Assembly: GCA_004293365.1 (NCBI GenBank) | Contig: RDYN01000019.1 | Location: 19,176 to 83,175, forward strand | Reading direction: 5' to 3' | From: Oscillatoriales cyanobacterium | GTDB taxonomy: Bacteria; Cyanobacteriota; Cyanobacteriia; Cyanobacteriales; Microcoleaceae | DNA: 64,000 nucleotides | Shown here: piece by piece, positions 1 through 64,000 of the stretch | Layout: every line of letters starts with the position of its first letter | Numbering within the stretch: position 1 is the first letter of the stretch | Program-made: the position numbers and the translations under genes | Notes under the pieces: model-generated | The model's database searches: none | Seen by the model: only the letters and a program-made list of their open reading frames with translations | What the model was told of the DNA's origin: nothing

Positions 1-83
1 CCTGACTGCCACCTTAATTACAAGGGTTTAACTGGACTGGCTCTAACAAAATACTCTCCATAATGAACCAACAAAAATAACAG

Positions 84-983
84 ATGAATAACAAACCTAT
101 CGATTTATCTACTAACTCAATTAAGGTAAAACTGCTGAATCATTTAGCTCAAGAATTGCTCACCCCGCTCACTTCTGTCCTCGGCATGGCAAGCGTGTTG
201 AACCAAGAAATTTACGGCCCCTTAACCAGCAAGCAAAAAGAATATATCGACGTGATCGAAGACAGCAGCCGGTCTTTGCGATCGCTAGTTGAAGAAATTT
301 TGGAACTTGCAGAACTAGACGATACCGCTTTCACATTGAAGCGAACCGCAGTTGATATAGAAACTTTGTGTCAGCAAGTTGTGACAACCCTGTTGCCCGC
401 GGCAAGTAAGCGAGAGCAAGAAATTAACTTGTCCATGGGGCCCGGGCCCCGCATCTGGTTGGCCGATAAGGATAAAGTTCAGCAAATGCTCCACCACTTA
501 ATTTTTAGCATTATTCAATCCGCTGGGGCAGGCAGCGTGATTCGAGTCCACCTTTCTCGGAAAGAAGAGGGGATCAACATCGGAGTTTGGGTTTTTCATC
601 CTTGGTTGGGTGAAAGTTTGCCCCATGCTAAACTCTACTCCGACTACTTGCTAAAGGTGGGATCGGCTAGCGGTAGCGGTGGTCGATCGAACTCCGAAAC
701 CAGCTTTCTCGGACTCGAACCGCAACTGGCGTCACAGACACAGGCTTCGCAGCGATTAACGCTGGAGTTTGCTGAGTTGGCGGCTTTGGTGGCCGAGAAT
801 GCTGCGGATACCGCACCGGTGCTAGCTGGTTACGGCGCTAGGGAACGTTTGGGGCTGCTGCTTTGCTGCCAGTTGGTGGAAATTCAAGGCGGCCAACTCT
901 CGATTCAAGGCACTCCGGAATCTGGATATCGCTACGTGCTCTGGCTACCCTGCATCAATGCTACCGAGTTGTTGGAAGGGTAA
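84..983 (+). CDS. Degenerate sensor histidine kinase-like protein
   Basis: The 299-residue protein has the layout of a soluble histidine kinase core without an input domain. A HisKA-like helical pair spans about residues 15-75 and a weak HATPase-like region about residues 120-295. The motif that is normally H-E-L-R-T-P reads AQELLTPL, so Gln23 stands where the phosphorylated His should be. The N-box region (HHLIFSIIQSA) lacks the usual Asn pattern, and only a vague G2-like end (QLVEIQGGQLSIQG, near residue 265) remains. It probably cannot autophosphorylate and may act as a binding or scaffold protein; this is inference from the missing residues. No transmembrane segment is visible and no response regulator lies nearby. 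The start follows a short A-rich leader without a strong ribosome site. Confidence 0.7.
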   Translation: MNNKPIDLSTNSIKVKLLNHLAQELLTPLTSVLGMASVLNQEIYGPLTSKQKEYIDVIEDSSRSLRSLVEEILELAELDDTAFTLKRTAVDIETLCQQVVTTLLPAASKREQEINLSMGPGPRIWLADKDKVQQMLHHLIFSIIQSAGAGSVIRVHLSRKEEGINIGVWVFHPWLGESLPHAKLYSDYLLKVGSASGSGGRSNSETSFLGLEPQLASQTQASQRLTLEFAELAALVAENAADTAPVLAGYGARERLGLLLCCQLVEIQGGQLSIQGTPESGYRYVLWLPCINATELLEG

Positions 984-1387
984 AAACCAGTTGACAGTTG
1001 ACCTGTGACAGTTGACGGTTGACCTGTGACAGTTGACAGTTGTTAGTTGTTAGTTGTTAGTTGTTAGTTGTTAGTTGTTAGTTGTTAGTTGTTAGTTGTT
1101 AGTTGTTAGTTGTTAGTTGTTGGTTGTTGGTTGTTAAGGGATGAAGTTAGTTGAATGTTGATTGTTGACTGTTGACAGTTGTTATTAGTTGTTACTTGTT
1201 AGTTGTTTTATAATAAAATAACTAACAAATTTTCAGTAATAAGCAATGCTAAATTGCCCCTAATAACTAATAACCAATAACCTGGGAAGGCCAATGCCCT
1301 GGGAAGGCCAATGACCAGGGAAGGCCAATGACCAGGGAAGGCCAATGCCCCATGCCCCATGCCCAATTACCAAGTACAAATCTAAAA
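984..1387. repeat. Repeat-filled intergenic region
   Basis: This stretch before ictB carries no credible gene. It holds copies of a TTGACAGTTGACCTG-type unit (about 990-1036), about a dozen tandem copies of the heptamer TTGTTAG (1039-1135), and four imperfect copies of a 17-bp unit containing GGAAGGCCAATG (1281-1350) followed by CATGCCC repeats. Such short tandemly repeated sequences are known from filamentous cyanobacteria. The last repeats run into an apparent N-terminal extension of the ictB frame, which argues against that extension being real. Confidence 0.9.
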
Positions 1388-2827
1388 ATGAATTCAGTTT
1401 GGCAACAGTTAACTATGGCAAATTTGCCGCTCTCTCAGTGGCAAAATGCCAGTTATTTATTGAATTTTGCGATCGGCAATGCGCGCAGTTGGCGGCAGAG
1501 TAGCTGGCTGATGCAGTGGGCCCAACCCTTGGGTTTTGCTTTGCTCGCCTTGACTTTCGGTATGGGCCCGTTTGTGAACAACGCCCTGGTGGGGCTGTTG
1601 ATGGCTGCTGGCGCTGCATTTTGGGTGCTGCTGACTATTTCCGACGATCGCGCGATCGCCCTCACACCCATTCACTTGCTGGTACTTTTGTACTGGGGCA
1701 TTGCTACCGTCGCCACAGCAATGTCGCCGGTGAAAGCCGCCGCTTTCACAGGTTGGAGCAAACTCACCCTGTATTTGCTATTTTTTGCCCTGATGGCGCG
1801 GATATTGCGAGATTCCCCTTTGCGATCGTGGTTAATAGCCGTATATCTTAATGTTGCTTTAATTGTCAGTTTCTACGGCGTGCGGCAGTGGATTGATAAA
1901 GTGCCACCATTAGCTACTTGGAACGATCCGACTTCTACCCAAGCCGATGTCACCCGAGTTTACAGTTTTTTGGGCAATCCCAACTTGCTCGGTTCCTATT
2001 TGCTGCCAGCCATTGCCTTGAGCGCCGCCGCGCTTTTTGTCTGGCAAGGATGGGGCACCAAACTTTTAGCGCTGACGATGCTGGTGGTGAATTGTGCGTG
2101 TTTGCGATACACCGACAGCCGCGGCGCTTGGATCGGTTTTGTCGCTCTGCTTGTGGTGTTTTTAGTGCTGCTTTGGTACTGGTACAGCCCTTTGATGCCT
2201 AGGTTCTGGCGCACTTGGGCCCTGCCGTTAGGGTTAGGAGGTTTGGCTGGGGCGTTAGTTTTGGGAGTGCTTTTGGTGGCTCCCTTGCGCGATCGAGTTT
2301 CCAGTATGTTTATCGGCCGCGGCGACAGCAGCAACAATTTTCGGATTAATGTTTGGACTGCGGTGATTGACATGATTCGCGATCGGCCAATTATCGGCAT
2401 TGGGCCGGGAAATACTGCTTTTAATAAAGTTTATCCGCTTTATATGAAGCCGAAATTCACTGCTTTGAGCGCCTATTCTGTGCTGCTCGAAATTGCCGTC
2501 GAAACTGGTTTTATCGGTTTAATGTGTTTCTTGTGGCTGATGATTGTCACCGTCAATCAAGGTTTGTTGCAGATCAAAAAATTGCGCGACGCACAATTTA
2601 ACAGCTCTAACTCGCAGGAAGCATCCCCAAATCTCAACTCAAATCAGGGGTTTTGGTTGATTGGGGCGATCGCAACTTTAACCGGCATGATGGCCCACGG
2701 TTTTGTCGATACCGTTTGGTACCGGCCGGAAGTTAATATGCTTTGGTGGTTGATGGTGGCGATTATTGCTAGTTTTTACAGCAATTCTCAGCAGCAGCAA
2801 GATTCAGCTTTGACACAGCCCGAGTAG
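1388..2827 (+). CDS. ictB: IctB-family membrane protein (O-antigen ligase fold)
   Basis: This 479-residue polytopic membrane protein has about ten hydrophobic segments and a Wzy_C/O-antigen-ligase signature in its second half. The RDRPIIGIGPGNTAFNKVYP segment, near residue 336, matches the conserved block of the family. IctB was first described in cyanobacteria as a factor in inorganic carbon accumulation, but its fold is that of O-antigen ligases and the true substrate is uncertain. The ATG at 1388 was chosen because the frame upstream to 1328 is encoded by AATGCCCC-type repeats. A 12-bp hairpin follows the gene. Family assignment is strong; a direct role in bicarbonate uptake is not shown by the sequence. 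Confidence 0.85.
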   Translation: MNSVWQQLTMANLPLSQWQNASYLLNFAIGNARSWRQSSWLMQWAQPLGFALLALTFGMGPFVNNALVGLLMAAGAAFWVLLTISDDRAIALTPIHLLVLLYWGIATVATAMSPVKAAAFTGWSKLTLYLLFFALMARILRDSPLRSWLIAVYLNVALIVSFYGVRQWIDKVPPLATWNDPTSTQADVTRVYSFLGNPNLLGSYLLPAIALSAAALFVWQGWGTKLLALTMLVVNCACLRYTDSRGAWIGFVALLVVFLVLLWYWYSPLMPRFWRTWALPLGLGGLAGALVLGVLLVAPLRDRVSSMFIGRGDSSNNFRINVWTAVIDMIRDRPIIGIGPGNTAFNKVYPLYMKPKFTALSAYSVLLEIAVETGFIGLMCFLWLMIVTVNQGLLQIKKLRDAQFNSSNSQEASPNLNSNQGFWLIGAIATLTGMMAHGFVDTVWYRPEVNMLWWLMVAIIASFYSNSQQQQDSALTQPE

Positions 2828-2912
2828 ATATATAGCACTCGGGAGCGATCGAACCTATAAAAGTGAGGGCGGGGTTTTATCCCCCCTTGGAAAGGATTCC
2901 AGTGCCAAAAAA

Positions 2913-2939
2913 GCTTGCAGCTTTCCTAAAGCTGCAAGC
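2913..2939. repeat. Perfect 12-bp stem hairpin after ictB
   Basis: GCTTGCAGCTTT and its exact complement flank a CCT loop. There is no downstream T-run on the plus strand, so it is not a classical intrinsic terminator, although it could still stabilise the ictB mRNA end. The remainder of 2828-3122 holds CAAATCT-type repeats and a copy of the GGTGCGC palindrome (about 3023-3045), but no gene. Confidence 0.6.
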
Positions 2940-3122
2940 GATGATAGTCATCAGTTATTTCCAATTCTTTAATCTCAAATCTAAAAATAGAAAATCTCAC
3001 ATCTCAAATCTCAAATGGTATAAGGTGCGCGGCGCGCACCTACATAACTACTACTACATACTACATACCTGTTAGTGTAAAGTGCTAGTGGCGAACTCTA
3101 CAAAAATTATTGAAAATAACTC

Positions 3123-3353
3123 TTATTCTTCGGTATCCGAAGGCATTGCAAATCTCGGACACGCATAATATCCATCTTTATCTTTGCACCGCCGCCACGT
3201 CGTAGACTGATTCGATGTGAACAGCGTTTCGACTGATTCATTTACTGTGGGCGTAACAGTTGCAGGAGTTGGCATTGCTCTTGAGGCTTGACTTAGCTCC
3301 ATTACCGTTATAATTGCCAGCATGGTTGATGAAAGCAAAACTGTGCGTTTCAT
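3123..3353 (-). CDS. Small secreted Cys-containing protein
   Basis: The product is 76 residues. Its N-terminus (MKRTVLLSSTMLAIITVMEL) followed by SQASRA looks like a Sec signal peptide with cleavage after about residue 26. The mature part is Thr/Pro/Ser-rich and ends with two cysteines in CKDKDGYYACP, which could form a disulfide in the periplasm. The start codon overlaps the stop of the preceding TPR gene as ATGA, so the two are probably translationally coupled. The family is not recognised. Confidence 0.6.
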   Translation of the reverse strand: MKRTVLLSSTMLAIITVMELSQASRAMPTPATVTPTVNESVETLFTSNQSTTWRRCKDKDGYYACPRFAMPSDTEE

Positions 3354-4075
3354 TTATTTGTTTTTTCCTTTTTTAATCGTTGACGTGCCATTCCTATCCA
3401 TATATCCTCATCGAATTCCTGGGAATCCGCATACTTTAGACAAGTTTTCCACTGCGGTAGCGCTTCCTTCGTCTTGTTCATCCCTTCTAGGACTTGCGCT
3501 TTTAAGCAGTAAGTTGCCGATCTTTCACTATCAAGCTTAATCGCTGCATCCAGATGCTGCAATGCCTCTGAATATCTACCCTGTTTCAGCCGAGCCCATC
3601 CCAAATTTTTGAGTAAGGAATATTTTACTCGATCGTCCTCAGCTAATTTTAAACCTTGCCACAGCAAGTGAACAGCAGCAGCATAGTTTTTCTTCTCTAC
3701 TATATATAATCGAGCTAAATTGCTGTAAGCAGCAGGGAGACCCAGTTTGGCAGCTTGCAGGTATTTTCCTCGGGCGCACTCTAAATCTTGCACCTCTTCG
3801 CAAAGCCATCCCAGATTGTAAAGAGCTGTTCGGCTTTTGGGATCTACGAAGAGGGCTAACTCATAGGCTTTTTGAGTATCAGCCAATCGATTGGCTTTGT
3901 AGTTTTCAAAGCCCCTATTATTAAACAGTGAGGCGAGTTCCGGCAACCCAAATTGCCAGCCACCAAAGCCTACTGCTAGCATCAGTAGGAATGCCCCCCA
4001 CTTAGATTGATGATGCTTTTTTGTTGGCTCTTTCATGACATTAAAAATGTTAGCTAACGGTGTCGTTTTTAGCAT
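3350..4075 (-). CDS. TPR-repeat protein with N-terminal membrane anchor
   Basis: This 241-residue protein has one hydrophobic segment near residues 26-45 (WGAFLLMLAVGFGGWQFGL), followed by about four or five tetratricopeptide repeats. Typical helices are ALYNLGWLCEEVQDLECARG and LKNLGWARLKQGRYSEALQH. TPR domains mediate protein-protein contacts, and here they would lie outside the cytoplasmic membrane or be held at it. The gene overlaps the small secreted protein gene by ATGA, so the pair may work together. A second Met at residue 14 is an alternative start; neither start has a clear ribosome site. Confidence 0.7.
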   Translation of the reverse strand: MLKTTPLANIFNVMKEPTKKHHQSKWGAFLLMLAVGFGGWQFGLPELASLFNNRGFENYKANRLADTQKAYELALFVDPKSRTALYNLGWLCEEVQDLECARGKYLQAAKLGLPAAYSNLARLYIVEKKNYAAAVHLLWQGLKLAEDDRVKYSLLKNLGWARLKQGRYSEALQHLDAAIKLDSERSATYCLKAQVLEGMNKTKEALPQWKTCLKYADSQEFDEDIWIGMARQRLKKEKTNK

Positions 4076-4659
4076 CTTTTAACTTGAGAGTTGAGATATT
4101 TTGCTGTCTAGATTTAATTGCCACCCTCATGGCATCATAATCTTACGAAATGACTCAGGCTTGAGCTCATTTCTCATTTATGGTTTGCAAATCCACAGCA
4201 GAATGCTTGCGTCATGCTGCGATTACCTAGATGTATTCGAGCATAGGTTAACCCTTCGCGGGACTCCCCAAGCAATCCGGATATTTTTAAGAAGATTGAA
4301 GATTGAAGCGGGAAGCAGGACAGTTGACAGTTGACTGTTGACTGTTGACAGAAGAGCCCGAAGAATTCAATAGAAGGGTTGAGAGAAGACAGTTTACCGT
4401 TTACCGAATGATGACTGATGATATGGTGTCCGCTCGATTAAGGGCACGCGCGAACAGTTTGTAGTGCGGACTTCAGTCCGCTCTGAAGCTGCGGACTGAA
4501 GTCCGCACTACAAACCATTTTTATTATGGTCATCGATCGGACATAATATAACTGATGACTGTTGACAGTTGACAGCTTGCCCCCCTGCCCGAAGAGCACA
4601 GTCGTTGGGTTGATAGGTGACAGTTGACTGTTTACCGACTAATCACTAATGACTGATGA
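4076..4659. other. Intergenic region with inverted-repeat element
   Basis: No convincing gene lies here. The main content is a nested inverted-repeat element at 4421-4549. Its outer 18-bp arms (4421-4438 and 4532-4549, ATATGGTGTCCGCTCGAT-like) enclose an inner hairpin at 4457-4515 whose arms read GTTTGTAGTGCGGACTTCAG and its complement. Flanking DNA is full of TTGACAGTTGACTG-type short repeats. The same element type recurs at 9.7, 28.8, 30.1-30.4 and 31.6-31.9 kb. Confidence 0.8.
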
Positions 4660-5127
4660 CTAAAATTGCTTCATCGCGCGTTCCATATCCCGCTTGTCTT
4701 CGCGTTTCTTCAAATCTTCGCGCTTGTCGTGCAGTTTTTTGCCTTTCCCCAAACCAATATCAAGTTTTACCCAGCCACCTTTCAAATACATTTTTAACGG
4801 CACTAAAGTCAATCCTTTTTCTTCCACTTTGCCGATTAATTTGCGAATTTCCTGCTTGTGCATCAGCAATTTGCGGGTGCGGCGAGGCTCGTGATTAAAA
4901 TAGTTGCTAGCACTTCTCCACGGCGAAATATGAACGTTAATCAGCCATATTTCGCCATTTTTAACCAAAGCGTATCCGTCCCGCAAATTCGCTTTTCCTT
5001 CCCGAATCGATTTGACTTCGGTTCCCTTCAACTCGATGCCCACCTGATATGTATCTATAATTTCATACAGATGGCGCGCTTGTCGGTTGTCGCTAAGAAT
5101 TTTGTATCCTGTAGTTTTTTCGCTCAT
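4660..5127 (-). CDS. smpB: SsrA-binding protein SmpB
   Basis: SmpB binds tmRNA and delivers it to stalled ribosomes for trans-translation. The 155-residue protein shows the conserved family blocks: GYKILSDNRQARHLYEIID at the start, GIELKGTEVKSIREGKANLR near residues 30-49, and the basic tail with KGKKLHDKREDLKKRE. Length and order match the family. The ATG at 5127 is preceded by GGAGGTAAAA, an excellent ribosome site, so an upstream in-frame Met at 5190 is rejected. No ssrA gene is in the window. Confidence 0.97.
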   Translation of the reverse strand: MSEKTTGYKILSDNRQARHLYEIIDTYQVGIELKGTEVKSIREGKANLRDGYALVKNGEIWLINVHISPWRSASNYFNHEPRRTRKLLMHKQEIRKLIGKVEEKGLTLVPLKMYLKGGWVKLDIGLGKGKKLHDKREDLKKREDKRDMERAMKQF

Positions 5128-5250
5128 TTTTACCTCCGATAAAATTATTATAAGGCTAACATTTATGTATAGAAAATAGAAGCTTGACAAAACTTAATTT
5201 ATAGGTCTAGGCATTACCTATTTTGCTGAGCTAAGATTTCATCAATGTGA

Positions 5251-6819
5251 ATGTCAAGCGGTATCATGCAGCGCACCAATATTCCCGATTCGGGAATTCC
5301 CGATTCTGTTAGTCCCCCTCAGGCGGTTAATTTGGTTTGGCTGGCTCCTTTTTTCCTGGCGCTTGCTTGGTTCTGGGCGAATATCTCGGCTGTTAAGTGG
5401 CTGTTATCGTCGTTTGTTGAGATATCGACACTGTACAAGATAGCAATTGTTTTTCTGATTGTAGCATTAGTAGTGCGATCTCTCATTTCGGGCGATCGCC
5501 CGCGGGCATTTTCCCCAAACTTCGTTTTGAGGCGCAATCCGCTGCTGTTAATGTTGGGTGCGGGTGTTTTGGCGATCGGCCCAGGGTGCATAATTAATAT
5601 CCCACAACTTAGCGTACTGCTATTTATCCTGGGAACTTACGGGCTGTCGGGCTTCTTTGCGGAACCGAATTTTTGGCAAAAAAACTTGCCAATTGCCGGC
5701 TTGCTGGCTTGTATTTTACCCTTCAGCAATCAGTTTAATAGCGGCCTCGGCTTACCAGCACGAGTGATGACTGCTCACGTAGTAGAACAGTTGCTCTCAT
5801 TCCTGCACGTGGGAGCTATTTCTTCCTACGATATCCTGATTTTAGAAAACGGCATCGCTCACGTTGACGTACCTTGCAGCGGCATTAAAACCCTCTTAGT
5901 CGGGACGCTATTTTTGCTAGTAGCTACCTGGTTAGAAAGCCGAAAATTGAGTTTTCAATGGCTGGCAGTATGCGCTGCTAACTTGTTAATGTTGTTGTCT
6001 GCTAACGCTTTGCGAGTTGTCGTCTTAGTGCTGGTTGCCCAAGTTTTGCAACAGCCAACTTATGCAGAAATCCTCCACGTACCGCTGGGAATTGTGGGTT
6101 TAGTCTGCGGTTGTTTTGTAAGTTGGTTGATGCTGCAACAAGTCCCCAAATTTCAGGCAACAAAACAAATTGATTTTAACTCGCAACGAGATTCGGAAAT
6201 ACTGAAAAATCAGCCTCTGGCAAAAGCTGGACTAATTGCGACCGTAGCTGTTTTAGCACTAATTTCTCAATTGTATCATGTAGAAAGTACAAAAGTAGCG
6301 ATCGCCCCGTTGAAATTTCCCCAACAAATTATATCCGAAGCAATCCCCCTGAATCCCAGCGAACAAAGATTCTTCGGCAATTACCCTGACACAAAAGCAG
6401 AAAAAAAGAGATTTGTGTCAGGTAACTTGCACGGTTCCATGCTCGCAGTAGCCAGCACATCTTGGCAGACTTATCACGCACCAGAGTTGTGCTTTGTAAC
6501 CAGCGGCATCTCCGTCAATCGCATAGAACAAAAACAGCTAACCCCTACTGTAACCGCTCGCTGGCTCTATCTCAAAAACAACCAACTATCCGCTGCATAC
6601 TGGCTGCAATCTCAAGCGCAAACCACAGATAACTTCTTGTCGCGCATCGGCAGCGACATCACCCATCGCAACCAGACTTGGGTGCTAGTTTCCATTCTTT
6701 TTGACACTTCCGTAAACCCAGAAAGTCCTGAAATCCAAGACTTCGCGACTACCGTACACAACACGGTCAATCATAGCTTAACAGCAGGAAAAAATGAAGA
6801 AACTCAAACTGGCATTTAA
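5251..6819 (+). CDS. xrtO: Exosortase O with fused EpsI-like domain
   Basis: Exosortases are membrane transpeptidase-like enzymes that recognise C-terminal PEP-CTERM signals on exported proteins. The 522-residue protein has about eight membrane segments to residue 290, with the expected catalytic residues: Cys209 in VPCSGIK, Arg255 in ANALRV and His276 in LHVPLG. Residues about 320-510 form an EpsI-like (DUF3485) domain, seen in HAPELCFVTSGI. The gene overlaps the next one by 26 bases, and that neighbour carries a PEP-CTERM signal, so the pair looks like an enzyme with a dedicated substrate. I recall such an arrangement for cyanobacterial exosortase O next to TIGR02921 proteins; the subtype is from memory and context. 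A second Met six codons in is an alternative start. Confidence 0.85.
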   Translation: MSSGIMQRTNIPDSGIPDSVSPPQAVNLVWLAPFFLALAWFWANISAVKWLLSSFVEISTLYKIAIVFLIVALVVRSLISGDRPRAFSPNFVLRRNPLLLMLGAGVLAIGPGCIINIPQLSVLLFILGTYGLSGFFAEPNFWQKNLPIAGLLACILPFSNQFNSGLGLPARVMTAHVVEQLLSFLHVGAISSYDILILENGIAHVDVPCSGIKTLLVGTLFLLVATWLESRKLSFQWLAVCAANLLMLLSANALRVVVLVLVAQVLQQPTYAEILHVPLGIVGLVCGCFVSWLMLQQVPKFQATKQIDFNSQRDSEILKNQPLAKAGLIATVAVLALISQLYHVESTKVAIAPLKFPQQIISEAIPLNPSEQRFFGNYPDTKAEKKRFVSGNLHGSMLAVASTSWQTYHAPELCFVTSGISVNRIEQKQLTPTVTARWLYLKNNQLSAAYWLQSQAQTTDNFLSRIGSDITHRNQTWVLVSILFDTSVNPESPEIQDFATTVHNTVNHSLTAGKNEETQTGI

Positions 6820-9661
6820 CATAATTTTTCAGTCAATCTTTTGGCTGTGGAACCTGAACTTTTTGTCAATAGTTTATTTGGGAATTTTGCCTTACCTGGC
6901 AATTCCGTTGATTCAAGCCACAATAGACGGAATTATTCCCCTTGAATTTTCCTTAACCCTAACAGCGTTGATAGCAGTACCTACAGCATTTACAATCCTC
7001 GGATTCAGGCGTTTTCGCAAGCAACCATTACAGCTAATGCGCCTGTTTTACGGAGTAGAAGCGCCGTTGTTTTTACTGTGCTCGATCAGGCTGTTTTTGC
7101 TGCGAGAACTGAATCCAGCTAGCTCGCTAATTATCGCTACAATCCTTTTGTGCATCGCAGCATTTTTAGTAGAAATGCTCTACGGATATCTGGGAAAAAA
7201 AGAAAATCTTCAAGATTTTTCAACATCTCAAAATGCTGGCAACAGCAAGCTTAGTTCGATTGGATTCATGGGAAAAAAGCGAAGTGCGTGGATACAATTA
7301 GGATTTCACAGCTTAATGCTGCTAGTTGGAACTTGGGCGGCAACATTGCTGATGTTTTACGCTCTACCTCTGGCAATTGTGACAATAGTTGGATTTTTTA
7401 GTTTTGCTTGGGTATCACCACTCATAGACTCTCTAAAATACAGCTCATTTTCTATAATCTGGTGGCTCCCATTATCCTTAATTTTGTTTGGTTTTACCTC
7501 CAGCTTGTTCGTGGTAATGCCTTCGCTTTACGGCTTTCTCTACATCCAATCCGGGCGCAAAGTATTTCGCAATTTTGCTTCGCAATACGGGAAAAATCAG
7601 GCAATAATGGGCAGCTTGGGAGTCATGGCGGCTTGGCTGGCGATTTTCGCGGCTTTGCTACAGCAGCCGCAAATTCAAGCAATGAAAATGCTGGCAACTC
7701 CCGCAGCAAATGATACTGCCCGTCAAACTTTATTAGCCAAGTCTGATATGATTCGATCGGGCTTAGTTAATGCTTATTTATCTCCGTACCGGTACCTCAG
7801 CACTGTGGGAGAAAACAACCACATTTATGAGATATACAAAAATACTTTGAGTTTGCCTAATGCAGCGGCTCGCAACGTGCAGAACAGCTACAATTTTTTA
7901 ATGTCGCCGTTTTTGTATCAAGGCTCTAGTTCAGATGTTGAAAAAGCCGAAAAACTCTACGCTGGATTCTTCGATACCGAGATTCAAAAAGGTGACATGG
8001 AATCAGTAAAACACGCGGTGCAGTCAACATCTAACCGCGAAGAAGCTAAGGCAGGTTTGCTGAATGTCAATGAGGAAAAAGTCTGGTTGCAATCCCAAGA
8101 AGTTACAGTCACAGAAAAGGGCGATTGGGCTGACGTTCAACTCTACGAAGTTTACAAAAATCAAACGCCTAACTTGCAAGAAGTATTCTATTACTTTTCT
8201 CTGCCGGAAAGCGCCGCAGTTACCGGAGTTTGGCTGGGCGATACTGGGGATTTGAACAAGCGTTTTGTATTTACTGTGTCGCCCAGAGGAGCCGCCCAGC
8301 AAGTTTACAACCAGCAGGTGAGAGAAAGGGTAGATCCGGCTTTGCTCGAACAAGTTGGCCCGAAACAATACCGCTTGCGAGCTTTTCCAATTCCGGCTAA
8401 ACGAGAGTTTTCGGGCACGCCAACTGATGCACCAACGGAGATGAATCTGTGGCTGACTTACAAAGTCATGCGACAGCCCCAGGGTTGGGCGATGCCTGTT
8501 TTGGCAGAAAAACGTAACATTTATTGGGATGGAAATACTCGCCGCACGATTGCCGGAAAACAGGTAAATTACAGGGGAAAAGAGGCAAAAGCAACTTGGT
8601 TGCCGGCTTTTGTGCCAGCAGTTTCGCAGCAGCAAGCAATACCGCGTCTGACGAATTTGCCTGGAGAAAATACGATTTCTGCTAAGCCGCTGGTTGATGC
8701 AAATTATTCGCTGCCGCAGGGCAAGAAGTTTGCAGTGATTCTGGATACTTCCCGCAGCATGGCGGGGGAAACGAAGGAGGTTAAGGAGAATTTTGAATGG
8801 TTGAAAGCGAATAGTTTAAAAGCAAATACGGTTGATTTGTATGTGGCGAGTGCTGCGGGGATGCCGCCGAAGTTGGTGGAAGATTTGCGGAGTTTTGATG
8901 CTGGAAAGTTGACGTTTTATGGTACGCTCCAACTTAAGGATATTCTGCAACAGTTTGCTAAGTTGCGGGGTGATAAAAGTTACGATACTGTGTTTTTGGT
9001 GAGCGATCGCCACAGCTATGAGTTATCGGACGATCGCAAAACCACCGTTTCCATGCCCTCACCCCTATGGAGTGTGCATTTGGGAGGCTTACCACCGGGC
9101 TATGACGACGCAACTTTAAAGCTGATTCAAGATAGCGGCGGCGGAGTTGCTACGGATATCAAAGAGGCGATGCAGCGAGTGGCGACGACAGCAGCATCGG
9201 GGAAATCGGTAGTTAATGTTATTGATGGCTATGTTTGGAGTTACAGTAAAACTCCGAAGGCGGCGGCGGTTCCGAAAATAACAGATGATGAAAATGAAGG
9301 TTTTAAACCGATAGCTGCGCGGCAGTTGATAACCGCCCTTAGCAAACAGAAAACTGCGAATCAATTGACTCAATTGGATGCGATGCACTCGTTGGCTAAA
9401 AACTTTAAGGTGGTAACGCCGTATTCTTCGATGATTGTGTTGGTTAATGACGCGCAAAGGGAACAGCTAAAGGCGGCGGAAGCTAAGAGCGATCGATTCG
9501 ATCGCGAGGTAGAATCTGGTAAGGAACAGTTGACTAAACCGAACAATCCTTTGAATGTTTCTGGGGTTCCTGAACCGGAAGAATGGCTGCTTTTGATCGT
9601 TGGGGCGATCGGGCTTTTGACCATTTTCCTCCGCCAGCGGCGCGCGAAATTGATAGATTGA
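6794..9661 (+). CDS. PEP-CTERM integral membrane VIT/VWA protein (TIGR02921-like)
   Basis: This 955-residue protein has six to eight membrane segments within residues 10-295, then a long outer part. Residues about 419-560 resemble a VIT domain (vault/inter-alpha-trypsin type). A von Willebrand A-like domain follows, with the start of a metal-ion motif at DTSRS near residue 650. The C-terminus is a PEP-CTERM signal: VPEPEEW at 925-931, a hydrophobic helix, then the basic RQRRAK. Multi-pass proteins with this signal are unusual, because most PEP-CTERM proteins are soluble. The start ATG follows AGGA and lies inside the exosortase gene. Function is unknown; an adhesion or surface role is a guess from the VWA fold. 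Confidence 0.85.
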   Translation: MKKLKLAFNIIFQSIFWLWNLNFLSIVYLGILPYLAIPLIQATIDGIIPLEFSLTLTALIAVPTAFTILGFRRFRKQPLQLMRLFYGVEAPLFLLCSIRLFLLRELNPASSLIIATILLCIAAFLVEMLYGYLGKKENLQDFSTSQNAGNSKLSSIGFMGKKRSAWIQLGFHSLMLLVGTWAATLLMFYALPLAIVTIVGFFSFAWVSPLIDSLKYSSFSIIWWLPLSLILFGFTSSLFVVMPSLYGFLYIQSGRKVFRNFASQYGKNQAIMGSLGVMAAWLAIFAALLQQPQIQAMKMLATPAANDTARQTLLAKSDMIRSGLVNAYLSPYRYLSTVGENNHIYEIYKNTLSLPNAAARNVQNSYNFLMSPFLYQGSSSDVEKAEKLYAGFFDTEIQKGDMESVKHAVQSTSNREEAKAGLLNVNEEKVWLQSQEVTVTEKGDWADVQLYEVYKNQTPNLQEVFYYFSLPESAAVTGVWLGDTGDLNKRFVFTVSPRGAAQQVYNQQVRERVDPALLEQVGPKQYRLRAFPIPAKREFSGTPTDAPTEMNLWLTYKVMRQPQGWAMPVLAEKRNIYWDGNTRRTIAGKQVNYRGKEAKATWLPAFVPAVSQQQAIPRLTNLPGENTISAKPLVDANYSLPQGKKFAVILDTSRSMAGETKEVKENFEWLKANSLKANTVDLYVASAAGMPPKLVEDLRSFDAGKLTFYGTLQLKDILQQFAKLRGDKSYDTVFLVSDRHSYELSDDRKTTVSMPSPLWSVHLGGLPPGYDDATLKLIQDSGGGVATDIKEAMQRVATTAASGKSVVNVIDGYVWSYSKTPKAAAVPKITDDENEGFKPIAARQLITALSKQKTANQLTQLDAMHSLAKNFKVVTPYSSMIVLVNDAQREQLKAAEAKSDRFDREVESGKEQLTKPNNPLNVSGVPEPEEWLLLIVGAIGLLTIFLRQRRAKLID

Positions 9662-9680
9662 GGGTGAAAAGTGCGATCGC

Positions 9681-9821
9681 GTTTGTAGTGAGGACTTCAG
9701 TCCGCATCCATTTTAGGAAAGAAGGACTAAAATCCTTACTACTAACTACTTATAGGTTTGTAGTGAGGACTTCAGTCCTCAGAATTTTAGCAAAGAAGGA
9801 CTTTAGTCCTCACTACGAACC
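9681..9821. repeat. Inverted repeats of the GTAGTGAGGACT family (two units)
   Basis: Two hairpin units lie in tandem, each with arms of the type GTTTGTAGTGAGGACTTCAG and the near-complement AGGACTTTAGTCCTCACTAC. The right arm covers the end of the convergent Rieske gene: on the minus strand GGT TCG TAG, the last two codons and the stop, lies inside the repeat. The element may act as a bidirectional terminator-like structure between the convergent genes, which is inference. Confidence 0.85.
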
Positions 9822-10118
9822 AATTTCTACAAAAACGATCTCGCCCTCAATCTTTACCGGGTAAGATTCCAGGGCATCGCTGGGTGCATTCAAACATTTA
9901 CCGCTATCTAACTTGAACTGAAATTTGTGAAACGGACAGGTAATGATTCCATTACTTACTTTCCCCATGTCGATCGGATATTCTAAATGAGTGCAAGCAT
10001 TGCGGTAACAAGTGACCTTCGCGCCTTGGCGATTCAAAATCAGCGAAGTATCCTCAACTTTTACCTTCAATACACCCCATTCGGGAACTTGATTTAGCGC
10101 TGTTGTCTCTACCCACAT
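9813..10118 (-). CDS. Rieske [2Fe-2S] ferredoxin-like protein
   Basis: The 101-residue protein is a stand-alone Rieske domain. The two cluster-binding boxes are ACTHL (Cys42, His44) and CPFHKF (Cys61, His64), with the usual 18-residue gap region between them. It has no signal peptide or membrane segment, so it is likely a soluble electron carrier or the ferredoxin part of a dioxygenase-like system; no oxygenase gene is adjacent. The last two codons and stop are supplied by the repeat that ends at 9821. Confidence 0.9.
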   Translation of the reverse strand: MWVETTALNQVPEWGVLKVKVEDTSLILNRQGAKVTCYRNACTHLEYPIDMGKVSNGIITCPFHKFQFKLDSGKCLNAPSDALESYPVKIEGEIVFVEIGS

Positions 10119-10311
10119 AAAATATTTTTGTTCCGAAATTAATTTTGTCTGAACTTAGGCAAAACCTTTATATTTAGCACTTTACGGCTATTCAAACTAC
10201 TTTTTGCGTAAGTTTAGATTATTTTATTCCATCCGCAGGTAACGCATGAGAATGCTCATCACTTCACCCGGCTTTTGGGCAGGTTGCAGCGGACTCCATT
10301 TGCTGACAATC

Positions 10312-10352
10312 GTCAACAAAACTATCTTACCTCAGTGTAGACGAATGTCAAC
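10312..10352 (+). promoter_or_regulatory. Putative operator/promoter shared by two XRE genes (copy 1)
   Basis: GTCAAC (10312), AGTGTAG (10334) and TGTCAAC (10346) precede the XRE gene starting at 10393. The same three words, in the same order and orientation, precede the paralogous XRE gene on the minus strand at 11661. The spacing between the first two words is 16 nt here and 6 nt there, a difference of about one helical turn. This suggests an autoregulatory or cross-regulated promoter. Confidence 0.4.
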
Positions 10353-10392
10353 AATCTTTACTTAGTTGCGAGCTTCTGGCAACATAGAAGCC

Positions 10393-10635
10393 ATGAGCAA
10401 GGCAGGAAAGGCGCTGAAGCTGGTTTTAGAAACCTATGGCATCAGCCAAAATCAATTGGCAGCGATTATGGGCATTGGGCGATCGAGCATTAACCGCTGG
10501 GTTAACGAGAATCGAGATCCGGCATCTGAAGCGGTTTTAGAGATTCGCAAGGGATTGCAGCAAATCAATCCCGATGCAGCAGGGGAATTCATTCGTTTGT
10601 ATTTAGATGATTTGGAGGAAAAACTCGAAGAGTAA
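10393..10635 (+). CDS. XRE-family helix-turn-helix regulator
   Basis: This 80-residue protein is a single Cro/C1-type helix-turn-helix domain. The recognition region is ISQNQLAAIMGIGRSSINRW, followed by NENRDPASEAV. The ATG at 10393 was chosen because the product then begins MSKAGKALKLVLETYGIS, aligning from the first residue with the paralogue at 11425-11661 (MGKAGKALRQILEAYEIS). A TTG 27 bases upstream is also in frame. The two regulators flank a Uma2-type gene and share upstream sequence words, so they probably act on the same local sites. Confidence 0.8.
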   Translation: MSKAGKALKLVLETYGISQNQLAAIMGIGRSSINRWVNENRDPASEAVLEIRKGLQQINPDAAGEFIRLYLDDLEEKLEE

Positions 10636-10655
10636 TCATTAAGAAACTATTGCAA

Positions 10656-11303
10656 CTAATTGGCGATCGCCCGTCGGATGCGATCGCGAAAACCCCTCAA
10701 AGTCGGGCTTCTCCCCAGAGTAACGCTTTGAGAGACAAACTCAGCTATCAGTTCAACAATCGGCAATCCTGGGAAGATGCGGCTACTTAAACAATTAACA
10801 TATTTCCCATCTTCTAGCACGTTAATTTGCAGTTGGTTATTTTCATACCGCCACAATTCAGGAACTTGCAAAGCTTCATAAGCATCCAGTTGCGTTTTAG
10901 AGGTGACATCAATTTCAATTGCCAAATCGGGAGGCGGATCTACTGTCAAATCTACCCGCCGTTTTCCTCGCATCGCCTGATGGTTTTGGATGTAAAAACA
11001 TTGGTCAGGTTCCACACCACTCTTTTTAGTTTCTCGCTTAAATGTAGTCGAACCAAAGCACTCGCAATCTATTTCTAATTCTTCTAGCAATATCTTCACC
11101 ATATCGCCGATTAGTTCTTTATTTACCTCATGTTCTGGTAAAGGCATCCGAATCTCCAACGAACCTTGATTGTAGGCTAAGCGGGCGGCACGGTGTTCGC
11201 CCAGTTCTGATAAAATCGCTTCAAATTCTGGCCAACTAACATCGTGTAGCAACAATCGCTGTCCTAGGGGAATATCGAGTTGTCTGAGTTGAAGTGTCAC
11301 CAT
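10656..11303 (-). CDS. Uma2-family putative restriction-endonuclease-fold protein
   Basis: The 215-residue protein belongs to the DUF820/Uma2 group, very abundant in cyanobacteria. The PD-(D/E)XK-type core is visible as GVEPDQCFYI and PPPDLAIEIDVTS, with the family words SWPEFEAILSELGEHR near the N-terminus and LEIRMPLPEHE in the middle. The fold is that of restriction-like nucleases, but the physiological role of the family is unsettled. It lies between two XRE genes and converges with the first, separated by 20 bases. Confidence 0.85.
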   Translation of the reverse strand: MVTLQLRQLDIPLGQRLLLHDVSWPEFEAILSELGEHRAARLAYNQGSLEIRMPLPEHEVNKELIGDMVKILLEELEIDCECFGSTTFKRETKKSGVEPDQCFYIQNHQAMRGKRRVDLTVDPPPDLAIEIDVTSKTQLDAYEALQVPELWRYENNQLQINVLEDGKYVNCLSSRIFPGLPIVELIAEFVSQSVTLGRSPTLRGFRDRIRRAIAN

Positions 11304-11424
11304 AATATGATTTTAGAAAGCTGTTTAAATAAAACTTAGCTGTTCGCAAAGTGCGATCGGCCGCATTTCCCAATAGTATCAGACTTAACGGGATGAAGTG
11401 CGATCGCCTTCCACGCATCAAAAC

Positions 11425-11661
11425 CTAACCGTCTTTAGGGTCATTTCCCAGATACAACCGAACGAATTCCGAAGCCGCCTGCGGATTGAAAGTCTGCAAT
11501 GCCTTGTTAATCGCAAATACCGCCTCAGCCGACGGATCTCGTTCTTCACTCACCCAACGGCTAACGTTTGAGCGATCGATCTCCATCTTTGCAGCCAATT
11601 GATATTGACTGATCTCGTATGCCTCCAAGATTTGTCTGAGGGCTTTACCTGCTTTTCCCAT
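11425..11661 (-). CDS. XRE-family helix-turn-helix regulator (paralogue)
   Basis: The 78-residue product is clearly paralogous to the regulator at 10393-10635 across its length, with helix-turn-helix ISQYQLAAKMEIDRSNVSRW and SEERDPSAEAV. The two differ mainly in the recognition helix and the acidic tail, so they may have different or partly overlapping operators. The upstream region carries the same GTCAAC/AGTGTAG/TGACAATC word set as its paralogue. Confidence 0.8.
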   Translation of the reverse strand: MGKAGKALRQILEAYEISQYQLAAKMEIDRSNVSRWVSEERDPSAEAVFAINKALQTFNPQAASEFVRLYLGNDPKDG

Positions 11662-11704
11662 GTTTCCGATTCTGTCAGAGAGTCACGACGCTGTAAACGT
11701 TGCT

Positions 11705-11740
11705 GATTGTCATCGCTTGTGCTACACTAGGAACGTTGAC
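11705..11740 (-). promoter_or_regulatory. Putative operator/promoter shared by two XRE genes (copy 2)
   Basis: Read on the minus strand, GTCAAC (11740-11735), AGTGTAG (11728-11722) and TGACAATC (11712-11705) lie about 45-80 bases upstream of the XRE start codon. See copy 1 at 10312-10352. Confidence 0.4.
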
Positions 11741-11831
11741 AATTAGCAACTATTCGTTACATACCAGAGTCTGGCTGGGGCGATCGCCCCCATGCCAGTT
11801 ATACTTAACATAGATTCAACAAATAGCCATC

Positions 11832-12335
11832 GTGGACATCAACCAGCAAAAAGAACAGTTCAGCTATGCCTATATTTATGCAGTTGCTTCCACAGCAGGC
11901 TACTCTTTCCAGGTAGCAGCTAGACCGTTAGATTTTGACGGGATTGATATCATTCTTGCTGGCGGTATAGGAAGTGGAATAATTCGCTATCCTAGGCTTG
12001 AACTCCAGGTAAAATGTACATCTAGGGATGTAGTTGGAGACGAGGCAATTAGATATCCCCTCGAAGTCAAAAACTACAATGACTTAAAAGTAGAAAATAT
12101 TCTGACTCCCCGACTGTTAGTCGTTGTAGTCGTACCCGATAATCTAGACAATTGGCTCATCCAATCTCAACAGGAACTTTGCCTGCAATATTGCGGTTAT
12201 TGGGTTTCTTTGCTTGGTCAACCTCCAACCCAGAATCAAACCACTGTCACAGTTTCCATACCCAGACAGAATATATTTAATGTAAAAGCTCTCACCACTC
12301 TCATGCAGCGAATTGAAGCAGGTCAAACCCTATGA
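11832..12335 (+). CDS. DUF4365-like protein, first gene of a two-gene cassette
   Basis: The 167-residue protein, starting at GTG, resembles the DUF4365 family, which has a restriction-endonuclease-like fold. The relevant parts are the N-terminal helix (QQKEQFSYAYIYAVASTAGY), the acidic DFDGIDIIL (candidate catalytic Asp) and LELQVKCTS (candidate Gln-x-Lys strand). This D...QxK arrangement is typical of the fold. It overlaps the next gene by ATGA, so the two are translationally coupled. Whether it is a nuclease, a toxin or a defence component is inference from the fold and context. Confidence 0.65.
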   Translation: MDINQQKEQFSYAYIYAVASTAGYSFQVAARPLDFDGIDIILAGGIGSGIIRYPRLELQVKCTSRDVVGDEAIRYPLEVKNYNDLKVENILTPRLLVVVVVPDNLDNWLIQSQQELCLQYCGYWVSLLGQPPTQNQTTVTVSIPRQNIFNVKALTTLMQRIEAGQTL

Positions 12336-12874
12336 TAGTCACCGTTCGAGATCCAGAAATTCTCAAACACCTAGAACCAGAAAGCGTGCGTACCTACCTC
12401 CAAACGCACCGCTGGCTAGAAGTGCGGCAAATTGAAGATAAAGCTTCAATCTGGAATCGCCACAGCGAAACCGGAGAAGAGTTCGAGATTCTTCTACCAT
12501 TGAAACCAGAATTTTTAGATTTTCCTCGCCGGATGGCTGAAGTTTTACAAACCCTAGAAATTGCCGAAAATCGTTCCCAGCTCGAAATTCTCAGTAACCT
12601 CTTGACATCAGCTCCTAACATTACCATTCAAGGCATCGTAACCAACTTGCAAGAAGGAGCAGCCACCGGAAAATTAACTGTGACTGGTGTTATTGTTGGC
12701 AAACTGCGGCGCATTCAGTTAGAACTAGCAGAACCAGTATACGAACTGGCAGTCAAAGCCTATCAAGCCAGAATTCCGGTTATTTGTCAAGGCAATTTAG
12801 TTAAACAAGGTCGCTCTTTTTTGCTGCAAAATACGCATCACTTTACATTAGATTTAGATGCCTGGTTGGAGTGA
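12332..12874 (+). CDS. Uncharacterised partner of DUF4365-like protein
   Basis: The 180-residue protein is not assigned to a family with confidence. The first half is mixed helix and contains EEFEILLPLKPEFLDFPRRM. The second half (about residues 95-178) is strand-rich, with regularly spaced Gly and Val in ITIQGIVTNLQEGAATGKLT and VTGVIVGKLRRIQLEL, which could form a small beta barrel. No signal peptide or membrane segment is seen. The ATGA overlap with the nuclease-fold gene suggests a partner such as an antitoxin, immunity protein or specificity subunit. Confidence 0.6.
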   Translation: MIVTVRDPEILKHLEPESVRTYLQTHRWLEVRQIEDKASIWNRHSETGEEFEILLPLKPEFLDFPRRMAEVLQTLEIAENRSQLEILSNLLTSAPNITIQGIVTNLQEGAATGKLTVTGVIVGKLRRIQLELAEPVYELAVKAYQARIPVICQGNLVKQGRSFLLQNTHHFTLDLDAWLE

Positions 12875-12927
12875 ATGCTGTGTACTACAATCAATCTAAA
12901 AAGAGATTTTGAAATGATTTTAAGAAG

Positions 12928-13158
12928 ATGGTTAATGTCTTTATTCTTCAGCACGTTCATGAATTCGGAGACGACCGCGAAGACTACAAAATAATCGGTA
13001 TTTATTCGACTAAAATATTAGCCGAAGCTGCTAAGGCAAGAACGCTTTCCCAGCCCGGTTTTATAGATGCTCCAGAAGGCTTTCATATAAGCTGTTATCC
13101 CTTAGATAAAGACCACTGGATCGACGGCTATGTAACTGTTTATTATTCTGATTCTTAA
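12928..13158 (+). CDS. Small conserved protein (DUF7336-like)
   Basis: The 76-residue protein begins VNVFILQHVHEFGDDREDYK and ends with DKDHWIDGYVTVYYSDS. This matches a small family I recall as DUF7336, in which LQHVHE, IGIYST and DKDHW are the conserved words. It is soluble, with an alternating strand/helix pattern. Function is unknown. It may be part of the accessory island, since it is followed at once by a convergent gene. Confidence 0.6.
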   Translation: MVNVFILQHVHEFGDDREDYKIIGIYSTKILAEAAKARTLSQPGFIDAPEGFHISCYPLDKDHWIDGYVTVYYSDS

Positions 13159-13166
13159 CCTTTACC

Positions 13167-13835
13167 CTAGGGATGAATCTGACTCAAAATCACCCGCAAT
13201 CTGTCGTAATCATCCTTCAACAAAACACTCAAACTCCTCCCCGCTTCCACCAACCAAGATCGATCGCGCATCCGCAACTGATAAATCTCCCGAATCGTCG
13301 CCGCCGTCAGCGCATCCACTGGCGCATTAGTCACCCCCAGCAGCGTCCTCAAAAAATCTAACTGCACCGTAAAATCAATCACCTCATTCGGTTCGCAGCG
13401 ATAAACCGCCTGGTGAATTTGCGGCGGGCGGGGTGGCAAATACTGATAAATTGTACCCCTCGATGGGCCGTGGCCGTTCAACCTTTCCGGTGGCTTCTCA
13501 AACCCCACAATCGCCACTCGAAACTCGGTTTTGAGCATCGCAAAAATCTGCGGTTGTTCTTCCCGCAACTCTTCGAGGGACAAACCCAAGGCGCGGGCTC
13601 TGTGCACGGAGTCGATCGGGCTAGTGGTAGCATGGTAAACTACGCCGTAAATTTGATTTTTCGACTCTTCATCTTCCGCCTTTACCCAACTCCCAAAAGG
13701 CGGCATCACCGGAAAACTCAAGTCATCCGGTTCCAAACATTGAGCCAAAAACTCCGTAGTTGCCGTCTCGATGACTTCAGCAATGCGATCGGGATGGCGT
13801 TCTTTTGTTTCAAATTGGGGTAAAGGTAAACGCAT
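13167..13835 (-). CDS. Conserved cyanobacterial protein, HAS-barrel-like
   Basis: The 222-residue protein has an N-terminal strand-rich part with FGSWVKAEDEESKNQIYGVV and YHATTSPID. This resembles the HAS-barrel domain found in HerA-type ATPases and ATP synthases. The remainder is helical, with RDRSWLVEAGRSLSVLLKDD near the C-terminus. Orthologues appear to be conserved in cyanobacteria from memory, and no enzyme motif is visible. The domain assignment is tentative. Short TTAGTTA repeats (13841-13886) precede the gene. Confidence 0.55.
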   Translation of the reverse strand: MRLPLPQFETKERHPDRIAEVIETATTEFLAQCLEPDDLSFPVMPPFGSWVKAEDEESKNQIYGVVYHATTSPIDSVHRARALGLSLEELREEQPQIFAMLKTEFRVAIVGFEKPPERLNGHGPSRGTIYQYLPPRPPQIHQAVYRCEPNEVIDFTVQLDFLRTLLGVTNAPVDALTAATIREIYQLRMRDRSWLVEAGRSLSVLLKDDYDRLRVILSQIHP

Positions 13836-13840
13836 AATTT

Positions 13841-14122
13841 TAGTTATTAGTTATTAGTTATTAGTTATTAGTTGTTGGTTATTAGTTTTGTGTTAGACTT
13901 GGGTACTTTTGCAATCAAAGGATTTACGAATAACTTCTATACGTAGGGTGCGCACTGCGCACCTTACTGCAATCAAAGGACTTACGAATAACTTCTATAC
14001 GTAGGGTGCGCACTGCGCACCTGGGTGCGCACTGCGCACCTGACTAAAGGACTTACGAATAACTTCTAGTAGGGTGCGCACTGCGCACCTTACCTAAACG
14101 TTCGCGAGCGGGGACGCTCGCG
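13841..14122. repeat. Tandem repeats with GGTGCGCACTGCGCACC palindrome
   Basis: TTAGTTA heptamers (13841-13886) are followed by about three copies of a unit of roughly 55-60 bp (13909-14094). Each unit joins CAAAGGACTTACGAATAACT to the palindrome GTGCGCACTGCGCAC; one extra copy of the palindrome is inserted. A perfect 8-bp hairpin (CGCGAGCG-GGGA-CGCTCGCG) lies at 14103-14122, just before the end of ndhS. No gene is present. Confidence 0.85.
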
Positions 14123-14136
14123 CTGATGACTAATGA

Positions 14137-14328
14137 CTATTTCGCGCGGCCAGCCGTAGCATCCACAATATCCAATTGCGATAGCCGGAACGTGATCAGC
14201 TTGTCCCAATTGCCGCCTTCAAACAGTACCGCGACTTTCCCGTCAGTAACTCGCTGGACAAGTCCTTGAAAGCCGTAGTAAATCTCGCCCTTATCTTTAA
14301 CTCGAACTGCCGAACCTGGAAAAATCAT
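14137..14328 (-). CDS. ndhS: NAD(P)H-quinone oxidoreductase (NDH-1) subunit S
   Basis: The 63-residue protein matches NdhS, the SH3-like subunit that helps dock ferredoxin to the photosynthetic NDH-1 complex on the thylakoid membrane. Characteristic stretches are [19 protein letters not shown], the [20 protein letters not shown] core and the end VDATAGRAK. Length fits cyanobacterial homologues. It is separated from the upstream mrp gene by 250 bases that contain an AAACCGGGTTTTT hairpin, so it is probably transcribed on its own. Confidence 0.92.
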
Positions 14329-14484
14329 AATTGTTTGAAAGTTAAGTTTGACTCTTTATAGCTTACCGTTTCTCGTTTCTAGTTCCCAAGCAGAGCCTGA
14401 GAACTAGGCAAATCTTCGCCAACAGGAAGACGCGAGGCAGAGGAGGGGAACGAAAGTTTTAGTCCCGGACAGGCTGCGACTCTC

Positions 14485-14549
14485 AGAAACCGGGTTTTTT
14501 ATCAATCCTAGGGCTGCAACCCGTGTTTTTGTGCAAAAACCCGGTTTCT
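14485..14549. repeat. Inverted repeat AGAAACCGGGTTTTT
   Basis: AGAAACCGGGTTTTT (14485-14499) and its exact complement (14535-14549) flank a 35-base loop, just downstream of mrp on the minus strand. This REP-like sequence is compatible with a terminator or mRNA stabiliser for mrp, though it looks like a dispersed repeat rather than a dedicated terminator. Confidence 0.7.
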
Positions 14550-14578
14550 CGGCCTCCATGCGTCCTAGACTAAATTTG

Positions 14579-15649
14579 TTAGGCTAGGGCTGCTACAGAA
14601 ACTTTACCGGCAATGCGTCCCGCGATCGCCCGCAACTCCCTAGCAGAAGCAGAACCCGGTTGCCCCACCACAATTGGCACGCCCGAATCGCCACCTTCCC
14701 GCAGCGGAATTTCCAGCGGAATGCGGCCTAACAGCGGCACTCCCAACTCCGCCGCCGTCCTTTCCCCGCCGCCGGAACCAAAAATATCGTATTGCTTGTC
14801 GGGCATATCCGGCGGCACAAAATAACTCATATTTTCCACAATTCCCAGCACCGGCACTCCCAACTGCTGGAACATCTTCAACCCCTTGCGGGAGTCCAAC
14901 AAAGCCACCGTCTGCGGTGTCGTCACAATCACCGTACCAGCCATCGGCACCGCTTGGGCCATTGTCAACTGCGCGTCTCCTGTACCCGGAGGCATATCGA
15001 CAATCAGATAATCTAAATCGCCCCAATTCACCTGATAGAGGAACTGCCGGATGATCCCGTTCAACATCGGGCCGCGCCAAATAACAGGCTGGTCTTTGTC
15101 AATTAAAAACGCCATCGACACTAATTTGACGCCGTAGTTGAAAGCGGGTTCGAGGGATTCCCCGCTTTTTGAGTCTCTAACCATCACTTTCGCGTCCCCC
15201 AAACCCAACATATTTGGGTCGTTGGGCCCGTAGATATCCGCATCCAGCAAACCCACCTTCGCGCCGGTTTGCGCCAGGGCTACAGCCACATTTACCGCCA
15301 CCGTGCTTTTGCCGACGCCGCCTTTGCCGCTGGAAATTGCGATAATATTTTTAACGCCTTCTATGCCTTGGCGATCGACCACTCCTTTCTGCTGCGGGGT
15401 CTCGGCTGTCACCTCCACAGCCACTTTTTCGACTCCTGGCAACTGTTTGACCGCTTTTTGGCAATCTTCAACAATAAATTCTCGCAGCGGGCAAGCAGGC
15501 GTTGTCAGCACTAGAGTAAAACTGACGACACCGCCGTCAATTTTAATGTTACGAATCATATTCAATTCCACCAAACTTTTTTGCAGTTCGGGGTCTTGCA
15601 CGGGTCGCAGGATTTCTAAGACTGAACTAATATCGAGTGTATTGGGCAT
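14579..15649 (-). CDS. mrp: Mrp/NBP35-family ATP-binding Fe-S carrier
   Basis: This 356-residue P-loop protein has an N-terminal MIP18/DUF59 domain (to about residue 90, with CPLREFIVEDCQ) and a ParA-like ATPase domain containing the deviant Walker A SSGKGGVGKST. Members carry and transfer iron-sulfur clusters. The usual CxxC cluster-binding pair near the C-terminus is absent: the equivalent region reads ENMSYFVPPDMPDKQ. The start at 15649 follows GTGGAG at good spacing; a Met five codons upstream is less likely. Confidence 0.9.
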   Translation of the reverse strand: MPNTLDISSVLEILRPVQDPELQKSLVELNMIRNIKIDGGVVSFTLVLTTPACPLREFIVEDCQKAVKQLPGVEKVAVEVTAETPQQKGVVDRQGIEGVKNIIAISSGKGGVGKSTVAVNVAVALAQTGAKVGLLDADIYGPNDPNMLGLGDAKVMVRDSKSGESLEPAFNYGVKLVSMAFLIDKDQPVIWRGPMLNGIIRQFLYQVNWGDLDYLIVDMPPGTGDAQLTMAQAVPMAGTVIVTTPQTVALLDSRKGLKMFQQLGVPVLGIVENMSYFVPPDMPDKQYDIFGSGGGERTAAELGVPLLGRIPLEIPLREGGDSGVPIVVGQPGSASARELRAIAGRIAGKVSVAALA

Positions 15650-15931
15650 TGTGTTCTCCACCATAGCTCTGCAATTTGGTCAACGAATTTTCGATCGCAA
15701 GTTTAAGTATATTTTTATTGCTATTTTTTAATGTAACTTCATAGCGATCATTTGCAGACCTGCGGTGGCATAATGACATGGCGACTGGATTTGGGACTCA
15801 CGGTCAATCTCAAACTCAAATGCGATCGGCAAGAATTTCTACGACCGAAAGCAATTTGGTCACAATCCCCGAATTGATCCGTGGTCGCAATTCTTCAATT
15901 CTTCAATCTAAAATCTTAAATCTAAAATCGG

Positions 15932-16975
15932 ATGACAGTTTCTACAACACTTAAAACCGCGACTTCCCCGTTTTTGCCACCCGCTGACTCTAGAGCTAGA
16001 GTCAGCCAATTTATGAAAAGCCTACAAGACGAAATTTGTCAAGCCCTCGAACAGCTCGATGGCGGTGGCAAATTTAAAGAGGACTCTTGGGAACGCTCCG
16101 AAGGCGGGGGCGGACGTTCTCGCGTTATGCGCGAAGGCAATGTGTTTGAACAAGGCGGAGTCAATTTTTCCCAAGTTTGGGGCGAAAGTTTGCCTGCTTT
16201 GATTCTGGCCAAGCACCCAGAAGCTGCCGGTCACGATTTCTACGCCACTGGCACTTCAATGGTGCTGCACCCCCGCAATCCCTACTTACCTACGGTTCAC
16301 CTGAATTACCGCTATTTTGAGGCGGGCCCGATTTGGTGGTTTGGCGGCGGTGTCGATTTGACTCCTTATTACCCGTTGGCTGAGGATGCAGCTCATTTTC
16401 ACAAAACTCTGAAAGCAGCTTGCGACAAACACCACTCGGACTATTATCCTACTTTTAAACTCTGGTGCGACGAATATTTCTACCTGCCGCACCGCCAAGA
16501 AACCCGCGGTATCGGCGGCCTGTTTTTTGACTACCAAAACGCTCAAGGCCCGCTTTACCGCGACCAGAATGTCAAAGGGAAAGCTGCTGAGTACAGCAAG
16601 AATGCTGGAAACCCGGAACCTAGAAGCTGGGAGTCGCTGTTCGCCTTCATACAGGACTGCGGGCGGGCATTTTTGCCGGCTTACACCCCAATTGTTGAAA
16701 AACACCGATCGAAAGCATACGGCGATCGCGAGCGCGATTTCCAACTTTACCGCCGCGGCCGTTACGTTGAATTTAACTTAGTGTACGATCGGGGCACGAC
16801 CTTTGGCTTACAGACCAACGGACGCACCGAATCGATTCTCATGTCCCTGCCACCTTTGGTACGCTGGGAATATTGTTTCGAGCCAGAACCCAACTCTCCA
16901 GAAGCCGAACTCTACTCAAAGTTCTTAAAACCGCAAGATTGGGCGAATTGGTTGCCTCAGCAGTCACCGACCTGA
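15932..16975 (+). CDS. hemF: Oxygen-dependent coproporphyrinogen III oxidase
   Basis: HemF converts coproporphyrinogen III to protoporphyrinogen IX with O2, on the way to haem and chlorophyll. The 347-residue protein has the family blocks [48 protein letters not shown] and [15 protein letters not shown]. Length is typical and no region is missing. The upstream 282 bases contain AATCTAAAATC-type repeats and probably the promoter, with no other gene. Confidence 0.97.
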
Positions 16976-17035
16976 GTTAAACTACTGAGAAAGTAACCAC
17001 CGCGATAAATAGTAATAAATTTGAGGGAAGGGTCA

Positions 17036-17398
17036 GTGATTCATATTGATCAAAAAACCCACACGCTTCAAGACGGTACAACAGTTATCGTCTTAGCACC
17101 GACAGGACGGTTGGACATCACGACAGCTTGGCAATTCCGCCTCAAGTTGCAAGAGTGTATTTCCAAACTCAGCCGCCATGTCGTCGTGAATCTTGGTCAG
17201 GTAAACTTTATCGATAGTTCTGGCCTGACCTCGTTGGTAGCGGGTATGCGCGATGCGGATAAAGTTAAGGGAAGTTTCCGCATTTGCAATGTTCATCCAG
17301 AAGCCAAACTGGTGTTTGAAGTCACCATGATGGATTCTGTGTTTGAAATCTTTGAAACGGAAGAAGAAGCTCTAGAGGGGGTGCCGCGCGCCAGTTAA
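17036..17398 (+). CDS. STAS-domain anti-sigma factor antagonist-like protein
   Basis: The 120-residue product is a single STAS domain. The phosphoacceptor region is NFIDSSGLTSLVAGMR, with the Ser normally phosphorylated by a partner kinase present. GTG at 17036 was chosen because AGGGAAGGG lies just upstream; an in-frame TTG at 17021 is the alternative. Such proteins bind anti-sigma kinases or act in partner-switch signalling. No kinase or phosphatase gene is adjacent, so its partner is unknown. Confidence 0.88.
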   Translation: MIHIDQKTHTLQDGTTVIVLAPTGRLDITTAWQFRLKLQECISKLSRHVVVNLGQVNFIDSSGLTSLVAGMRDADKVKGSFRICNVHPEAKLVFEVTMMDSVFEIFETEEEALEGVPRAS

Positions 17399-17437
17399 GC
17401 ACTCCAGCTTGTATAGATTGCGGTGTAAGGGCAATTT

Positions 17438-17826
17438 AAGAAGACCGGGCGATTGAAATCGCGTCTACACACACAAAACAAGCCGGACGCCGGTTGAAGA
17501 AGACCGGGCGATTGAAATCGCGTCTACACACACACAAAACAAGCCGGACGCCGGTTGAAGAAGACCGGGCGATTGAAATCGTGTCTACACACACAAAACA
17601 AGCCGGACGCCGGTTGAAGACAAAGGCGGTGAAAATTACCCCATCTTCTTCTTTAGTCCGCGCACCATCCGGACTTTGTTTGTGTAGGCGCGGTTTCTAA
17701 CCGCCGTCCGATATTTTTTTGTGTAGGCGCGGTTTCTAACCGCCGTCCGATATTTTTTTGTCTAGACGCGGTTTCTAACCGCCGTCCGATATTTTTTTGT
17801 CTAAACCTGGTTTCAACCGCCGTCCG
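17438..17826. repeat. Composite inverted-repeat element with tandem arms (copy 1)
   Basis: The left arm is three tandem copies (period 59-61) containing GCGATTGAAATCGCGTCTAC. The right arm is four tandem copies (period 40) containing TGTGTAGGCGCGGTTTCTAA and CCGCCGTCC. A central hairpin at 17655-17675 reads AGTCCG-CGCACCATC-CGGACT. The arms are inverted relative to each other. The right end covers the last codons and stop of the cpcT-like gene. The same composite occurs at 43985-44206 with compensatory changes. It is not a CRISPR array, because there are no unique spacers of regular length. Confidence 0.85.
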
Positions 17827-18463
17827 ATCCGATCCCAAGTGTATTGGCCAATATCTCAGAAGCAAAATCCTGACGCTTGACAAATCTAAAAGGGCCCATT
17901 AAAGCCCCCCAGATAGCCTTGCCTGTCGTGGGGCTAATTCCTTTGTCGTAGCTGAGAAATTCCTCCTCTGCCGCTTCAAATCCCAAGTCTACTTGGTAAT
18001 TTTGCCCGCCGTAGGTAAAGCAGCAACGAGTTCCCTCCGGCAGAGATGCCCGAAATCGATAGCGATTTGAGCCTAAATTTTGCACCGCAACCGAGAGGGT
18101 GCAGCCGGGGAGAAGTTCGATTTGCTCGCTAGTTAGTTTTGCCAGCAAGTCGGGGTTGCGACCGGCTCCTTTGACCGCTTCGATATCCTTGAACATATAA
18201 TATTGAGCTTCTATCTGTCCGGGCGCTGTCTTCACGTGCCTCAGTTGCACGATACGGGGGCGGTAGGGCTTGTCTAATTCGAGAATGTTGGCTTGTTCCG
18301 CAAACAGGGCAATGCTGGGTTCGTCCAAGAGAGCAACCGGCAGGGGTCTTTGCCAGAAACGCAGGTGGACGTACCAAGCCGGGTCTGCTAGCGCTTGTTC
18401 CCGGTTGTCAAATTCGCCCGCCATGTACTGGGCTAAGGCTCTTAATTCAGGAGAAATTGTCAT
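17813..18463 (-). CDS. CpcT/CpeT-family phycobilin lyase
   Basis: CpcT attaches phycocyanobilin to Cys-155 of the phycocyanin beta subunit; CpeT relatives act as chaperones or on phycoerythrin. The 216-residue protein has the family sequence YMAGEFDNREQALADPAWYV, RPRIVQLRH, AQYYMFKD and the C-terminal SYDKGISPTTGKAIWGALMG. It is slightly long for the family, and the final SDGG with the stop is encoded inside the repeat element ending at 17826. CpcT versus CpeT cannot be settled here because no phycobiliprotein genes are adjacent. Confidence 0.9.
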   Translation of the reverse strand: MTISPELRALAQYMAGEFDNREQALADPAWYVHLRFWQRPLPVALLDEPSIALFAEQANILELDKPYRPRIVQLRHVKTAPGQIEAQYYMFKDIEAVKGAGRNPDLLAKLTSEQIELLPGCTLSVAVQNLGSNRYRFRASLPEGTRCCFTYGGQNYQVDLGFEAAEEEFLSYDKGISPTTGKAIWGALMGPFRFVKRQDFASEILANTLGIGSDGG

Positions 18464-18797
18464 GTTTGTGTGATTTTTGAGAAATGAGTGCTTGACAATT
18501 AAAAATTATTGTGCTAAGCCAGAGCAGGGTCGGCAAAGTCAGAAGATTAGATTTATCACCGATCCCAGAAGAGCTATGATTGTAAAGATACTTGGCTTTT
18601 GCCCTGGTAGTGCGACATATTAATTGTTGCTGCCGATCGCCCGCAAAATCTTTTTAATAAAATTTTGCCTCGCAGTCTCGGATGCACAGTTAAAAAAAAC
18701 TGGCAATTTTTGTCAGCCCGATCGCCAATCGACTCGACTTTACTCATGCCGCGCTGGTCCACCTGTGGCGGCACAATTATTTATCTATAAAACTCAG

Positions 18798-19448
18798 GTG
18801 AACAAGAACCGTACCGTTTCAGATACTAAGCGAAGTTTCTATACGATTCACACTCGGCCGATTAACTCAATTTACCGTCGAGTGGTGGAAGAGTTGATGG
18901 TAGAAATGCACTTGCTTTGGGCGAATGTCGATTTTCAATACGACCCGATTTATGCTTTGGGCGTGGTGACAGCTTTCGATCGATTCATGGTCGGGTACGC
19001 CCCAGAAGCAGACAGACTGTCGATTTTTAACGCTTTGTGCAAAGCCCTAGAAGACGATCCCGATCGCTACAAACATGATGCTCACCGCTTGGAAAGCTTG
19101 GCCGAGCGACTTTCCGGGTCGGAGTTGCTCTCGTGGCTCGATCGCTCCACCAGCTTTGAAGATACAGGAGATTTGCAAGCGTCTTTAGGGGCGATCGCCA
19201 GCAACGCTCAATTTAAGTACAGTCGCTTATTCGCGATCGGTTTGTTCTCGCTGTTAGAAAAAGCTGACCCCGAGATGGTAAAAAACCAAGAAACTCGCAA
19301 CGACGCGATCGCCAAAATCAGTGCAGCTTTGCATCTACCTGAAGACAAAGTTAGCAAAGATTTAGATTTGTACCGCAGCAATTTGGAAAAAATGGCCCAA
19401 GCGCGAATAGTGCTTCAAGATGTCATCCAAGCGGAACGCAAAAAACGC
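18798..19448 (+). CDS. thf1: Photosystem II biogenesis protein Psb29/Thf1, main part
   Basis: Thf1 (Psb29) is needed for PSII assembly and repair and interacts with FtsH proteases at the thylakoid. The coding region runs from 18798 to the stop at 19511 (237 residues). It shows the diagnostic start MNKNRTVSDTKRSFYTIHTR, then RPINSIYRRVVEELMVEMHL and YDPIYALGVVTAFDRFM. GTG at 18798 fits the family N-terminus exactly, so an upstream in-frame extension is rejected. The region given here is the conserved part; the highly charged tail is listed separately. The 334 bases upstream are a divergent promoter region shared with the cpcT-like gene. Confidence 0.95.
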
Positions 19449-19511
19449 GAAAAGCGAGAAACAAAAGTTACTGCCGGCCCCTCAGGAGACTCTTCTGACA
19501 GCAATAATTAA
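19449..19511 (+). CDS. thf1: Thf1 charged C-terminal tail and stop (continuation)
   Basis: This is the last 20 codons and stop of the gene starting at 18798, in the same frame. It encodes a Lys/Glu/Arg-rich segment (REKRETKVTAGPSGDSSDSN) typical of the coiled, variable end of Thf1 proteins. The full coding region is 18798-19511. Confidence 0.9.
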   Translation, partial: EKRETKVTAGPSGDSSDSNN

Positions 19512-19681
19512 TCGTTTGAAGGAAGAAGGAAGAGGATCGATGTGAAGAAGGAAGAGGAAGAGAAAGAGAGAAATATATTTATAAAAAAATAAAACTCTTG
19601 CATTCTATTTTTTTCTTCTTTAGTTCTGGCTTCTGCTTTCTGGCTTCTGACGGATGAATGTTTGTGGCTCAAAAACTAAAA

Positions 19682-19707
19682 ATCCCGCTTTTTAAATTGA
19701 GCGGGAT
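19682..19707 (-). terminator. Intrinsic terminator for comFB-like gene
   Basis: On the minus strand ATCCCGCT and AGCGGGAT form an 8-bp stem followed by TTTTTAGTTTTTG, an intrinsic terminator placed 35-60 bases after the stop of the gene at 19742-20281. It lies between this gene and convergent thf1. Confidence 0.75.
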
Positions 19708-19741
19708 CGACTTAACCAAAATAGAGTTGTTGGATGTTGTA

Positions 19742-20281
19742 CTAGGGCTGCGGCTCAAAATTAACGGCGTTAGCTTGCAGCCAATTGCTGAGATTTGACA
19801 GAACTTCAGTTCCAGAAGACGGCTTACCCAAAGCTGTGGGGTTTACGGGTTCAGGTCTGACCAAGTTGCGGTCGATCGCTGCATTGACTTCTTTGGAAAT
19901 CAGATCGTGAAGTTGCTCCTTAGCCCTAGCCCTTTGAAAGTGAGCTCCCTCTTCCGTCGTAGCGTACAGAGGCGGCAGCCTATTTAAAGCATAAGCCGCA
20001 ATATCTCCCACATCCAGACTCTGCTCGCTCGTCGCCTCAATTTCTGCCACCCTAGCGATCGCCTCGCTAAGCACCAACTCTTCCATCACATTGATGAACT
20101 GTTTGCGAGGCAGAACCACAACTTCTCCGGTCAACAAAGCTCCCATCAGACGATCGAGAGCCATGTACTCTTCGATCGACAATTCAGAAGCCGTATTGCA
20201 GATACGTCCTACCTCAGCTTCCATAGACGGCGTTAAATAGCCGTCTTGCAAAGCCTGTTCAACAATTTTTTCAATACTCAT
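19742..20281 (-). CDS. ComFB-family protein (c-di-GMP receptor CdgR-like)
   Basis: The 179-residue protein matches the ComFB family. The core VVLPRKQFINVMEELVLSEA and the AAYALNRLPPLYATTEEG block are characteristic. Cyanobacterial members (CdgR/ComFB) have been reported to bind cyclic di-GMP and affect cell size or competence and motility. Helices at the N-terminus (residues 1-55) and a less conserved tail complete the protein. No membrane segment is visible. It has its own terminator. Confidence 0.82.
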   Translation of the reverse strand: MSIEKIVEQALQDGYLTPSMEAEVGRICNTASELSIEEYMALDRLMGALLTGEVVVLPRKQFINVMEELVLSEAIARVAEIEATSEQSLDVGDIAAYALNRLPPLYATTEEGAHFQRARAKEQLHDLISKEVNAAIDRNLVRPEPVNPTALGKPSSGTEVLSNLSNWLQANAVNFEPQP

Positions 20282-20493
20282 ATATGCTTCCCGCTCAACG
20301 GCATCATTAATACAGTTTTGTTTTGTAAAGACGCAATTGCTGGCGTCTTGAGATTCGAGTTTTGAGGCTTGAGTTGAGAATTTTTCTACAAATCATAACC
20401 CAATAGTGATAACCCTGAACAGTTATCTGCACGCCCCAGCCACAAACTTACCCCATAATTGACAGTTAAATTCGTCAAAATCGGTAAAAAATC

Positions 20494-21435
20494 CTACTCA
20501 ACTCCCTGAAGCCGCCAAGGTACCGGATCGACAGACTGCCCGTGCACGTAAAGTCCCCAGTGCAGGTGAGGGCCTGTCGAAGCCCCCGTTGACCCCAAAC
20601 CACCAATTACTTGACCCGCTTTCACGAAATCGCCTTCCTTGACATCAATCCGGCTCAGGTGCATCAAAATACTTGCTACCCCTTGACCGTGGTCGATACC
20701 AACTACATTACCGTGGATTTTGAACCCTTGGGATTCGCGGCCCACCAGAGACACGCGACCGGCTGCCGGTGCAACTACAGGAGAACCGTAAGCGCCCGCG
20801 TAATCGACGCCCCGGTGGTAGTAGTCCTTAGCAAATACCCCATTATAGTACCGGCGCACGCCGTAAATAGTGGTAATTTCGCCGGAGTTGGGGCGCAACA
20901 ATTTGCCATCCCAGAATTTTTGGGGTGTCACCAGCGCTTTAAAGGCGTCCACGCGATCGAATTCGGCATCTGTACCTTCTTCGTCTTTCCCGGGCGGTAG
21001 CCAGATGGATTGGGTGGGAAAAGCTCGATCGCGCACTTGCACGTTCAACTTCTGCACTTGTCCGTCACCGGAGACTTGCAGAAGGCGCGCACCGGGTTTC
21101 TCTAGCGGCGTCGTCGGTAGCAGGGCCCGAAAGCGACGATTGCCGATCGCAAAAGCAGGGTAATTTTTCTGCTGTAAAGACACTTTTGGAGTTTCCCCGC
21201 TGTTACCGTCAACCTGAATAATTACCGACAGCGTATCACCCAGTTCGGGATTTGTCGGTGTCACCTGCACCTGCAAAGCTTGCACCGGCGCAGTGAAACT
21301 CAGAATGCCAGCAACAATTGGTGCGATCGCGATCGATATCTTCATGTTTGCGTTCAACAGCCTACACTTCAAAATAGCACGCACAACTATTTCCGCAATT
21401 GATTCGGAGTTGGCTCGATTCACAGTCGCTGTCAT
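20494..21435 (-). CDS. M23-family peptidoglycan endopeptidase (LytM)
   Basis: This 313-residue zinc metallopeptidase is predicted to be secreted. A hydrophobic signal region ends in FTAPVQALQ. The C-terminal LytM domain has the zinc ligands in YYHRGVDYAGAYGSPV (His...Asp) and TGPHLHWGLYVHG (HxH), and LMHLSRIDVKEGD between them. Such enzymes cut peptide cross-links in the cell wall. The N-terminus is ambiguous: the Met at 21435 has AAGGA upstream, whereas the Met at 21345 would give a conventional signal peptide. Confidence 0.9.
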   Translation of the reverse strand: MTATVNRANSESIAEIVVRAILKCRLLNANMKISIAIAPIVAGILSFTAPVQALQVQVTPTNPELGDTLSVIIQVDGNSGETPKVSLQQKNYPAFAIGNRRFRALLPTTPLEKPGARLLQVSGDGQVQKLNVQVRDRAFPTQSIWLPPGKDEEGTDAEFDRVDAFKALVTPQKFWDGKLLRPNSGEITTIYGVRRYYNGVFAKDYYHRGVDYAGAYGSPVVAPAAGRVSLVGRESQGFKIHGNVVGIDHGQGVASILMHLSRIDVKEGDFVKAGQVIGGLGSTGASTGPHLHWGLYVHGQSVDPVPWRLQGVE

Positions 21436-21788
21436 GCCCGATATCCTTAATCTTTGTCTAGCTAATGTTACACAAAAAATGCCATCTTAGCACCTTCTCA
21501 CCTTAAAGAGCAAGGCATTATGACTCCTGCGAAGTCTGTTAAGTGTCGCCTGTGAAAACGCCAAGCGCAACTAATTATTTTTCGGGTTTTTAGCGTAGCT
21601 GCATAAGTCAATACGCTTCAATCAATGTTTGTCATTGCGAGGAACGAAGCAATCGCAGTATCTATTTTTTATTTTGAGATTTATATTTAAACCCTATGGC
21701 TGCATAAGCGATCGATATTGACGTATACATTATATAAATGTTATAACGATCGCATCGTACATATCAATCGTCCAGAGGTCAAAATACT
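21436..21788. other. Intergenic region, dispersed repeat only
   Basis: This contains the widespread sequence CATTGCGAGGAACGAAGCAATC (around 21632-21653) and an AT-rich promoter-like part near 21720-21760. No gene or stable RNA structure was recognised. Confidence 0.6.
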
Positions 21789-22913
21789 ATGCCAAACGAG
21801 CAAGACAGACCCGGAGAATACGATGCAGTCCTTGGCGGCCAAAATTCAATTCCTGTCAATGCGGCGGTACTCGGAGGAATTGCAGGTGTTAAAAGCCGAT
21901 TGGCTTCGCCGATTGTTGAAGTGAGAATCGCCGCACTCTCCGAAGCGCTCAAATATGGAGAAGTCGGTTTAAAATTAATAATTCAAGCTTTGCACGATGA
22001 ATCGATGCAGGTGAAAATTTCTGCTTGTTCGCTGCTGAAAGATCGATCGGAAGAGAAAATTCAACAGCATTTACAAAACTATTTCCCTATATTTGAGTTT
22101 GATGTCATCACAGTCGATGCGTATGGAAAAGAAAATAGTCGGAGAAAGTCATGGGTTCATTACTTCAGAGAAGACTTAGGTAATGGAGTTGTACTCGATA
22201 TGGTTTACATTCCCGGCGGCACATTTATGATGGGTTCGCCAGAAACAGAGTACGGTAGACAAGAGCATGAACGTCCGCAGCATCAAGTAACTGTACCGAC
22301 TTTTTATGCAGGAAAATATCCCATCACTCAAGAACAATGGCAAGCGGTGATGGGAAATAACCCATCAGAGTTTAAAGGTGCGCAACTGCCTGTAGAAAAA
22401 GTAACTTGGAACGATGCAGTAAATTTCTGTCAGAAGTTGTCTGAGAAAACAGGGAAAAACTATCGCTTGCCGAGTGAGGCCGAATGGGAATATGCTTGTC
22501 GGGCCGATACGACAACGGCTTTTCACTTCGGGGAAACTATTACTCCCGATTTAGTTAATTATAAAGGTAGCTATCCTTGCGGTTCTGTGCCTGGAGGACT
22601 TTTCCGCCACCACACTACTGTGGTGGGAAGTTTTCCCCCAAATGCGTTTGGCTTGTACGATATGCACGGGAATGTTTGGGAATGGTGTGAACTTTACCGG
22701 CATGATGGCTACAATGGCACACCCTCTGACAGCGGTGCTTGCGAAAGCGGATCTGATTACCGATTGCAGTGTGGAGGTTCGTGGCTCGACCATCCGCTCA
22801 ATTGCCGTGCTGCCTACAGAAGGTGCGATTCTGCGGGCAACTCAAGCGGACTCAGGGGTTTTCGCGTTGTTGCTTTGCAGCAGCTTCCTATTTCCCCGTC
22901 TTCCCTGCGATGA
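21789..22913 (+). CDS. FGE-sulfatase (SUMF1/EgtB-type) C-lectin-fold protein, possible DGR target
   Basis: The 374-residue protein has a short N-terminal segment (DAVLGGQNSIPVNAAVLGGI), then one or two HEAT-like helices, then a formylglycine-generating-enzyme-like domain from about residue 135. That domain has MVYIPGGTFMMGSPE, YRLPSEAEWEYACRA, GLYDMHGNVWEWCE and the terminal GGSW...GLRGFRVV. The fold is a C-type-lectin variant. In several cyanobacteria proteins with this end are the variable proteins of diversity-generating retroelements. Here the residues between GGSW and GFRVV are coded by codons of the form NNC/NNT, as expected for that process. AGAGGTC precedes the ATG. No reverse transcriptase is nearby. 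Confidence 0.85.
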   Translation: MPNEQDRPGEYDAVLGGQNSIPVNAAVLGGIAGVKSRLASPIVEVRIAALSEALKYGEVGLKLIIQALHDESMQVKISACSLLKDRSEEKIQQHLQNYFPIFEFDVITVDAYGKENSRRKSWVHYFREDLGNGVVLDMVYIPGGTFMMGSPETEYGRQEHERPQHQVTVPTFYAGKYPITQEQWQAVMGNNPSEFKGAQLPVEKVTWNDAVNFCQKLSEKTGKNYRLPSEAEWEYACRADTTTAFHFGETITPDLVNYKGSYPCGSVPGGLFRHHTTVVGSFPPNAFGLYDMHGNVWEWCELYRHDGYNGTPSDSGACESGSDYRLQCGGSWLDHPLNCRAAYRRCDSAGNSSGLRGFRVVALQQLPISPSSLR

Positions 22914-22998
22914 CTCTTCTTTACTCTTTTCTGTTGGTGCGTCGCGGCCTGTAATTCGTTAATTCGATCGCAAATCTCACAGATACGCCCTTAGACAT

Positions 22999-23439
22999 AT
23001 GACTGCTACAGCCGATCGCCCTCTCAAACATTTTTGCATAGAAGACTTGAAAAGTGCCGACCTTACAGGCATTTCTCTCATCCCCCAACCTTTAACCTTG
23101 CGTTTAGACTTTACATTCGGAATCGGGATTTATGACACTTCGATCGAATTCTATCAACTCGTGCATCAGGTAATTTCTCAACCTGTCAACTCCGACTCAG
23201 AAGAGTCTTGCTTCTGGGTAGGTAACGCAGAATTAAGACAATTGACAGAAGATAAAAGTCAAATTTTATCTGCTTTGTCTTATCCTTTTCAAAATCAAGC
23301 TGGTTTGGTTGAGACAGGTTCTTCGGCTATGTTCTACTTTCGGCTAGAAGGGGATATTTGTATCGAAGTAGTTTGCGGTAGTTACAAAATTTTTCAAGAA
23401 TTGGAATCGGTGGTTGCAACCGCTTTTACTCCTGTCTAG
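22999..23439 (+). CDS. Conserved hypothetical protein
   Basis: This 146-residue soluble protein has an unknown family. The sequence alternates strands and short helices (LTLRLDFTFGIGIYDTS, SSAMFYFRLEGDICIEVVCG). No catalytic motif, signal peptide or membrane segment is seen. It lies 85 bases after the FGE-like gene on the same strand and could be cotranscribed. A GGGGGATC inverted repeat begins at its stop codon. Confidence 0.6.
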   Translation: MTATADRPLKHFCIEDLKSADLTGISLIPQPLTLRLDFTFGIGIYDTSIEFYQLVHQVISQPVNSDSEESCFWVGNAELRQLTEDKSQILSALSYPFQNQAGLVETGSSAMFYFRLEGDICIEVVCGSYKIFQELESVVATAFTPV

Positions 23440-23520
23440 ATCCCCCTAAATCCCCCTTAAGAAGGGGGACTTTGAAAGCACTTCCGGTCCCCCCCGACCT
23501 AAGGGGGGCTAGGGGGGATC
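23439..23520. repeat. Inverted repeat GATCCCCCTAAATCCCCCTT
   Basis: Arms rich in CCCCC/GGGGG flank about 40 bases. Related sequences are at 39105-39171 and 49685-49731. It separates two convergent genes and begins at the stop of the gene at 22999. Confidence 0.8.
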
Positions 23521-23584
23521 GGATTTAATGGAACCCTATTTAAGCTCGATCGCACCGCACATCTCACCGATCCGCACCATACAA

Positions 23585-24685
23585 TTAGCTTGCTTGTGCC
23601 TTCGGAAGAAACATTTTTTCAACAACATTTTTCCGCAGATAAACTGTCAAAGGTTTTTCGATCAAAGAGTAGAATAGGCAGCCGACAACTACGGCCAACA
23701 ATGCCACTAGAGCCGGGGCAAAGAAACCGTCGAAATATTTTCCTAAATTTGCCTTTTGCACAATTTTTGTAGCCGCTGATATCACCGGACTGTGGATCAG
23801 AAATATTGAATAGGAGGCATCGCCCAAGAAGATTAAAAAATAAGGAATTCTCGGAGAATCCTTGAGGTCGATCGAGGTAGAACCAATTATTAATAAAGCT
23901 GCCAGCACTGCAAAAGTATTGATGCGCTCGAACTCAATGTTGCCCCAAGCCACCAGCAGCGCTAAAATCACATATCCTAAATTTGCTATCCCAAATAATA
24001 TCCATCTGTAATTGGTGATTTTCTTGTTATATTTAAGCACGATATACGCAGCCAAGCCGCCCAAAACAAATTCTAGATTCATATTTCCAAATATTAGATC
24101 CAGCAAGAAAAAAGCGTCGGTAATTTTTACTATTATATCTATTTTCCAAAAATGTAGCATCGTCACAAATAGCCAAGCCGACAGTAGAGGCAAAGACTGT
24201 TTAGGCTTTAGCCAGATAGCTATGCTGAACAATACGTAAAAATATATTTCGTAAACTAACGTCCAACCTACATCCAGAATTGGCTTGTTTTTTTGAGGAA
24301 TCAAGAGCAGCGATAGAATTATCTTGTTCAGAGTTAAATCTTGATTGTTAGCAAAACCGGGAATTACTAAAAAGAAACACAAAACTGTCAGAGTAATTAT
24401 CCAGTAGATCGGGTAAATTCGCACGCAGCGCTTGACTAAAAATGATTTTAACTGGTCTTTTTTGCCGATCGCCGATCGGTGAACGTACACCATGATAAAA
24501 CCGCTCAATACAAAAAAGTAATCAACACCGCTCCACCCAGCCTGAAATAAATTAAAAAAAGTAACTTGATTTAATCTTTCGGTGCTCATCTGGTTGACGT
24601 GAAACATTACCACCAATAAAGCCGCAATCCCTCGATAAACTTGCAAGAGATTAAGCTTTTTGTGAGGAGTTGAACCCTTTGTCAT
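23585..24685 (-). CDS. Acyltransferase 3 family membrane protein
   Basis: This 366-residue polytopic protein of the OafA/NodX type transfers acyl groups, often acetyl, to sugars of surface polysaccharides. The motif LNLLQVYRGIAALLVVMFHV near the start and FVLSGFIMVYV are diagnostic, and about ten hydrophobic segments follow. Met at 24685 was chosen because it starts just before the conserved YRG motif and has AAGG upstream; an upstream Met at 24730 would overlap the divergent promoter. The substrate is unknown, and it could modify exopolysaccharide from the distant cluster. Confidence 0.88.
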   Translation of the reverse strand: MTKGSTPHKKLNLLQVYRGIAALLVVMFHVNQMSTERLNQVTFFNLFQAGWSGVDYFFVLSGFIMVYVHRSAIGKKDQLKSFLVKRCVRIYPIYWIITLTVLCFFLVIPGFANNQDLTLNKIILSLLLIPQKNKPILDVGWTLVYEIYFYVLFSIAIWLKPKQSLPLLSAWLFVTMLHFWKIDIIVKITDAFFLLDLIFGNMNLEFVLGGLAAYIVLKYNKKITNYRWILFGIANLGYVILALLVAWGNIEFERINTFAVLAALLIIGSTSIDLKDSPRIPYFLIFLGDASYSIFLIHSPVISAATKIVQKANLGKYFDGFFAPALVALLAVVVGCLFYSLIEKPLTVYLRKNVVEKMFLPKAQAS

Positions 24686-24803
24686 GAGAAAATACCTTGT
24701 TCGAGAGTGGCAGTTGGGCTTGCTACTCAACTATAGTCAACGCCCCCAACATAGTCAACACAATAAACACTATAATATAACTTTACACTTTTTTCATAAA
24801 GTT

Positions 24804-27119
24804 GTGCAAGAAGACTTCCGACTGATTGTTGACTTAGTTCTAGTTCTCGCTGCTGCCGCAGCAGGAGGACTATTTGCATCGCTGTTGCGACAGCCGGTAA
24901 TTCTCGGATACCTTCTGGGAGGGATCGTAGTTGGGCCGGCCGGTTTGGGGCTGATTAAAGAATTAATTCAGGTAGACACCCTGGCTGAATTTGGCGTTGC
25001 TTTTCTGTTGTTTGCTTTGGGAGTAGAGTTTTCATTCGCCGAACTAAATCGAGTTAAAGCAATTAGTCTGGGCGGTGGGGGCTTGCAAATTGTGCTGACG
25101 ATCGCCATTACTACTGCAATTTCCTTGGGCGTAGGCTGGGTAGACTCGCCCGCCCAAGGGGTGTTTTTAGGGGCGATCCTGTCGCTTTCTTCGACGGCGG
25201 TTGTACTCAAATGCTTGATGGAACGCAATGAAGGCGGTACTTCCCACGGGCAAGTCATGCTGGGAATCTTGGTAGTCCAAGATTTGGCCTTGGGGCTCAT
25301 GCTGGCTGTTTTGCCGGCCCTCAATCAGCCCGCAGAGGCGATCGGCATGACGGTAGTCTGGGCCCTGGTGCGGATCGGCTTATTTGCTGCCGGTGCAGTC
25401 GCCGCGGGCATTTGGATCGTACCGCAGTTGCTGCGCTACCTCGCGAAAACAGAAAGCCGGGAACTGTTTTTGCTGGGAGTTGTGGTTTTGGCTTTAAGCA
25501 TTGCGCTGCTGACAGAATATTTGGGTTTCTCGATCGAGATGGGCGCATTTGTGGCGGGTTTAATGATTTCGGAGGTGGAATATGCTGACCAAACTCTAAC
25601 TTATGTAGAGCCTTTGCGAGATATTTTTGCATCCTTATTTTTTGTTACCATCGGAATGTTAATCGACCCGTTTTTTCTCTGGAACCATCTAGAATTAATC
25701 CTGGGACTCGTATTTTTAGTATTTGTCGGCAAATTTTTGATTGTAACGCCGATCGTCCGATTATTTGGCTATCCCCTAAAAACAGCATTAATCGCAGGTT
25801 TGGGCTTAGCTCAAATCGGAGAATTCTCCTTTGTGCTCGCTAGTTCCGGCCAAGCTATGGGACTGGTTTCGCGAAACGTTTACCTATTAATTTTAGGAAC
25901 GACAGCAGTCACCCTTGTGCTGACGCCGTTTGTATTGAGAAGCGTGCCGCAGTTATTCAAGTGGGCGGAAAATTTCGGGCCGATTCAGCGCTATTTTGAC
26001 GAAACATCTCAACCTGTCGAAATAGCTGAAACTTTGCCGGAACAAAATCATGTGGTGATTTGCGGCTACGGGCGAGTTGGCAGAAATTTAGTCAAAATGC
26101 TGCAAAGTCGCAACTGTTCAATGGTGGTAATCGACGAGTCGGAAAGCAGAATTCAAGAGTGCAGAGTGTCAGGAATTCCTTACATTTACGGGAATGCTGC
26201 CAGCTTGCACGTATTGGAAGCCGCCGGGGTGGAACGGGCCGCATCAATGGCGATTACTCTTCCCGATCCCATGAGCACTCGCTTGTGTCTGAAACGGGCT
26301 TTAGAATTAGTCCCGGATTTGGATATTGTGGTGCGGGCAAACAAAGATAAAGATATTGAATTGCTTTACCAACTCGGGGCTTGGGAAGTTGTGCAGCCGG
26401 AGTTTGAGGCTAGTTTAGAACTGTCGGCCCACTTGCTGGCTGGGATGGGTTTGTCAGCAATGGCAATTGGGCGGGAAGTCCAGCAAATTCGCAGCAGCCG
26501 CTATCTGGAATTGCGCCCAGCGCGGGAACCTTTGGCGGTTTCGCGGGATTTGAAAGTGGCGGTTCGAGATATGAACAGCGAGTGGTACAATTTGCCGTCG
26601 GGTTCTCCCATCGCTGGGATGACTCTGGAAGAAACTAACTTGCGGCAGTTGACAGGGGTCAGCGTGATGGCGATCGTCCGCGAAGATGGCGAGGAAATTG
26701 ATTATCCTAACGGGAAGGCTGCTTTGGAGTCGGGCGATCGACTTTTGGTAGTCGGTGAACCGGAAGAATTGATCAGTTTTGAGTTGCTGGCGAAGGGCGA
26801 AGTTGCAGTCCCCGAGGGCGACAGTTCTTGTCAGTGGCTGAGGCTGCCAGCAAACAGCCCTTGGGTGAATCAAAAACTGTCAGAGGTAGATTTGCTGACT
26901 CAGTACGGGGTGCAGGTGCGGGCGATCCGCCGGGAAGGGAAGTTTACTCGCTGGCCTGACGGAACTACCGATTTGCAAGAGGGCGATCGTTTGCTGCTGT
27001 GCGGGGGCTTCTACGAGCTCGGTTTGATGCAGCGGACGGCCTCGCCTCCGGTGCCGCAACCTGCGTTAAAGCTGCCTTTTGTCACCGCCCAAGTCAGCGA
27101 AAAGCTATTTAGCGATTAG
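24804..27119 (+). CDS. Kef-type cation:proton antiporter with RCK (TrkA-N/C) domains
   Basis: The 771-residue protein has a CPA2 antiporter membrane domain of 11-12 segments (to about residue 385), with GYLLGGIVVGPAGLGLIKE and EMGAFVAGLMISEVEYADQ. A TrkA-N nucleotide-binding domain (VVICGYGRVGRNLVKML) follows, then two TrkA-C modules in the last 200 residues. It is predicted to export K+ or Na+ against H+ with gating by NAD(H). The GTG start is inferred from homologues, which begin near EDFRLIVDLVLVLAAAAAGG. In-frame upstream sequence overlaps the divergent acyltransferase start and is less likely. Confidence 0.88.
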   Translation: MQEDFRLIVDLVLVLAAAAAGGLFASLLRQPVILGYLLGGIVVGPAGLGLIKELIQVDTLAEFGVAFLLFALGVEFSFAELNRVKAISLGGGGLQIVLTIAITTAISLGVGWVDSPAQGVFLGAILSLSSTAVVLKCLMERNEGGTSHGQVMLGILVVQDLALGLMLAVLPALNQPAEAIGMTVVWALVRIGLFAAGAVAAGIWIVPQLLRYLAKTESRELFLLGVVVLALSIALLTEYLGFSIEMGAFVAGLMISEVEYADQTLTYVEPLRDIFASLFFVTIGMLIDPFFLWNHLELILGLVFLVFVGKFLIVTPIVRLFGYPLKTALIAGLGLAQIGEFSFVLASSGQAMGLVSRNVYLLILGTTAVTLVLTPFVLRSVPQLFKWAENFGPIQRYFDETSQPVEIAETLPEQNHVVICGYGRVGRNLVKMLQSRNCSMVVIDESESRIQECRVSGIPYIYGNAASLHVLEAAGVERAASMAITLPDPMSTRLCLKRALELVPDLDIVVRANKDKDIELLYQLGAWEVVQPEFEASLELSAHLLAGMGLSAMAIGREVQQIRSSRYLELRPAREPLAVSRDLKVAVRDMNSEWYNLPSGSPIAGMTLEETNLRQLTGVSVMAIVREDGEEIDYPNGKAALESGDRLLVVGEPEELISFELLAKGEVAVPEGDSSCQWLRLPANSPWVNQKLSEVDLLTQYGVQVRAIRREGKFTRWPDGTTDLQEGDRLLLCGGFYELGLMQRTASPPVPQPALKLPFVTAQVSEKLFSD

Positions 27120-27290
27120 TTAGCGGGCATGGGGCATGGGGCATCGGGCATCGGGCCTTCCCAGGTCATGGGCCTTCCCAGGTCATCGACCAAACAGGTC
27201 ATCGGGCAGGAAAGCAGTGGGCAGTTGACAGTCAACAGTCAACAATGCCCCGTGCCCCATGCCCCATGCCCCATGCCCCATGCCCCACTC
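27120..27290. repeat. GGGCATGGGGCAT and GGCCTTCCCAGGTCAT repeats
   Basis: Short tandem repeats (GCATGGG, CCATGCC and a GGCCTTCCCAGGTCAT unit) fill the gap between convergent genes; no gene is seen. Confidence 0.85.
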
Positions 27291-27503
27291 TCAGGCGTTG
27301 GGTTTGAGATAAGCAATTGCCGATCGCGAGATCAGAATTTGTGTTTCTGAGGGATCTAAGAGGCAAATGCAGTTATGATCCTGCCAAAAAATTCTGCCGG
27401 CTAGCAAGTCACCGGTCATGAGTTTGATTTCTACCTGTTTTTTGTCTTTGATGTAGCTTTGTATTAAGCGAACGCTGGGCAATCCGGTCTCAAATTCTGA
27501 CAT
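27291..27503 (-). CDS. hfq: Cyanobacterial Hfq protein
   Basis: The 70-residue Sm-like protein resembles cyanobacterial Hfq, which diverges from enteric Hfq and in Synechocystis is needed for pilus-based motility, where it binds the pilus ATPase PilB. Recognisable pieces are PSVRLIQSYIKDKKQVEIKL (Sm1) and LDPSETQILISRSAIAYLKP (Sm2). It is one domain with no extension. A repeat-rich gap shared with dapF contains both promoters. Confidence 0.9.
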   Translation of the reverse strand: MSEFETGLPSVRLIQSYIKDKKQVEIKLMTGDLLAGRIFWQDHNCICLLDPSETQILISRSAIAYLKPNA

Positions 27504-27684
27504 AGTGGGAAATGGGTAATTTAGTCATTAGTCATTAGTCATTAGTCATTGGTCATTAGTCATTGGTCATTTTTTGCTATCAACTATCAACTGTCAACCT
27601 GTATGCTGTCAACTGTCAACTGTCAACCTGTATGCTGTCAACTGTCAACTGTCAACTGTCAACTATCAACAGAGGTTTGTTTTT
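27504..27684. repeat. GTCATTA and CTGTCAA heptamer repeats
   Basis: Tandem heptamers GTCATTA/GTCATTG (about 27518-27572) and CTGTCAA-type units (27583-27668) fill the divergent promoter region of hfq and dapF. They create a false N-terminal extension of dapF. Confidence 0.9.
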
Positions 27685-28527
27685 ATGCCGATCGAGTTTG
27701 CGAAGTATCACGGACTGGGCAATGATTTTATTCTGATTGACAACCGCCACTCCTCAGAACCAGTTTTAACGCCAGAACAAGCTGTGTCCATGTGCGATCG
27801 ACATTTTGGGATCGGCGCAGACGGCGCAATCTTTGCTCTTCCCGGTCAAAACGGTACGGACTATACGATGCGGATTTTTAACTCCGACGGTTCGGAACCG
27901 GAAATGTGCGGCAACGGGATTCGCTGTTTGGCTAAGTTTATCGCCGATTTGGAAGGTGAGAAGGCAAAAACTGAGTATCGCATCCACACTCTGGCGGGTG
28001 TGATTAGCCCCGAATTGCGATCGGACGGTCAGGTTAAGGTGGATATGGGACTTCCCCGGCTGCTGGCTGCGGAAATTCCGACAACTTTGGCGACACCGGA
28101 TGTCAAAGTGATAGATGTGCCGATCGAAGTTGCCGGTAAATCTTGGTCTGTTACCTGCGTCAGCATGGGAAATCCTCACTGCATTACCTTTGTAGACGAT
28201 GTTTCGGCTGTGGCTTTGGAAACTGTCGGCCCTCAATTTGAACACCACCCAGCTTTCCCGCAGCGTACAAATACCGAATTTATTCAAGTTATGCGACGGG
28301 ACTACGTAAAAATGCGGGTGTGGGAAAGAGGCGCAGGTGTTACTCTAGCTTGTGGGACTGGTGCTTGTGCTGCTGTGGTGGCTGGGGTGTTGGTCGGAAA
28401 GTGCGATCGGACAACTGCTGTTGAACTTCCCGGTGGCGTTTTGGAAATCGAATGGGCTGAAGTTTCTGGGCGGATTTACATGACGGGGCCGGCACAGCAA
28501 GTATTTAGTGGTTCTCTTAGTCATTAG
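27685..28527 (+). CDS. dapF: Diaminopimelate epimerase
   Basis: DapF interconverts LL- and meso-diaminopimelate for lysine and peptidoglycan synthesis. The 280-residue protein carries both catalytic cysteines in [10 protein letters not shown] and [11 protein letters not shown], and the start [18 protein letters not shown] is diagnostic. The ATG at 27685 is preceded by AGAGG; upstream in-frame sequence is tandem repeat. A plausible partner in the pathway, a DapL-like aminotransferase, lies 3 kb away on the opposite strand. Confidence 0.97.
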
Positions 28528-28965
28528 TCACCAGTCATTAGTCATTGGTCAAACAGATCATTGGTCATTAGTCATCGGTCAGAAGGAGTTTTTTGTAGAA
28601 TTGACAAACAAGAAAAATTATTGAATTCAAAATTATTCTTTAATTCTTTAAGTATGAAAAATGCTCAATGACTAATGCCTTGCGCTTTTTGAAGTCATTA
28701 ACCCAAGACTGATTACTAATGACCAATGACCAATGACCAATGACCAATGACCAATGACCAATGACCAATGACTAATATCGTGTCCTGTCGAGCGATCGCG
28801 ATAAGTCAGGTTCGTAGTGTGGACTTTAGTCCGCATTTAGGGAGCGGACACCAGGACGCACTACGAACCTTTTTATTACTGGTAATCGACCGGACATGAT
28901 ATAGGCCTGAATTCTAAAATCTAAAATCTAAAATCTAAAATCTAAAATCAAGTAGGTGGATGTGC
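28528..28965. repeat. Heptamer repeats and GTAGTG-family inverted repeat
   Basis: GTCATTA/ACCAATG heptamers flank the region (28528-28580, 28722-28772). A nested inverted-repeat element lies at 28775-28902 with outer arms ATATCGTGTCCTGTCGA and TCGACCGGACATGATAT. Its inner arms GGTTCGTAGTGTGGACTTTAG and AGTGCG...CACTACGAACC are imperfect, with the right inner arm altered. AATCTAA repeats (28916-28950) precede the next gene. No gene is seen. Confidence 0.85.
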
Positions 28966-30108
28966 ATGGCTGGAGGTATTTATCTGATTCAGGACGACGA
29001 CAGGCTGGTAGAAATGATGGAACAGCCCTACGACTCGGAAGACCAGTTACAAGACTTGCTTGTAACTTATCCTAATCTGATTGCCGGAGATCAAATCGAT
29101 CGCGCGACGGCGCGGAAGTGGCTGTTAATTTCACGGGAATCAGTGCCCACCGATGAGGAAACTGCCGTCCAGTGGTCGCTGGATCACTTGTTTCTCGACC
29201 AAAATGCAGTTCCTACTTTGGTGGATGTCAGACGCACTTCTAATACTGGACTCCGGCAAAAAGTTTTAGGTCAGTCGATCGACTATGCTGCTAATGCGTT
29301 GGTTTATTGGCCGATCGATTCAATTATTGCTCTGTTTGAAGCCAATTGTCGCGATCGGGGCCGCGATCCCGAACAGATTTTTGAAGAGTTTCTCGGTGCG
29401 GATGCTAATGAAGATTTATTTTGGCAGAAAGTTAAAACTAATTTGCAAGCCGGTAAAATTCGCTTAGTATTTGTAGCAGACGAGATTTCCGCTGAAATGC
29501 GCCGAGTTGTGGAATTTCTCAACGAACAAATGGACCCGGTTGAAGTTTTGGCCCTGGAAATTAAGCAGTATGTAAGTGAGGACGGTTTGAGAACCTTGGT
29601 TCCCAGAGTGATCGGTCAGACAGCCGAAGCACAGCAGAAAAAATCGAACGCAATGCGCGAAAGAAGGCGCTGGGATGAATCGTCATTTTTTGCGGAAATC
29701 AAAGCCAGACAAGGCGCGGACGAGGCGCAAATGGCAAGATCCATATACCTTTGGGCAAAAAGTCAAGAACCCGAAATTCAAATCCATTGGGGAACGGGGG
29801 ACACCTACGGTGGTTTCGCGGCTCAATTGCATCACAGGGGCAGAAAACCATATCATTTATTCACTGTAGATATTGCTGGCAGAATGGAGATTTCTGCTGA
29901 CAATTACGGTTCCCAACCGCCATTTAATGCTGAACCAAATTGGCTGGAATTGAGAAGTAAACTGAGTTCGATCGGTCTCTCGCTACCTACTGAACCGGGC
30001 GAGAGAAGGTCGCCGAGTCTGGCTTTATCTACTTTGGAAGACGAATTTGCCCTCCAGCAAGTTATGGAAACGTTTAATTGGGCGATCGAACAAATTAAAA
30101 CGTTATAG
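28966..30108 (+). CDS. PD-(D/E)XK nuclease-fold protein with altered active site
   Basis: This 380-residue protein has an N-terminal half resembling a bacterial family of restriction-endonuclease-like proteins. WSLDHLFLDQNAVPTLVDVR is followed by GLRQKVLGQSIDYAANALVY. In the relatives I remember the second strand ends E-V-K; here it is DVRR, so the catalytic Lys is Arg and Glu is Asp. The second half (residues about 240-380) is uncharacterised, with IQIHWGTGDTYGGFAAQLHH. AGGTGG precedes the ATG at 28966 at good spacing, so it is preferred over the Met two codons upstream. A decayed copy of its 3' end is repeated downstream. Confidence 0.65.
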   Translation: MAGGIYLIQDDDRLVEMMEQPYDSEDQLQDLLVTYPNLIAGDQIDRATARKWLLISRESVPTDEETAVQWSLDHLFLDQNAVPTLVDVRRTSNTGLRQKVLGQSIDYAANALVYWPIDSIIALFEANCRDRGRDPEQIFEEFLGADANEDLFWQKVKTNLQAGKIRLVFVADEISAEMRRVVEFLNEQMDPVEVLALEIKQYVSEDGLRTLVPRVIGQTAEAQQKKSNAMRERRRWDESSFFAEIKARQGADEAQMARSIYLWAKSQEPEIQIHWGTGDTYGGFAAQLHHRGRKPYHLFTVDIAGRMEISADNYGSQPPFNAEPNWLELRSKLSSIGLSLPTEPGERRSPSLALSTLEDEFALQQVMETFNWAIEQIKTL

Positions 30109-30367
30109 TCATTAGTAATCTGTACGGTTTGTAGTGAGGACTTTAGTCCTCTGAATTATCAGGACTAAAGTCCTCACTACCAACCAATCTTATTAAAAGT
30201 AATTGACCGAACATCCTATGAATCCTGACTATCGAGAAAATTAAAACATTATAATCATGAGTCATTTGTACGGTTTGTAGTGAGGACTTTAGTCCTAGTC
30301 ATGGATGCGGACTAAAGTCCTCACTACAAACCAATCTTATTAGGAGTAATTGACCGGACATAATATG
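30085..30367. repeat. Tandem duplication carrying a gene 3' end and an inverted repeat
   Basis: Two copies of a 146-bp unit start at 30085 and 30231. Each contains the last codons of the upstream gene, then GTACGGTTTGTAGTGAGGAC and its inverted partner, then AATTGACCG(A/G)ACAT. The second copy still reads IEKIKTL and a stop where the gene reads IEQIKTL and a stop. Confidence 0.85.
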
Positions 30368-30396
30368 ACTGATGACCAATGACTAATGACTATTGA

Positions 30397-31581
30397 CTAT
30401 TGATAGCGAATGTTTGCTTGTTTCAAGCGGCGCAAAGCTTCTCCCAGTCGATCGCAATCTGCAATCAAACTAACCCTAACATATCCTTCGCCGCCAGGGC
30501 CGAAAGCATTACCAGGAGTAACAACAACACCCGTTTGCTGCAAAACATTCAGCGCAAAATCAGTCGAACTCATGCCCGGAGTGCAAGGAACCCAAAGATA
30601 CATTGCAGCCAAAGGTTTGGGAATATTCCACCCCAATTCGGCCAATCCTTCAACCATAAAATCGCGGCGAGTGCGATAGCGTTGCTGGACTTCGTGCAAG
30701 TAACTGTCAGGTAATTGCAGCCCTGTTTCTGCTGCTGCTTGCAAGGCGGAAAATATGCCGTAATCTAAGTTAGTTTTTAAAGTGCGCAAACCTTGAATTA
30801 TCCGGCTGTTTCCAACTACAAAACCGACTCGCCAGCCGGCCATATTGTAGGTTTTTGACATGGTGTGAAATTCAACGCCGATTTCTTTTCCGCCGGGAAT
30901 TTCTAATAAACTTGTCGGTTGATAGCCGTCAAAGGCTAATTCCGCATAACACAAATCGTGAACCAGCAAGATTTGATGTTTGTGCGCGAAAGCCACAATA
31001 TCTTTATAAAATTCGCGGGGGGCCGTTGCTCCGGTCGGATTGCTGGGATAATTAAAGTAGAGTATTTTGGCTTGTTCGGCTACGCTGTCGGGAATGGAAC
31101 CTAGGTCAATTACCCAGTCATTTTCCGGTTTGAGGATAATGTTGTGAACTTTGGCACCGGCGATAATCGGGCCGCGAAATAATACCGGATAAGCGGGACT
31201 CGGTACTAATACTAAGTCGCCGGGATTGATATAGGCGATCGCAAAATGCGCTAAACCTTCTTTAGAACCCAATAAAGGTAATGCTTCGCCTTCTGGATCG
31301 AGTTCGACATTGTAGCGGCGGCTGTACCATTTGGTAATTGTACGGCGAAAACTGGCAGTTCCTTCAAAGGGCGGATAGCCGTGATTTGCAGGATTTTGGA
31401 TAGCTGCGATGGCGGCTTCTACTACCGGTTGCGGAGTCGCACCGTCGGGGTTTCCCATTCCTAAGTCTATTAAATCTAGTCCTTGTTCGCGGGCGCGGGC
31501 TTTGAGTTCGTCGAGACGGGCAAATACGTAGGGCGGTAGTTTTTGCAACCTGTCAGCAGGGCTAATCCAATCCAAAGTCAT
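30397..31581 (-). CDS. PLP-dependent class I/II aminotransferase (DapL-like)
   Basis: The 394-residue aminotransferase carries the PLP lysine in HTMSKTYNMAGWRVGF, the Asp in LLVHDLCYAEL and an Arg near the C-terminus in GEGYVRVSLIAD. The closest remembered relatives are cyanobacterial proteins annotated as LL-diaminopimelate or aspartate aminotransferase. The presence of dapF 3 kb away fits the DapL route of lysine synthesis. Substrate specificity cannot be read from the sequence, and an alanine or aspartate aminotransferase is equally possible. It is a single gene flanked by repeats. Confidence 0.85.
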   Translation of the reverse strand: MTLDWISPADRLQKLPPYVFARLDELKARAREQGLDLIDLGMGNPDGATPQPVVEAAIAAIQNPANHGYPPFEGTASFRRTITKWYSRRYNVELDPEGEALPLLGSKEGLAHFAIAYINPGDLVLVPSPAYPVLFRGPIIAGAKVHNIILKPENDWVIDLGSIPDSVAEQAKILYFNYPSNPTGATAPREFYKDIVAFAHKHQILLVHDLCYAELAFDGYQPTSLLEIPGGKEIGVEFHTMSKTYNMAGWRVGFVVGNSRIIQGLRTLKTNLDYGIFSALQAAAETGLQLPDSYLHEVQQRYRTRRDFMVEGLAELGWNIPKPLAAMYLWVPCTPGMSSTDFALNVLQQTGVVVTPGNAFGPGGEGYVRVSLIADCDRLGEALRRLKQANIRYQ

Positions 31582-31920
31582 TTGTTTTTTGTCACTTGTC
31601 AGTTTTCCTGGTTCGTAGTCAGGACTTCAGTCCGCAAGTTAGTAGTGAGGACTGAAGCATTGGTGTCAACATTAACCCGAAATACCGCCAGGGGTTTAAA
31701 CCCCTGGCTAATATCCCAAGTCCTCTAAAAGAGGACTAATGAATTACTCAGTCCTCTTTTAGAGGACTGTCTTCTTTGAGGCAGGGGTTTGCAACCCCTG
31801 CTTTAAGAGCGGGTGTGACGATAAGTTGACACTAACAGGATTTCAGTCCTTCCAACACAGCCTTTACAGGACTAAAGTCCTTACTACAAACCTTACTTAC
31901 AAACCTTACTACAAAATGTT
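31582..31920. repeat. Nested inverted-repeat elements
   Basis: An outer GTAGTGAGGACTTCAG-family element (about 31608-31910) is interrupted by a second element at 31662-31834 that has its own terminal repeats (GGTGTCAAC...GTTGACACT). Inside are four hairpins: GCCAGGGGTTT-AAACCCCTGGC (31687-31708), two AGTCCTCTAAAAGAGGACT types (31720-31738, 31751-31769) and GCAGGGGTTTGCAACCCCTGC (31783-31803). No gene is present. Confidence 0.8.
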
Positions 31921-33066
31921 TTAATTCTTGATTTTCAATTCTCCCACAGGTGCGGTGGTAGAAACCATCGCCGCCATTAATTGTTCGGGAACGACTTTAA
32001 ATGGCAGTCTGTGGATGTCGGAATTGGGATTGCACGCTATTTGAGCGGCGCGCTGCAATTCTGTTAGGCTAACGTCTCCGAGTCCTAAGTCCTCTAAAGT
32101 TTGGGGCAATCCAATCTCGGCGTAGAATTTTAGCAGTTGCTGTCTGGCGGTGGCTGCGAGTTGATTGTTTTGCAGAATTTCTTCTAGCCGCAGTTGCACT
32201 AAAATGCCGTAGGCAACTTTTTCGCCGTGCAATGTGCCGTGACTTGCTAATAGATGAGTTAGGCCGTTGTGGACGGCGTGGGCGGCGACGGTGCGACATT
32301 GGGCTCCGCCGATGCCGCCGATTACTCCTGCTAGCAATACGGCGGCGTCTGTGACTTCTTGCCAGGTTTCGCTACCGGGTTCTTTGAGGGCGGCGGCTGA
32401 TTTTTGGAATAAAATATCGCGCAGGATTCTAGCTTGTTGGACTGCGGAAATAATCATGGTTTGTTCCGAGTGTCCGCTGCTGACTGATGCTTCGTACCAT
32501 TTGGCGATCGCATCTCCAATTCCTGCTACTAATGTCCGCTCAGGTGCTGTTTGAATTAAGCCGTAGTCGAGTATCAATAAATCGGGACATCTGGCTAATG
32601 TGACATCGTATTGGAATGCACCTTGTTCGGAATAAATGTTAGAAAGTGCTGTCCAAGCGGCACAGGTTGCTGCTGATGTGGGTATGGTGACGATCGCCAT
32701 TTTGCACTGATGGGCGAGGAGTTTGGCTGCATCCAAGGCTTTGCCGCCGCCGACGCCGATGATGAAGTCGGCTTTGTGGGTTTGGACGGCTGCGCGGAGG
32801 GTTTCGAGGCTGGTTTCGCTGCAATCTTTGCCGTAGGCTGTGTGGGCGGATTCTAACTGCTGCTGTTCGAGGATTGGTTGCAGGTATGGTTGGGCGGCGG
32901 CTAGGGAGTTGCTACCGCCGACGATTAGGGGCCGCTTTCCGAAACGGGCGATCGCATCTCCGGCTTGTGATAGAGCGTTTTGACCCCGCAATACACAGGC
33001 TGGAGCAATTGTCAAGGAATAAATTGCAGTTGCGGTGGTAGTTTTGGTGCTTTGGGTTTGAGTCAT
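31921..33066 (-). CDS. GldA-like iron/zinc-dependent alcohol dehydrogenase family protein
   Basis: The 381-residue protein is of the glycerol-dehydrogenase branch of the Fe-ADH family. It has the nucleotide-binding GVGGGKALDAAK and TIPTSAATCAA motifs. The metal ligands are AGIGDAIAKWYE (Asp), VAAHAVHNGLTH (His) and HGTLHGEKVAYG (His), all present. It probably reduces or oxidises a small polyol or aldehyde with NAD(P)H; the substrate is unknown. Runs of Thr/Ala at the N-terminus are a variable extension. Confidence 0.88.
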   Translation of the reverse strand: MTQTQSTKTTTATAIYSLTIAPACVLRGQNALSQAGDAIARFGKRPLIVGGSNSLAAAQPYLQPILEQQQLESAHTAYGKDCSETSLETLRAAVQTHKADFIIGVGGGKALDAAKLLAHQCKMAIVTIPTSAATCAAWTALSNIYSEQGAFQYDVTLARCPDLLILDYGLIQTAPERTLVAGIGDAIAKWYEASVSSGHSEQTMIISAVQQARILRDILFQKSAAALKEPGSETWQEVTDAAVLLAGVIGGIGGAQCRTVAAHAVHNGLTHLLASHGTLHGEKVAYGILVQLRLEEILQNNQLAATARQQLLKFYAEIGLPQTLEDLGLGDVSLTELQRAAQIACNPNSDIHRLPFKVVPEQLMAAMVSTTAPVGELKIKN

Positions 33067-33537
33067 CGAACCAGTGGATGAGTGACGAGAAGGTTTATTG
33101 TCGCAGGATTGCTGGATTTTATAGGATAACTCTAACTCGCGTTGGGCAACATGGTAACTTTTGTAAAGTATTTGTTAAGTATTGTGGTTGGGACGGGCTG
33201 CGGGAGTTGAGGGGCGATCTCGAGTATTCACCCAATTTTAGACTTCCAATTCGATCGTTTTAATGATTTATGTTGCATAGTGCTGAAAGGACAGATGCTT
33301 GGTTTCAGCATAACAATTGTCGATCGAAGGGCTTTACAGTGTTTGATAGGTTCTTTGTCGATCGCTGTTGTCCAGGAAGGAGCTAGTCACGATGTGCTCT
33401 GCTTTTATACCCGCAACAGGAGATTCCGACGGGAGTAAGAAGAAATTGACATACATGAGCAATTTGCGGTATTTTATGGTTATATAGCGAAAAGAGCTAA
33501 GCGTGCACAGTAGCTGCTTCGGTTGAGCTAGACTGTT
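33067..33537. other. Intergenic region without recognised content
   Basis: 470 bases of normal composition with no convincing coding frame, tRNA or repeat family were seen. A possible promoter lies near the 3' part (ATTTTATGGTTATATAG, about 33470-33490), in front of the next small gene. Confidence 0.5.
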
Positions 33538-33559
33538 ATGCAACTCAAAGGAGTTTGTG

Positions 33560-33798
33560 ATGTCAATGAAAGTGTTTTTCACACTAGAAGCCCGCAGGAA
33601 CGGGGTTGGTCTAACAACGAAAAACGAGAGTTGGCCCGCATTCCCATTGTGGGGGAGTACGTCGCAACTGCGATCTACAGTCCTTGGTTTTGTGTTCAGC
33701 TAGTGGTTCACACGCATTTTGATGGTGAATTTGACGCGGAGGTGTACGCAGTTGCTGCGGATCACAACGAAGTTCTAGAGATTGCTCAGGCAAATTAA
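33560..33798 (+). pseudogene. Small gene, apparently frameshifted in an A5 run
   Basis: AAAGGAG at 33547-33552, followed six bases later by ATG at 33560, opens a frame starting MSMKVFFTLEARRNGVGLTT that soon stops. The frame one base back continues as RELARIPIVGEYVATAIYSP and LVVHTHFDGEFDAEVYAVAA to a stop at 33798. Inserting one A in the run at 33620-33624 joins them into a 79-residue protein. An alternative reading from ATG 33538 covers the ribosome site itself and is less likely. The family is not recognised. It may be a sequencing error, a recent mutation or a programmed event. Confidence 0.55.
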
Positions 33799-33801
33799 GC
33801 G

Positions 33802-34158
33802 ATGACTAAGAAAGTCTCAATTGATTACAATGATATAGCTGCAATTGCCTTTAAATCTGCTTTTCCTCATGGTTGGAGAAGCCTTATCCCTGGTTATGAC
33901 ATATGGAAACTATTGATTGAACCACTAGCTCAGAAGGTTATTGATGCTGCTACTTTAAGTCAGGGGAATGATCTTGAAAATATCAAGGAAATAATTAGAT
34001 CCGGCAAAGAAAACGGGGTCGATGAGTTAGAGATAAAAATTGCAAAAGAAGCAGGTATAAATATTGGTACTAACCTAAATGAAATAGGTATTCCTTGTAA
34101 TGTGAATTTTAGAGTTGGGTCCCAAGGGGAGACTGTTATTAACATAAAGTACAAGTAG
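33802..34158 (+). CDS. Hypothetical protein
   Basis: The 118-residue protein begins four bases after the previous frame ends. An early IAFKSAFPHGWRSLIPGYDI segment is followed by a helical, charged middle and a strand-rich end. No known motif is recognised. Base and codon use is AT-richer than the surrounding housekeeping genes, which fits acquired DNA. The 199-base gap after it holds nothing recognisable. Confidence 0.5.
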   Translation: MTKKVSIDYNDIAAIAFKSAFPHGWRSLIPGYDIWKLLIEPLAQKVIDAATLSQGNDLENIKEIIRSGKENGVDELEIKIAKEAGINIGTNLNEIGIPCNVNFRVGSQGETVINIKYK

Positions 34159-34357
34159 AGAGATACAAGTACGAGTATTGCTGAAACTGTAAGTTGTTTA
34201 AATTTATCTGGATAATTAATAATATATGAGACGAAAAAGAGAAGTTGTAGAAGCACTATTAGAAAGTCTTTCTATCCTAGAAAGATCGCGCGCAGTTAAA
34301 CTAAATCGTTAGACCGCGAAACTGATAACTAATCAATAATAGAGATTATTTTTCTAT

Positions 34358-35167
34358 ATGACACCACAATCACTTGAACAACTTGTGCAGAAAATTCACG
34401 AACTTCAAACACTTATGGTGACAGTTGCAACAGGTGAAGCACGTATTCAGGAAAAAGATGATGAGTATAAGCAGCTATATATGGAAGTGAGTTTGAAGCT
34501 GGAATTTCTACAAAATGAAGGCTTCAACGTTGACAATCCAAATTCTTTTAGATCCCTGTGGGATTGGTATAATTACTGGTCAGCTCATTTGGCTACTTAT
34601 GCTTTACGTCGTCAGTATGTTGGGGAACTTTACGAAAAGGTTCTAACATCATTTGAAAATACTCTCTACAAGCATCGCGCAAATTCGATGTCGAGTGAAG
34701 AACTAATTGACGACTTGCAGCGCAGGTTAGGTCAGATGATACCTGAACCCCAGACTAGGTTCAAATTCACAATCAATTCTCTGCATCCAAAAATTATTCA
34801 GCGATGCCAGCAACAGTTTGAATTGGGACAGTATGATGATGCAATATTCAATGCGATGAAAACTGTCGAAGAAGAAATTCGAGATCGTGCATCAGCAGCA
34901 CCAACTGATGTAGGAGTTGCTCTGGTTTCAAAGGTTATGAATCCTAATCAACAACCAAAGCTAATTTTTAGTTCAGTAAATGCAGAACAGGAGGCAGCAC
35001 ACTCTATGTACCGAGGCGCAATCGGTAGTTTTAAGAATCCACTCAGCCATCGTTTCTTGGATACCTCTGATCCAATAAAAACTTTTGAGATTCTAGGTTT
35101 TGCAAGTTTATTAATGCGTATGCTAGATGATGCAACTGTAACACCATCTAGCTCAAATGGTGTCTAA
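34358..35167 (+). CDS. TIGR02391-family protein (HEPN/Ymh-like)
   Basis: The 269-residue protein has a helical N-terminal part followed by the TIGR02391 block from about residue 145: LHPKIIQRCQQQFELGQYDD, FNAMKTVEEEIRDR and the motif SFKNPLSHR. The family resembles HEPN domains, several of which are RNases in toxin-antitoxin or abortive-infection systems. The NPxSH element resembles the family signature. The isolated location among small and broken genes suggests an accessory or defence function, which is inference. AT-rich codon use sets it apart from neighbours. Confidence 0.75.
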   Translation: MTPQSLEQLVQKIHELQTLMVTVATGEARIQEKDDEYKQLYMEVSLKLEFLQNEGFNVDNPNSFRSLWDWYNYWSAHLATYALRRQYVGELYEKVLTSFENTLYKHRANSMSSEELIDDLQRRLGQMIPEPQTRFKFTINSLHPKIIQRCQQQFELGQYDDAIFNAMKTVEEEIRDRASAAPTDVGVALVSKVMNPNQQPKLIFSSVNAEQEAAHSMYRGAIGSFKNPLSHRFLDTSDPIKTFEILGFASLLMRMLDDATVTPSSSNGV

Positions 35168-35446
35168 CAACGCCTATGCACACCGGCCGCAGAGAGTTGA
35201 TCGGTTATGATGCAGAGGTTACTAGCGTCCAGTGAGTGCGAACGTTACATTTTTTACCAACAGGTGAAACCCGATCGATCGCCCCTTTCCAAGATCCTAG
35301 AAAAATACAAGCACGGTCAAGGCTCAAATTAGCTCAGGCTCGATCGCCTTCTCTGTGCCATCGCGCAGGAAACCATCCCTAGTGGATGATGGTTGTAACA
35401 GAATTTGTGGGATTATAATTTCTGTGCAATCAGCCTTCTTGCCTTC

Positions 35447-35825
35447 ATGCCAACGAATGATTCTGACCTACAAATCCAAGCACGAAGAATTCTAGACGCG
35501 ATTGCTTTCATTCCTTTTGAGCAATATCAACCCTTGACCCGTGGGTTTGAGAGCATTCCTGCGCGTCCTGGCATTTATGCAATCGGGCACAGAACTGATG
35601 GATTGCTCTACATCGGTAAAACCAAGAGCTTACGAGGTCGCTTCAGTGGTGGGCACAAAGCTTTTTTGTGGGCATGGCTCGATAAATATAGCGATGAAGA
35701 CATACGGATTGCAATACAGACAATTTTTCACGCTTGAGAACCCTGCGTTACTATTGGAGCTAGAAGCCATCATTCTAAGAGCTGCTGAACCCCCTTACAA
35801 CGTCCAAATTCCAAATGAGATGTAA
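35447..35825 (+). pseudogene. GIY-YIG nuclease-like gene, frameshifted
   Basis: From ATG 35447 a GIY-YIG-type sequence is seen: RPGIYAIGHRTDGLLYIGKT followed by SLRGRFSGGHKAFLWAWLDK. The frame stops at 35735-35737. The expected C-terminal part LENPALLLELEAIILRAAEP and YNVQIPNEM continues in another frame to 35825, including the glutamate of the family. A single indel between about 35705 and 35735 explains this. The product would have been about 125 residues. GIY-YIG domains cut DNA in repair, homing or restriction. Confidence 0.7.
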
Positions 35826-35830
35826 ATGCC

Positions 35831-36037
35831 ATGCAAGCCAAACTTAAAGAGCAACTTTCCCTCGCTGATGCTGAAGTTATTTTAGGACGTTTTCCTGAAC
35901 GAATTCGTGCTGCCCTAATTGCTCGTGCTGCTGAAATTGAATACCCGATCGAAGCAGTCATTGAGATGGCGATCGCTAGTTTCCTTGACACAGAAGCATT
36001 AGGTTTTGCAGATTGCAAACCAGGACGCGGACAATAA
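35831..36037 (+). CDS. Small protein downstream of GIY-YIG gene
   Basis: The 68-residue soluble helical protein starts MQAKLKEQLSLADAEVILGR and contains YPIEAVIEMAIASFLDTEA. It starts five bases after the GIY-YIG stop, so the two were probably one operon. I believe such small partners recur next to this GIY-YIG type in cyanobacteria, from memory only. Function is unknown. Confidence 0.55.
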   Translation: MQAKLKEQLSLADAEVILGRFPERIRAALIARAAEIEYPIEAVIEMAIASFLDTEALGFADCKPGRGQ

Positions 36038-36128
36038 CAGCGTCAAGTGGCGATCGCGGCGATCAAACAATTCAAATTAGCAAAAACTATATGCTAGAAT
36101 CAGGGTGTGTGTGAAGCGAACAAAGTAA

Positions 36129-36305
36129 ATGCCTACTGATGCTCAATTGAGAGGTTTATATCGTCTTAGCTATTGGCTAACGTTTATTATGCTTCAGCCC
36201 GTACATCTCGTCTGCATTGACGAGCGAACAAACAATCTGTATGTTTTGGCTGGAAATACCGAGAACCTGGAGTTTCAAATTGCGCCGAATGGAGAAGTAT
36301 TCTGA
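36129..36305 (+). CDS. DUF6888-like small protein
   Basis: The 58-residue protein begins MPTDAQLRGLYRLSYWLTFI and continues MLQPVHLVCIDERTNNLYVL, ending EFQIAPNGEVF. It resembles the cyanobacterial DUF6888 family (start MPTDAQ, middle HLVRID and LAG). Its stop overlaps the start of the next gene as TGATG, giving translational coupling. DUF6888 and DUF6887 genes occur as pairs, and a two-component module of unknown role is likely. Confidence 0.65.
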   Translation: MPTDAQLRGLYRLSYWLTFIMLQPVHLVCIDERTNNLYVLAGNTENLEFQIAPNGEVF

Positions 36306-36529
36306 TGAGTCAAGTTAACTATAGTGCTATGTCAGATGAGGAGTTAAGGCAACACTTTCTTCGACATCGTGAGGATAAGACGGCTTTTCGAGCGTATCTG
36401 GATAGGCTAAGCAAGCGCCGGCGCGAAATTATTACGACTGTAGACGATCCTGATTTTGATGCCAAGATTCAAGCAGCAGTTTTGCGACAAATGCAAGCGG
36501 CAGGTAACAACGGTGATGCGGCGGTATAA
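36305..36529 (+). CDS. DUF6887-like small protein
   Basis: The 74-residue protein starts MSQVNYSAMSDEELRQHFLR and contains the basic RLSKRRREIITTVDDPDFDA and a helical tail. This agrees with the DUF6887 family. It is coupled to the preceding DUF6888-like gene by TGATG. Small highly charged paired proteins of this kind could form a toxin-antitoxin or regulatory module, but nothing in the sequence shows that. An 11-bp hairpin with a T-rich end follows the gene. Confidence 0.7.
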   Translation: MSQVNYSAMSDEELRQHFLRHREDKTAFRAYLDRLSKRRREIITTVDDPDFDAKIQAAVLRQMQAAGNNGDAAV

Positions 36530-36573
36530 CCATTTAAATACAGATTTTTGTATCTTCTTTTTAAATGGTTTTT
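36528..36573. terminator. Terminator after DUF6887-like gene
   Basis: AACCATTTAAA (36528-36538) pairs with TTTAAATGGTT (36560-36570), followed by TTTG. The stem is AT-rich but 11 bp long and begins at the stop codon. Confidence 0.6.
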
Positions 36574-36613
36574 GTGTGCGGGATTTATTGCCGACTAAAG
36601 ATTGTTTTGAACC

Positions 36614-37060
36614 TCACTTAATGCGATAATTGTAGCCTCGATCGGTGTCATCATAAAGTCCTTCGTCTTCGGGTGCGTAGCCTTTCAAAAAAGCATCGTG
36701 ACTGCGAGTAATAGCTGTGTCAATTAAATAGTCTTCTAAATAGTCTTCGCCGTCGAGTACAGAAAATTCAGTTAATTCGGGATCTGTCAAAAAATCTTGG
36801 GCTGTGACAGCCATGTATGGTGCTAGTATTTTATGGCGTTCCGCGATCGGCAACTTAGCAATTTCTGTAAGGGATAGCTTGAGCGGCGGTGGTTCTGTTG
36901 GCGAATTGCTAGACTCGGAACTTTCACTTGATAAATGTTGTGTTTGTGCCCCTTTTTGTACTAGAAATTCCACGAAATCGAGCACTTCCTGCTGTTTATC
37001 TGTCGAAAGCATCCGCAGATTCTCTAATAATATTTTTTCGATATCGAGTGTTTGTGTCAT
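36614..37060 (-). CDS. DUF2281-like/antitoxin-type protein
   Basis: The 148-residue protein begins with a typical DUF2281-like helix pair: LLENLRMLSTDKQQEVLDFV and EFLVQKG. A Ser-rich linker follows, then TEIAKLPIAERHKILAPYMA and an acidic end (DYLEDYLIDTA, EDEGLYDD). Such proteins occur as antitoxins next to PIN-type toxins, yet no toxin gene is adjacent. It may be a solitary antitoxin or have another role. Confidence 0.6.
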   Translation of the reverse strand: MTQTLDIEKILLENLRMLSTDKQQEVLDFVEFLVQKGAQTQHLSSESSESSNSPTEPPPLKLSLTEIAKLPIAERHKILAPYMAVTAQDFLTDPELTEFSVLDGEDYLEDYLIDTAITRSHDAFLKGYAPEDEGLYDDTDRGYNYRIK

Positions 37061-37202
37061 TGATTTTTACCTGCACATCGATCGGGTATTTGTAGGGTGC
37101 GTACTGCACACTTTACCTGTTCTATTATATCAAATTTGCACGGTCAGCAGTCGATCGCCCTTTTCGATCTGAAATTTGGTCAAATGTCTATTATGCCGCC
37201 AA

Positions 37203-38891
37203 CTAACCATCGCCTCGAACCTCGATCGTATAACTGTAGCCCTGTTCAGTCAGAAACAGTTGGCGGTGTCTGGCAAAATCCTCCTCACAAGTTTGTAGCG
37301 AAACTAAGGTATAAAAACTCGCAGTATGTCCGTCAGATTTAGGGCGGAGAATTCGTCCGAGGCGCTGCGCTTCTTCCTGGCGAGAACCATATTTTCCCGA
37401 TACTTGAATCAACACATCGGCATCGGGTAAATCGACGGCAAAGTTGCCCACGCGAGATAGAATTAATCCGGGAATCTCTTTGTGACGGAATGCTTCGTAC
37501 AGCCGATCGCGCTCAACCTGTTTTGTCTTCCCCGTAATCAGCGGCAAATCGGTAACTCGGGCGATCGCATCCAACTGCTCCAGAAACTCACCAATAATTA
37601 AAATACGGTGTCCCGCTTCCTTTTGCAACAAACTTTGCACCACATCCAACTTACCCGGATTTTCCGCAGCAATCCGAAACTGGCTGCGGCGGGGCGCTAA
37701 GGCATATTCCATTTTTTCGGCCTCATTTTGGGCGACGCGGATTTCGGTACAATTGGCTGTAGCAATAAATCCCTGTCCTTCCAATTCGCGCCAAGGTACG
37801 TCGTAGCGCTTCGGGCCAATTAGCGTGAAAACATCCCCTTCCTTCCCGTCTTCGCGAATCAATGTCGCCGTCAAACCTAACCTGCGTCGCGCTTGTAAGT
37901 CGGCGGTAATCCGAAATATTGGTGCGGGTAGTAGATGGACTTCATCATAAATAATCAGTCCCCAGGATTGCGCGTTAAATAACTCGAAATGCGGGAATTC
38001 ATCATCTTTAGTCGATCGATAACTGAGCATTTGGTAAGTCGAGAGAGTTACAGAAGCCGTTTTTTTGCTGTTGCTGCTGTACTCGGCGATCGCATCTTCA
38101 GTTAAACTCGTCTTGTCCAATATTTCCCTGCGCCACTGGTGCACCGAAGTCAAACTGCTGGTGAGAATCAGCGTCTTTTGCTGCACCAAACTCATCGCAA
38201 TCATCCCCACAATCGTCTTACCAGCCCCGCACGGTAGGACGATCGTTCCACTGCCACCTCTAACCTCTCCTCCCTGATAGAATGCCTCTACGGCTTCCTT
38301 TTGATAGGCGCGCAAATTAAAGGGTAAGTCGCTTCCTAAAGTGCGATCGCGCAATGCAATCGCCAACTCGGCACCCTCGACATATCCAGCCAAATCTTCC
38401 GCCGGATAACCCACTGCTAGCAAAGCTTGTTTGAGTACACCGCGATTCCCGGCATCAACTTGAAAGCAAAGATCCGAAATCCGCTTACCTAACAGCGGTT
38501 TTACGCGATCGTCCCGCACTAGCAACTCCGTCAGCGGGCGATCGACAATCCGCAGTTGTAAATCGGGATTTTCCGCATCAATCCTTTCAATTACCGTCAA
38601 TCCGTAGCGAGTTCCCAGCAGTTCAATTTCCTGCGCTACAGATTCGGGAATGTCATATTTAGCATACTTTCGCAAAGCTGCGATCATCAATTCAACTAAC
38701 ATTCCCGCCGCCCGCGCATTCCACACACTCAAGGGCGTGATGCGATAGGTGTGGATGTGTTCGGGACTTTTGATTAATTCGGCAAAGGGTGCGATCGCTT
38801 CTCGTGCCTTTTGTGCTGTAGGGGCGTGAACTTCGAGTAAAATTGAGCGATCGCTTTGCACGATTAAAGCATTTTCAGGAACGTAAGTCAT
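37203..38891 (-). CDS. XPB/Rad25-type DNA repair helicase
   Basis: The 562-residue superfamily 2 helicase has an N-terminal damage-recognition-like domain, then motif I in VLPCGAGKTIVGM, the DEVH box in IIYDEVHLLP and motif III in LGLTATLIRE. The RED motif follows in IREDGKE, as in XPB, and the C-terminal motif VI is in EAQRLGRILRPKSDG. XPB homologues in bacteria are of uncertain role but use ATP to open DNA in repair or transcription. The partner gene at 39239 lies upstream on the same strand with a 347-base gap. Confidence 0.9.
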   Translation of the reverse strand: MTYVPENALIVQSDRSILLEVHAPTAQKAREAIAPFAELIKSPEHIHTYRITPLSVWNARAAGMLVELMIAALRKYAKYDIPESVAQEIELLGTRYGLTVIERIDAENPDLQLRIVDRPLTELLVRDDRVKPLLGKRISDLCFQVDAGNRGVLKQALLAVGYPAEDLAGYVEGAELAIALRDRTLGSDLPFNLRAYQKEAVEAFYQGGEVRGGSGTIVLPCGAGKTIVGMIAMSLVQQKTLILTSSLTSVHQWRREILDKTSLTEDAIAEYSSNSKKTASVTLSTYQMLSYRSTKDDEFPHFELFNAQSWGLIIYDEVHLLPAPIFRITADLQARRRLGLTATLIREDGKEGDVFTLIGPKRYDVPWRELEGQGFIATANCTEIRVAQNEAEKMEYALAPRRSQFRIAAENPGKLDVVQSLLQKEAGHRILIIGEFLEQLDAIARVTDLPLITGKTKQVERDRLYEAFRHKEIPGLILSRVGNFAVDLPDADVLIQVSGKYGSRQEEAQRLGRILRPKSDGHTASFYTLVSLQTCEEDFARHRQLFLTEQGYSYTIEVRGDG

Positions 38892-39238
38892 AGGAAGTTC
38901 GGCAACGGATTTTGTAACGGATGTAACGGATTGAATAATTGAAGGAAGAAAGTAGAAGGTAGAAGTTTAGTAGAACAGAAATGTTTGGTTTGTTTGATCC
39001 AGTCTATGTGAAAGGTGCGTCGCGATCGAGATTGTACATCTTTTTTAGGGATTTATCGCCAGCGACGCATCATACAAATACTACAAGAGAATGAAACAGC
39101 CCTGCCTACTAAGAGGGGGGACAGGATGCTTCTCAAAGTCCCCCTTTTTAAGGGGGATTTAGGGGGATCTTGCCTCGGCTATAAACGAAAGATACAAAAG
39201 TTTTCGGGCGATTGTTGACACTCATAATATCAGGTGTA
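38892..39238. other. Intergenic region with GGGGGAT repeat
   Basis: 347 bases separate the XPB gene from its partner. Part of it (39105-39171) is a G/C-run inverted repeat with CCCCCTTTTTAAGGGGGAT, related to those at 23439 and 49685. A GGTGCGTCGCGATC word lies near 39013. No gene is seen. Confidence 0.7.
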
Positions 39239-41119
39239 TTATTTATCCGACTGCGGCAAGACATAGCCGACTTGCCGCAGGGCGGTGCGAAATTTAGTTT
39301 CCTGGCCCAATTGAACCGCTAAAGTGCGATCGCCCGCCAACTGACAGAATTTTTTAGTACGGGAATCATTAGCAATTAGCAATGCTAAATGGGCGGTAGT
39401 ACATTCGATCAACCTGACAGTACCTACATCTTGCACGCTATTCGATCGCTCTGTAACATCCGTCAGAAATTGTTGCACAGTTTGCGGCAGCGGTTCAATA
39501 CTCCTTGCGTCCAAAAACTCTGTAAACTCTGCTAATGGATATCCGTTTTCAATGGCTGCGAAGATTTTTGGGCGATCGAGACGCCACACAACATCCGAAA
39601 CTTTCTTAGTATAGACATCAAGGACGATCGCATCAGATGTCTCGACACCATCTCCCGCCGCAATAATTTCTAGATTCGGCAATACCCGCAGCGTTTGACG
39701 GATCTCAATTGCTGGCGGAGTATACTTATCCGTCAACTCCAAACAATAAGCCCCCAAAGCTGTCAAACGAAAATATACTAAGCCATCATAACGACTCAGG
39801 AATTCCAGATTGTCGGTTCCCCAAAGATCGTCATAATCACTTGGTATCAGCAACGGATCGACATATGCAACATCAATTATGCCCAAAGTAGCAGCATACT
39901 CAAACAAAAAACAGCGCATATATCGTTCTTCCAGAATCCGCCAACTGTAGCCACTCAATTCTGATAAGTTTCCATACCCAGCTTCACCAATATACAGATA
40001 GTACGGTTCCTCCGTCACCTCAAACCTATGGCCCGTTGCGACTAGATATTTGCTAAAGTCATGAAATAGAATCCACTTACCCACAGGACATTCTGCGAGC
40101 ACAGAGGCGATCGCATCTCTCCGCCACGTCACATCCGTCATCCCACTTGCGCCCCTGCCAGTTTGTCCTTTGATCGCATCAATGCGGCGAAATTCATCAA
40201 AGATTTTGGTCTTTAACCAGCGTTTCCATGCTGTCTGCAAACCTTTGGCGGGTGATTCTTGTAAAGCTTTCAGTCCCGCTTTTGTCAAAACTAGCTTTTT
40301 GCCCGATCGTTCCGCGAACTTGCTCCCTTGCGCTATCATTATCCAAGCAAAGGGCTTGATGCTACCGATTTCAGCGAATACTTCATCATCATAGTCGCTA
40401 TCCTTGGCTAGGGTAATTTGACGCTGTTCCTCATTATAAAAATCACCACCTTGCAATATAGAGGCGATCGCCTTTACACTTGCAGCAGTAGGCAAAGCAG
40501 TTTTCTCGCTAACAGCAACTTTTCCCGACTGAATCAAACGCAAAACTGCTGCAAAATCCTTTGTAGCAGTCAACTGTGTTTCACAAGAAGTCATGGGAAT
40601 CTCGTATTCTTCTGTCTCCTTTTTTTCTGTACTATAGTTATATCTTTGAACGCGGAGTTTAACCTGATTTTGTACTGTTTCACCAACATTATCTAACGTG
40701 GCTTCTTCGGGTGGTGGAACAAATTTTAGCAATTCTTCTTCTAAATCGTAGGGTATCTGCCTGCCATAAATAAACAAGCATAGCATTGATGGTTCTCTGT
40801 TAGTTCCATAGCGATCGCTTGTGCCAAAATTTGCTGGTTCTCCGTATTTGGCGCTAAATATCTCAGGAAAATAAACACCATCATCCCCATGTATAACCTC
40901 AGCTACAGCCGCTTTTTGAAGGTCATCTAATTTTGCCCACACATTCCGAAGGTTCTTTCCCAGCAATTGCGATCTAATTCCCTCAACAAGATCCGCTTTA
41001 CGGGTTAATTTACGAGGATCGGGTAATAATGCTTTGAGCTTTTTTAAATCGTCAACAATTATTCCTTCCAATGCCTGTTGGAGGCTAAAAAGGTTATTTA
41101 CGGTTTGGTAACGCGACAT
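39239..41119 (-). CDS. Helicase-associated protein, partner of XPB-type helicase
   Basis: The 626-residue protein resembles the helicase-associated (XPB/Ssl2-like) domain proteins. The C-terminal third contains LRVLPNLEIIAAGDG and the WRLDRPKIFAAIENG block; the rest is helical with HFDEFR-like linker regions. It lacks helicase motifs itself. The common co-occurrence with an XPB gene suggests a complex. ATG at 41119 (start SRYQTVNNLFSLQQALEGI) was preferred because the 23-residue extension would need a TTG start. Confidence 0.75.
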   Translation of the reverse strand: MSRYQTVNNLFSLQQALEGIIVDDLKKLKALLPDPRKLTRKADLVEGIRSQLLGKNLRNVWAKLDDLQKAAVAEVIHGDDGVYFPEIFSAKYGEPANFGTSDRYGTNREPSMLCLFIYGRQIPYDLEEELLKFVPPPEEATLDNVGETVQNQVKLRVQRYNYSTEKKETEEYEIPMTSCETQLTATKDFAAVLRLIQSGKVAVSEKTALPTAASVKAIASILQGGDFYNEEQRQITLAKDSDYDDEVFAEIGSIKPFAWIMIAQGSKFAERSGKKLVLTKAGLKALQESPAKGLQTAWKRWLKTKIFDEFRRIDAIKGQTGRGASGMTDVTWRRDAIASVLAECPVGKWILFHDFSKYLVATGHRFEVTEEPYYLYIGEAGYGNLSELSGYSWRILEERYMRCFLFEYAATLGIIDVAYVDPLLIPSDYDDLWGTDNLEFLSRYDGLVYFRLTALGAYCLELTDKYTPPAIEIRQTLRVLPNLEIIAAGDGVETSDAIVLDVYTKKVSDVVWRLDRPKIFAAIENGYPLAEFTEFLDARSIEPLPQTVQQFLTDVTERSNSVQDVGTVRLIECTTAHLALLIANDSRTKKFCQLAGDRTLAVQLGQETKFRTALRQVGYVLPQSDK

Positions 41120-41868
41120 AATATTTGAGAATGCGCCCGCTTCAAAATTGTTTTTGCAACCCAAATATAACAACTTTACCGGATGCAAAACTTGAATTTT
41201 TGTTACAAAACTCCAGAAATCTGGTTAAACAGTTACGGTACCATGAACCGGAACGGTGCATAGGTTATTTGTTTTAATTTTTAAGGGAATATTTTCGGCC
41301 CTAAAATTACCCGGTTCAACAGCCGTAGGGTGCGTCGCCATTAACAATCCCTAAAAAAAAATGGACAATCTCAAAGCGACGCACCTTAGACTTCTTGCAA
41401 AAGTCCTTTTAATCAAATTTTCGGACGGGCTCTGGGGCCCATCCCACAAGTCAGGATTTAATACCAATTTTCAGGCATTTATACAACATTAGCCCTAGGG
41501 TGCGGATCCATTAACAATTCCTAAAAAAATGGACAATCTCAAAGCGACGCACCTTATAAACTGAGCCTTTTATAAGCAAAACTAACAATTATATTGTATG
41601 GTTTGTTTCGTCCACCCAATGTGTAAGGTGCGTCGCCATGAGATAGGGCATGAAATTTAGGAATTGTTCTCGTGCGATACACCCTAAAACTAACTGAAAC
41701 CATTGCCGAGACAGGAGTTTTTATGTAATTAATTTTGTGTGGTTACTTAGGAATGAAAATTAAATAACTTAAGCAAATTTGTGGGATGGGCGTCCCGCCC
41801 GTGCTAGTACGGGCGGGACGCCCATCCCACAATAATCATCAAAGTGTAAGTTTTGAAATTTTCATTCC
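41120..41868. repeat. Repeat-rich intergenic region
   Basis: Two near-identical 60-bp units (41327-41388 and 41497-41554) each contain AACAATCCCTAAAAAAAAAT-like sequence and TGGACAATCTCAAAGCGACG, ending in GCACCTTA. A partial third unit lies near 41620-41660. At 41781-41830 a perfect 22-bp inverted repeat (GTGGGATGGGCGTCCCGCCC and complement, 6-base loop) stands just before the next gene's end. No coding frame is credible. Confidence 0.8.
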
Positions 41869-42318
41869 TTACTTGATCGAAACTGACATACTGTAACTTG
41901 CACCTCCTCTTTCTGTGCCGATAGCTATTTGATAGTCTCCTGTTTGACTCAATTCTCCAGACCAGCTCTTTGATTCTTTAACTATCGTCTTTGTATTGGG
42001 GTCTACGATGTTAAAAACAGCATTTTTTTCAAGAGATTGGATCTCAATCTTCATCCTTTGCCCTTTTTTAGCTTTAATCAAATAAGTATTGACAGTACCG
42101 CGCGCTACTCCTCCTTTGATTTCGGCTGAATTAGTACCTTTTTTGAATTGAATTCGCTGCTGAACCTTAGCCATTAAAATGACAGGTTTTTCAGAATTTA
42201 CTGGGGAGGAAACAATGCTAGATATAGCTTTTACAGAAGTCGGAAAAATCATCAATGCACTTAAGCCGATAGTCAAAAGATTTATTGGGTATTTGAAACT
42301 TTTTGCTGGTTTGTTCAT
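41869..42318 (-). CDS. Secreted beta-sandwich protein (PPC-like)
   Basis: The 149-residue protein has a signal peptide (NLLTIGLSALMIFPTSVKA). Its mature domain of about 100 residues has SAEIKGGVARGTVNTYLIKA, GQRMKIEIQSLEKNAVF and the end SQTGDYQIAIGTERGGASYS. The pattern resembles pre-peptidase C-terminal-like beta-sandwiches found on many secreted proteins; an inhibitor or carbohydrate-binding role is possible but not shown. It is a single-domain protein, probably periplasmic. Confidence 0.65.
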   Translation of the reverse strand: MNKPAKSFKYPINLLTIGLSALMIFPTSVKAISSIVSSPVNSEKPVILMAKVQQRIQFKKGTNSAEIKGGVARGTVNTYLIKAKKGQRMKIEIQSLEKNAVFNIVDPNTKTIVKESKSWSGELSQTGDYQIAIGTERGGASYSMSVSIK

Positions 42319-42572
42319 CGGAATTTAACAGTAAGACTGAAATTTGTTTACTTGTAGGATTATAGCTGACTGAGGCTGTCTGCGTGCGATCGCCCTTACC
42401 GCCAACTTGATTGCAGAGGGAACCCCCGGATGTGAGATAATTTTAGGCGATCGCAAATTACGCATTACTGCACAGCCGCCAGCGGGCGCGGTACAGTCAA
42501 AACACCCGCAGCGCCGTGTTACCAAAAAATTGTACAATTCTGTGCAATTCTAATTATCACAAACCAGACGAT
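42319..42572. other. Intergenic region with an open frame of unknown status
   Basis: An open frame without an upstream ATG runs on the plus strand from 42374 to a stop at 42553. It encodes IALTANLIAEGTPGCEIILG, DRKLRITAQPPAGAVQSKHP and so on. The composition looks protein-like but no start codon other than CTG/TTG exists. It may be a remnant. Confidence 0.4.
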
Positions 42573-44024
42573 ATGACCCAACAGCCAACCATCACCTACC
42601 GCACCGAAAGCGACTCGATGGGAGACAAACAAATCCCATCTACTGTTTACTACGGTATCCAAACTCTGCGCGCCGTTGAAAATTTTCCCATTAGCGGTAT
42701 CAAACCTTTATCAACTTACATCGATGCTTGCGTTTTAATTAAAAAAGCTGCCGCAATTGTCAACGGTAAACTCGGCTGCATTCCTGAAGATATCAGCGCT
42801 GCACTGATCGAAGCTGCTGATGAAGTTTTAGCAGGAAATTTGCGCGATCAATTTGTCGTTGATGTCTACCAAGCAGGCGCCGGAACTTCTCACCACATGA
42901 ATGTCAATGAAGTTCTTTCCAATCGCGCTTTGGAAATTATGGGCGATGAAAAAGGTAACTACAAGCGCGTTAGTCCCAACGATCATGTAAACTACGGTCA
43001 ATCGACTAATGATGTGATTCCAACTGCCATTCGGATCGGCGGATTGTTGGCCTTGGAAAAAACTTTGTTTCCGGCTTTGTCAGGGGCGATCGCATCCTTG
43101 AACAAAAAAGCCTTAGAATTCCACGATATCGTTAAATCCGGCCGCACTCACCTGCAAGATGCCGTCCCGGTTCGACTCGGTGAAACCTTCGGCGCCTGGG
43201 CACAAATTCTCAGGGAACATACCGCCAGAATTGAAACTGCATCGGGAGATTTAACATCCTTGGGATTGGGGGGAAGCGCAGCGGGAACGGGCTTAAATAC
43301 TCACCCAGAATACTGCGAAAAAGTCGCTCAAATTCTTTCGGAGTTAATCGGAAAACCCCTAAAACCAGCGCCGCATTTAATGGCAGCAATGCAGAGTATG
43401 GCGCCGTTTGTAAATGTCTCTGGCGCGCTCCGAAATCTCGCTCAGGATTGCGTTAAAATGTCCCACGACTTGCGTTTGATGGACTCGGGGCCGAAAACTG
43501 GTTTTAAGGAAATTCAACTGCCTCCGGTGCAACCTGGTTCGTCAATTATGCCGGGGAAATACAATCCGGTAATGGCAGAAATGACATCGATGGTTTGTTT
43601 TCAAGTCATGGGTTACGATAGCGCGATCGCCCTTTGTGCCCAAGCAGGACAATTAGAATTGAACGTGATGATGCCCCTGATCGCCTACAATCTCATTCAC
43701 AGCATCGAAATTTTGGGCAATACCATCAGCGCCCTAACAACCAAATGCCTCGACAAAATTGAAGCCAAGGGCGATCGATGTCTCGCCTACGCAGAAGGCA
43801 GTCTCGCCCTCGTTACCGCCCTCAATACTCACATCGGCTATCTCAACGCCGCCGCCGTCGCCAAAGAATCTCTCGAAACCGGCAAATCTTTGCGGCAAAT
43901 TGTGCTAGAACGCGGTTTAATGAATGCAGAAGACTTGGCAAAAGTTCTAGATTTAGAGAAAATGAGTGCGATGCCAGAATACCGGGCGGTTGAAACCGCG
44001 CCTATAGAAACAAAACCCTTCTAG
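42573..44024 (+). CDS. aspA: Aspartate ammonia-lyase
   Basis: AspA converts aspartate to fumarate and ammonia. The 483-residue protein has the superfamily signature GSSIMPGKYNPV (GSSxMPxKxN with the Lys-Tyr-Asn form typical of aspartase) and SGRTHLQDAVPVRLGE, NYGQSTNDVIPTAIRIGG. ATG at 42573 precedes TQQPTITYRTESDSMGDK, the usual start; the upstream Met at 42516 overlaps a remnant frame. The last dozen residues (RAVETAPIETKPF) and stop come from the composite repeat beginning at 43985, so the tail is probably not functional sequence. Fumarase is excluded by motif form, though not proven. Confidence 0.9.
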   Translation: MTQQPTITYRTESDSMGDKQIPSTVYYGIQTLRAVENFPISGIKPLSTYIDACVLIKKAAAIVNGKLGCIPEDISAALIEAADEVLAGNLRDQFVVDVYQAGAGTSHHMNVNEVLSNRALEIMGDEKGNYKRVSPNDHVNYGQSTNDVIPTAIRIGGLLALEKTLFPALSGAIASLNKKALEFHDIVKSGRTHLQDAVPVRLGETFGAWAQILREHTARIETASGDLTSLGLGGSAAGTGLNTHPEYCEKVAQILSELIGKPLKPAPHLMAAMQSMAPFVNVSGALRNLAQDCVKMSHDLRLMDSGPKTGFKEIQLPPVQPGSSIMPGKYNPVMAEMTSMVCFQVMGYDSAIALCAQAGQLELNVMMPLIAYNLIHSIEILGNTISALTTKCLDKIEAKGDRCLAYAEGSLALVTALNTHIGYLNAAAVAKESLETGKSLRQIVLERGLMNAEDLAKVLDLEKMSAMPEYRAVETAPIETKPF

Positions 44025-44206
44025 TGCGGGTTGAAGGCCGGGCGGTTAAAATTACATTATTTTCTTCAGTCCACGCACCATCTGGACTTCGTTTGTGTAG
44101 ACGCGGTTTCAACCGCCGTCTTATCTAACTTTCTGGCGGTTTCAACCGCCGTTTTATCTAACGCTTACGTTTGTGTAGACGCGGTTGCAACCGCCGTCTT
44201 TTCATA
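43985..44206. repeat. Composite inverted-repeat element (copy 2)
   Basis: The left arm is GGCGGTTGAAACCGCG (43985) with a second unit near 44039. The central hairpin AGTCCA-CGCACCATC-TGGACT lies at 44068-44088. The right arm is three units containing TGTGTAGACGCGGTTTCAAC or CGGTTGCAACCG (44095-44200). It is the same design as 17438-17826. The left end covers the end of aspA. Confidence 0.85.
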
Positions 44207-44230
44207 GCTAAAAATTGGGGAGCAATATTT

Positions 44231-44557
44231 ATGCGCGCAGGTTCCTTTGGCAAAGTAACTCAAGATAAAGAGAACACAACTCAAGTGACATTTCATTATG
44301 TAGAAGGTCACACGGAAACCTTTACTGTTCCGATGCCTGCACAAGAATTTCAAGCAGAAGTGCTGAATTTGTTAAATCAACCTTGGTTGACTTTTCATTT
44401 AGTAGATCAAACCGTTTTTATCTGCACTGCCCGGTTGGTGAAAGTGGAAGTTAAACCTGCTATTCCGGAACTTCAAGGTCAAGGAATATTTCCTAACTCC
44501 CTGCGAGTTAGTACCATGCAGCGGGCTGCTTCTGGCAGATTGCCGATGTCTACTTAA
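44231..44557 (+). CDS. Conserved hypothetical protein
   Basis: The 108-residue protein begins MRAGSFGKVTQDKENTTQVT and has a strand-rich FHYVEGHTETFTVPMP and VDQTVFICTARLVKVEVKP. GGGGAG lies before ATG 44231 at good spacing; a Met 20 codons upstream lies in repeat DNA and is rejected. It looks like a small soluble beta protein. Family unknown, likely restricted to cyanobacteria. Confidence 0.65.
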   Translation: MRAGSFGKVTQDKENTTQVTFHYVEGHTETFTVPMPAQEFQAEVLNLLNQPWLTFHLVDQTVFICTARLVKVEVKPAIPELQGQGIFPNSLRVSTMQRAASGRLPMST

Positions 44558-44582
44558 ACTTGGTTGATGGTAATTGATAGTA

Positions 44583-44789
44583 GGTAATAGCTGAGAAGTG
44601 GTAAGGTGCCCATTGCGCACCCTACTTATAAAAGTTGTGTGTAGCGGTAAGGTGCGCATTGCGCACCCTACCTATAGAAGTTGTCTGTAAGTCTCGGAAT
44701 ATATCCCCGTAATAGCTGAGAAGCTGTAAGGTGCGCATTGCGCACCCTACCTATGAAAGTTGTCTGTAAGTCTCGGAATATATCCCCAA
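44583..44789. repeat. GGTGCGCATTGCGCACC tandem repeats
   Basis: Three units carry the palindrome AAGGTGCGCATTGCGCACCC followed by CTATAGAAGTTGTCTGTAAG. Two of the units also share GTCTCGGAATATATCCCC. They relate to the GGTGCGCACTGCGCACC palindrome at 13.9-14.1 kb. No gene is present. Confidence 0.85.
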
Positions 44790-44837
44790 GGCCCTGCGCA
44801 GGCCTGTTTGCCCATTACCCATTACCCCTTACCCATC

Positions 44838-45806
44838 ATGTCTTCTGTTAGTTTAATTCGCGCTAATTCCTACGATCGCCAAAAGCTACAAAAATCCTTA
44901 GAAAACTTGCTCGCACCCTTGGGCGGAATGTCGGCTTTTGTCAAATCGGGCGATCGGGTTTTACTCAAACCCAACCTCCTCACAGGTGCTCGCCCTACCA
45001 AAGAATGCGTCACCCGCCCGGAATTGGTTTACTGCGTGGCGAAAATGGTCATCGAAGCAGGCGGAAAACCATTTTTAGGAGACAGTCCAGCTTTTGGTAG
45101 CGCCATGGGTGTCGCCAAAGCCAACGGTTATTTGCCACTGTTGGCAGAACTAAATTTGCCCGTAGTAGAGTTTCAAGGAAAACGCTACGAAACAGTCAGC
45201 CAAGATTTCAATCATCTCCGACTTTGCAAAGAAGCAATGGAAGCCGATGTCGTGATTAATCTGCCCAAACTCAAATCTCACGTTCAATTAACCGTCACAA
45301 TGGGCGTCAAAAACTTGTTCGGCTGCGTACCCGGAAAAATGAAGGCTTGGTGGCACATGGAAGCCGGCAAAGATAGCGCCAGATTCGGTCAAATGCTGGT
45401 AGAAACGGCCCGGACAATTAACCCAAATTTGACGATTTTGGATGGCATTATCGGTCACGAAGGTAACGGGCCCAGCGGCGGCGAACCTAAGTTTTTAGGA
45501 ATTTTGGGCGCCTCCAGTGATGTGTTTGCTTTGGATCGAACTTTAGTGGAAATTATTAATGTCGATCCAGCAATGGTTCCGACTGTAGCTGCGGCGATGA
45601 GATTGGGACTGTGCTCGAATTTGGAGGAACTCGATTTTCCACTGTTGCGCCCGGAAACTCTCAAGGTTTTCGATTGGAAATTGCCGGAAAATATGATGCC
45701 GATCGACTTTGGGATGCCTCGGGTGATTAAGTCAGTATTCAAGCACCTTTATATCCGGTTTATCAAAGAAAATAAGGGAATAAGTGTGTTGTTATCTGAC
45801 AAGTGA
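44838..45806 (+). CDS. DUF362 domain-containing protein
   Basis: The 322-residue protein has the DUF362 core: GDRVLLKPNLLTGARPTKEC, GDSPAFGSAMGVAKANGY and VINLPKLKSHVQLTVTMGVK, then NPNLTILDGIIGHEGNGPSG. Members often carry Fe-S clusters and are of unknown function; no ferredoxin-like Cys array is visible here. ATG at 44838 starts at MSSVSLIRAN; the upstream in-frame sequence is repeat derived. Confidence 0.85.
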   Translation: MSSVSLIRANSYDRQKLQKSLENLLAPLGGMSAFVKSGDRVLLKPNLLTGARPTKECVTRPELVYCVAKMVIEAGGKPFLGDSPAFGSAMGVAKANGYLPLLAELNLPVVEFQGKRYETVSQDFNHLRLCKEAMEADVVINLPKLKSHVQLTVTMGVKNLFGCVPGKMKAWWHMEAGKDSARFGQMLVETARTINPNLTILDGIIGHEGNGPSGGEPKFLGILGASSDVFALDRTLVEIINVDPAMVPTVAAAMRLGLCSNLEELDFPLLRPETLKVFDWKLPENMMPIDFGMPRVIKSVFKHLYIRFIKENKGISVLLSDK

Positions 45807-46142
45807 CAAAGCAAGTTTAAATAATCTGGACATTTTTGGGTAGTGGCCCAAACCCTCATTCTACCGTTGAAGTTTTAGCTTCTGAGAAAGCCCAAACCCT
45901 ATCCTACACTGATTCCTGATGAAAAACTATCCAGAGTCTTGAATTTAAATGAGTTATCTTAAATAAGGTGTTAAGCTAACAACCATGCCCTAAAAATGTG
46001 TTTCTGAAGCCTGATAATTTTAGGGTACTCATCTACTGTGTATTGTGATACACAATATTCAACGACGATAATTGATTCCAGCATTTAAGCTCCAACTCCG
46101 CTGGTTATCAGTACATCTAGTATGTAAATAAGGAGAACTCCA
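45807..46142. other. Intergenic region with small palindrome
   Basis: 336 bases upstream of the methyltransferase gene. A TATTGTG-ATA-CACAATA palindrome at 46041-46057 may be an operator. Nothing else was recognised. Confidence 0.45.
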
Positions 46143-47141
46143 ATGCAAACTCAGAAGCCCTTAAGTCCTACTGTCGTTTCCCCTATATCGGGACAGAGTA
46201 TGAAACCCTGGTTATTCATCCCGGGTGATTGGCGAAGACCTGCAAATAAAGAGTCATTTCAATTGTACTGGTGTCAAAAGTCACAACTTGGATGTCTTCA
46301 TCCTCTACCAGATCTCGACCAAATTGACAGCTTCTACGACATCGACGATTACTATACCCATCATGCAGACTCTACCGACTCAGAATCTACCTCTTCTATT
46401 TCCTTCTTCGATAAATTGCGAACCCATCTAGCTTGGCGTTTCGATAAGGGAGTAGATGTCACCACTCAATGGTGGAAACAGCATTTCGGGACTTCTTCTT
46501 ACTCGATCTTAGAAATCGGTTGCGCCAATGGCAAAATGCTGGAAGAATTCAAATTGGATGGTCACAAAGTCTGGGGAGTAGAACCCGACAGACAAGCTTT
46601 GCGTTTCGCCGAGGAACGAAATCTTGATGTATATTATGGCACTGCTGAATCTTTGCCCCCGGAAGTCACGTCGAGAAAGTACGACATGATTATTATGAAC
46701 CACGTACTGGAACATACCATAAATCCTTTACTGGCACTCCGCAATGCCATGGAGTTGCTCGTGGAGGGCGGCAAATTGGTGATGGAAGTACCAAATAACT
46801 CGTGTATGGCGCTAAAAGAATCAGGGATTGCATGGCTCCATCTAGATGTGCCAAGGCATTTTTATTTCTTCACACCCGACAGTTTCCGCGCTATCTGCGA
46901 ACAGGTTGGATTTGAGGTGGTTTCTACCGAGTTTAATGGCTACTATCGCCAATTTACTAACGGTTGGATCGATGATGAAAGAAAAATTTTGAACGTGTTC
47001 AATTCAATGCAATCTCCTGGGATGGTAAAGCCCAAAGAAAACAGTAAACTCCAAGCTTGGAAACTACTACTGAAAACATTTATGGCTCCCGACGACCAAA
47101 AATACGATTCAGTCAGAATTGTTGTACAAAAGCCACAGTAA
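46143..47141 (+). CDS. Class I SAM-dependent methyltransferase
   Basis: This 332-residue protein has a Methyltransf_23-type core: SILEIGCANGKMLEEF (motif I, near residue 121), VWGVEPDRQALRFA (motif II) and IIMNHVLEHTINPLL. The sequence before it, including YDIDDYYTHH, is like proteins that modify sugars in surface polysaccharide. AAGGAGAACTCC precedes the ATG at strong spacing. Only the methyl donor can be read from the sequence; the substrate is unknown. It lies 2.8 kb from the polysaccharide cluster. Confidence 0.85.
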   Translation: MQTQKPLSPTVVSPISGQSMKPWLFIPGDWRRPANKESFQLYWCQKSQLGCLHPLPDLDQIDSFYDIDDYYTHHADSTDSESTSSISFFDKLRTHLAWRFDKGVDVTTQWWKQHFGTSSYSILEIGCANGKMLEEFKLDGHKVWGVEPDRQALRFAEERNLDVYYGTAESLPPEVTSRKYDMIIMNHVLEHTINPLLALRNAMELLVEGGKLVMEVPNNSCMALKESGIAWLHLDVPRHFYFFTPDSFRAICEQVGFEVVSTEFNGYYRQFTNGWIDDERKILNVFNSMQSPGMVKPKENSKLQAWKLLLKTFMAPDDQKYDSVRIVVQKPQ

Positions 47142-47223
47142 GAGCGAAGGAAGGGAAATAAAGCTTTGAAAATTTCTTAGTACCTTGAGAATTTCAGGAT
47201 CGAGGCTTCCCATTACCTAAAAC

Positions 47224-47461
47224 AGGACTTACGCATGACGGATGAGTGCATCTCAACTTGGGCAATTACGTCTTTTTTGCCTTAGTGCTACTTTCGGCGC
47301 ATCGCAAAGCTTCTATAAAGCGATCGCAAGCGATCGCCCACTATTCAAGCAAAGCTGAGATGCTCCCCTGACGCACCAGCTCTACATAGGGTGTGAAATT
47401 AGGAAAAATCCCGAGCAGGAATCCCCCCTATCCCTATCCCTAGGCATCTTGCGTAAGTCCT
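47224..47461. mobile_element. Probable MITE of 238 bp
   Basis: AGGACTTACGCA at 47224-47235 and the exact complement TGCGTAAGTCCT at 47450-47461 bound 238 bp with no coding frame. A second nested pair (GCATCTCAACTT and AAGCTGAGATGC) lies inside. This fits a non-autonomous transposon. No clear target duplication is visible and no transposase is in the window. Confidence 0.65.
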
Positions 47462-47604
47462 TTGACAGTTTACAGTTGATAGTTGACCTGGGACAGCTAC
47501 CTCTACCTAGAAGGAAGAGGATTAGATTAATGAATCGTCTTCTTTTAATTTATCCCGAAAAAGCTTGGTGCTTTAAATCAATTCTTTTTGGTAAAAAATT
47601 TTGT

Positions 47605-49068
47605 TTAGGGCAGCCAGCGGGGGCGGAATCCTTTTACAGGCAATTCTTGAGGTAATGGAGAATTATTAGATGTCGGTGCGTTTTTTAAGTTTAAAAGTAT
47701 GAGAGTTGAAGAGGCGATCGCACTTCCGCCCTCTGTTCTCAAATCTCCTGCGACTGGTTCTGATTTCTTCACAACTAGCCGATCTAATAGCAATTCTAAA
47801 CCGTCGGGCGACAAACTCATTTTTGTCTCCACTTGGTCGGGCAAAACTAACAGCGCTTTTACTGCAAATGTGTGCAAATTAATGGCTTCGAGGGTGAGTT
47901 GCTCGGAAAACTCTTTCCCTGGCTTGCGCCTGGTTAACAAGCAGTAAAGCTGAGGATTTCTGGGGTCAAACTGACAGTTGAGGAATTCTCCGGCGGTGCG
48001 GATCAATTCTTTTTGCAATCCCTGATTTGTGACTAAAAAGATTGACTGCGTAAAATCGCTGTTGTACTTCAGCATTGCCGATTCTCTGCCGTCGGGAGTG
48101 AAGCTGAATACTCTCCGAAATGATGGTATGAACTCTAAAGGTTTGACGTTTGGTGTTAGGGATAAAATGGCGATGCCGTCTGCTTGGGGATTGGCGAAAG
48201 TTGCGCTGTCTGGGGCGATCGCAAATTCTCCAGCAGGACGACTCAACAACCGCTGCGGCACCGGCGAAGTGGACGATCGCACTACCCACAAACCAATGTC
48301 CTCTGCATTGCCCCTCTTTGCCCGCTGAATCGCGATCGCCTTGCCATCACCAGACAAATCAAATTTGAGATTTTCATAGTCTTGATTGCCTAAAATCTGC
48401 TGAATGCTGCCCGGTTTTTGAGCCGGATCGGAACTTCTGCCTGTAGTGACGGCATACAAGGATTGTTCGTACAAACCAGGCTGATATTTTGACCATTCGC
48501 TAGCAGAAAATAAAATGCGATCGCCCGCCGGGTAAATTCTATAATCTTTAACTACTAAATTTTCAGGAGTGAGGATGATTTTTTGTTGGCGGGTGAGATT
48601 GTAAAGAATTAACCGCCCTTTTTCTGCGGCTTCTGTGCCCGTGTAAACAAAAGCTCGATCGGGCGTGCTGAATTGACTGACAAACGGTGCGATCGCATTT
48701 CCTTGTTTGTCAGAACCTAGTTTTTCCCGCGCTTGTTGCAAAGAAATTGTATAAGTGCGATCGTACTGAGGAGGCGCGATCGAAGTATATACCAGCCGCC
48801 GCCCCGACCAACTAATTTTTCCCGGCAAAGGCGGCTCGACGTGCAGGTTTGCTTCAACGCTTGCACGATCCATCGGGCGGCTGAAAGTCAGGACAAAAGC
48901 CGTATCTCTCGCCCCTACTTGTTTGTTTTTCCAGCTAAAATCGCGCACTTTCGGTAAAGATCGATCGCCCTGAGCAAGCAAAAACCCGATCGCTAAACTC
49001 AGCAATACCATCAATGATAGAGCCGTGCGGTCGATCGGCTCGAATCTTGTTAATTTTCCCACAAACAT
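47605..49068 (-). CDS. Big_5/WD40-like beta-propeller membrane-anchored protein
   Basis: The 487-residue protein has one N-terminal membrane segment (ALSLMVLLSLAIGFLLAQGD). Residues about 40-140 form a Big_5 (bacterial Ig-like) domain with RDTAFVLTFSRPMDRASVEA. The rest is a TolB-like beta propeller with repeats such as FDLSGDGKAIAIQR and MSLSPDGLELLLDRL. The body would be outside the cytoplasm. Function is unknown; similar proteins serve as scaffolds. Confidence 0.7.
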   Translation of the reverse strand: MFVGKLTRFEPIDRTALSLMVLLSLAIGFLLAQGDRSLPKVRDFSWKNKQVGARDTAFVLTFSRPMDRASVEANLHVEPPLPGKISWSGRRLVYTSIAPPQYDRTYTISLQQAREKLGSDKQGNAIAPFVSQFSTPDRAFVYTGTEAAEKGRLILYNLTRQQKIILTPENLVVKDYRIYPAGDRILFSASEWSKYQPGLYEQSLYAVTTGRSSDPAQKPGSIQQILGNQDYENLKFDLSGDGKAIAIQRAKRGNAEDIGLWVVRSSTSPVPQRLLSRPAGEFAIAPDSATFANPQADGIAILSLTPNVKPLEFIPSFRRVFSFTPDGRESAMLKYNSDFTQSIFLVTNQGLQKELIRTAGEFLNCQFDPRNPQLYCLLTRRKPGKEFSEQLTLEAINLHTFAVKALLVLPDQVETKMSLSPDGLELLLDRLVVKKSEPVAGDLRTEGGSAIASSTLILLNLKNAPTSNNSPLPQELPVKGFRPRWLP

Positions 49069-49343
49069 ACAACAGTCTGAATTTAGGCTAGACTTATACC
49101 ATTTTAGATTTTATATTTTAGATTTTAGAATTGGCAATAACTGATTTCATAAAGAGTTGGAGCGCGGGCCTACAGTTCCCTTCTTTTTTTAACAGGTATT
49201 ATTACTCAAATTGAAAGTCTGCCTGCGCGGACTTGCAATATAAACAAGCAATCTCAAATAACCCGTGAAATTTTATGCGAGCTCCTCAAATCTATCGATC
49301 GATCTGTTAAACTAAAATCCTGTTCCTCTACAGGAAAGTTATC

Positions 49344-49640
49344 GTGAACAAAAACCTACTGACTTTGCTCGGCTGCTCCGGTTCTTTAATCTTAACCCTC
49401 TTAGCAGTAAATCCCGCTAATGCTAGCACCCCTAATTCCCAAAATCGCAGCATCGATCCCAATGGCGAAATCGCAGTCAATCCAGGAACCAATCAAGACG
49501 AAAGCCAATCCTCGCTACCAGAAATAAATTCAGACAAAATAGGAAACCTCGCCGTCCTAACTTTAGGCTGCGACTGTAATGGCTGTCGAGTCCAAGTCCT
49601 CCAAATGATAGAACAAGGACGCCTGACACTTCCTCAGTAA
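49344..49640 (+). CDS. Small secreted protein with Cys cluster
   Basis: The 98-residue protein starts at GTG with CAGGAAAG five bases upstream. A signal peptide (NLLTLLGCSGSLILTLLAVN) with a likely cut after ANA leads to an acidic, Asn/Ser-rich linker and a C-terminal motif LTLGCDCNGCRVQ. The C-D-C-x-x-C pattern could bind metal or a cofactor, or form a disulfide. Family unknown. Confidence 0.55.
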   Translation: MNKNLLTLLGCSGSLILTLLAVNPANASTPNSQNRSIDPNGEIAVNPGTNQDESQSSLPEINSDKIGNLAVLTLGCDCNGCRVQVLQMIEQGRLTLPQ

Positions 49641-49929
49641 CGCAGACACTAATACCAATTTTAAAAAAGAATGCAACAGTATTCTTGTCCCCCCCGCAAT
49701 ACAGCGGGGGGGGCTAGGGGGGGTCGAAGAGTGTTGCACGATTTTAGAAAAATGGTATAATTTACACAAAACAAGCAAAACAGAAGTTACAGAAAACAAC
49801 CCATTAATTCTCGATTTTAATCGTCACAAGTTTAAAGTCGCCAGTCAAAATAATTAATTATTATTTCTACTTTTGGCTTGTGGCTTTTTATTTGTGAACG
49901 CTAAAAATTTACCGCACAAGAGAGAAAAT
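49641..49929. other. Intergenic region with G-run inverted repeat
   Basis: A CCCCCCCGCAATACAGCGGGGGGG-type hairpin (49685-49731) is the only structure noted. The same kind lies at 23439 and 39105. No gene is seen. Confidence 0.7.
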
Positions 49930-50736
49930 TCAACCATACAATACTTCTTCCACAGGCGGCGTAGCGTCTTTGGGGTCGAACTCTTTGAGTTTGAAAGCTT
50001 GCAGCAAAAACAGCCAGATATACAGCGGATTCAACAAAACATACCGCTGCCAGAGCCGTCGGGGTTCCTTCATCAACCTAAACAGCCATTCCAAACCTAT
50101 CTTAGATAAAAGCTCAGGAGATTTAGCCAAATTTCCCGCATGAAAATCGTAGGCTGCACCTACAGCAATCAGCGGCATTGATATGTCATCCCGGTATTCG
50201 TAAGCCCAGACTTCTTGTCGCGGACAGCCCAAACCTACAAAAGTAATGGCTGCACCGCTGTTGCGGATTTGCTGGGCAATTTCCTTTTTCTCTTGGGGCG
50301 AGACGTGCCTAAATTTAGAAGGCTGAGTCCCAGCAATGATTAACTTGGGAAAACGCTCGCAGAGATTGCGAGATAAAGCCTCCAAAACAGAAGGTTTAGA
50401 GCCGTACAAATAGATAGATAATCCTTCTTCGGCCGCACGTTTGCAGATTTCTAACATCGCATTCGGCCCGCAAACGCGATCGGGCAATCCCGTATTGTAG
50501 AGCAAATTTAACGCCCATCTTACGGGTTGTCCATCCGGCAATACTAAGTCAATGTGATTGATCCGATAGCGGTGAGTGCTGTCAAGCACCCCAGTCATTA
50601 CCCCGTGCACCGCTAGAGCCGAAACTGAAAGTGGTTTTCCGGCCCTGGCTGCCTCAATAATTTTGCTGACAGCCGCTTCATAATTCAGGGCATTTACTAA
50701 TATGCCTAGTACATTCTTTTTCCCGAGATCGATCAT
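49930..50736 (-). CDS. WecG/TagA/CpsF-family glycosyltransferase (GT26)
   Basis: The 268-residue enzyme transfers a sugar (N-acetylmannosaminuronic acid or similar) to a lipid carrier. Typical words are LVLPDGQPVRWALNLL, PNAMLEICKRAAEEGLSIYL and ITFVGLGCPRQEVWAYEYRD. AGAGGTG lies before the ATG at 50736; upstream in-frame sequence is a duplicated piece of the next gene. It is the last gene of the polysaccharide run and could start repeat-unit assembly. Confidence 0.9.
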   Translation of the reverse strand: MIDLGKKNVLGILVNALNYEAAVSKIIEAARAGKPLSVSALAVHGVMTGVLDSTHRYRINHIDLVLPDGQPVRWALNLLYNTGLPDRVCGPNAMLEICKRAAEEGLSIYLYGSKPSVLEALSRNLCERFPKLIIAGTQPSKFRHVSPQEKKEIAQQIRNSGAAITFVGLGCPRQEVWAYEYRDDISMPLIAVGAAYDFHAGNLAKSPELLSKIGLEWLFRLMKEPRRLWQRYVLLNPLYIWLFLLQAFKLKEFDPKDATPPVEEVLYG

Positions 50737-50761
50737 AGAACACCTCTGTAAGCCAACAGCC

Positions 50762-50805
50762 GTTACAGTCATAAATCTCCTGTAGGATTTGTTTAACGTT
50801 GTATT
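50762..50805. repeat. Duplicated 3' end of the epimerase gene
   Basis: GTTACAGTCATAAATCTCCT and the following bases to 50805 repeat 50884-50927, with two mismatches. The first copy is noncoding or forms a false start region of the WecG gene; the other encodes the C-terminus of the epimerase. Confidence 0.8.
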
Positions 50806-50856
50806 CAATCTTTACCACAAATGCCAGCACATTCTTGCTGTTACTGCTCAATCCTT

Positions 50857-51930
50857 CTAACCCTGTTTCAGCCAGCGCTCGCGGTTACAGTCATAAATCT
50901 CCTGTAGGATTTGTTTGACGTTATATTTCATTTTCCAGTCAGGATAGTGGCTGGAAAATTTTGAATTGTCGCTAATCCACCAAATGTGATCGCCAATGCG
51001 ATTACCTTCTGCATATGTCCAATTAAATTTGCGTTCCGCAATTGCCTCGCACATCTGGATGGCTTCTAACATCGAACAGTTGCTGTATCTGCCTCCTCCT
51101 GTATTATAAACCTGGGCACTTCTAGGAGCTTTATAAAATTCATAAAAAGCCGAAATTAAATCTGCACTGTGAATGTTATCGCGGACTTGCTTGCCCTTGT
51201 AGCCAAACACGGTGTAGGGAGTTCCTGTCGCGGCGCACTTCATTAAATAGGCTAAAAATCCGTGCAATTGAGCTCCAGAATGATTGGGTCCAGTCAGACA
51301 GCCACCCCGAAAACAAGCCGTATTCATATTAAAATAACGACCGTATTCTTGAACTAAAACATCAGCGGATACCTTGGAAGCACCAAACAAACTGTGCAGG
51401 CACTGGTCGATCGACATATCTTCGCGAATCCCGCCTTCGTAAGTGTGACCTGGTTCAATTTCCCACCTGTGTTCTAATTCAACTAAAGGCAATTTGTTGG
51501 GCGTATCGCCGTATACTTTGTTGGTAGAAGTAAAAATGAAAACGGCATTGGGACAGTACAAGCGAGTTACTTCTAAAAGATTGAGAGTACCGTTAGCGTT
51601 GACGGTAAAATCTATTTTAGGAGCGCGGGCGGCCCAATCGTGGCTGGGTTGGGCTGCTGTGTGAATTACTAACTCGATCGACTCGCCGTACCGCTGAAAG
51701 ATATTGGTAATTGCTTCATAGTCGCGAATGTCCACATCTAAATGGTAATACTTTGTTCCCAGTGATTTTTCTAGTTGTTGGCGGTTCCAATTAGTAGAAC
51801 CGTCAGCACCAAAAAAGAACTGGCGCATATTGTTGTCGATGCCCACGATGTCGAAACCTTGTTTGGCAAAGAATTTACAGGCCTCAGATCCAATTAAACC
51901 CGCCGCTCCAGTAATGATTGCAACGCTCAC
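50857..51930 (-). CDS. NAD-dependent epimerase/dehydratase (CDP-paratose 2-epimerase-like)
   Basis: This 357-residue short-chain dehydrogenase has the Rossmann start [16 protein letters not shown] and the characteristic TSTNKVYGD seen in CDP-tyvelose (paratose) epimerases. The YxxxK catalytic motif reads LFGASK, so Phe takes the place of the usual Tyr; I recall the same in close relatives. It would make a nucleotide sugar for the exopolysaccharide. Spacing to the next gene is 120 bases and contains a duplicated piece of this gene. Confidence 0.8.
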
Positions 51931-51988
51931 GCTTCACCGCCTAAAAAATATAGTTTTCTTTGTTTTGTGCGATCGCACAAATCAGAAT

Positions 51989-53218
51989 TCATCCTGATTT
52001 ACCCTGGAATACATTTTCGCACAATTCGGCAAAAAATTTACCTTTGAGCTCCCAATCATAGATTTCCCTGACGCGCTTTTGACCCGCTCGACCCAAGCGA
52101 TCTCGCAATTCACGATCGCGCGCTAAACACACTATAGCTTCTGCTAGACCTTTCACCGCACTTTTCGGATCGGTTGCCTTGACTTTAATGCCAGTTTCAG
52201 CAGTCACTTGAGTAGCCGGGCCGCCCAAATCCAAACAAATCGTCGGACGACCAACTCCCATCATTTCAGTGCATACAAAACCCCCCGAGTCATGTAAACT
52301 CGGATGGAGAAGAACGTGAGACTCCGCCATTTTTGAAAGAGTTTCATTGCGCGGTAAAGCTCCCCAAAAATGTACTTTATTTGCGAGTCCCAATTCTGTT
52401 ACCAAAGTTTCTAAACGCTGTCTTTCTGGGCCGTCTCCGACAATCCAATATTCGGATTGTTCCACCTTCGCCTCCGCAAATGCACGGAGTCCCAAGTGCA
52501 TCCCTTTCCAGTGTAATAGACGACCGACACTAATAAATCTAATTGGTCGATCGGGCGGGGTTGGAAATTTTTCTAGTTCCTCAATTTCCTGCTGCGATAA
52601 ACCGACTTGCGAGAAAATTTTCACATTTTTTGCTTTGAGAAATCGCAGTCGGGCGGCGGTTTCTTCGGTAGTTGCGAGCGCGATCGCACTGCGGCGCGCC
52701 GTCAGCCCCACAAACGGATCGCGTTCTCCTGCGCTCTGAGCCAATGCTCGCAGCGTTTCGTAAATTCTGCCCCGGCGGCTAAAATCTTGCCAAAAAGGCT
52801 TTGGTGCTGCTTCTGCACCCCCGACTGGCCCCCAAATAAAAGGATGCGGCAACAGCGCCAGGAAACTTGGTGACCAATGTTTAACATAAGTTACGTGGTG
52901 TACTATGTCAAAGCCGATCGAGCGATCGAGCTTTCGAGCGATAAAATAAGCCCAGATTTGCCACAAATAGTAGTGAAGTTGCAGCAATCCCTGTCTCCCC
53001 TTCCAATCTTCGCTCCACCCAAACGGATCGAAATAAACAAAGTGCAGGTTGGGCACGGGATTGCGTTCTAGTTCTGCTTCAATGTACGATCGACAAAACG
53101 TGCGAGTAAATACCCAACTTTCGTGATGTTTAGCAGATTGGATAACAGTATTCCATCCCACTCCCTCTTCAGATCCTAGATTTGGTTCGCAAGCAAAGGC
53201 AGATAATAGAATTTTCAT
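51989..53218 (-). CDS. Glycosyltransferase family 4
   Basis: This 409-residue protein has a GT-B fold. It begins MKILLSAFACEPNLGSEEGV and has the C-terminal donor-site region (SVGRLLHWKGMHLGLRAFAE, HPSLHDSGGFVCTEMMGVGR). The Met at 53218 was taken because upstream codons arise from heptamer and GGGCAT repeats. It is one of five glycosyltransferases in this cluster and is cytoplasmic or membrane-associated. Confidence 0.87.
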   Translation of the reverse strand: MKILLSAFACEPNLGSEEGVGWNTVIQSAKHHESWVFTRTFCRSYIEAELERNPVPNLHFVYFDPFGWSEDWKGRQGLLQLHYYLWQIWAYFIARKLDRSIGFDIVHHVTYVKHWSPSFLALLPHPFIWGPVGGAEAAPKPFWQDFSRRGRIYETLRALAQSAGERDPFVGLTARRSAIALATTEETAARLRFLKAKNVKIFSQVGLSQQEIEELEKFPTPPDRPIRFISVGRLLHWKGMHLGLRAFAEAKVEQSEYWIVGDGPERQRLETLVTELGLANKVHFWGALPRNETLSKMAESHVLLHPSLHDSGGFVCTEMMGVGRPTICLDLGGPATQVTAETGIKVKATDPKSAVKGLAEAIVCLARDRELRDRLGRAGQKRVREIYDWELKGKFFAELCENVFQGKSG

Positions 53219-53357
53219 CGGTAATGGGGAATTGGTAATTGGGCATCGGCCAAAGAGGGCATTGGGCATTGGGCATTGTAGATAGAATCGGGAAGTTATT
53301 GGTAATAAATAACCAATAACCAATAACCAATAACCAATAACTAATAACTAACAACTG
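53219..53357. repeat. GGGCATT and AACCAAT heptamer repeats
   Basis: GGGCATT-type units and AACCAATA (53309-53351) fill the gap between two genes of the polysaccharide cluster. They make a false N-terminus of the downstream gene. Confidence 0.85.
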
Positions 53358-54524
53358 TCAACCGTCAACTGACTTCATCAAAAAAGATGTAACCTCGACA
53401 TAAGCTTTAGCTGCTGTTTCAGGATTTTTTTGAGAAATTAGCTGTCGCGAACACTCTCCCATCGATTCAATCAAATCAGGACGATCGATAAAAATTCGCA
53501 TTTTTTCCGACAACTCCTCAGCATTGCTCGGATCGAAAATATAACCATTTTTCCCTTCCACAACTAACTCGCAGGAAGCAGCACCGTTAGAACACAATAT
53601 CGGTTTTCCAAACACCATCGCTTCCGGTACAACCATTCCCCAAACATCCTCAAAAGTCGGAAATACAAAAATATCAGCTTGCTGAAAATAAGCTCCCAAA
53701 CTTTGATAATCAACCCATCCGACCCAATTTACTTGCTCCGGGAAATCTTGCTCTTTAACAAAAGCTTCCAACTCATCCTGCTGGTCGCCCTTACCAACAA
53801 TTAATAAAGTATAATCAGAATATCCTTGCTTTTTGAGGATCGCACAAGCTTCTAACAGCGTCTTAATTCCTTTTCGAGCTGTAATCCGTCCCACATATAA
53901 AAAAACTGGCTGTTTGACATCTAAATTTAGGGGCTTGGTTGTGGCCAAAGGTTTCAGCAGCGTTTCGGGATCGGGAACTAAATAAGTCCTCGTAAAAACT
54001 TGCTCTTGGGGTGCATGGAGAACTTCCACCAAATATTTTTTCCCGGCTTGGCTGTTAGAAACAAAAGCATCGGCAAACTTAGCTAAAATGCGTCTGGCGA
54101 ATGTCCGAAAACTCGAATCTCGAAAATCGGTGTTTGGAGAACTACCGTCATAAATAATTGCAACTCGCCATTGACAAAAAGGCTTGAGCAGAATTACCAA
54201 GACAGTCCACAAAGAAAAAGCTTGAGGAAAAACTACTTGTGGCCTAAATTTGAGCAAGTGACCGATGATGCTAGGCGACACTGCGATGAAACCGCGATCG
54301 TATCCTGTTTCTATCTTTTCTGTCTCGACAAATTTAGTCTCCCCTACCAACTTAATTGCTGATGCTCCCGGTAGCGTCGGATCGAACCCTGACCAAACTC
54401 GACCAGTATAAAACACAGTATTTTTATATACTTTTGTAAATTCTCTCAATACAGGCTGCCAATAGGCGCCCAATTCTACTTCTGGAACCAGCCAAGCGAC
54501 GCGCAAATCATCTGAATCGACCAT
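53358..54524 (-). CDS. Glycosyltransferase family 4
   Basis: The 388-residue GT-B enzyme has a typical donor domain with FLYVGRITARKGIKTLLEAC and FPTFEDVWGMVVPEAMVFGK. The start at 54524 follows AAGGTG; a GTG in frame nine bases upstream is the alternative. The gene begins one base after the stop of the previous gene on this strand, so they are coupled. Confidence 0.87.
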   Translation of the reverse strand: MVDSDDLRVAWLVPEVELGAYWQPVLREFTKVYKNTVFYTGRVWSGFDPTLPGASAIKLVGETKFVETEKIETGYDRGFIAVSPSIIGHLLKFRPQVVFPQAFSLWTVLVILLKPFCQWRVAIIYDGSSPNTDFRDSSFRTFARRILAKFADAFVSNSQAGKKYLVEVLHAPQEQVFTRTYLVPDPETLLKPLATTKPLNLDVKQPVFLYVGRITARKGIKTLLEACAILKKQGYSDYTLLIVGKGDQQDELEAFVKEQDFPEQVNWVGWVDYQSLGAYFQQADIFVFPTFEDVWGMVVPEAMVFGKPILCSNGAASCELVVEGKNGYIFDPSNAEELSEKMRIFIDRPDLIESMGECSRQLISQKNPETAAKAYVEVTSFLMKSVDG

Positions 54525-54525
54525 G

Positions 54526-55434
54526 CTATTCACCTTGGGTTTTGTTTTTAGTGAATCCCAGCTTGCTCAAAACTGAAAACCAAACTAGCCTTCTGTAAGG
54601 TAGCAACCAATACACTGGCCAGAACAAACCACCGTGACGCCGAGCAAAAACTTTCCACTCTTCCCAGGGCTGAAGGGTAGCATCTTTAAAAGCTAAACCC
54701 TTGGGTTGGTTCATTTTTTCCAAGCCCTCACTCATGTTTGTCGCCGCTATTGTTGTTGACTGCGGATTGGGAGAACAGGTTCCTTGATAGCCTGGAGCTA
54801 TCCAAACTGTACAGCCTTTTTGTCGGGCACGCAGGCCGTATTCCCAATCTGATAGATAATGAATAAAGGCTGGATCGAGATTGCCAACCAGTTCAACCAC
54901 GCTGCGGGGAATTAACACGCAGTTACCATTCATGCTGTCACAAGGCTGAGCTGCTTTTGTAGGTTTGAGGAAGCGAAATTTAAAGGGAAGCAATGGGGTA
55001 ATTTTGACTATGCCGCCGTAAGTAAAATCACCGGTTTCTGGATCGCGAGTAGAGCCGGCAACGATCGCCTTTTTTTCTCCTTTTTTAATTAGCTCGCTAC
55101 TGGTTGTCAGCAGGTCGTTGAAAGCTTCTGGTTCGAGTACGGTGTCGTCGTTGAGCCAGACATAGTAGTCTGGATCGTCTTTCATGGCTTCGGTGAAAGC
55201 AACCCGCATTCCTCCATTCCAAAATAAGTTACCATCTCCCGAAAAAATCTTGACTTGAGGGTATGTTTGCTGTACTGCTTCGGCTGTGCCATCAGTGCTG
55301 CCGTCATCTACCAGATAAGCATTGAGTGCAATTTCACTTGTTAATTTTTGGTTAAACAGCGACTCTAGAGTGGCCAAAGTCTTTAACTTGCGGTTATGGC
55401 AAGTCATCAGGACTGCTATGCTTATCTGCTCCAT
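54526..55434 (-). CDS. Glycosyltransferase family 2
   Basis: The 302-residue GT-A enzyme begins ISIAVLMTCHNRKLKTLATL. It has the DDGSTDGT motif near residue 43 and the metal-binding YYVWLNDDTVLEP near residue 90. It likely adds a sugar such as rhamnose or galactofuranose to the repeat unit. It is tightly linked to the next gene on the strand. A 288-base gap without recognised structure precedes it. Confidence 0.88.
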   Translation of the reverse strand: MEQISIAVLMTCHNRKLKTLATLESLFNQKLTSEIALNAYLVDDGSTDGTAEAVQQTYPQVKIFSGDGNLFWNGGMRVAFTEAMKDDPDYYVWLNDDTVLEPEAFNDLLTTSSELIKKGEKKAIVAGSTRDPETGDFTYGGIVKITPLLPFKFRFLKPTKAAQPCDSMNGNCVLIPRSVVELVGNLDPAFIHYLSDWEYGLRARQKGCTVWIAPGYQGTCSPNPQSTTIAATNMSEGLEKMNQPKGLAFKDATLQPWEEWKVFARRHGGLFWPVYWLLPYRRLVWFSVLSKLGFTKNKTQGE

Positions 55435-55722
55435 CTATATCAAATATTGGACTGTTTGTGCAAAATTGGTATAAAACTGTCCTCGGGCGATCGACAATGC
55501 CGATCGCAGGCGAGTCCTATTCAATTATTAACTTAATCTGTCGCAAGTATCAAGATATTTAGTCGATCGTTTATTTTTTGATTTGCCAGCTTTGCCCCGA
55601 CGATAATTGCCTGAGGGGGTGATTGTAGCAATCAACACGTCGGCTGTCCGAAAATATACTAATAAACACCGAAAAATCGGCATTATAAATACCCTACAAG
55701 TTTTACATTTAATCAGTTTTAC
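55435..55722. other. Intergenic region, nothing recognised
   Basis: 288 bases lie between two glycosyltransferase genes. A short CCGA-AAAA-TCGG hairpin near 55668-55679 is the only notable structure. Confidence 0.5.
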
Positions 55723-56973
55723 TTACTTAGGAGTTTGGCAAACTTCTTGATAAAGATTTTGATACTCGCGAGCTTGCACTTCTAAGGTAAACTTGGCTTC
55801 AACTTTCTCTCGTGCTAGGCGACAAAGCTTTTGATGCCGCTCAGAATCTTCTAGCACCCAAGCAATCCCTCGCGCTAAATCCTCGGTATCATAGGGTTGG
55901 GCTAAATAACCATTGTACTGGCGATCGACAATATCCTTTAATCCCGTCACATCAAAGGCCACCACCGGCGTACCGCAAGCCATGGCTTCCGATGCCGTCT
56001 GCCCAAAAGCTTCGTACCGCGACGGGACAACCATCACATCCGCCGCTGCATAAACCTGTGACAAAGTAGTATCATCCAACCTGCCTAAATAATGAGTTTT
56101 GAAACCAACATCGATCGGGCTTTCAGGCTCAGAACACCCAAAAACCAACAGTTCAATCTTATCTTGCCAACCCGACTGACTGAGGCTTTGCAAAGCCGGA
56201 ACCAGCAACGGAAACCCCTTCCAGCGATCGCCCGTACCCTGCATAGCCCCAAACAACACCAACTGTTTATCTTGAGGCAAATTCAAACTATCCCTCACCT
56301 GCGGGCGGTTCAGCGGCTTGTAGAGTTCAGCATCAAGGCCGTTAGCAATTACCTTAACTGGATATTTTCCCAACAAAGAACTAGATTTCGCGCATTCAGC
56401 CAACCAATGACTCGGAGTTACCAAAGTCAGATCCAAATTTTGCCAAGCTTCAGCTTTGCGCTGCCAAATCCAACGAGAAATATCAGCATCCTTAGTGCTG
56501 TGAAGTTGCGGACAAGCACCGCAAGCATCTAGATAGCGATCGCAACTTTCACTGTAGTGACACCCACCCGTAAACGCCCACATATCGTGCAGCGTCCAAA
56601 CCACCGGTTTATTAAACTTAGCCAAGGTTTCAATCTGCATATAACCTTCACAAACCCAGTGCAAATTGATCGCATCAGGGTTGATTTTCGCAACTTCCGA
56701 TGCCAGGGAATCAGGAACCCATTGCGGCGAAAAAATTACCTCACCTAGTTTGGGATAAACTTTTAACGGCAATCTATTTAATTTAGCTCGGAAACTCTTA
56801 AACTTTTCTCCTAATTTTGTCGGGATTAACCCCACACTTTCATCATTACTAGACTTGTAATTAACCAACATTTGGGAATTTACCCCCACACTCTGCAATC
56901 CCTGGTGCAGGCGATAAGTTGCCCTCGCCGCACCACCTTTAAGATCGTAATTACTCACCAGCAAAACTTTCAT
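55723..56973 (-). CDS. Glycosyltransferase family 4
   Basis: The 416-residue GT-B protein has an N-terminal MKVLLVSNYDLKGGAARATY and LHWVCEGYMQIETLAKF, where a conserved WTLHDMWAFTGGCHYSESCD region marks a subgroup. The C-terminal domain has VPSRYEAFGQTASEAMACGT. The acceptor part is rich in Cys (CDRYLDACGACPQL), as in relatives that act on cell-surface glycans. Met at 56973 was preferred over one 12 codons upstream. Confidence 0.88.
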   Translation of the reverse strand: MKVLLVSNYDLKGGAARATYRLHQGLQSVGVNSQMLVNYKSSNDESVGLIPTKLGEKFKSFRAKLNRLPLKVYPKLGEVIFSPQWVPDSLASEVAKINPDAINLHWVCEGYMQIETLAKFNKPVVWTLHDMWAFTGGCHYSESCDRYLDACGACPQLHSTKDADISRWIWQRKAEAWQNLDLTLVTPSHWLAECAKSSSLLGKYPVKVIANGLDAELYKPLNRPQVRDSLNLPQDKQLVLFGAMQGTGDRWKGFPLLVPALQSLSQSGWQDKIELLVFGCSEPESPIDVGFKTHYLGRLDDTTLSQVYAAADVMVVPSRYEAFGQTASEAMACGTPVVAFDVTGLKDIVDRQYNGYLAQPYDTEDLARGIAWVLEDSERHQKLCRLAREKVEAKFTLEVQAREYQNLYQEVCQTPK

Positions 56974-57146
56974 CAAAACATCCTCATTATCAAATCCCTC
57001 CGTTTGCACCCCAATTATTCATCTGTCCTCTTCTCTTCCTCTGCGCCCTCTGCGCCCTCTGCGGTTAAATCCTTCATAAAAATCCCAAACCAAATACCCA
57101 AATCCCCAACTCATTCAAAAAGTAGGATATCTAAAAAACAGCATTT

Positions 57147-58073
57147 TTACTTTTTCAAGAATTCTTTAATTTTGCGCTGAACTTTCTTGACCAATTTAGG
57201 ATCGTAATCATATAAACTCTCTTGAGTGAAGCGATCCGCTTGGGCGTCCCGAATCACAAACGGAGGATGTTTTAGAGGAAAGGCGATCGGTTCAACAGAC
57301 ATATTGTTGTAGGGACTATTGATATCATCCGTGTGAGTCCCCCCCGTTCCGTGTCCGATATTTGCAGCTAAATTGACATTAGACAAAATATTCAAACCAT
57401 TTTGAATAAAACTCGCAAATGTCCACTGAAAATCCCAAGTATCAATAGCTTTGTCGTAACACAACTGACAAGTTTTAGTCCAGATTTTTGCAGCATGAGC
57501 ATCTTCAAATACATCCATCAAAAAATTGCCATCTCGAACCGACGGCCACAGCTTCATATCTATATCGTAGTGTCGCCAAGCACGCCTCCAACTCGCCCAA
57601 CTCCAGCAATGAGTGTACCGAGAAAAGTAGTAGCTACAATCAGTTCGCTGCTTCCCAAACTGCACGTTTTGACCAGATATCGACATAATTCGTTCGTCGT
57701 ATCGGTAGCGTTCTAGCAACTCTTCGGCAAAGTAGAAAAATGTACGATCGGGCAAACAATCATCCTCAATAATAATCGCCTCTTCCACCGTATCAAACAC
57801 CCAATCTAGCCCGCTAGAAACTCGCTGGCGACAGCCCAAATTAGTCTCAGCATAATTCTGCAAAACTTCGCATTCCCAATCCACCTGCTCAATAATCGCG
57901 CGAGCCGCAGCGCATTGCCTGTCTTCTCCCGGCTTGTCCGGCCGCGGCCCGTCAGCAACTACTAACAATTTTGACGGCTTGACTTTGCGAATTTCTGCGA
58001 ATACTCTCTGAGTTTCTTCAGGACGTTTGAAAATAATAAATGCGACGGGGGTTTTTAACGGTAGATCGAACAT
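57147..58073 (-). CDS. GT2-like sugar transferase (HlpA-like)
   Basis: The 308-residue protein begins PVAFIIFKRPEETQRVFAEI and has the GT-A metal motif in EEAIIIEDDCLPDRTFF. CWSWASWRRAWRHYD and the TWDFQWTFASFIQNG region are conserved in a family of putative sugar transferases near exopolysaccharide genes. It is probably cytosolic. The gap before the previous gene (56974-57146) holds only CTCTGCGCC repeats. Confidence 0.78.
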   Translation of the reverse strand: MFDLPLKTPVAFIIFKRPEETQRVFAEIRKVKPSKLLVVADGPRPDKPGEDRQCAAARAIIEQVDWECEVLQNYAETNLGCRQRVSSGLDWVFDTVEEAIIIEDDCLPDRTFFYFAEELLERYRYDERIMSISGQNVQFGKQRTDCSYYFSRYTHCWSWASWRRAWRHYDIDMKLWPSVRDGNFLMDVFEDAHAAKIWTKTCQLCYDKAIDTWDFQWTFASFIQNGLNILSNVNLAANIGHGTGGTHTDDINSPYNNMSVEPIAFPLKHPPFVIRDAQADRFTQESLYDYDPKLVKKVQRKIKEFLKK

Positions 58074-58091
58074 TTACACAACTCCACTCTG

Positions 58092-59153
58092 CTAATTGCT
58101 GACAACACTTGTGACTTTCGACAATCTCCTTTTTAGGCCAGAAATTTTATTGTCAAATACATCCAAAACAATCTTAGGAATATTGCGTTTTGGTATTCCT
58201 ACATAACCCGCAACATATTTAGTAAACTGCTCTCCTAGAGGCACATTCCAAAAATCTGATTGGGGATTAGCCACTTGGCTAAACAGTCGCTTAATTCCGT
58301 AGCCTTTTTCGGCTGGCAAATGCCACACATCCATTTTGAAATCAGCCTCAGTTGCCGTACAAAGTATCGGCGATGTCCACACTCGATTAAAGTAAGCATT
58401 GCCGCTGCTGCGAGCATATCCCAGCTTGTTGTAAATGTAGGTGAGCATCTGCTCTTCTGTATTTAATTTGGTCTTTCCTTCGGCAAATCTTTGCAAGCAA
58501 GTTTTCCAGATCGAGTCTACTTCGTCGGACAGTATTTTAATGTGTTTGCCACTTCCTACGATAAATTCTGCACCAAAATACTTGGGAGGCTCATCTACTT
58601 TATAGCCTAATTCCTCATAAATATTCTGCATTTCTAGCCTGGTTAAACCGCTGATTTTTTTGTCTTCCGGTTCGTACAAATCGTAGGTTGCCAAACCTTG
58701 TTTTTCAATATCGGCAATTATGCGATCGGCGGAGTTTACCCACACGCAGTCAGAGTCTAAAGCGATACAGCGATCGTTTAACTCTGAATTATTTTTCAAA
58801 TATTGAATAATGTCAAACTTAAAAAACGTACTTCTGAAGGCGGGGTAGTATTCCATTGGTGGCTGATAGGTAAATGGAATCTGGACAACTTTAACTCCGA
58901 TTTTCTTGAAAAACTCAACGGTGTTAAAGCTTTCAATATTTGGAATGCGATCGGCATTTGTAAATAAGATATGCTGAGCTTCCGGGTTATTTCTAACACT
59001 AGAAGCAAAATATACCACCGCACATCGCCAGTAAACTAATTGAAATTTTTCCGAAGAAGATTTAGCATCCGATCCTTGGGGATATTTACTTTCCTGACCT
59101 TCTTCATCGCAGCACATTCCAGTAACTATGTAAACAGAACCGCTGTCATTCAT
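58092..59153 (-). CDS. Putative glycosyltransferase of unknown family
   Basis: The 353-residue protein is not assigned to a family. The order SVYIVTGMCCDEEG, FTNADRIPNIESFN and ALDSDCVWV (a DxD-type motif near residue 133) resembles GT-A enzymes that take a nucleotide sugar. The remainder, with FGAEFIVGSGKHIKILS, is compatible with a donor pocket. It sits inside the polysaccharide operon, which supports the role. No signal or membrane segment is present. Confidence 0.55.
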   Translation of the reverse strand: MNDSGSVYIVTGMCCDEEGQESKYPQGSDAKSSSEKFQLVYWRCAVVYFASSVRNNPEAQHILFTNADRIPNIESFNTVEFFKKIGVKVVQIPFTYQPPMEYYPAFRSTFFKFDIIQYLKNNSELNDRCIALDSDCVWVNSADRIIADIEKQGLATYDLYEPEDKKISGLTRLEMQNIYEELGYKVDEPPKYFGAEFIVGSGKHIKILSDEVDSIWKTCLQRFAEGKTKLNTEEQMLTYIYNKLGYARSSGNAYFNRVWTSPILCTATEADFKMDVWHLPAEKGYGIKRLFSQVANPQSDFWNVPLGEQFTKYVAGYVGIPKRNIPKIVLDVFDNKISGLKRRLSKVTSVVSN

Positions 59154-59191
59154 GGTGTATATCTCCTGTTATATTTAAAGTTTGGAGTCAA

Positions 59192-60421
59192 TTAAAGCCG
59201 TGAAGCGAAGCTATCCCGTTCCCCGAAGGGTAGGGAATCGCCCGTCATGTGAAAATAGAAATCGGAGCGCTTGATAATCATTTCAGAACCAATATGTGCT
59301 AAGTTTTTCAAGCTAGTCGCCAGCGGCAGATAGCGATAGCGAAACGAAGACAGTCTGGGGTCTATTTCTTGATATAAAATATCTTGAGCAAAATTGCCCC
59401 ACCTTTCATCGATCATATCGATCGTCATACCAGCGTGTCCCGAAGGCAGCAACATATTGGAACCGTGAATCCCAATCACCAAGCGACTCTCTGAATAAAC
59501 TTGACACATTTGCCTCTCAGTTTTTTCATCGAACTTATCCACTCTGAAATCTTCTACCCACTCTGGAAAGCTAGTGTTTTTGCCTAAACCTGCAACTGCA
59601 AACTTAGCTTGCGGGAGCAACTTTCGCATTTTCGCAAACAACCTCCGCACTTTCCAATTTTGAATACTTAAAGGAATTTGCAGCAAGTTGAGTTTTCGGA
59701 AAATTTTGACAAGCAAATGCCGGCACCACAGCCGATCTTCCCGCCAAACAAAAGTAATTTTGTATTCTTCTTTGTCAAAATCGTGTTTGGGAACCCCTGT
59801 AAATTTACTAATATCAAATTGACTGGGGTGAGAATAGGCTTCACTGATGTAAACTTCATCGAAACGTTCTAACTGTTTGTTGACAAAATCGCCAAAACAG
59901 GGATAGTAACATTGACCATTTTTCAGAGATATAGGTACTGTCCATACTTCTGCCACTCCTTCGGGAACCATCCACCTCATAAATTTTTGGACAATGACAA
60001 TCAAACCAAGTTCTGGGTGAGATTCTAAATGCCTCTGTGCGTTGAGCAACTTTAAAAGGCTGTGTCCGTAAAGATAATCAATGCAGTTTAATACGATCGC
60101 CCGATCGCAAGATTTGAATATTTCTTGAGAAATTTCCAGGTGTTCGTTTTGAGGATTTTGCAGAGATTTGAGCAAGGGTTTTGCTAAAAATTCTTCCGCA
60201 TAGTTGTCATCACTAAAAGTTGTTCCTTCAGCTAAGTTAATGCTGTAAGCAGTTTTAGCCGCGTGGCCAATTCTCAACTCGTCAATGATTTCGCCGCCTG
60301 CGGGAGACTCAGACACAACACAGATGCGGGAACCTTGCCACAATACTTTGACAGGTTTGAGTAGTTGCCCAGAAGAGGGACAGTGCGATCGGTGTTGCAG
60401 CTTGGGTTTAATTTCAATCAT
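59192..60421 (-). CDS. GT61-like or unknown glycosyltransferase
   Basis: The 409-residue protein has a C-terminal half with SRLVIGIHGSNMLLPSGHAG, reminiscent of the GIHGA motif of GT61-type enzymes, and KFAVAGLGKNTSFPEWVEDF before it. The N-terminal half is unlike known families. It overlaps the flippase gene by ATGA, so the two are coupled. The last dozen codons (PFGERDSFASRL) look like a dispersed repeat (CCGTTCCCCGAAGGGTAGGG), another case of a gene ending in repeat DNA. Confidence 0.6.
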   Translation of the reverse strand: MIEIKPKLQHRSHCPSSGQLLKPVKVLWQGSRICVVSESPAGGEIIDELRIGHAAKTAYSINLAEGTTFSDDNYAEEFLAKPLLKSLQNPQNEHLEISQEIFKSCDRAIVLNCIDYLYGHSLLKLLNAQRHLESHPELGLIVIVQKFMRWMVPEGVAEVWTVPISLKNGQCYYPCFGDFVNKQLERFDEVYISEAYSHPSQFDISKFTGVPKHDFDKEEYKITFVWREDRLWCRHLLVKIFRKLNLLQIPLSIQNWKVRRLFAKMRKLLPQAKFAVAGLGKNTSFPEWVEDFRVDKFDEKTERQMCQVYSESRLVIGIHGSNMLLPSGHAGMTIDMIDERWGNFAQDILYQEIDPRLSSFRYRYLPLATSLKNLAHIGSEMIIKRSDFYFHMTGDSLPFGERDSFASRL

Positions 60422-61752
60422 TTGATCAATCCTATCAGCCTGGATGCAGCCTTGTATAAATTCAGCGAATTCATAATTAAGTTACCAAAAGGTTTCAGTT
60501 CTTTAATCAAAAAATTGACTAAAATAATTATATAGAAATAAGTGATTAAAGTTGCCGCAGTTGCTCCAAAAGCTCCATATTTAGGAATTAGTAGATAGTT
60601 CAATACTATATTAAAAAATGATCCAATAAATGTCAAGTAAAGACCGTATCGCAGTTGACCTTCTAAGGCAAAATAGGTATTTCTAGCGATGCCGAAGTTA
60701 CTGCCAAATTGAGCCCAAACGTAGATTGACAACACCCGGGCTGACTCTGTATATTGAGCGCCGTAGAGAGTTTGGACTATGAAAGGAGCTAGCAGAGAGA
60801 TTGGTAATGCCACTCCCAACCACAAAAATAACATGGCATCTGAGTAAATCTGAAAGTTTTTTAAGTATTCGCCATAATTTTTTTCTCTTAACTGTGCGAG
60901 TTTCGGGAAAATAGAAGAAGCGACGATCACAGGCAAAAAATCACAGATTTCTGATAGTTTGACTGCAACTGCATAATATCCTAACTCAGTTTTACTTATA
61001 GAACCGAGCATGATTTGATCGATTTTGGAGTAAATAAAAACCGCCAAGCCCGACAGCACCAGCGGCCAACTTTCGTGAAGCAGTTCTTTGCCTCGCTGCC
61101 AACTGACTCGCCACAGCTTTAAATCATTTCCCTTGCTTTGATAGACAATGGCGATCGCCAATCCGGCTAATGCTACCTCTCCCAACCTGATCCAAGCAAA
61201 AGCAATCAGTGGTGCTTTGAGTTGAATTAATCCGATTCTGAGTCCTGCAACCAGTAATGATACGCAATTTTTAGCTACAACTGTATATTTAGATTGAACT
61301 TGAGATTGAAACCAAAAATTTATTGTTTCAAAGGACTGAAAAATCGTGCCGGCGGCGATAATCCCTACCAGCCAACGAGTTAAGCTGTCATTGGGATTCT
61401 GTATTGAAATCACTGTGACAGTGAGCAGTAAAGTGATGATTCCGCCTGCTAATTGTATGGCAAAAGCAGTCCCTAGAGTCTCTTCTTTGCAGTCGGGATT
61501 GCGAGCAATGTCTCGCACTACCAGAGTACCCAATCCCATTGTTGCCACCGAGGAAAACAGCGAAACAAAGGCGATCGCATAATTGATTAAGCCAAATTGT
61601 TCCGGGCCCAGATATCGTGCTACCCACACTCCCACCAGCAAACCCAGAGCCATCTGCAAAATTTGGTCTGTCAACAGCCAAGCCAGGTTGCCGAGTACCT
61701 GGCGGAGGCCGGGGCCGAGCTTTTGACTGACCGCATTTAGCTTATCTAACAT
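60418..61752 (-). CDS. Wzx-type polysaccharide flippase (MOP superfamily)
   Basis: The 444-residue polytopic membrane protein has about twelve segments. The start region LGNLAWLLTDQILQMALGLL and VWVARYLGPEQFGLINYAIA is diagnostic, as is SKIDQIMLGSISKTELGYYA. It moves lipid-linked repeat units across the cytoplasmic membrane. It is coupled by ATGA to the next glycosyltransferase gene. The ATG at 61752 directly follows a 119-base gap after the Wzy-like gene. Confidence 0.93.
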   Translation of the reverse strand: MLDKLNAVSQKLGPGLRQVLGNLAWLLTDQILQMALGLLVGVWVARYLGPEQFGLINYAIAFVSLFSSVATMGLGTLVVRDIARNPDCKEETLGTAFAIQLAGGIITLLLTVTVISIQNPNDSLTRWLVGIIAAGTIFQSFETINFWFQSQVQSKYTVVAKNCVSLLVAGLRIGLIQLKAPLIAFAWIRLGEVALAGLAIAIVYQSKGNDLKLWRVSWQRGKELLHESWPLVLSGLAVFIYSKIDQIMLGSISKTELGYYAVAVKLSEICDFLPVIVASSIFPKLAQLREKNYGEYLKNFQIYSDAMLFLWLGVALPISLLAPFIVQTLYGAQYTESARVLSIYVWAQFGSNFGIARNTYFALEGQLRYGLYLTFIGSFFNIVLNYLLIPKYGAFGATAATLITYFYIIILVNFLIKELKPFGNLIMNSLNLYKAASRLIGLIK

Positions 61753-61871
61753 CAGAAAGTTTTCAGTCCTTGTCAGAAATAAATATACTTTTCGAACGCT
61801 GGGGAATTAATCAAAAACCAGGCTCATTAATTTAGTATATCATAGTCCGAGCAATTTTTAACTTCTGCAAG

Positions 61872-63290
61872 TTAATCATGATTCAATCTGGATGCAGAGC
61901 GCGGCACCAAATCGCCTCCGTAAATGCGGCGGTTGCTGGATGGAGATTTGCTACTATCGATACTGAGTCTAACTGTTATTAACACGTAGGCAAGCCACAC
62001 ATCCCCAATATCACCTATAGAACCTTCAGTTAGGTTGTTCAAAATAATAAAAACTAAGTAAATAATCGGTATCCCCGCTTCAGATAGCGGGCTGCGGCTC
62101 AGTTGGCGGACGGCAAAAATCAGATTTGTAAACACAGAAATTAAGATTAGGGCCAGTCCTGGATAGCCGAAAGAGAGTAAGACTGCTATAGAGCCATTAT
62201 GAGCAGTTTTAGGTTGAAATCCACTCGTAGTATATATATAATAAGCTGGGGTTTCCTTGCCTATTAATTGTTGTTGAAAAAATCCATCAAATCCATAGCC
62301 AAACCAAGGGCGCTGGTTGGCTGCCGCAATTAATTGCGGCCAGAACTCCGTGCGTCCTGTCAAAGTCAAATCTTTTCCTAAACCTCCAACAACAATGGAT
62401 TCCAAATTATCCATTATAAAAACGCTACCTATGATACCGAAAACCGTAAATCCGACAAGAGAAGTAAATGCCCATTGAAATTTTAACTTGCTCAAAAAGC
62501 TTAAAGATGATACTACAACTATGAGCATCAAACTATTAACTAGAGAACCCCCAGAGCTAGTAGTTCTAACCAAATAAAAGGAGAAAAACATGAATGCCAG
62601 AGCTATCCAGCGTTCTTTCTGAGTTTTAGCACCTTGGGAATAGTGCAGGTACCAAAGTGCTGTACTTACTACCATCATGCTGCCCAGAGAATTTTTGTGA
62701 CTGGTAATTCCTGACAATTCCCGTGTCACATTCGGGTAGCGCAAAAAACTAACTATACCGACGGAGGTATAGCCCCATCGCACTAAGGCTGATAGTTCGT
62801 GCCACTCATATCGCGCACCTATATAAAAAGCCACAATAGTAAAACCTGTAAATGCCATCCCTGCTTTCAGCGTAATATCAGGAACTAGCGACCAAAGTGT
62901 CGATGTTATTGGTAGCCAACAATATAGCGAAAACCCCGGATTTCTCAGTACCACACATAACAATCCTTCGACAAGTTTGTGTTTACAAAAGTCAATAAAC
63001 TTTCCACATAAAATAAAGATAATCCACGGATAAAATACATAAGGAAGCTGCTTAATTGCCCCACCCTCAGGGTCAGTGATATTGATAAAGTGCATATAAT
63101 TAAAAGGAGGTACATTAACATGAGTAGACATGAAAATGTACAGAACGGCAAACCACTTTTCTAAAGTAATACCAATTTGTTTTTTGCTGGCAATCTGAAA
63201 TATCAACAGAGTGATCGCCAAGCCACTGACACCCAATATCATCAGCAACAAATTATTGCTGAGAATTAGTTCCTTAATCATTCTCGCCAT
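61872..63290 (-). CDS. O-antigen ligase/Wzy-like polymerase
   Basis: The 472-residue membrane protein has about eleven segments and the large periplasmic loop of O-antigen ligase-type proteins, with RPWFGYGFDGFFQQQLIGKE and TAHNGSIAVLLSFGYPGLAL. It likely polymerises repeat units or ligates them. It is the first gene of the minus-strand run and is divergent from the export gene at 63602. The extreme C-terminus is basic. Confidence 0.88.
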   Translation of the reverse strand: MARMIKELILSNNLLLMILGVSGLAITLLIFQIASKKQIGITLEKWFAVLYIFMSTHVNVPPFNYMHFINITDPEGGAIKQLPYVFYPWIIFILCGKFIDFCKHKLVEGLLCVVLRNPGFSLYCWLPITSTLWSLVPDITLKAGMAFTGFTIVAFYIGARYEWHELSALVRWGYTSVGIVSFLRYPNVTRELSGITSHKNSLGSMMVVSTALWYLHYSQGAKTQKERWIALAFMFFSFYLVRTTSSGGSLVNSLMLIVVVSSLSFLSKLKFQWAFTSLVGFTVFGIIGSVFIMDNLESIVVGGLGKDLTLTGRTEFWPQLIAAANQRPWFGYGFDGFFQQQLIGKETPAYYIYTTSGFQPKTAHNGSIAVLLSFGYPGLALILISVFTNLIFAVRQLSRSPLSEAGIPIIYLVFIILNNLTEGSIGDIGDVWLAYVLITVRLSIDSSKSPSSNRRIYGGDLVPRSASRLNHD

Positions 63291-63601
63291 AAATATCTAC
63301 CCTCTCTGAGAAAAATATCAATTTAGCAGCGGGCTAATTCCACCAAAATAACAATAAACGGAGGCATTTGTCGCCGGCGATCTTTCTATATAAGCTGCTG
63401 CCGATCTAAATTGTTGGTTGGTTGCGTAGAAGCAGAGGGGTTGGGGAATACCGAGTTTTTTTATTCTGCCTTCTAGATAAGTGCCGGGAGGGGGAGGGGC
63501 AGAAAATTGGATGATTTTTTTCTTTGTATCTGCGATCGACATTGCTTTTCAACGATCGGCGATTAAACTGGTGAATGATCCTGAAATAAAATAAGTAGTC
63601 T
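63291..63601. other. Divergent intergenic region
   Basis: 311 bases separate the Wzy-like gene from the export gene and should contain both promoters. A 74-residue frame (63318-63542, minus) could exist but has no ribosome site and no similarity I know; I do not call it. Confidence 0.5.
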
Positions 63602-64000
63602 GTGGCTAACACTGATTTTTCCAAACAAGTAAACCCGCCAGTCTTGAGTTTGACCTTGTGGACGATCGCCTGCGCGAGTATTTCCCTCGGGTTCCCGCTT
63701 GGTGCAACAGCGCAACTACCATTGCGTCCTGGCGCAGTTACAACACCTGTCGGCCTTAGAAGATCGCCCCAAAGCTACAAACTCGGGGGTGGCGATCGCA
63801 TCCAAGTAGAAATACTCGAAGTACCAGAGCTCACCCGTGGCTACGAAGTCCTCTCAGACGGTTCCGTCAACCTCCCGCTGATCGGTCTGATCTCGATCCG
63901 CGGCCGTACCTTAGCGGAAGCCACCACCATCATCCGCAACGCCTACCGCCGCATCCTCAAAGATCCGATAGTTACAGTCAGCCTCGTCGCCGCCCGCCCC
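63602..64000 (+). CDS. Polysaccharide export protein (Wza/SLBB), 5' part only
   Basis: The frame is open from GTG 63602 to the window end (133 codons) without stop. A signal peptide is visible (LTLWTIACASISLGFPLGAT), cut near ATA. The polysaccharide-export domain starts at about residue 60 with SYKLGGGDRIQVEILEVPEL, then YEVLSDGSVNLPLIGLISIR and GRTLAEATTIIRNAYRRILK. This is the outer-membrane export pore of Wza type. The gene is cut by the window edge; the start codon is a guess between GTG and an alternative upstream. Confidence 0.85.
   Translation, partial: MANTDFSKQVNPPVLSLTLWTIACASISLGFPLGATAQLPLRPGAVTTPVGLRRSPQSYKLGGGDRIQVEILEVPELTRGYEVLSDGSVNLPLIGLISIRGRTLAEATTIIRNAYRRILKDPIVTVSLVAARP

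Follow-up and report, generated by a model that had tools for sequence, protein, structure and literature searches.

Inverted pairs of a two-hairpin repeat are dispersed through cyanobacterial genomes and adjoin IS200-type Y1 transposase genes

Results

Two elements built from one unit

The window, by which we mean the whole 64,000-nucleotide stretch of cyanobacterial DNA analysed here, contains two distant elements that are both made of inverted pairs of a repeat unit of ~60 nt. The unit consists of a first hairpin (HP1, AGTCCG-CGCACCATC-CGGACT), a linker (TTGTTTGTGTAG) that ends in NTAG, and a second hairpin (HP2, CGGTT-TC-AACCG, then CC). Two such units, inverted around a spacer, form an element of ~150 nt, which can be extended by tandem repeats of whole units or of HP2 alone.

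In element 1, the left-hand side is occupied by three inverted tandem units on the minus strand (17441-17620), each in the order HP2, linker and degenerate HP1, with the first degenerate HP1 at 17480-17495. A spacer at 17621-17654, comparable to those of other copies, separates them from the right-hand HP1 on the plus strand (17655-17675); seven sister genomes have the orthologous element with a GGAG loop instead. The GTAG foot (17684-17687) and HP2 (CGGTT at 17691-17695, AACCG at 17699-17703) follow on the same strand at 17684-17703, and about four 39-nt tandem repeats, each of linker plus HP2, cover 17681-17826. The tandem spacing is 39 on the right side, and 59 and 61 on the left. Element 2 is an inverted pair of ~150 nt on the plus strand (43976-44126), an extent shared by the matches of many further copies (query positions 676/677 to ~827). 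Its left unit lies on the minus strand (43986-44032) and comprises HP2 at 43986-43999 and a degenerate HP1, AACCC...GGGTT, at 44014-44032. On the plus strand are HP1 (AGTCCA-CGCACCATC-TGGACT, 44068-44088), for which the sister-genome orthologues have GGAG or GCAG loops, the GTAG foot with HP2 CGGTT/AACCG (44097-44115), and two extra HP2 copies (44134-44206). HP1 is degenerate in the left units of both elements; the left arms (the first an HP2 at 17450-17461) read CGATT/AATCG and the right arms CGGTT/AACCG.

An earlier note on this DNA had described two distant elements of one design sharing the loop CGCACCATC. Both cores were indeed found, and at up to three mismatches they are the only matches to the HP1 core in the window (17655-17675 and 44068-44088; 0.00 expected from 100 shuffles). 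The double change pointed out there, AGTCCG/CGGACT against AGTCCA/TGGACT, is read in these same two stems. The inverted design stands as well, but the proposed central hairpin with arms has to be redrawn as inverted copies of the two-hairpin unit HP1-linker-HP2. Compared with shuffled sequences, DNA folding gave z-scores of -5.80 for the 389-nt element 1 and -5.71 for a 151-nt stretch of element 2.

In 275 distinct units seeded by the linker only, so that pairing played no part in their selection, the tetranucleotide at the foot of HP2 is GTAG in 185, ATAG in 66, CTAG in 16 and TTAG in 8, TAG being fixed by the seed. In two units (L073 near loop position 1969 and L092 near 2003), the GTAG of HP2 is succeeded by a different palindrome, GGGGCAATCCCCC...GTGGTTGCCC, which gives the impression of a second REP inserted into the foot of this hairpin.

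A dispersed, mostly intergenic repeat family

The assembly of the window genome (G000, 7.3 Mb) is in draft form, with 218 contigs and a stated completeness of 99.99. The element has at least 71 blastn places there, a lower bound, 40 of 171 first-look candidates having been scored, and the CGCACCATC core occurs 53 times at up to two mismatches. Among 29 genomes of the genus, 26 have at least one such core at the same threshold and 21 have the CGCACCATC loop by exact pattern. Counted by two patterns, the numbers of HP1s with GGAG and with CGCACCATC loops are 46 and 54 in G000, 168 and 8 in G006, 263 and 7 in G010, 191 and 11 in G011, 145 and 42 in G023, and 65 and 31 in G026; over the 29 genomes they range from 2 to 263 and from 0 to 54, respectively. 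The cores are mostly intergenic, 2 of 66 CGCACCATC cores in the G000 loci examined being situated well within an open frame of at least 150 codons. The family thus has the layout of REPINs, that is, dispersed extragenic inverted pairs of palindromic units in many copies. Phage records gave no match to the 151-nt element, and a tRNA search of the sequence found none.

Gain and loss at orthologous sites

A comparison of filled and empty orthologous sites shows that the element has been gained and lost. Site 1 (element 1) is a gap between converging frames; among the 29 genomes, 10 have the element there (two as remnants), 17 are without it and 2 are not readable. At site 2, element material is present in 8 genomes (rearranged in two), absent from 20 and not readable in 1. 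This second site is the 3' end of a gene at window positions 42516-44024, presumably of the fumarase/aspartase type, whose final codons are contributed by the element in those genomes that carry it. No clean junction at which a target-site duplication might be read was seen at the two sites among the 29 genomes; intergenic DNA differs between filled and empty sites, so no exact junction can be named. The same gap at site 1 holds, in G002 (L313), a beta-type two-hairpin element (see below) enclosed by a further inverted repeat, GTGTCAACTTAA...TTAAGTTGACAC. In G023 (L287) and G010 (L289), the spacer of the site 1 element is interrupted by an insert of ~240 nt, which we take to resemble the right end of an IS605-type element.

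A host function that retains the copies, such as a bidirectional terminator or a nucleoid or replication site, would agree with the intergenic bias and with the many copies in genomes without the Y1 transposase described below, e.g. G000 and G026. It appears improbable, given that the number of GGAG-type HP1s in a genus genome can be as low as 2 and as high as 263 and that sites 1 and 2 are not common to the whole genus.

A Y1 transposase gene between the units

In G019, a gene for a 157-residue Y1 protein (L134) has units on both sides. All nine Y1 genes of the genus with the motif YI[RK]NQA[VI]HH, from nine genomes, are adjoined by units (eight scored by script and L176 by eye; L174 is a broken gene). 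Directly beside tnpA in L170 and L176 stand AACCCG-CGCACCATC-CGGGTT units, which have the exact loop of the window elements. A profile search above 130 bits detected tnpA in 10 of the 29 genus genomes, a fragment in G015 among them, and broken pieces in G013; in the same search, no such transposase was found in G026 or in the draft G000, whose copies are therefore probably no longer moving. Units without tnpA are present in 19 of the 29 genomes, with 173 GGAG-type HP1s in G024 and 158 in G025. Nevertheless, GGAG-type HP1s are commoner in the 10 genomes with tnpA than in the 19 without it (Mann-Whitney p = 0.004, uncorrected for kinship).

More widely, tnpA was found at more than 200 bits in 15 of 386 sampled cyanobacterial genomes, and a scan of named genomes yielded 48 tnpA loci, 40 of them cyanobacterial. 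All 48 were scored within ~300 nt against three unit sequences composed from observed units, with 159 stretches from the same loci as background (median 10, 95th percentile 13, maximum 41). A unit score of at least 24 on both sides of tnpA was obtained for 38 of the 40 cyanobacterial loci, the other two being L214, with a unit on one side only, and L222, where a contig end leaves no downstream flank. Of the eight non-cyanobacterial loci, only L219 (26/25) and L226 (21/19) stand above the background levels for this unit type, and their genes are flanked by a single inverted unit on either side; the other six (L220, L221, L223, L224, L225 and L227) score 11-16. Other inverted repeats are found at L224 (score 53), L225 (score 50) and, by eye, L220. 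The flanking units are inverted in Nostoc, L219, L226 and others, and both inverted and direct in Microcoleus arrays. In a plasmid collection, the best identity was 37.9%, and two Bacteroidota matches had inverted repeats (scores 46 and 35) without a clear pair of hairpins in each arm.

When 400-nt flanks were scored for any inverted repeat, at least 25 was reached by 45 of the 49 rows that carried the clade label and by 13 of the 15 with the sister label, against a median of 13 and a 95th percentile of 25 in 400 control frames; low scores were those of L279 (12), L282 (15), L207 (17) and L206 (18). For these labels, EDHIH/YV.NQK genes were placed in the clade and the ENHVH gene L215 in the sister; the tree sorts them otherwise, and the later counts go by the Y motif.

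Upstream of tnpA in L191, L192, L198, L201 and L209, there is a second unit and then a copy of the tnpA start. The inverted HP1 ends ~10 nt before the start codon in these loci and may therefore mask translation. An AlphaFold model of TnpA had a mean pLDDT of 43 and was set aside.

The enzyme and its clade-specific units

TnpA passes the NCBIfam model of IS200/IS605 transposases (69.7 bits, cut-off 55) and fails the REP-associated (RAYT) model (24.6, cut-off 80); its solved relatives include the ISHp608 transposase. Its motifs are Y---Q--HH, DH[IV]H and WQ, with EDHLH in two of the nine members. By these motifs and its length, it fits subclass 1.2 of the TnpAY1 proteins, for which the parts of PMC6006769 compared here give the same motifs, ~150 residues and an occurrence in cyanobacteria and Bacteroidota. 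Those parts describe the subclass as low-copy, as lacking, in general, typical terminal structures, and with "no" under REP. The flanks of the present subclass-1.2-like genes depart from this description, since the genes lie between two-hairpin units that also have many dispersed copies, and the description of the subclass itself may need to be changed.

The Y---Q--HH group is supported at 97/96 in a tree built from 96 distinct proteins. Unit type follows the transposase clade in cyanobacteria. The HP1 motif of the window type (alpha) accompanies 35 of 44 rows with YI.NQ..HH; seven of the nine misses are cyanobacterial and, by eye, have units whose stem is CCAC..GTGG or whose copy is disrupted; the remaining two, L221 and L223, have other repeats. 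In the sister clade, with YV/YA.NQ..HH, the alpha motif is found in 0 of 21 rows and a second HP1 motif (beta) in 18 of 21. The arms of L273 and L277 from this clade fold as two hairpins, those of L273 being AGTCGGTTTTAACCGACT-TTCAGCTATTAG-ACAGGGAATTTATTCCCTGGC. The beta pattern also matches the alpha sequence AGTCC..GGACT, so that beta counts within the alpha clade are meaningless. Genes with G handles entered only the inverted-repeat scores, the tree and the motif counts; the latter, which missed the seven cyanobacterial rows, are superseded by the unit scoring of the 48 loci. G000 also has a second hairpin family, AGTCCTC..GA..ATG.GGACT, with a similar stem and a different loop; these are possibly beta-type HP1s.

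Among 31 IS200/RAYT rows, alpha was found in none and beta in one.

A rival reading takes the units as ordinary REPs or REPINs of resident RAYTs. G000 does contain three RAYT-like genes and a fragment, the units form REPIN-like inverted pairs, the foot of HP2 is most often GTAG (185 of 275, within a seed that fixed TAG), and an isolated HP2-like hairpin is found close to the RAYT gene L009. Each of these genes, however, sits among other palindromes, the 24 class-2 rows of the tree are without the alpha motif, and a looser rule gave one match, never more, in 6 of 26 class-2 and 7 of 12 IS200 rows. Moreover, the TnpA that the units do flank passes the IS200 model and not that of RAYTs. We consider this reading very unlikely, and the resident RAYTs were rejected as movers on the grounds of the other palindromes around them and the single HP2-like hairpin near L009. 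The palindrome families proper to the RAYT-like genes L009, L010 and L011 (contigs C129 and C116) are AGAAACCGGGTTTCTT, GTAGGGTGTGCACCGCGCACC and GTAGTGTGGACTTTAGTCC.

HP1 loops apparently replaced in place

The HP1 loop differs between close relatives at the same locus. The CGCACCATC loop makes up 54 of 100 counted HP1s in G000 and 8 of 176 in the sister genome G006. From the 46 candidate CGCACCATC copies of G000, 24 had their flanks searched in G006, a comparison of one draft genome with one other. The orthologous element has a GNAG loop at 16 loci and another loop at 1, there is no alignable element at 7, and the CGCACCATC loop was found at none of the 24; as the copies were picked for the G000 loop, the fraction of 16 in 24 is not a rate. 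Alignments of 13 loci set GAGG against CACCATC within otherwise similar elements, and in two pairs (L028/L359 and L002/L360) this loop difference affects each of the two HP1s in the element. Locus-specific features beside the loop are common to both genomes, namely an A-T pair with TTCGTGTGTG (L013/L356) and TTCCTTTG (L006/L353), which argues that the loop alone was replaced. GGAG also occurs in further sister genomes at sites 1 and 2 (with GCAG too at site 2), so that the loop state of G000 is probably derived there.

Short-tract conversion between copies would account for this exchange. More tentatively, a biased conversion limited to the loop might swap the HP1 tips between dispersed copies and spare the locus-specific pairs of the stem and bases of the linker; TnpA or a hairpin nuclease would cut the tip, and a different copy would then serve as template for the repair. 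We hold this to be possible rather than probable; if true, one loop would spread through the repeat family like a homing allele. A literature search, at the level of listings, returned no description of such a loop-limited exchange.

Pairing and covariation

Sorted by loop, the 275 units comprise 70 with CGCACCATC, 105 with GNAG and 100 with other loops, the last being excluded from the HP1 count. Inside the outermost pair, non-Watson-Crick cells are 2 of 350 in the CGCACCATC type and 13 of 630 in the GNAG type, and stems changing unpaired at the rate of loops, the outcome that would have spoken against a conserved fold, were thus absent. The outermost pair is itself often broken, with A-A in 30 of 70 and 12 of 105 units, respectively. 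All 275 HP2 upper stems have 1243 of 1375 cells in Watson-Crick pairs; in the 251 units with at least three of five upper pairs, a choice biased toward pairing, CGGTT/AACCG was counted 122 times, CGATT/AATCG 79 and CGAAT/ATTCG 25. An extra C is present on the 3' side of HP2 in 238 of these 251. In the register that bulges it, one lower pair was matched 124 times against a shuffled mean of 94.8 (maximum 114) and another 127 times against 128.9; the predicted consensus fold pairs this C with a G at the foot, and the bulge is therefore not relied upon.

The compensatory changes claimed from the two window copies proved real and general. From 166 distinct units, 70 were drawn at random; 94.6% of their 910 cells are paired and 114 are double-changed, and the covariation score of 0.316 exceeds the shuffled mean of 0.158 (0 of 500 as high) and the slid controls (at most 0.078). 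Two other measures on this set are less distinctive: 6 pairs have double changes, matched by 58 of 500 shuffles, and there are 10 further pair types, fewer than the 12.8 of the shuffles.

In an RNA, G-U pairs should be favoured. Departures from pairing were 4 G-T and 5 A-C cells in HP1 without its outer pair (small numbers) and 28 G-T and 23 A-C in the HP2 upper stem; as G-T is not commoner than A-C, the RNA reading is unsupported, and of the proposed selection on folded RNA or DNA the pairing is retained and the RNA is not. The pairing is real and points to folded DNA over RNA. Hairpins selected in a transcript, as a regulator, terminator or RNA stabiliser, would suit the mostly intergenic location (2 of 66 cores inside frames) and the place of site 1 between converging frames; with units that flank a transposase and occur in both orientations, and Rfam covariance models that gave no match at gathering scores, we judge a structured RNA most improbable.

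The earlier conclusion that such changes exclude mere copying was too strong. The AACCC and AGTCC sub-families are set apart by the double changes of HP1 pairs 2 and 3, and pairs 5 and 6 vary in both; as the two large HP1 double changes separate two sub-families, they represent few events. Template switching within hairpins is, in the parts of PMC8794818 compared, a published mechanism that yields double changes without selection. It would explain the scarcity of mismatches and the change of whole blocks of pairs together, and would agree with the replacement of HP1 loops in place. Against it, the A-A outer pair of HP1 persists in 30 of 70 units, which correction would tend to remove, and the extra C of HP2 is kept in 238 of 251, a weaker point since the consensus fold pairs this C with the foot G. 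That template switching instead of selection on a fold made the compensatory changes is possible but less likely, and the process could also add to the mobile-element explanation developed below.

Discussion

Our results most likely reveal REPIN- or MITE-like non-autonomous elements of an IS200-type Y1 TnpA that is present in related cyanobacteria. As in MITEs, the copies share their inverted ends with an autonomous element, carry no gene of their own and are variably present at orthologous sites. The autonomous parent would be the IS200-type tnpA, encoding a Y1 HUH transposase with Y---Q--HH, between its units. These would fold when the strand is single, e.g. on the lagging-strand template; TnpA would grip the hairpins, possibly using the tetranucleotide at the HP2 foot (mostly GTAG) as a guide, cut, and then transfer the single strand to another location. 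Elements that lack tnpA, including both in the window, would be carried in trans. Binding, cutting, transposition and the role of each hairpin are what we infer by analogy with IS200/IS605 and TnpAREP; the parts of PMC8266576 compared here describe guide tetranucleotides 5' of palindromes and single-strand transposition.

The layout is REPIN-like and the enzyme IS200-like. The REP doublets and REPINs associated with RAYTs, as far as covered in the portions of PMC3116915 compared, are alike in being short extragenic inverted pairs with tandem clusters and in having a Y1 gene beside matching units; here, there are two hairpins per half, the enzyme passes the IS200 model and the association with RAYTs is lacking. 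TIRtrons and their TIRYTs, some with double palindromic TIRs, also have a Y1 gene between palindromic inverted repeats and dispersed copies in some genomes, but the corresponding parts of PMC3733652 place them in Pseudomonas, Stenotrophomonas, Acidobacteria and a few others, with enzymes that share RAYT motifs. HP2 may overlap the cyanobacterial GTAG-12, -15 or -16 of the same paper. The literature search yielded no paper describing the HP1-linker-HP2 unit, a comparison that covered parts of the text of the sources. The claim that no described family has this layout can thus be kept for the unit itself, whereas REPINs and TIRtrons come close in layout. IS200/IS605 elements share the TnpA family and hairpins near the gene; they differ from the present system by its inverted unit pairs and its two hairpins per unit. 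The ends of IS200 lie on one strand, and the flanking units here are inverted or, in Microcoleus, both inverted and direct.

To conclude, this work offers probable cognate DNA units for a Y1 subclass that had been described without REPs. The combination of an IS200-type enzyme with REPIN-like units would make a test case for the origin of the REP/RAYT systems from insertion sequences. Besides, the loop exchange bears on how covariation is to be read in repeated hairpins and, if confirmed, would represent concerted evolution of an uncommon kind, confined to some ten nucleotides.
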